Source: Candidatus Hodarchaeota archaeon
GTDB taxonomy: Archaea > Asgardarchaeota > Heimdallarchaeia > Hodarchaeales > Hodarchaeaceae
Length of the DNA: 15,104 nucleotides
NCBI GenBank assembly: GCA_016840285.1
Contig: JAEOSR010000021.1
Location: 1-15,104, forward strand
Direction: 5' to 3'
Shown here: positions 1 to 15,104 of the stretch, one piece after another
How positions within the stretch are numbered: the stretch's first letter is position 1
Layout: the number at the start of each line of letters is the position of its first letter
Notes under the pieces: generated by a model
The model's input: only the letters and a program-made list of their open reading frames with translations
Databases searched by the model: none
What the model was told of the DNA's origin: nothing
Translations under genes and position numbers: made by a program

Positions 1-1156
1 ACAAAAATCGTAGAGTATTCTCCTCTCTTATAATAAGCAATAAGATGCTGATGGATACAAATGCCGATGAAAGAATCAAAAGGAACTTCATGAGAACATC
101 TAATTCCAACTGAATAATAAAGAAACCTAAAACTATCAGAACAGTTTGATGTAGGATGTAAAAAGGGAGAACTAATTCATTGAGGACCTTACGATTTTTC
201 GAATCCCTATTTAGATACCTATATCCTAACCATAGAATAAACAATACACCACTCCAGGCAAAGGTTACTCTAATAACAAAAAAGACCACCTCGATATCTC
301 TAAATCGAATTATTCCATCGATAAGGAATACGATTATTAAAAAAGTAAGTGTAATGGCTATTGCTGTTATTCCGAATACCATTTTGATATATTTGCCAAG
401 AGTTTCCATCAATTGTCGATTAAATGCGAGAATAAATCCAAATATATAAAATAATAAATGAGAAAAAAGATTCCAACCACCAAATACGAGAGGGGTATCT
501 AGATACGCTTGTATTAGTTCAGAAAGTAGTACAAGTATGGGAAACAAAAATAGAACTTTTGGATTTTCCAGAAAGGACACAATTTTAGCTTGGTTCTTCT
601 CTTTACGCAGAAAGAGAAAAAAATTCATTGTAACCAATGAAAATAAGAAAAGTATCACCAAAAACCACAGGTGATTCCCAAATAATGCAAAATTTCCCCC
701 ATTTTCATAGATACCATTAAAGTATTCAAAAAAATAGAAATCTAAGAATGAACCTGAAAAGGCGTCTGCGTTCACACGTTCCAGATAAATCTGTAGAGGG
801 ATATGGGATATAATTCCAACGAAAAAGGGAATCATTAATCTAACAAATCTCATGGAAATATATTTCCTGCTTTCTATATTTCGTTTCTCCATCACACTAA
901 ACGCTATGAACGTACTCAGTCCAGCTATAAAGAAAAACAAGGGCATTCCTAGTACGGTTAAAAATGCGTAAGTAAATGTTGATATATTTGAATCTACTAC
1001 ATTATTTTTTAGATGCCAAGGCTCGCTACCGAAAAACATTGTAGAATGGTATAGGAAGACCAGTAGTATCGCGATGATTCTCAGCCAATCAAGATAATAT
1101 TTTCTCTTACCTAACTCATCATTTACTGTTTGTCCTTTTCCTTCAGAATTAATCAT
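1..1156 (-). CDS. Acyltransferase family 3 (OafA-like) membrane protein, C-terminus cut by window edge
   Basis: I translated this by hand from an ATG at 1154-1156; the frame stays open to base 1 (385 codons), so the C-terminus is missing. The N-terminus reads YYLDWLRIIAILLVFLYHS, with R26 and H37 forming the R-x10-H motif of acyltransferase-3 enzymes. Further family marks are HLWFLVILFLFSLV around residue 165 and LPFYILHQTVLIVLGF near the end. I count about ten hydrophobic segments, as usual for the family. Members move acetyl, succinyl or other acyl groups onto sugars or lipids at the membrane. The acceptor cannot be told from the sequence, and no glycan genes are visible nearby. A TATA-like TATTATAC on the minus strand near 1217-1225 could drive it. 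The family call is firm; the substrate is unknown. Confidence 0.9.
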   Translation of the reverse strand, partial: MINSEGKGQTVNDELGKRKYYLDWLRIIAILLVFLYHSTMFFGSEPWHLKNNVVDSNISTFTYAFLTVLGMPLFFFIAGLSTFIAFSVMEKRNIESRKYISMRFVRLMIPFFVGIISHIPLQIYLERVNADAFSGSFLDFYFFEYFNGIYENGGNFALFGNHLWFLVILFLFSLVTMNFFLFLRKEKNQAKIVSFLENPKVLFLFPILVLLSELIQAYLDTPLVFGGWNLFSHLLFYIFGFILAFNRQLMETLGKYIKMVFGITAIAITLTFLIIVFLIDGIIRFRDIEVVFFVIRVTFAWSGVLFILWLGYRYLNRDSKNRKVLNELVLPFYILHQTVLIVLGFFIIQLELDVLMKFLLILSSAFVSISILLLIIREENTLRFL

Positions 1157-1592
1157 GAAAACACGGCTCTTTTTTTGTTTACTTAATGCTAATGGAATTA
1201 AATTGTGAATCAGAAGTATAATACTATTTTGATTTTTGAGGGTTTGTGAGTTGTGAGTTATAAGGGTTTGTCGAAAAACGAATTTTTTCAGCCACTGAAT
1301 AAATCTTTTAGTCTGAGTTTCAGGAATAGAAATCCGTTTCTTCTACTCCTCCGATTTAACTTTTGAAGAATTTAAATAGTTCCAAACTCCTCTTTATTGA
1401 ACACATAATTTGATTTTTCGATATAAACTCATACTAGTGCTTCAATCGTGAAATTCCAAGCTAAATTGGAAATCAGCTAATAATTGAAATAATGAAATTC
1501 AATTTACATTACACGTTGGTTATACGACAATTAACTTAGACTCAACAACTCAAAATTCTTATTAAAAATTTATTTTATCTTATTATTTGGTC
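1157..1592. other. AT-rich intergenic region between acyltransferase gene and tRNA
   Basis: No convincing gene is seen here. The left part should hold the promoter of the leftward acyltransferase gene. A nine-base direct repeat AGGGTTTGT occurs at 1239-1247 and 1263-1271 with GTGAGTTGTGAGTTA between. The right part is very AT-rich and leads into the tRNA promoter. I see no tRNA-like or other structured RNA in it. Confidence 0.5.
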
Positions 1593-1598
1593 AAAAAA

Positions 1599-1608
1599 AG
1601 TATTATTT
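1599..1608 (+). promoter_or_regulatory. Possible TATA box of tRNA-Val
   Basis: AGTATTATTT follows an A-rich stretch that could act as the BRE and lies about 20-25 bases before the tRNA. The spacing is slightly short. An alternative AT box is at 1569-1578. Confidence 0.35.
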
Positions 1609-1624
1609 GATCTAGAAATGTCCT

Positions 1625-1698
1625 GGGCCGGTGGTCTAGCCTGGTATGACTCCGCTCTCACACAGCGGAAATCGATGGTTCAAATCCGTCCCGGCCCA
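1625..1698 (+). tRNA. tRNA-Val, anticodon CAC
   Basis: The 74-nt sequence folds as a standard tRNA. The acceptor stem is GGGCCGG/CCGGCCC, followed by T8 G9. The D arm closes with GTC/GAC around AGCCTGGT. The anticodon stem is CCGCT/AGCGG with loop CTCACAC, so the anticodon is CAC and reads GTG valine codons. The variable loop is AAATC. The T arm is GATGG/CCGTC around TTCAAAT. The discriminator is A1698. The next bases are TTG, so CCA is not encoded and must be added after transcription, as in many archaea. I see no intron. Confidence 0.96.
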
Positions 1699-1701
1699 TT
1701 G

Positions 1702-1726
1702 TTATTTTCTGTTTTGGAGAATTTTT
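1702..1726 (+). terminator. T-rich end downstream of the tRNA
   Basis: Several T-runs (TTATTTT, GTTTT, ATTTTT) follow the tRNA within 30 bases, as in archaeal oligo-T termination. They run up to the 3' end of the opposing MutS-like gene. Confidence 0.4.
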
Positions 1727-1727
1727 A

Positions 1728-3938
1728 TTAAGATTCAAAGGCTTTTAATATATAAGAATATATTTCTTTCTCATCGCCTTTTGATATTTGTTGCAATCTT
1801 CTGACAATCAATTCTGGTGTGGATTTCGCATATTTATAGTAGATAGGGGTCCTATTCACAATAAGTTCTAAATCTTTTGAAAGTCCTTGCGCTTCGATTC
1901 CATCGATTCGCAGCTTTTCCTTGGTATATTTTGCAATTAATTGAGCTAAATGAGTTACGAATACCCCGACAGAGTTTGGTGACCGACCTAGTAGGTCTAA
2001 AAAGGCTGCTATTACCCGAGCGGACGCGCCTGGCTCCGACATGCTCTCCATTTCATCAGCTAGTACTAATCGCGAATTAGGGCTCATGATCATCTTAGAT
2101 AATGTCCGTAACGTGGTTTCAAAAGCACCAGCATCCATCTGCCCCGAGGCTTTCCGATAATAATGTAATTCATTAAAACCTCCGAAAATGGCTTGTTTAC
2201 AAGGAATTGGGAGCCCCATCTGCCCTAGGATGACCAATATGGCAATAGTAACAATTAGTGTAGTCTTTCCTCCACTATTTGCACCTGAAAGAAGGATTAT
2301 ACGTTCACCCTCTACGCTACTGGCAATCTTACTAATTTCTCCTACTGCATATGAGACTGGTTCAACTTTCAAAATTCCCCGTTGTTCTTGTTGAATCAAA
2401 AACAGATTTCTACTTTCTTCCACAAGGAGTCCAGTGCCCTGACCCTCAATAAGTCGGGGTAGAACCAGGTTATAGGAGTGAGAGAATTTACCAATCATTA
2501 AAAGAAAATCTAACTCTAACAAATAATTCAATGCAGTTTTGGCAACAGTTTCAAATCGCTTCAGAGATTTGGCTAATGTAACTTTAAGTTCAAAAGCTTT
2601 AATTGCTCTAGACTGTCGTAAATAGTTTTTTATACGATTAACAACATCATCTACAGGATCGACAGGATATTGAAGTTCTCTTGGGAAAATTCCCGTGAGA
2701 TAATCTGTTTCATCATTTCTCAAATCTAATTTCTTAACGAGTTTTTCCTCGGCTTTTGTCACAATCTCTTCTACGGCTAAATATAGTTCGTCATCCAGAT
2801 ATTCACGTAATTCTGCCTTTCCACTATCCCCGGAGTATCTCTCATCCTCTCCCATACCTTTGAGAAGAGCGAGAATCTTTTCTCCTTCTAAGTGAACAGT
2901 GGTATCTTGAAGTGTTTTCTCTAGCTCCTCATTTAACATCAGCAGAACTTCACTTAAATTGTTATCAAAGGTCTGTTCTGCCTTTAAAAGACGTGAATAT
3001 TCTTCGTTAAAGAGTTGTGCTGGTTCACCTGACTCTTCTAGATTTAAAAGCTCATTACCCATCTCAATGAGCATTTCAAGATCTAATTCCCCAAGGAACA
3101 GGATTAACTCTAATGGAGAAATAGTTTTAAGTAATTTGGCGATTCTAGAAATTGACTCGAGGGTTTTTTTATTACTTGCAAAGAATTTTAGGGTTTTTTC
3201 TGGGATTATCCTAATTAAATCATTACGTTGAGTCTCTGAAATTGTAATTGCATTAGATACTGCTTCTTCAAGTAAAAAATCTGAACCAATCCAAATAACT
3301 TCATCGTAGCTTCCAATAAATTCTGAAATTTGTTCAACCTCTTCGATAAAGAGTATTTCACAATGATCACCAATCTCATTAGCTATTAGTTCTTCATAAA
3401 TCTGCTTATCCGCAGTTGCTATGACTCGTGAAGCTGTATCTAATTGATCTAATTGTTCCTTCAGAGGTGAAAGGTTCCTGAGTAGTTTATCATAATCTTT
3501 AAAAGAATAAGGAGAGTTTGTTATTAAAGATACTAGTTTCTGCGCGTGTTGGGTAGTTTTTTGTCTCATCTTAATTTTATTTAAAGCTGAAATTGGTAAT
3601 GGAAAGAACAAATACAGCTTGGATCTTGAATAGGCAGTATTAGCAAATTTTGAGATAATATCTATAGTTCGATTATAAAGTAGGATGGCGTCCTCTGTTT
3701 TCAAGAAATTCTGGAGCTGCTCCCCAGTTTCCTGAAAATGAAGGTTACGACACATACTCAGAGCAAATCTTTCCCCAATTCCCTCGATAGAGGATATTTC
3801 TGCTATTCGAGATTGACGTAATGCCGCGAGAGCGTCGCTTTCGCTTCTAAAATATGCCTTCAGTTTTTCTTCCACTGATGGGCCAATTCCACGTATATTT
3901 ATCAGGCGTGTAGGGCGGTCGGCCGATGCTCTATTCAC
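1728..3938 (-). CDS. HhH-containing MutS-family (MutS2-like) ATPase
   Basis: This 736-residue protein begins with two helix-hairpin-helix units (about residues 11-30, with GIGP, and 43-66, with GIGE), which bind DNA backbone. A long helical middle (about 75-520) fits the MutS lever and clamp. The C-terminal MutS ATPase has a Walker A GANSGGKTT (552-560), a signature-loop region SGQMDAGAFETTL (598-610), a Walker B RLVLADE (623-629) and an H-loop THLAQL (662-667). The N-terminal mismatch-recognition domain of MutS1 is absent, and there is no C-terminal Smr nuclease domain as in bacterial MutS2. It is therefore probably not a classical mismatch sensor; relatives act on branched DNA or recombination intermediates. 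The start is GTG (3936-3938), with GGTGA a few bases upstream. The tRNA lies just beyond its 3' end on the other strand. Confidence 0.88.
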   Translation of the reverse strand: MNRASADRPTRLINIRGIGPSVEEKLKAYFRSESDALAALRQSRIAEISSIEGIGERFALSMCRNLHFQETGEQLQNFLKTEDAILLYNRTIDIISKFANTAYSRSKLYLFFPLPISALNKIKMRQKTTQHAQKLVSLITNSPYSFKDYDKLLRNLSPLKEQLDQLDTASRVIATADKQIYEELIANEIGDHCEILFIEEVEQISEFIGSYDEVIWIGSDFLLEEAVSNAITISETQRNDLIRIIPEKTLKFFASNKKTLESISRIAKLLKTISPLELILFLGELDLEMLIEMGNELLNLEESGEPAQLFNEEYSRLLKAEQTFDNNLSEVLLMLNEELEKTLQDTTVHLEGEKILALLKGMGEDERYSGDSGKAELREYLDDELYLAVEEIVTKAEEKLVKKLDLRNDETDYLTGIFPRELQYPVDPVDDVVNRIKNYLRQSRAIKAFELKVTLAKSLKRFETVAKTALNYLLELDFLLMIGKFSHSYNLVLPRLIEGQGTGLLVEESRNLFLIQQEQRGILKVEPVSYAVGEISKIASSVEGERIILLSGANSGGKTTLIVTIAILVILGQMGLPIPCKQAIFGGFNELHYYRKASGQMDAGAFETTLRTLSKMIMSPNSRLVLADEMESMSEPGASARVIAAFLDLLGRSPNSVGVFVTHLAQLIAKYTKEKLRIDGIEAQGLSKDLELIVNRTPIYYKYAKSTPELIVRRLQQISKGDEKEIYSYILKAFES

Positions 3939-4226
3939 ATTTTTTCACCAGTCGTCAGTGTGCTCCTTATTTTAGTCATTTTACATAAACTTAGTTATTA
4001 AGCATTTTGCCGTTTTTTCCTTGAATAAATCAGCTGGAATTATTCTTTGGGAATTATAGCTCATAGATTAGTGTTAAAATTGATTGTATTTATAGGATGC
4101 TTGGAACTTCTTCATGAAAAATGAATCAAATACAATGAAGTATTTACTATATTTTTGGTCATTTTATCTCAGAGTGAAATTTTAGAACAATTTTAATTCT
4201 CAAGAATGGGAATTATATAATTCAGG
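3939..4226. other. Divergent intergenic region, MutS-like gene / small protein gene
   Basis: The region is AT-rich and must contain both divergent promoters. A TTATATAA box lies at about 4212-4219 on the plus strand, and CTTCAT/ATGAAG arms flank part of 4110-4140. I see no gene. Confidence 0.4.
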
Positions 4227-4607
4227 GTGTTAAACAAATCATGTTTTAATAGTCAAGTGTTATCAAATGCTGATTTAGCTTATTATCCCTTTCAAGTCAA
4301 CGTCTACAAGCTTTCTTTTCTCAATGTTTTGAAGAATGAAGGAAGAATCTCTATTAGTCGTTATAAAGAACTTTTCAAATTTCAGAGTGAAAACCAATCA
4401 CAATTCATCATTGAACTAGTAATTCCTACGAAAGTGAATGAAAAACTTTTACGACTTGGAGAGGTAGCAAATGCTGCAAAAACGACAGTCCAGAGAGAGA
4501 TACGAAAATTATTGAAATTCAATCCTGAGGATGCTCATTTGATCAAGAAAACTATTTTAGAAAAGATTTTAGAAAGACAGTCGTTGAATAAAAAAAGCTC
4601 TAGATAA
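4227..4607 (+). CDS. Small protein with possible ribbon-helix-helix segment
   Basis: This 126-residue basic protein matches no family I can name. Residues 60-98 look like a ribbon-helix-helix DNA-binding unit. A short strand (FIIELVIP, 60-67) leads into helix NEKLLRLGEVANA (71-83), then a turn at KTT and a second helix VQREIRKLLKF (88-98). A Lys-rich helix closes the chain (106-126). The fit is by pattern only, and the ordinary RHH strand comes at the N-terminus, not after 60 residues. The start is a GTG at 4227 with no clear ribosome site, and TTATATAA lies only about 10 bases upstream. A second in-frame GTG at 4257 would fit that TATA box better. It stands alone between two divergent or convergent neighbours. 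A regulator role is a guess. Confidence 0.6.
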   Translation: MLNKSCFNSQVLSNADLAYYPFQVNVYKLSFLNVLKNEGRISISRYKELFKFQSENQSQFIIELVIPTKVNEKLLRLGEVANAAKTTVQREIRKLLKFNPEDAHLIKKTILEKILERQSLNKKSSR

Positions 4608-4627
4608 TAGTAGACAATTATTGGGAC

Positions 4628-4640
4628 TTTTTTGACTTTT
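4628..4640 (+). terminator. Oligo-T terminator of the small protein gene
   Basis: TTTTTT followed by GACTTTT lies 21 bases after the stop codon, the usual archaeal oligo-T pattern. Confidence 0.5.
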
Positions 4641-4753
4641 CCCTAATAACTGAATCCGATTTTGTTTATAGATTTATCAAATACCTTGAATTTGAATTAC
4701 GCTCAAAGTAGGTTCCATTCATGTTTGATTGTCAATTTGAGAGAATTCAGTAT

Positions 4754-4768
4754 AACTTTTTGAAAGTT
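4754..4768. repeat. Short perfect inverted repeat after the SNM1-like gene
   Basis: AACTTT-TTG-AAAGTT can form a six-pair hairpin. It begins 11 bases beyond the stop of the leftward nuclease gene, so it may help define that transcript's 3' end. Confidence 0.35.
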
Positions 4769-4778
4769 TATAATTTCT

Positions 4779-5690
4779 TCAGATTTTTTCGATTCTTTTT
4801 GCTTTAGCTAACTCAATGAATTTATGAACCTCAGAATATGAACAGTGATCTGAGTAAGGAAAAAAACTCACATCTAAATGCTTTTGGTGTAAGCGCGAGG
4901 CCCATCCAGTAGGAGAGATTCTTAGGGCTTCAGACATCTTATCATGATATTGTTTATCTATTCCATGAAACTTTTCTACCATTCGACGACTACCGACGAA
5001 TACTCCTGAGTCTTTATCACTGGTAAAAATATCCCAATCTCCTCCAATTTCTTTATAGGTTTTTACTTTGAGATCTGATGCCCAAATTTTCACCTTCAAC
5101 GCTTCACTGATTGTTTTGAGGAGTAGTTCTTTCCCAATTTGATATGAGGATATCCAGACATCTCTCGCTGGATAATTTCCCTCTGATAGAATTAATGTAA
5201 TGATTTCCGAAATTATTTCTTCTCTTGAAGGAAATCGAAATATTGGATCAATTCCATAGGTATAATCAACCCAGAGATGATTTGCTCCTTGAATTAACCT
5301 GAGTTCATCCAAAATCGGAGACCCTAACCTAAAATCACCTGTGTAAACTTCTTTCAATCCATCTTTTGATTCAATAACAAAAGCTAGGCTGCCCAAGCAG
5401 TGATTAGCATCTATAGCGTGAACAATGAAGTGGTCGAAGTCTAACGATTGACTAGATCTGATTTCAAGACATTTTTCTTGAGGAATTCCGTAGAGTACCC
5501 TGATAACTGCTGCTGTTTCTTTGGAACAGACTATTGTAACATCGGGATCAGATAAGCTTGATCGGAGACCAGATGTATGGTCAGAATGAGCGTGAGACAA
5601 GAAAAAAAATCCTGAAGATGGTTTCCGTGAAGCACCCCTGCTAAATGGGAATTCATCAAAGTAGCTTTGAGCTATTGAAGAGAATACCAT
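4779..5690 (-). CDS. SNM1/Artemis-like metallo-beta-lactamase (beta-CASP) nuclease
   Basis: This 303-residue protein carries the motif set of SNM1/Pso2-type nucleases. HAHSDH (33-38) binds the metals, DANHCLGS (94-101) matches the DANHCPG motif almost exactly, and YTGDFR (116-121) supplies the bridging Asp. The beta-CASP part has VDYTYG (141-146), SYQIGKE (182-188), PTGWAS (260-265) and a final PYSDHCSYSE (278-287). SNM1 enzymes degrade or trim DNA 5' ends in crosslink and double-strand-break repair. The other beta-CASP branch, CPSF73-like RNA nucleases, has different motif 3 and C-terminal residues, so the SNM1 assignment is favoured. The chain ends soon after motif C, without the IPTV-type extension seen in eukaryotic SNM1, and I found no frameshift. 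ATG 5688-5690 follows GGAGA at good spacing. It lies downstream of the 5S gene on the same strand, 274 bases away. Confidence 0.88.
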   Translation of the reverse strand: MVFSSIAQSYFDEFPFSRGASRKPSSGFFFLSHAHSDHTSGLRSSLSDPDVTIVCSKETAAVIRVLYGIPQEKCLEIRSSQSLDFDHFIVHAIDANHCLGSLAFVIESKDGLKEVYTGDFRLGSPILDELRLIQGANHLWVDYTYGIDPIFRFPSREEIISEIITLILSEGNYPARDVWISSYQIGKELLLKTISEALKVKIWASDLKVKTYKEIGGDWDIFTSDKDSGVFVGSRRMVEKFHGIDKQYHDKMSEALRISPTGWASRLHQKHLDVSFFPYSDHCSYSEVHKFIELAKAKRIEKI

Positions 5691-5904
5691 TTAACGTCTC
5701 CATTGATTTAAGATTGGTGTGAGAAAACCACATTAGATTTAGGCAATTGAAGGATAACAGCTATAATATCAGAAGTATGTTATATTTTTATTTGACGTTA
5801 TTATGAAGATCAAAAACACTTCATTTCAATTCATAATATATTAATTATCCCTACATTACTGAAATCAAGATGAATTAGCGAAAATTAATAAGATAAGTAG
5901 TTAA

Positions 5905-5935
5905 TTGACAAAAATAATATATTAAAAGAGGTGAA
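5905..5935 (-). terminator. Possible T-rich end of the 5S transcript
   Basis: Read on the minus strand, the sequence just past the precursor stem gives CTCTTTTAATATATTATTTT, a T-rich run expected of an archaeal terminator. There is no separate hairpin. Confidence 0.35.
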
Positions 5936-5954
5936 TCTTGCGCGTAATAATAAG

Positions 5955-6099
5955 GAGACTCTGTTTCCGGGTTCGGAACGAGACCGGGTGTAACCTAGGC
6001 CCTTTGGCCGAGCAATACTCAGCTTTTCGATGTTCCCGTTGGCTCGCGCACAACAGTACAAACCGAAACGGAACCTAACTTAACTTCCGGCAGAGTCTC
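5955..6099 (-). other. Bulge-helix-bulge splice motif that would circularize the 5S rRNA
   Basis: Arms at 6099-6082 and 5974-5955 form a near-canonical hBHBh' motif. Outer helix: GAGACTCTG (6099-6091) with CAGAGTCTC (5963-5955), nine pairs. Central helix: CCGG (6090-6087) with CCGG (5970-5967), four pairs. Bulges: AAA (5966-5964) on the 3' strand and AA, or AAG if G6084 is unpaired, on the 5' strand (from 6086). Inner helix: GTT (6084-6082) with AAC (5973-5971). On each strand the bulge follows the central helix, as in archaeal tRNA introns. Cuts after the second bulge base fall between 6085/6084 and 5965/5964. The expected enzymes are EndA splicing endonuclease and RtcB ligase, neither encoded here. 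No base changes have been compared across genomes, so the motif rests on one sequence. Confidence 0.82.
5965..6084 (-). rRNA. rrf: Circularly permuted 5S rRNA
   Basis: On the minus strand the 3' half of a 5S rRNA comes first: GGAAGTTAAG, then GTACTG and GTGCGCGAGCC. The 5' half follows: GTTACACCCGGTCTC, then TTCCGAACCCGGAA. All five helices form. Helix I is GCUGAG/CUCGGC, closed by a UAUUG loop where a normal gene has its two ends (6023-6007). Helix II is CCUAG (5999-5995) with UUAGG (6078-6074). Helix III is CCGG (5987-5984) with CCGG (5970-5967) around a 13-base loop C. Helix IV is CUGUUG (6056-6051) with CAACGG (6041-6036) under the loop UGCGCGAGC. Helix V is UUUCGGU (6068-6062) with AUCGAAA (6031-6025), and loop E bases GUA and GAAC are present. 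The predicted mature molecule is a 120-nt circle, the usual 5S length. It stands alone, unlinked to 16S or 23S. I know of permuted 5S genes in some mitochondria and permuted SRP RNA in Thermoproteus, but of no archaeal permuted 5S. Confidence 0.93.
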
Positions 6100-6156
6100 G
6101 CATGTTATTAGCGCCTTGTTTGTAAAACAAACCAAAAGGAGCGCTTTCAAGAGTCC

Positions 6157-6168
6157 TTAAATATTTTA
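6157..6168 (-). promoter_or_regulatory. TATA box for the 5S precursor, possibly shared with mptE
   Basis: TAAAATATTTAA on the minus strand would place the 5S start near 6137, about 20 bases before the precursor stem. The box is nearly symmetric. On the plus strand it would start transcription near 6190, in front of the mptE ATG at 6232. It may therefore serve both directions. No BRE is obvious. Confidence 0.55.
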
Positions 6169-6231
6169 TTTGTGGTCAAAGGACTTTGCTTAAATATTAA
6201 ATTAGACATTTTTTTACCAGAGATTTTTGGG

Positions 6232-7044
6232 ATGAATTGGCCAGATTGGAAGAAAAGCTACTATCAAATTATGGAAAAGTTATCTTTTGATACAGAGGCG
6301 GATTCTCAATCAGTACAAGTGTTAGAAACATATTTAACCAAATTATATCCTACTAAGAAAGATTTTTTCCTGCAAAAACTGAAAATAATTCTACTAAAAC
6401 CTGTGATTATTGCTGGAGCAGGCCCCTCTTTAAAAAAAGACTTTTCAACACTTTTCTTGGATTCTTATTCAGATAAGATTTTATCAAATTTTCAGATAAT
6501 TGCTGTTGATGGTGCAACTACATTATTCAAGCAAAAAAATGTCGTTCCATCCATAGTAGTCACTGATCTCGATGGTGATTTGGCTTCAATTAGTTGGGCC
6601 GTTCAAAAAGGTGCTCTGACATTAATTCACGCCCATGGTGACAACCAACATCAAATTTCTCTGTTCTTCAGGAAATACTATGATATTATCTCTAAAAATG
6701 ATGTTTGGGGAACTGCTCAGTGTGAACCTGGACAATTCCTTTTCAATTTTGGGGGATTTACCGATGGTGATCGGGCTATCTTCTTAGCTTTCCATTTTCA
6801 ATCCCCACTTATCGGGCTTATTGGTTTTGATTTTGGAACCCAAATCGGGGAATATAGTACACTCAACTCCCCCCTAAAGAAAAAAAAAGGGAAAAAACTG
6901 GAAAAATTCCAGATCGCCCTAGATTTAATGGCGACTTTTCATTCTCAACATAAAGGACTTCATTACAATCTAACTTACAAAGGACAGCAGATCCCTGGAT
7001 TTCCAAGTGTAGATATTGCTACTTTCCTAAGGAATTGGATCTGA
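6232..7044 (+). CDS. mptE: MptE-like 6-hydroxymethyl-7,8-dihydropterin diphosphokinase (DUF115)
   Basis: The archaeal MptE family uses ATP to diphosphorylate 6-hydroxymethyl-7,8-dihydropterin, the last pterin step before methanopterin or folate assembly. Counting from the ATG at 6232, the 270-residue protein begins MNWPDWKKSYYQIMEKLSF, the typical family N-terminus. Conserved blocks are GAGPSL (62-67), AVDGATTLF (91-99), VTDLDGD (110-116), HAHGDN (133-138), FGGFTDGDR (173-181) and GLIGFDFG (195-202), which form the nucleotide, pterin and metal pocket. A Lys-rich loop (215-222) looks like a lineage insertion. An in-frame GTG at 6172 would add 20 residues, but it lies almost on the TATA-like box and lacks family similarity, so I prefer the ATG. 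Its last 26 bases overlap the end of the convergent PTPS-like gene. Confidence 0.9.
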   Translation: MNWPDWKKSYYQIMEKLSFDTEADSQSVQVLETYLTKLYPTKKDFFLQKLKIILLKPVIIAGAGPSLKKDFSTLFLDSYSDKILSNFQIIAVDGATTLFKQKNVVPSIVVTDLDGDLASISWAVQKGALTLIHAHGDNQHQISLFFRKYYDIISKNDVWGTAQCEPGQFLFNFGGFTDGDRAIFLAFHFQSPLIGLIGFDFGTQIGEYSTLNSPLKKKKGKKLEKFQIALDLMATFHSQHKGLHYNLTYKGQQIPGFPSVDIATFLRNWI

Positions 7045-7543
7045 TAGAATAACTAGCGCGGTAAAACGATGTTTCCCATATTGTGATCTTAATAGTCTGT
7101 ATCCTTTTCCAAAAGCTCTCCTGTTTTAAACGATTTCGCATTTTCTCGCCCAATAATTGTGTTAAGGCTTCTGTGGTTACGTTTGTACAGTTCAATAACT
7201 TGATCTCACTCCTAGGAATGGAGTAAAATCGTCTTCCATATTCAATTTCGATGTTATCTTTATTTTCACGAATATACATATCTTTGTTTTTTAATGGTAA
7301 TAATACATAATGATCCCAATCTGAGAGGGTTTGGGAAAGGAGATTTTCCAGAAAAATAAAGTCGATTATCATATCATCGGTATCTACATTTCCCTCAATC
7401 TCAATTTCAGCTTGATAATTATGACCATGAAGACCTTCTTCATAATTATCAGAAATTAGAGCATGTGAGGCACTAAAGTGAGCTGAAACTCTATCAATAG
7501 CAACAGAGCTTGAAATATCATTTTGATTCAATACATAAATCAA
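7019..7543 (-). CDS. PTPS/QueD-family enzyme, PTPS-III type (Glu in place of catalytic Cys)
   Basis: This 174-residue protein is of the 6-pyruvoyl-tetrahydropterin synthase fold (COG0720). The zinc ligands are H27 (SASHAL), H39 and H41 (LHGHNY). Further family marks are MIIDF (58-62), WDHYVLL (76-82), NCTNVTTEAL (118-127) and the pterin-anchoring Glu in WETS (156-159). QueD and PTPS have Cys four positions before the first His of HGH; here that residue is E35, giving ExxxHGH. This is the mark of PTPS-III, which forms 6-hydroxymethyl-7,8-dihydropterin in organisms lacking FolB. That product is the substrate of the convergent MptE-like enzyme. The start is TTG (7543-7541), overlapping the trxB stop as TTGA, so translation is probably coupled; no ATG lies near. 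A queuosine/archaeosine role (QueD) is less likely without the Cys. Confidence 0.87.
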   Translation of the reverse strand: MIYVLNQNDISSSVAIDRVSAHFSASHALISDNYEEGLHGHNYQAEIEIEGNVDTDDMIIDFIFLENLLSQTLSDWDHYVLLPLKNKDMYIRENKDNIEIEYGRRFYSIPRSEIKLLNCTNVTTEALTQLLGEKMRNRLKQESFWKRIQTIKITIWETSFYRASYSIRSNSLGK

Positions 7544-8511
7544 CCATTGCTAATTTCTTTTCCATACCAATCCCCACCCCTCATATCAAGGAAAGCAGAA
7601 ATCGCAGCAGTTGTACCCTCACCTACTGCGACAGAAATTTGGCCTTGGCCAGGAGTAATGTCACCACAGGCATAAATTCGGGGGATATTAGTTCGTTGTT
7701 TATCATCGACCTTGATTAATCCTTCGTCAGTCAGCTCAATACCGACCTTTTTTGCTAGTTCATTATTGGGAATAATACCAATAGCTACGAAAATTGCTTT
7801 TACACGAAGTGAATCTTCTTCTCCTGTCTTTACATTTTTCAGAGTAATTTTCTTGACTCCACCCGCTTCACTCCCATGAATTTCAGAAACCACAGAATCC
7901 CATAAAAAGTTGACCTTTGAATTATTAAGAATTTCCCTCTGTAACGATTTTTCTGCTCGTAATTGGTCACGACGATGAACTAAATACACTTCTCGAACTA
8001 CATTATCTAGGTAAAGTGCTTCTGTGACCGCAGAGTTGCCTCCTCCAACTACAGCTACCTTTTTAGATTTATATAAAGGGCCATCGCATGTTGCACAATA
8101 AGATACACCCTTCGCTTCAAATTCTTTTTCACCAGGAATATTCAAATGACGATGAGAAGTACCAGTAGCAAGTATGACCACTTTTGCCTTGAAAACACCT
8201 GAAGTTGATACTACCTCGAATGGAACTTGGTCAGTCTTAATACCTGATACCTCTACTAGCTCTTGAATCTCAGCCCCAAATTTTTCTGCTTGTTTCCTTA
8301 ATTTCTCTGCAAATTCGAGACCTGTGATTTCAGAAAAGCCAGGGTAATTTTCTATTATTGGAGTGACTGCTGCCAGGCCTCCTACCGCCTCCTTCTCGAG
8401 TACTAATGTTTTCCAACCCATACGTGAACCATAGATGGCAGAAGCCATACCTGCTGGTCCAGCACCAATTATTACCATATCATACTCATTATTTTGAGGG
8501 GTACTTGCCAT
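7540..8511 (-). CDS. trxB: Thioredoxin reductase (NADPH, FAD)
   Basis: The 323-residue protein has the full low-molecular-weight TrxB layout. The FAD Rossmann motif is GAGPAG (16-21), with a second FAD region ATGTSHRHLNIPGE (115-128). The redox pair is C139-A-T-C142, within YCATCDGP. The NADPH motif is GGGNSA (156-161), with the phosphate-binding HRR (179-181). The C-terminal FAD contact is ACGDI (281-285). The HRR triad points to NADPH, not NADH. It reduces thioredoxin or a glutaredoxin-like partner in the cytoplasm; no thioredoxin gene is in the window. ATG 8511-8509 follows GGTGGAG about 12 bases upstream. Between that site and a TATA-like box lies an inverted repeat (8526-8546) that may control it. 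The gene overlaps the start of the PTPS-like gene by four bases. Confidence 0.95.
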   Translation of the reverse strand: MASTPQNNEYDMVIIGAGPAGMASAIYGSRMGWKTLVLEKEAVGGLAAVTPIIENYPGFSEITGLEFAEKLRKQAEKFGAEIQELVEVSGIKTDQVPFEVVSTSGVFKAKVVILATGTSHRHLNIPGEKEFEAKGVSYCATCDGPLYKSKKVAVVGGGNSAVTEALYLDNVVREVYLVHRRDQLRAEKSLQREILNNSKVNFLWDSVVSEIHGSEAGGVKKITLKNVKTGEEDSLRVKAIFVAIGIIPNNELAKKVGIELTDEGLIKVDDKQRTNIPRIYACGDITPGQGQISVAVGEGTTAAISAFLDMRGGDWYGKEISNG

Positions 8512-8525
8512 GGTAGCTTACTCTC

Positions 8526-8546
8526 CACCTAAAAATGAATTAGGTG
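8526..8546 (-). promoter_or_regulatory. Inverted repeat at the trxB promoter/leader
   Basis: CACCTAA and TTAGGTG are perfect seven-base arms around a seven-base spacer. On the minus strand the repeat lies just downstream of a TATA-like TATTATAT (8554-8547), and its last arm abuts the GGTGGAG ribosome site. It could be an operator for a dimeric regulator or, if transcribed, a hairpin that hides the ribosome site. Confidence 0.5.
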
Positions 8547-8563
8547 ATATAATACTCACAATG

Positions 8564-8836
8564 TTAAGATCGAAATATTAAGTTTTTGCGAAGCTTATCA
8601 TAATTTCGAATTGTCTTATCTCTTGTTATCGGATTATGACTCCCAAGAATTCCAATAGTTAGTTTGTATTCTCCATTTTTGTCTTTCTGAATAAAAATAG
8701 AGCTTTTAATTCTGTTTTTGTATCCCTTAGATTCACTTAAAAGGTGCCTTACTGATTTAGACCTCAAAATAGCTCCTGCATATACAAGATTGTGAAATCT
8801 ATTTTCAATGCAAAATCGTTGAAAAGGTATATCCAT
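8564..8836 (-). CDS. Hypothetical 90-residue basic protein upstream of trxB
   Basis: I do not recognise this protein. It starts at ATG 8836-8834 with a weak AGGTT upstream, and ends 52 bases before trxB on the same strand, so it may be co-transcribed. It is rich in Lys and Arg and has no membrane segment or Cys pair. The segment IKSSIFIQKDKNGEYKLTIG (43-62) would form a beta hairpin around DKNG, followed by a helical, basic end. The composition fits a small folded, perhaps nucleic-acid-binding protein, but nothing specific supports that. The frame is open with no better alternative on either strand. Confidence 0.5.
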   Translation of the reverse strand: MDIPFQRFCIENRFHNLVYAGAILRSKSVRHLLSESKGYKNRIKSSIFIQKDKNGEYKLTIGILGSHNPITRDKTIRNYDKLRKNLIFRS

Positions 8837-9210
8837 TATGCTAACCTGAGAGTAAAAAAATACAGATATTGATTCACTATTGAATGATGTGTTCGCTTTT
8901 TATAATCCAAAAAAAAAAGAACACAAGATCAAGAAATGATGGTTAATCTTGGGATTCTATCATGAAAACATTCTATTCTTTATTAAGAAATTTCAGTGGT
9001 TCTTGGATTAAATATTTTCAGTTTTTAAACTCTTTAAAGTCACAGTCTGAGATTTTTCAGTCAGAGAATCAATGTATATTGAAATGATAATCGATTCTTT
9101 ATAATAAATGTTAAATGAATTAGAAATTCTGTTTTTTATATTAGATATATGAAAGATTTATTTAGTTCAAATCATTAAAACTAGAATAAAATAGAATAGA
9201 TGGATTAAAT
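8837..9210. other. AT-rich intergenic region upstream of the HerA-like gene
   Basis: No gene is seen. The region contains a hairpin with an A10 run (8889-8924), a small TCTGA/TCAGA inverted repeat near 9048-9065, and several TATA-like boxes, including TTTATAATAA near 9098 and TTTTTTATATTAG near 9132. Which of these drives the rightward gene cannot be told. Confidence 0.45.
8889..8924. repeat. Imperfect inverted repeat with A10 loop-side run
   Basis: GTGTTC (8889-8894) pairs with GAACAC (8919-8924). Inside, T5 (8897-8901) can pair with part of the A10 run (8909-8918). Read leftward this gives a hairpin with a T-run, a possible terminator of an unseen leftward transcript. Read rightward it contains TTTTTATAAT, a TATA-like box. 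Confidence 0.4.
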
Positions 9211-11862
9211 TTGTATGAAGTAATAAAGTCTTCAACAGGGGAAATCTCTTTCTATATAGATGAAACTAAAGCGACCATTCATGAACAGGACTTTGTTTTA
9301 ATTACAGATTCAGAAAAAACTCCTGAAAAACAGTATTTAGCTCAAGTCGTGCGTCTTATTCAAACCAAGGGGGAAGAAATAAGTGGAACGGCCACAATTC
9401 TAGGAGAAATTAATTCTGAAGATTTTTCACTTTTGCCCTGTCGGTTCCCTATTTCTTCACAAGCACAGATCGCACACCCACCTAAAGGACTTGTCTCAAA
9501 AATTATCTCTTACAGGGGTGATCAAGGGATATACCTGGGAGATGTTGTCACTTATAAAGATCATACTGATCCTTTTCTTATATCACCTAAGTTTATAGAA
9601 CGACATGTTCTTTGCGTGGCAAGTACTGGCGCGGGAAAATCGTACAGTGTTGGGGTGTTATTAGAAGAAATTATTATGAAGTTTAAGTCAGCCACAGTCT
9701 TACTATTCGATATCCACAACGAATATTGGGGTTTAGCTCTGCCAAATGATGGAGTAGAGATTGAACAACTGGATTATGAAGAATATTCACCCCGTGAATT
9801 CCAGGATAACATTCTAGTTTTCGAAAAAGACTCACTAGGACTTGGAACACAATTTGATTTACCACGAATACGTAGATTAATAGATCTAACAGCTGCGCAA
9901 GAGAATTCATTATCAAATTTAATTAAAAAACCAATCTTGCTAGATGAATTGGTCTCACTTATACAAAAGTCTGATTTTCACACTTCAACTCGAGAAACTC
10001 TAATTTCAAAGATTGTGTCTTTGCAAAACATGAACCTATTTGAGAAAGAACTTGAATTGAACACACTCATCTATCCAGGGCAGATCTCTATTATCCGTTT
10101 AGATCAGTTTACCGACGAGAAAAAGCGGAATTTATTTGTCAATGAAGTCCTAACTCTGGTATTCGAGAAGAAAATTCATGGAGAAATAGCAAAGGAGCAG
10201 GAAGTTGTTCTTGTAGTTGAAGAAGCGCATCGTTTCTCAACTACAAACAAAATTTTATCACGAATTGCTCGTGAAGGACGAAAATTTGGGATTTATGAAA
10301 TTCTCATCTCTCAACGGCCTGGAGATTTCCCAGATGATATCATCGCTAATATGAACACATTAATTGCATTAAGGATAAGATCTGATAAGGATATTAACAA
10401 GATTCGATTGATGGAAGGAATAAGCACTGAAGTAGTGTCAAATTTACCTCATCTCATACGGGGAGAAGCGTTAATTGTAGGATTAGGGAGTCAAGGGCCT
10501 ATAAAAATCCATGTCCGTCCCCGTTTATCAAAGCATATAGATCCTCAGGAAGATGAAATGCCTAGTTCTATCCCACGATATAGAGGGATTATGAAGATAG
10601 AAGGATCAAAGATTGTTTCTGATCCTTCCATGGATGAATTAGATACACCTATGTCAGAACCAGCTATGATTGAACAAGAAGAAAGTACACCTTCTACGTC
10701 TGAGATTGAAGCATTTAGTTACAAAGATTTGACTAATTTACTTACATGTGAACATATTTTAATTCTTCATAAAAATACTGGACTTTGTATTTTTGAACTA
10801 GGAATAACTATGCTTAAAATAGACCCTCAACTAGTTTCAGGTTTCCTGAGTGCAATTTCAGGACTTTTTAGTGAACTCAAGACAGATCTCGTTAAAGAAC
10901 GATCGATATTGCGAATATTCACTGAAGAGATTGGAGACAAGGCTTTTGAAATCATCACTGTGGAAGGAGCTAATTCTGTTACTGCCGTCATCCTAGATCG
11001 AACTCCAAAATACCTGAATGATTTTAAGAGACGAATCAGAAATTTCTCTTATCAATTCGAAACTGAGTTCCATACAAATCTTAAAGAATTTGTTGGGTTA
11101 ATTGATGAATTCGCTCCAACAATTAAACTTCTTGATCGTTATCTAGGATTGTCCTTGATTTCTCCTTTACAATTGAATCGTTCCTACCGAGAGGAAATAT
11201 CTCATCCGATATTATACGAGGTCATCAATAAACAAATCGATCAACTTGCATTATCTGAGGGCCTCTTTGCAATAGAAATTGTTAATCAATGTCTTTTAGA
11301 TTCAGACTACAGTTATCGAAAAATCACAGAGGTTATTATTTCATATCTTCATGATAAGATTCTTGTACTCGCTGATCAAAATCGTACATTACCACATTTT
11401 GTCTCTCCGCTTCATCCAGTGGAGCTAGAGTACCTCGAAGAAACTGGATCTGAAGATCAAACTTCTATTCATTCTGAGGCTGATGTAACAGAGTACATTT
11501 CTGGGGAAGGATCTCAAGAAGTAGGAGAAGAGGACATTAAATGGTTTACGGAGCTAGTGGATGACTTACAGGAAAATTCCCTTCCAACAACTCTTATATC
11601 TGATATTTTAGAACGAGATTTAATATTTGAATCAGATATTAGATTAGATGCCAATTCAATCCGAATTCTAACATACTCAGAATCAGAGTTATTGCAATGG
11701 GCTGCTTTAATGACTCAAAAGGGATTTGTGCTCAATGATAAAGCTACAAATCCTTTAAATGGGGTAAAAATCTCCCTGAAAACGGATTTTACAACAATTA
11801 TCAGTTCAATTGCCCAATTAGATTCTGGAAATTATCTCTTCTTAATTGGAGAAGCTAAATAA
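9211..11862 (+). CDS. HerA-like ATPase fused to a longin/roadblock-like domain
   Basis: This 883-residue protein has an N-terminal half like HerA (COG0433, DUF87). A HAS-barrel-like region (about 1-115) leads into the hexameric FtsK/HerA ATPase. The latter has Walker A ASTGAGKS (137-144), FDIHNEYWG (166-174), Walker B VVLVVEEAH (332-340), SRIAREGRKFG (350-360) and ISQRPGDFPDD (366-376). HerA works with the nuclease NurA in end resection, but no nurA, mre11 or rad50 gene is in the window. After an acidic linker (about 440-500), residues 513-645 (ILILHKNTGLCIFELG, DPQLVSGFLSAISGLFSE, EFVGLIDEFAPTIKLLDRYL) resemble Asgard longin/roadblock-type domains. The last 200 residues are acidic and unassigned. 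The start is TTG, with a stop three codons' reach upstream and no in-frame ATG. The length is nearly twice that of usual HerA. The ATPase call is firm; the process is unknown. Confidence 0.85.
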   Translation: MYEVIKSSTGEISFYIDETKATIHEQDFVLITDSEKTPEKQYLAQVVRLIQTKGEEISGTATILGEINSEDFSLLPCRFPISSQAQIAHPPKGLVSKIISYRGDQGIYLGDVVTYKDHTDPFLISPKFIERHVLCVASTGAGKSYSVGVLLEEIIMKFKSATVLLFDIHNEYWGLALPNDGVEIEQLDYEEYSPREFQDNILVFEKDSLGLGTQFDLPRIRRLIDLTAAQENSLSNLIKKPILLDELVSLIQKSDFHTSTRETLISKIVSLQNMNLFEKELELNTLIYPGQISIIRLDQFTDEKKRNLFVNEVLTLVFEKKIHGEIAKEQEVVLVVEEAHRFSTTNKILSRIAREGRKFGIYEILISQRPGDFPDDIIANMNTLIALRIRSDKDINKIRLMEGISTEVVSNLPHLIRGEALIVGLGSQGPIKIHVRPRLSKHIDPQEDEMPSSIPRYRGIMKIEGSKIVSDPSMDELDTPMSEPAMIEQEESTPSTSEIEAFSYKDLTNLLTCEHILILHKNTGLCIFELGITMLKIDPQLVSGFLSAISGLFSELKTDLVKERSILRIFTEEIGDKAFEIITVEGANSVTAVILDRTPKYLNDFKRRIRNFSYQFETEFHTNLKEFVGLIDEFAPTIKLLDRYLGLSLISPLQLNRSYREEISHPILYEVINKQIDQLALSEGLFAIEIVNQCLLDSDYSYRKITEVIISYLHDKILVLADQNRTLPHFVSPLHPVELEYLEETGSEDQTSIHSEADVTEYISGEGSQEVGEEDIKWFTELVDDLQENSLPTTLISDILERDLIFESDIRLDANSIRILTYSESELLQWAALMTQKGFVLNDKATNPLNGVKISLKTDFTTIISSIAQLDSGNYLFLIGEAK

Positions 11863-11898
11863 GAGTTTATTTCAAGTATTTGTCATAGTAGAAACTCT
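11862..11898. terminator. Possible shared hairpin between convergent genes
   Basis: AGAGTTT (11862-11868) and AAACTCT (11892-11898) are perfect seven-base arms around a loop of 23 bases, in the 64-base gap between convergent stop codons. This could end transcripts from both sides, but T-runs are short. Confidence 0.35.
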
Positions 11899-11926
11899 AA
11901 TGGTTGGAAATCTTAAGTAAAAGGTC

Positions 11927-14539
11927 TTATCCTGTAGAGAAAGTTTCGTCAATAAGATTAAGATCGCTTTTAAAAGCATCTAGATCTCCTAACCACATTG
12001 GTAGGGTTTTCACATGCCTTTCCTCAAAATCAGTTAAAAACACACTGAGTTTTTTCCGTAATTCAGTAGAGGTACTATCTGCAAAAATCGCGGCAAAGAC
12101 CCACTTTGCATATTCAATGGTTAGAACAACATCCCCATGATCTATGGTCTTTAATAACTGTTCACTTCGTACAGCTTCTTTCGCGAAAGAAGTGATTGCG
12201 GAAAAAAGACCAGCTACCAACGCTGGTTCAACTTGTGATTCCGCTGCAAAAGTGTGTGATAATACCGCGCGCCCATCAAGCATCATTACATGGAGAGAGT
12301 CAATCGTTACTTCCTCAAATGAGTACGAAAATTCTCTATGCAGTATAGTCAAGACTTGATTGAATGGGACATCGAGATCAAAAGTTAGATCGTCTAAGAT
12401 TTGATGAATCTCATCAGAACTTAACCCACTTTTCTTCGTTAACTCATCTAATGGTTCCATTTTTCCAGTAATTGCATCACGCAGCTGTTGACCGTTTTCA
12501 ATCGCTGTCCAAGCTTCTTCTATCCTTTGATTTGTTTCTGGATTGTCAACTGGAGCTGTCCCAATTAAGATAATATCTGATTTCCTTTTTAATTCATTTA
12601 GATTGGGAAGTCTTCCTATATCAGAATAAACTGATTTATATTGTATTTTCTCCTCTCCTTCTAAATCGCTTTTCTGTGTTCTGATATGGAACTTCCGTCT
12701 TACTAAAAATAGAATGCTTCCATAAGTCAATATTATAACAAAAGGATGCAACAGATTATAAGGAATGGACAGAAGCCCGAGAAATATACCACCCTCTCCT
12801 TTCCAAATTACAGGAATCCGTTGTAATTCTGGGATAATAAAATGTATATCACCGAAGATACCTTCTTTCCAGATATTAGTATACCATTGCAACCGTTCTC
12901 CTCCAGCGAGCCCTGACGTGAGTGTGATAAATGGAGGTATTAACCCAACACCATTGATGATGAAAATTGGATTATCCAAATTTAGAAATGGTATAAGTTT
13001 ATATAGAGTTTCATCATACCACAAAAAGAGTAGTATGCTGACTGAGGATATCGACAAATATGCAACCAACGTGGTTGTAAAAATACTCCAATTCCATCTT
13101 CTTATTAACAGAATGAACGCTGCACTTAAAATAAAACTTACATAATTCAGAGTAAACCAAAAAAAAGTGCTATATTGAACTGTATCAATATTTCGGGGGT
13201 ACAAACCTGAGACAATGACACGATAAACAAGGAAACCACTTGCTAGTAGGAAACCAATAATTACTCCCATTGCGGCTGATTTTGCGATACTAGCAGAATC
13301 TATCCGCTTAACTGCTAATTTGAGATTTTTAAATGTCTCAATGAGCTTAATTAGCAAATAAATCGAGAAAGGTTCGAAAATATCCAAAAAAAGCACAAAA
13401 AATATTGAAACCATAATGAAATACACAACGAAATAAGAAACTACGAAGATTTGCTCAAAATACTGAACTAAAAAGAGAATAACTGCGAGACCTGACATAA
13501 AAGCACCTACAGTTGATAGACTCTGAACCATTGCAACATATAGTTGATTTCCTAGAAATTTACCTTTTCTTGACAAGCGACTTGCTTTTATAAGATACAC
13601 ACTAAATACAATTGAAGCAATGTAAGCAAAGAATATTTCTAGAAAATGTCCCATCGCAGTCCCTTGTAATAAACTTGGATTTTCAGTTTCTCCAAGTAAA
13701 TGAAGGATTGTCATAAGAAGAAATAGTGTAATGGGGAGGATTGCAATGAGTACTTTCAACAACTCTTTTTCATTTCCCCATTCCTTTTCTTTCACCCTTT
13801 TTGTTATTTCTTGAAAGGGTGATACTTCCATTTCAAACTGTATCTCTTGTAATCGTTGAGTGACAGTCCGTACTGACGTTAATTGCTGTTGCAAATTATT
13901 AATATCATTCTCTAGTGTGTTAATTTCATGAGTGATCTCTGGAATCTCCGTTTCATTGGCAAATTTCCGTTTATTCTGAAGAAGTTTGATTTCCTCCTCA
14001 TTCTGATTTATTAGTCGTTTAAGTGGTTTTTTCTCATTTCGACTCTCACCCCATGTTTGGTATAACAATATCACCATTGAAATCATTGGTGAAAAGCCAA
14101 ACACAAACGCTAGAATAATGATTGGATAATATAAATAATTAACAATTGAATTTATAAAATGTTGGAACATATACTTAACTAATAAAGGTAATCCTGGCAA
14201 TCCAATTGATGTTAAAAAGCCATTTATTGTTTCTTCATCAACAACCGCTGAATCCCATATGGTACTATATTCATTTGTTCCAATAACAGGATAGTACTCT
14301 TGATCCATATATTGAGTTGGATTTGGGACAATAGCGTTCAAAATGCTGGGAAAAATAAAATATGCGAAATAAAAGACAATGAATCCGAAATAGGCACGAT
14401 TAAAGATGATCGCGAAGAAATTCTCATCCTTTCGTCGCGTGAACAGATAAGGCACGAATAAAATAATTATAGGAGAGAAAGTTAAAAGTAAAGAGACAAA
14501 AAGGTTAACTGGGTCTAATAATGGGTCTATTAAAGCCAT
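11927..14539 (-). CDS. Large polytopic membrane protein with coiled coil and C-terminal longin-like domain
   Basis: I know no named family for this 870-residue protein. Hydrophobic segments lie at about 12-33, 46-66, 134-160, 262-282, 298-316, 340-360, 364-386, 420-440, 458-478, 488-508, 525-545 and 585-613. A charged coiled coil (about 168-250) sits between the third and fourth. After the last membrane segment come a 130-residue cytoplasmic-looking stretch, including a possible small helix-turn-helix-like LDELTKKSGLSSDEIHQIL (697-715), then a domain at about 746-865. This domain (SLHVMMLDGRAVLSHTF, LVAGLFSAITSFAKEA, VFLTDFEERHVKTL) follows the same pattern as the longin-like domain of the convergent HerA-like protein. 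ATG 14539-14537 follows AGGATG. It could be a membrane-bound sensor or trafficking scaffold; this is inference from architecture only. Confidence 0.82.
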   Translation of the reverse strand: MALIDPLLDPVNLFVSLLLTFSPIIILFVPYLFTRRKDENFFAIIFNRAYFGFIVFYFAYFIFPSILNAIVPNPTQYMDQEYYPVIGTNEYSTIWDSAVVDEETINGFLTSIGLPGLPLLVKYMFQHFINSIVNYLYYPIIILAFVFGFSPMISMVILLYQTWGESRNEKKPLKRLINQNEEEIKLLQNKRKFANETEIPEITHEINTLENDINNLQQQLTSVRTVTQRLQEIQFEMEVSPFQEITKRVKEKEWGNEKELLKVLIAILPITLFLLMTILHLLGETENPSLLQGTAMGHFLEIFFAYIASIVFSVYLIKASRLSRKGKFLGNQLYVAMVQSLSTVGAFMSGLAVILFLVQYFEQIFVVSYFVVYFIMVSIFFVLFLDIFEPFSIYLLIKLIETFKNLKLAVKRIDSASIAKSAAMGVIIGFLLASGFLVYRVIVSGLYPRNIDTVQYSTFFWFTLNYVSFILSAAFILLIRRWNWSIFTTTLVAYLSISSVSILLFLWYDETLYKLIPFLNLDNPIFIINGVGLIPPFITLTSGLAGGERLQWYTNIWKEGIFGDIHFIIPELQRIPVIWKGEGGIFLGLLSIPYNLLHPFVIILTYGSILFLVRRKFHIRTQKSDLEGEEKIQYKSVYSDIGRLPNLNELKRKSDIILIGTAPVDNPETNQRIEEAWTAIENGQQLRDAITGKMEPLDELTKKSGLSSDEIHQILDDLTFDLDVPFNQVLTILHREFSYSFEEVTIDSLHVMMLDGRAVLSHTFAAESQVEPALVAGLFSAITSFAKEAVRSEQLLKTIDHGDVVLTIEYAKWVFAAIFADSTSTELRKKLSVFLTDFEERHVKTLPMWLGDLDAFKSDLNLIDETFSTG

Positions 14540-14856
14540 AATTTTTCATCCTACTTAAAATGATTTGTTTCTAAATGATCCTTTGTAGGAATTGAAGTGT
14601 ATTCCTTTTTACATATTGCATTAAAAATTATATTTATGTTCATTTTTGCACATAAAAAGATATTCTTTAAACTATTTTCCACCTAGTTGGATATTAATTA
14701 TCCAATTTCACACCAGGTTTAAAATCAACACTTTATGTAATCCCGATGGTAATCCTCAGAATTGATTTTAAAAAAAAGAATAACAGAATCAAAAGAAAAG
14801 AATGCTACTAAAAAGATAATTATTCAGATTAAAAAAAAAGGAGAGAAAGGGGGAGA
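14540..14856. other. Intergenic region upstream of the polytopic membrane protein
   Basis: AT-rich, with no gene found. On the minus strand TAAATATAAT (about 14636-14627) is a plausible TATA box, which would give a leader of about 65 bases before the membrane protein gene. The right end holds the terminator of the surface protein gene. Confidence 0.45.
14831..14839 (-). terminator. Oligo-T terminator of the surface protein gene
   Basis: On the minus strand a T9 run follows CTCTCC, 17 bases after the stop codon of the surface protein gene. This is a typical archaeal terminator. Confidence 0.6.
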
Positions 14857-15104
14857 TTAGTGGCGTCGTTTACGGTACAACGCATATAGAGGAAGAATAG
14901 CTAGTAATACAGAGAGCATCTCGAATCCTGGAAAGGCAGCGCTATCACTAGGTTTTGTAGGTTCCTCACTAGAATCTTCTGGTGCTGAGCTTGATACTGG
15001 AGTTGCAGCAGCCATTGCAGCTACGGCGGAATATGTGGGATCATGGATGATTTCTCCACCATACCACTCTGGAAATTCAGTGAAAGTAAAGTAGAGTAAG
15101 TCTA
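14857..15104 (-). CDS. C-terminal end of a secreted surface protein with PGF-type sorting tail (5' part outside window)
   Basis: The frame is open from the right edge to a TAA at 14859-14857, 82 codons. It reads DLLYFTFTEFPEWYGGEII, then an Ala-, Ser-, Pro- and Glu-rich linker of about 35 residues. It ends FPGFEMLSVLLAILPLYALY followed by RKRRH. A low-complexity stalk, PGF, one membrane helix and a basic end make up the PGF-CTERM type of archaeal sorting signal, processed by archaeosortase and replaced by a lipid anchor. The functional part of the protein lies outside the window and cannot be named. The T9 run downstream ends its transcript. Confidence 0.85.
   Translation of the reverse strand, partial: DLLYFTFTEFPEWYGGEIIHDPTYSAVAAMAAATPVSSSAPEDSSEEPTKPSDSAAFPGFEMLSVLLAILPLYALYRKRRH

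Follow-up and report, generated by a model that had tools for sequence, protein, structure and literature searches.

A circularly permuted 5S rRNA gene in Asgard archaea and its predicted processing at a bulge-helix-bulge motif

INTRODUCTION

5S rRNA is nearly universal, and the form of its gene is thought to be conservative. In their study of circularized Heimdallarchaeum genomes, Wu et al. (2022) state that the existing HMM could not predict 5S genes (PMC8813620). The locus described here, from a "Candidatus Hodarchaeota" archaeon, raises the question of whether the gene in these archaea is present but turned inside out. Below, "the window" is the whole stretch of DNA that was analyzed (15,104 nucleotides), and the class and the phylum are those of two "Candidatus Heimdallarchaeota" chromosomes, the phylum being identified as Asgard by the taxonomy of Heimdallarchaeota. 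The sequence shows the locus to be a circularly permuted Asgard 5S gene, and we consider it highly probable (roughly 0.9) that its transcript is cut at a bulge-helix-bulge (BHB) motif by the tRNA-splicing endonuclease and closed, likely by RtcB, into a 120-nt ring. In the open-access literature searched, we found no report of a permuted archaeal 5S. In a survey of 5S insertions (PMC7812874), the strings "permut" and "circular" do not occur, and a 2026 Genome Biology paper names 16S and 23S rRNA, and not 5S, as often undergoing circularization (PMC12918454).

RESULTS

A 5S rRNA gene with swapped halves

On the minus strand of the window, from 6084 to 5965, the 3' half of a 5S rRNA gene precedes its 5' half, in the order GGAAGUUAAG...GUGCGCGAGCC...GCUGAGU-AUU-GCUCGGC...CCGAACCCGGAA, where GCUGAGU is the 3' strand of helix I. 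The 3' half contains GUUAAG, GUACU, GUGCGCGAGCC, and GGGAA and then the helix I 3' strand GCUGAG; the 5' half comprises GCUCGGC, helix II, helix III, and loop C with CCGAAC, and terminates in CCCGGAA. The hallmarks of 5S rRNA are all present: five helices (I to V), a 13-nt loop C with CCGAAC, the loop E arm, and GUGCGCGAGCC. A pattern for the permuted order matches the window once and none of 200 shuffled windows. Joining 5965 to 6084 yields a 120-nt ring, and folding it as a circle gives a minimum-energy structure of -37.6 kcal/mol in which the 5S arms are present. A first-pass annotation made from the letters alone had proposed a minus-strand permuted 5S gene with these same limits, which are exactly those of the ring, and a UAUUG loop capping helix I; the half order, the fold, and related genomes agree with it, as do sequence and fold for the cap. 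The features of the gene are as follows.

5965..6084, minus strand: predicted mature 120-nt ring (3' half, helix I cap, 5' half), from the fold, RF00001 fragments, and a linear-5S HMM
6013..6017, minus strand: UAUUG cap between the natural 3' and 5' ends of 5S on helix I (an AUU triloop if U-G closes), from the sequence, the fold, and a cap script
6157..6163, minus strand: TATTTAA, read by eye as a candidate TATA box for a transcript of its own with a putative start site

At the position matching the candidate TATA box, TATTTAAAGG stands in both Heimdallarchaeota loci described below (L015 and L019).

Because RF00001 is a linear model and the gene is permuted, it scores the locus below threshold: there are two partial matches, at 5965-5989 (19.6 bits, model positions 27-51) and at 6014-6098 (17.0 bits), against a gathering cut-off of 38 bits, which is a detection test and not a biological definition. 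A search of the entire window with RF00001 at E<=1 returned no match. That linear 5S models would see the locus poorly or in part had been foreseen. The further suggestion of a search with the model of permuted mitochondrial 5S, mtPerm-5S (RF02547), fared differently: that model matches neither the window nor any of 58 genomes of the class at E<=1, and we reject membership in its family, while a permuted model of our own (R1, below) does match.

A bulge-helix-bulge motif at the flanks

BHB motifs are the substrate of the archaeal tRNA-splicing endonuclease, which cleaves each of the two bulges between its second and third bases. The flanks of the permuted gene form such a motif, with a 9-bp outer stem, a CCGG/CCGG center of 4 bp, and bulges AAG and AAA:

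6091..6099, minus strand: 5' arm of the outer helix, GAGACUCUG, 9 bp, perfect, with 5963-5955
5955..5963, minus strand: 3' arm of the outer helix, CAGAGUCUC, 9 bp with 6091-6099
6087..6090, minus strand: 5' arm of the central helix, CCGG (leader copy of the helix III strand, lost on splicing), 4 bp with 5970-5967
5967..5970, minus strand: 3' arm of the central helix, CCGG (helix III 3' strand in the ring), from the fold and a fixed-junction script
6084..6086, minus strand: 5' bulge AAG, computed; archaeal BHB chemistry predicts cleavage AA^G at 6085/6084
5964..5966, minus strand: 3' bulge AAA, computed; the same chemistry predicts cleavage AA^A at 5965/5964
6105..6114, minus strand: distal leader arm of the processing stem, GCGCUAAUAA, pairing with UUAUUA-c-GCGC (5950-5940) in the minimum-energy fold of the precursor
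5940..5950, minus strand: distal trailer arm of the processing stem, from the same precursor fold

Splicing of the window in silico joins CCCGGAA to GUUAAG, which is an ordinary, canonical loop B; as CCGGAA occurs on either side, moving both cuts by a common offset would leave the product unchanged. Against a profile HMM built from 28 linear 5S sequences of the same phylum (29 were extracted, and the bacterial-like L084 was dropped), the window scores 31.5 bits unspliced and 73.3 bits spliced, the latter being the best of six cut positions tried. Shifting the downstream cut by -6, -3, +3, +6, or +9 nt gives 55.5 to 65.4 bits, so that restoring the order accounts for the larger part of the gain, to which the exact cut contributes 8 to 18 bits. 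The first-pass annotation was right about the permuted gene; the flanking BHB, the processing mechanism, and the phylum-wide range reported here were absent from it.

Permuted 5S genes in related genomes

A scan of a collection of genome contigs with the permuted-order pattern gave 19 stretches, all of which were read. Two are true permuted 5S genes, L015 (CP070665.1) and L019 (CP070760.1), both from "Ca. Heimdallarchaeota". Sixteen were set aside as ordinary linear 5S genes (or, where a contig ends, the 3' part of such a gene) with a chance second motif, and one (L011) as a protein-like stretch. Neither of the two Heimdallarchaeota chromosomes has an RF00001 match over the cut-off; at E<=10 there are two matches in each, all of them parts of the permuted gene.

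The covariance model R1 was built from 28 permuted 5S genes, namely, the window and 27 sequences from relatives (two from one genome; 27 distinct rows). In this alignment, standard pairs occupy 96.9% of pair cells, compared with 69.9% after shuffling and, at best, 51.6% when the pair partners are slid out of register, and the covariation score is 0.742 versus 0.239 shuffled. Both sides have changed in at least one sequence for 27 of the 33 pairs, with at least four such pairs in each helix. The compensating changes in all five helices therefore indicate that the helices are under selection in the permuted order. They accord with the first-pass opinion that the helices and loops are intact and not in decay, and the permuted form in related genomes with compensating changes in helices I to V had been one of the checks proposed there.

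Distribution in the class and the phylum

Within the class, R1 finds a match at E<=2.4e-13 in 55 of 58 genomes. RF00001 exceeds its cut-off in three (G010, G027, and G038): the G027 match overlaps the permuted locus, that in G038 falls on a 3-kb contig and is to a bacterial-like 5S, and that in G010 (L025) is a linear 5S with an intron. Across the phylum, R1 matches 115 of 227 genomes at E<=1e-11, 60 others pass the RF00001 cut-off but lack a strong R1 match, 23 show nothing beyond a moderate R1 match (1e-11 to 1e-5), and in 29 neither form of 5S was found with R1 or RF00001. Only 4 of the 115 strong-R1 genomes also have RF00001 over the cut-off (the above three and G134, in which the match is bacterial-like by eye), and the permuted and ordinary forms are therefore nearly exclusive. 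In G110, one of the 60, a permuted gene is accompanied by a bacterial-like 5S.

R1 also scores ordinary 5S (single genes up to 55 bits, tandem pairs up to 89 bits), for which reason the counts are given at E<=1e-11 and the sequences were read or parsed. The parse covers 111 of the 115 strong-R1 genomes (not G018, G029, G062, and G169), 19 of the 23 with moderate matches, and G110; of the remaining moderate genomes, G084 was read by eye and G118, G119, and G125 were left out. In a control with two other archaeal phyla, in which few candidates were scored per genome, R1 reached E<=1e-11 in 8 of 586 genomes, and all eight matches are ordinary 5S, six of them being tandem pairs and the other two single genes. 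Such pairs, which in the haloarchaeal control score so in 6 of 294 genomes, at up to 89 bits, give some weight to the idea that the match to the locus spans the junction between ordinary 5S genes in tandem; this is nonetheless extremely improbable, as there is no second half on either side, the halves of helix I are 3 to 5 nt apart, and the unit is flanked by a BHB. No complete 5S gene flanks the locus in the window.

Several arrangements were observed in passing. L024, L084, and L159, bacterial-like by eye, lie on likely foreign contigs binned in G038, G110, and G134. One long contig of G087 (C1:1399892-1400758) carries three ordinary-order 5S copies about 375 bases apart. L029/L224 (G049:C510) is a tandem of two permuted 5S genes, each with its own flanking stem and with a shortened loop E arm.

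Gene context

In the window, the 5S gene is flanked by a divergent MptE-like gene and a metallo-beta-lactamase (MBL) gene, and the order MptE-5S-MBL is kept in all seven near relatives examined, the neighboring proteins being 47 to 90% identical. It is very unlikely that the locus is a pseudogene or an assembly artifact and that the working 5S is an ordinary gene elsewhere: RF00001 finds nothing over the cut-off in the two Heimdallarchaeota chromosomes or in seven related genomes in which the permuted 5S lies on one contig of about genome length, and the permuted form is spread through 115 of the 227 phylum genomes with compensating changes and in a conserved gene order. We therefore reject decay or artifact as a reading of the locus.

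Elsewhere in the window, a tRNA-Val (CAC) gene lies at 1624-1699 on the plus strand, and an 870-aa protein encoded at 11927-14539 on the minus strand has no Pfam or NCBIfam match at E<=0.001; no match to 16S or 23S rRNA was found in the window.

Conservation of the BHB motif

The parse took in 131 genomes and the window, 132 loci in all. When a BHB was sought freely across wide flanks, 49 of the 132 exceeded the 99th percentile of shuffles, and most loci were not clearly above chance; because that search is too noisy, the junction was fixed for the test reported here. The script anchored 116 of the 132 loci and failed to anchor 16. Among the anchored loci, the central helix has 4 bp in 92, 3 bp in 23 (in some of which the script took a wrong register), and none in 1. 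The outer helix reaches at least 5 bp in 65 of the 116 (3.7% of shuffles) and at least 7 bp in 43 (0.7% of shuffles), where the shuffles ignore relatedness; in the other 51 it is shorter than 5 bp at the fixed junction.

The leader copy of the central helix is absent from the spliced product, yet it covaries with its partner across genomes, the leader/partner pairs being CCGG/CCGG, CGUG/CACG, CUGG/CCAG, CUGG/UCAG, CGGG/CCCG, CCAG/CUGG, CGAG/CUCG, and CAAG/CUUG. The leader strand is fully paired in 16 of 27 distinct types, compared with 3.6 in shuffles that ignore relatedness (maximum of 9 in 2,000). In 115 of 115 loci, the spliced sequence scores higher than the unspliced one against the linear-5S HMM. 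Within one subgroup, 17 loci show an outer CCUAGUAAGG stem and, facing CUGA, either UCAG (15 loci) or GCAG (2 loci), followed by a hairpin; because this hairpin reads as an intron at the main junction, processing in the subgroup would need two steps.

Introns and further permutation sites

An extra insert of 30 to 31 nt interrupts loop C in 18 permuted loci, between UCCG/CGGG arms (4 pairs) with 3-nt bulges, and its removal restores CAUCCGAACC. The first search expression itself fixed most of the UCCG/CGGG letters; a looser one gave 19 stretches, which are the same 18 loci with four pairs and one stretch in G103, discarded as an unrelated match. A second permutation site lies in loop C itself (L142, L143, and L144, from G122, G124, and G099, respectively), where in G122 and G124 the BHB reads, by eye, GCG|CUGG|AA^C...CCGG|UC^A|CGC. 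A third, on the 5' side of loop B, was recognized by eye in L161 (G084:C63:7382-7821, minus strand), with a CCGA/UCGG center and AAA/AAA bulges. The loop C introns and the two further sites are consistent with the BHB splicing machinery.

The linear 5S gene L025 (G010:C117:8277-8414) has a 3-4-3 BHB intron, CACG|GA^A|CAGUCU...AGACUG|CGUG|AA^A, exactly at the main loop B permutation junction; as G010 also holds permuted copies, this contig may be foreign to that genome. L025 likely shows the starting point of the permutation, an intron-bearing linear 5S gene, and Plagens et al. also considered an intron-bearing origin plausible for permuted SRP RNA (PMC4731332). Other insertions of about 30 nt were seen near GUUAA in an ordinary-order 5S (L160, G212:C15:39893-40044), possibly another intron, and, separate from the loop C introns, within the loop E arm at the permuted loci L135, L136, and L139.

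These sequences bear on whether the transcript is spliced at all. Linear permuted 5S with open ends has been proposed for the mitochondria of brown algae and oomycetes, and the Asgard transcript might likewise work unspliced, with open ends at loop B: all five helices could form without splicing, and permuted organelle 5S is cited in the literature. We regard this as unlikely. The BHB is conserved and its leader strand covaries, the insert of the 18 loci would break loop C if it were kept, the spliced window has a canonical loop B, and the organelle model RF02547 found nothing in the class.

The helix I cap and the processing machinery

A script allowing one mismatch found a helix I cap in 127 of the 132 loci (a version requiring a G at the base missed 66 of 132); 124 of the loops are 6 nt or shorter, and 80 are UNCG tetraloops. 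The ring might be an intermediate only, from which the cap is excised so that an ordinary linear 5S enters the ribosome. Transcripts of permuted tRNA genes are circularized and then cleaved to the standard form, and archaeal 16S/23S rings were long believed to be reopened (PMC12918454). While this course deserves to be kept in view, we think it the less probable one, since the caps are short, stable looking, and of a kind expected of a loop that is kept, and thus favor a kept ring over reopening. The cap is suggestive, though no proof, of a ring that is left closed and of a ribosome that contains an endless 5S rRNA.

In the seven single-contig related genomes, the splicing endonuclease family (PF01974) is present in all seven, RtcB (PF01139) in six, and uL18 (PF17144) in six; profile searches gave no RtcB match in G001 and no uL18 match in G002.

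DISCUSSION

The route that we propose for the window gene begins with transcription from the upstream candidate TATA box. The tRNA-splicing endonuclease would cut the transcript at the BHB, between the second and third bulge bases on each side, RtcB would likely ligate the ends into a 120-nt circular 5S rRNA, and this RNA would be used in the ribosome. With somewhat less assurance, though we lean slightly in its favor, we suggest that a large part of Asgard has a ribosome with a covalently closed, endless 5S rRNA made from permuted genes by the tRNA-splicing machinery; that the phylum acquired this state long ago, starting from an intron-bearing linear 5S, with permutation at three sites or more; that it may provide a rare marker for the relationships of Asgard and eukaryotes; and that it may be the reason why 5S has been reported missing.

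The swapped halves would explain why standard searches miss the Asgard 5S, and permuted genes would directly answer the case of the unpredicted Heimdallarchaeum 5S (PMC8813620). A gene whose form was thought conservative is inside out in much of the phylum to which the closest known relatives of eukaryotes belong. If the proposed route holds, tRNA-splicing-dependent RNA circularization extends to a ribosomal RNA that is permuted at the DNA level, and the question arises of how an endless 5S assembles with uL18 and uL5. For Asgard phylogeny, the permuted 5S would supply a genomic character of a rare kind, and a permuted 5S model would mend genome annotation as well as the "high-quality MAG" rule, which requires a 5S gene.

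Four known systems invite comparison. In mtPerm-5S, helix I is closed, and we know of no BHB or tRNA-splicing machinery associated with it. Permuted mitochondrial 5S of this type was reportedly described by Valach et al. in 2014. The Asgard gene resembles it in being a 5S gene with permuted halves and differs in being archaeal, not mitochondrial, and in having a BHB.

Permuted tRNA genes depend on BHB processing. They share with the Asgard 5S a permutation at the level of the gene and a circularized transcript (as cited from Soma, 2014); their ring is reopened to the standard form, whereas the Asgard 5S cap looks kept. Circular archaeal 16S/23S pre-rRNA and 23S rRNA (PMC12918454 and PMC7758197) are likewise cut at a BHB by the splicing endonuclease and ligated into a ring, but their genes are in normal order and the Asgard 5S gene is permuted.

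The fourth system, the SRP RNA of Thermoproteus, is circular and comes from a gene with permuted halves (Plagens et al., 2015; PMC4731332). It is likewise a universal structured RNA that was "missing" to standard searches, its leader and trailer form a BHB, and its original ends are closed. In the window, too, the natural ends are joined by a loop, the new ends are internal at the gene level, and a BHB stands at the new ends (4 bp, AAG/AAA, 9-bp flank). For the SRP RNA, the ring and the endonuclease cut have been shown by experiment (PMC4731332), whereas the Asgard case is read from sequence. Permuted RNA made by way of a BHB is itself known, and what appears to be new is that the gene encodes a ribosomal RNA and that the form extends through a phylum. 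The SRP RNA has been described from few species, whereas the Asgard case concerns another archaeal group and a different, ribosomal RNA, the 5S, with 115 of the 227 genomes of the phylum having the permuted form, three or more permutation sites, and additional introns.
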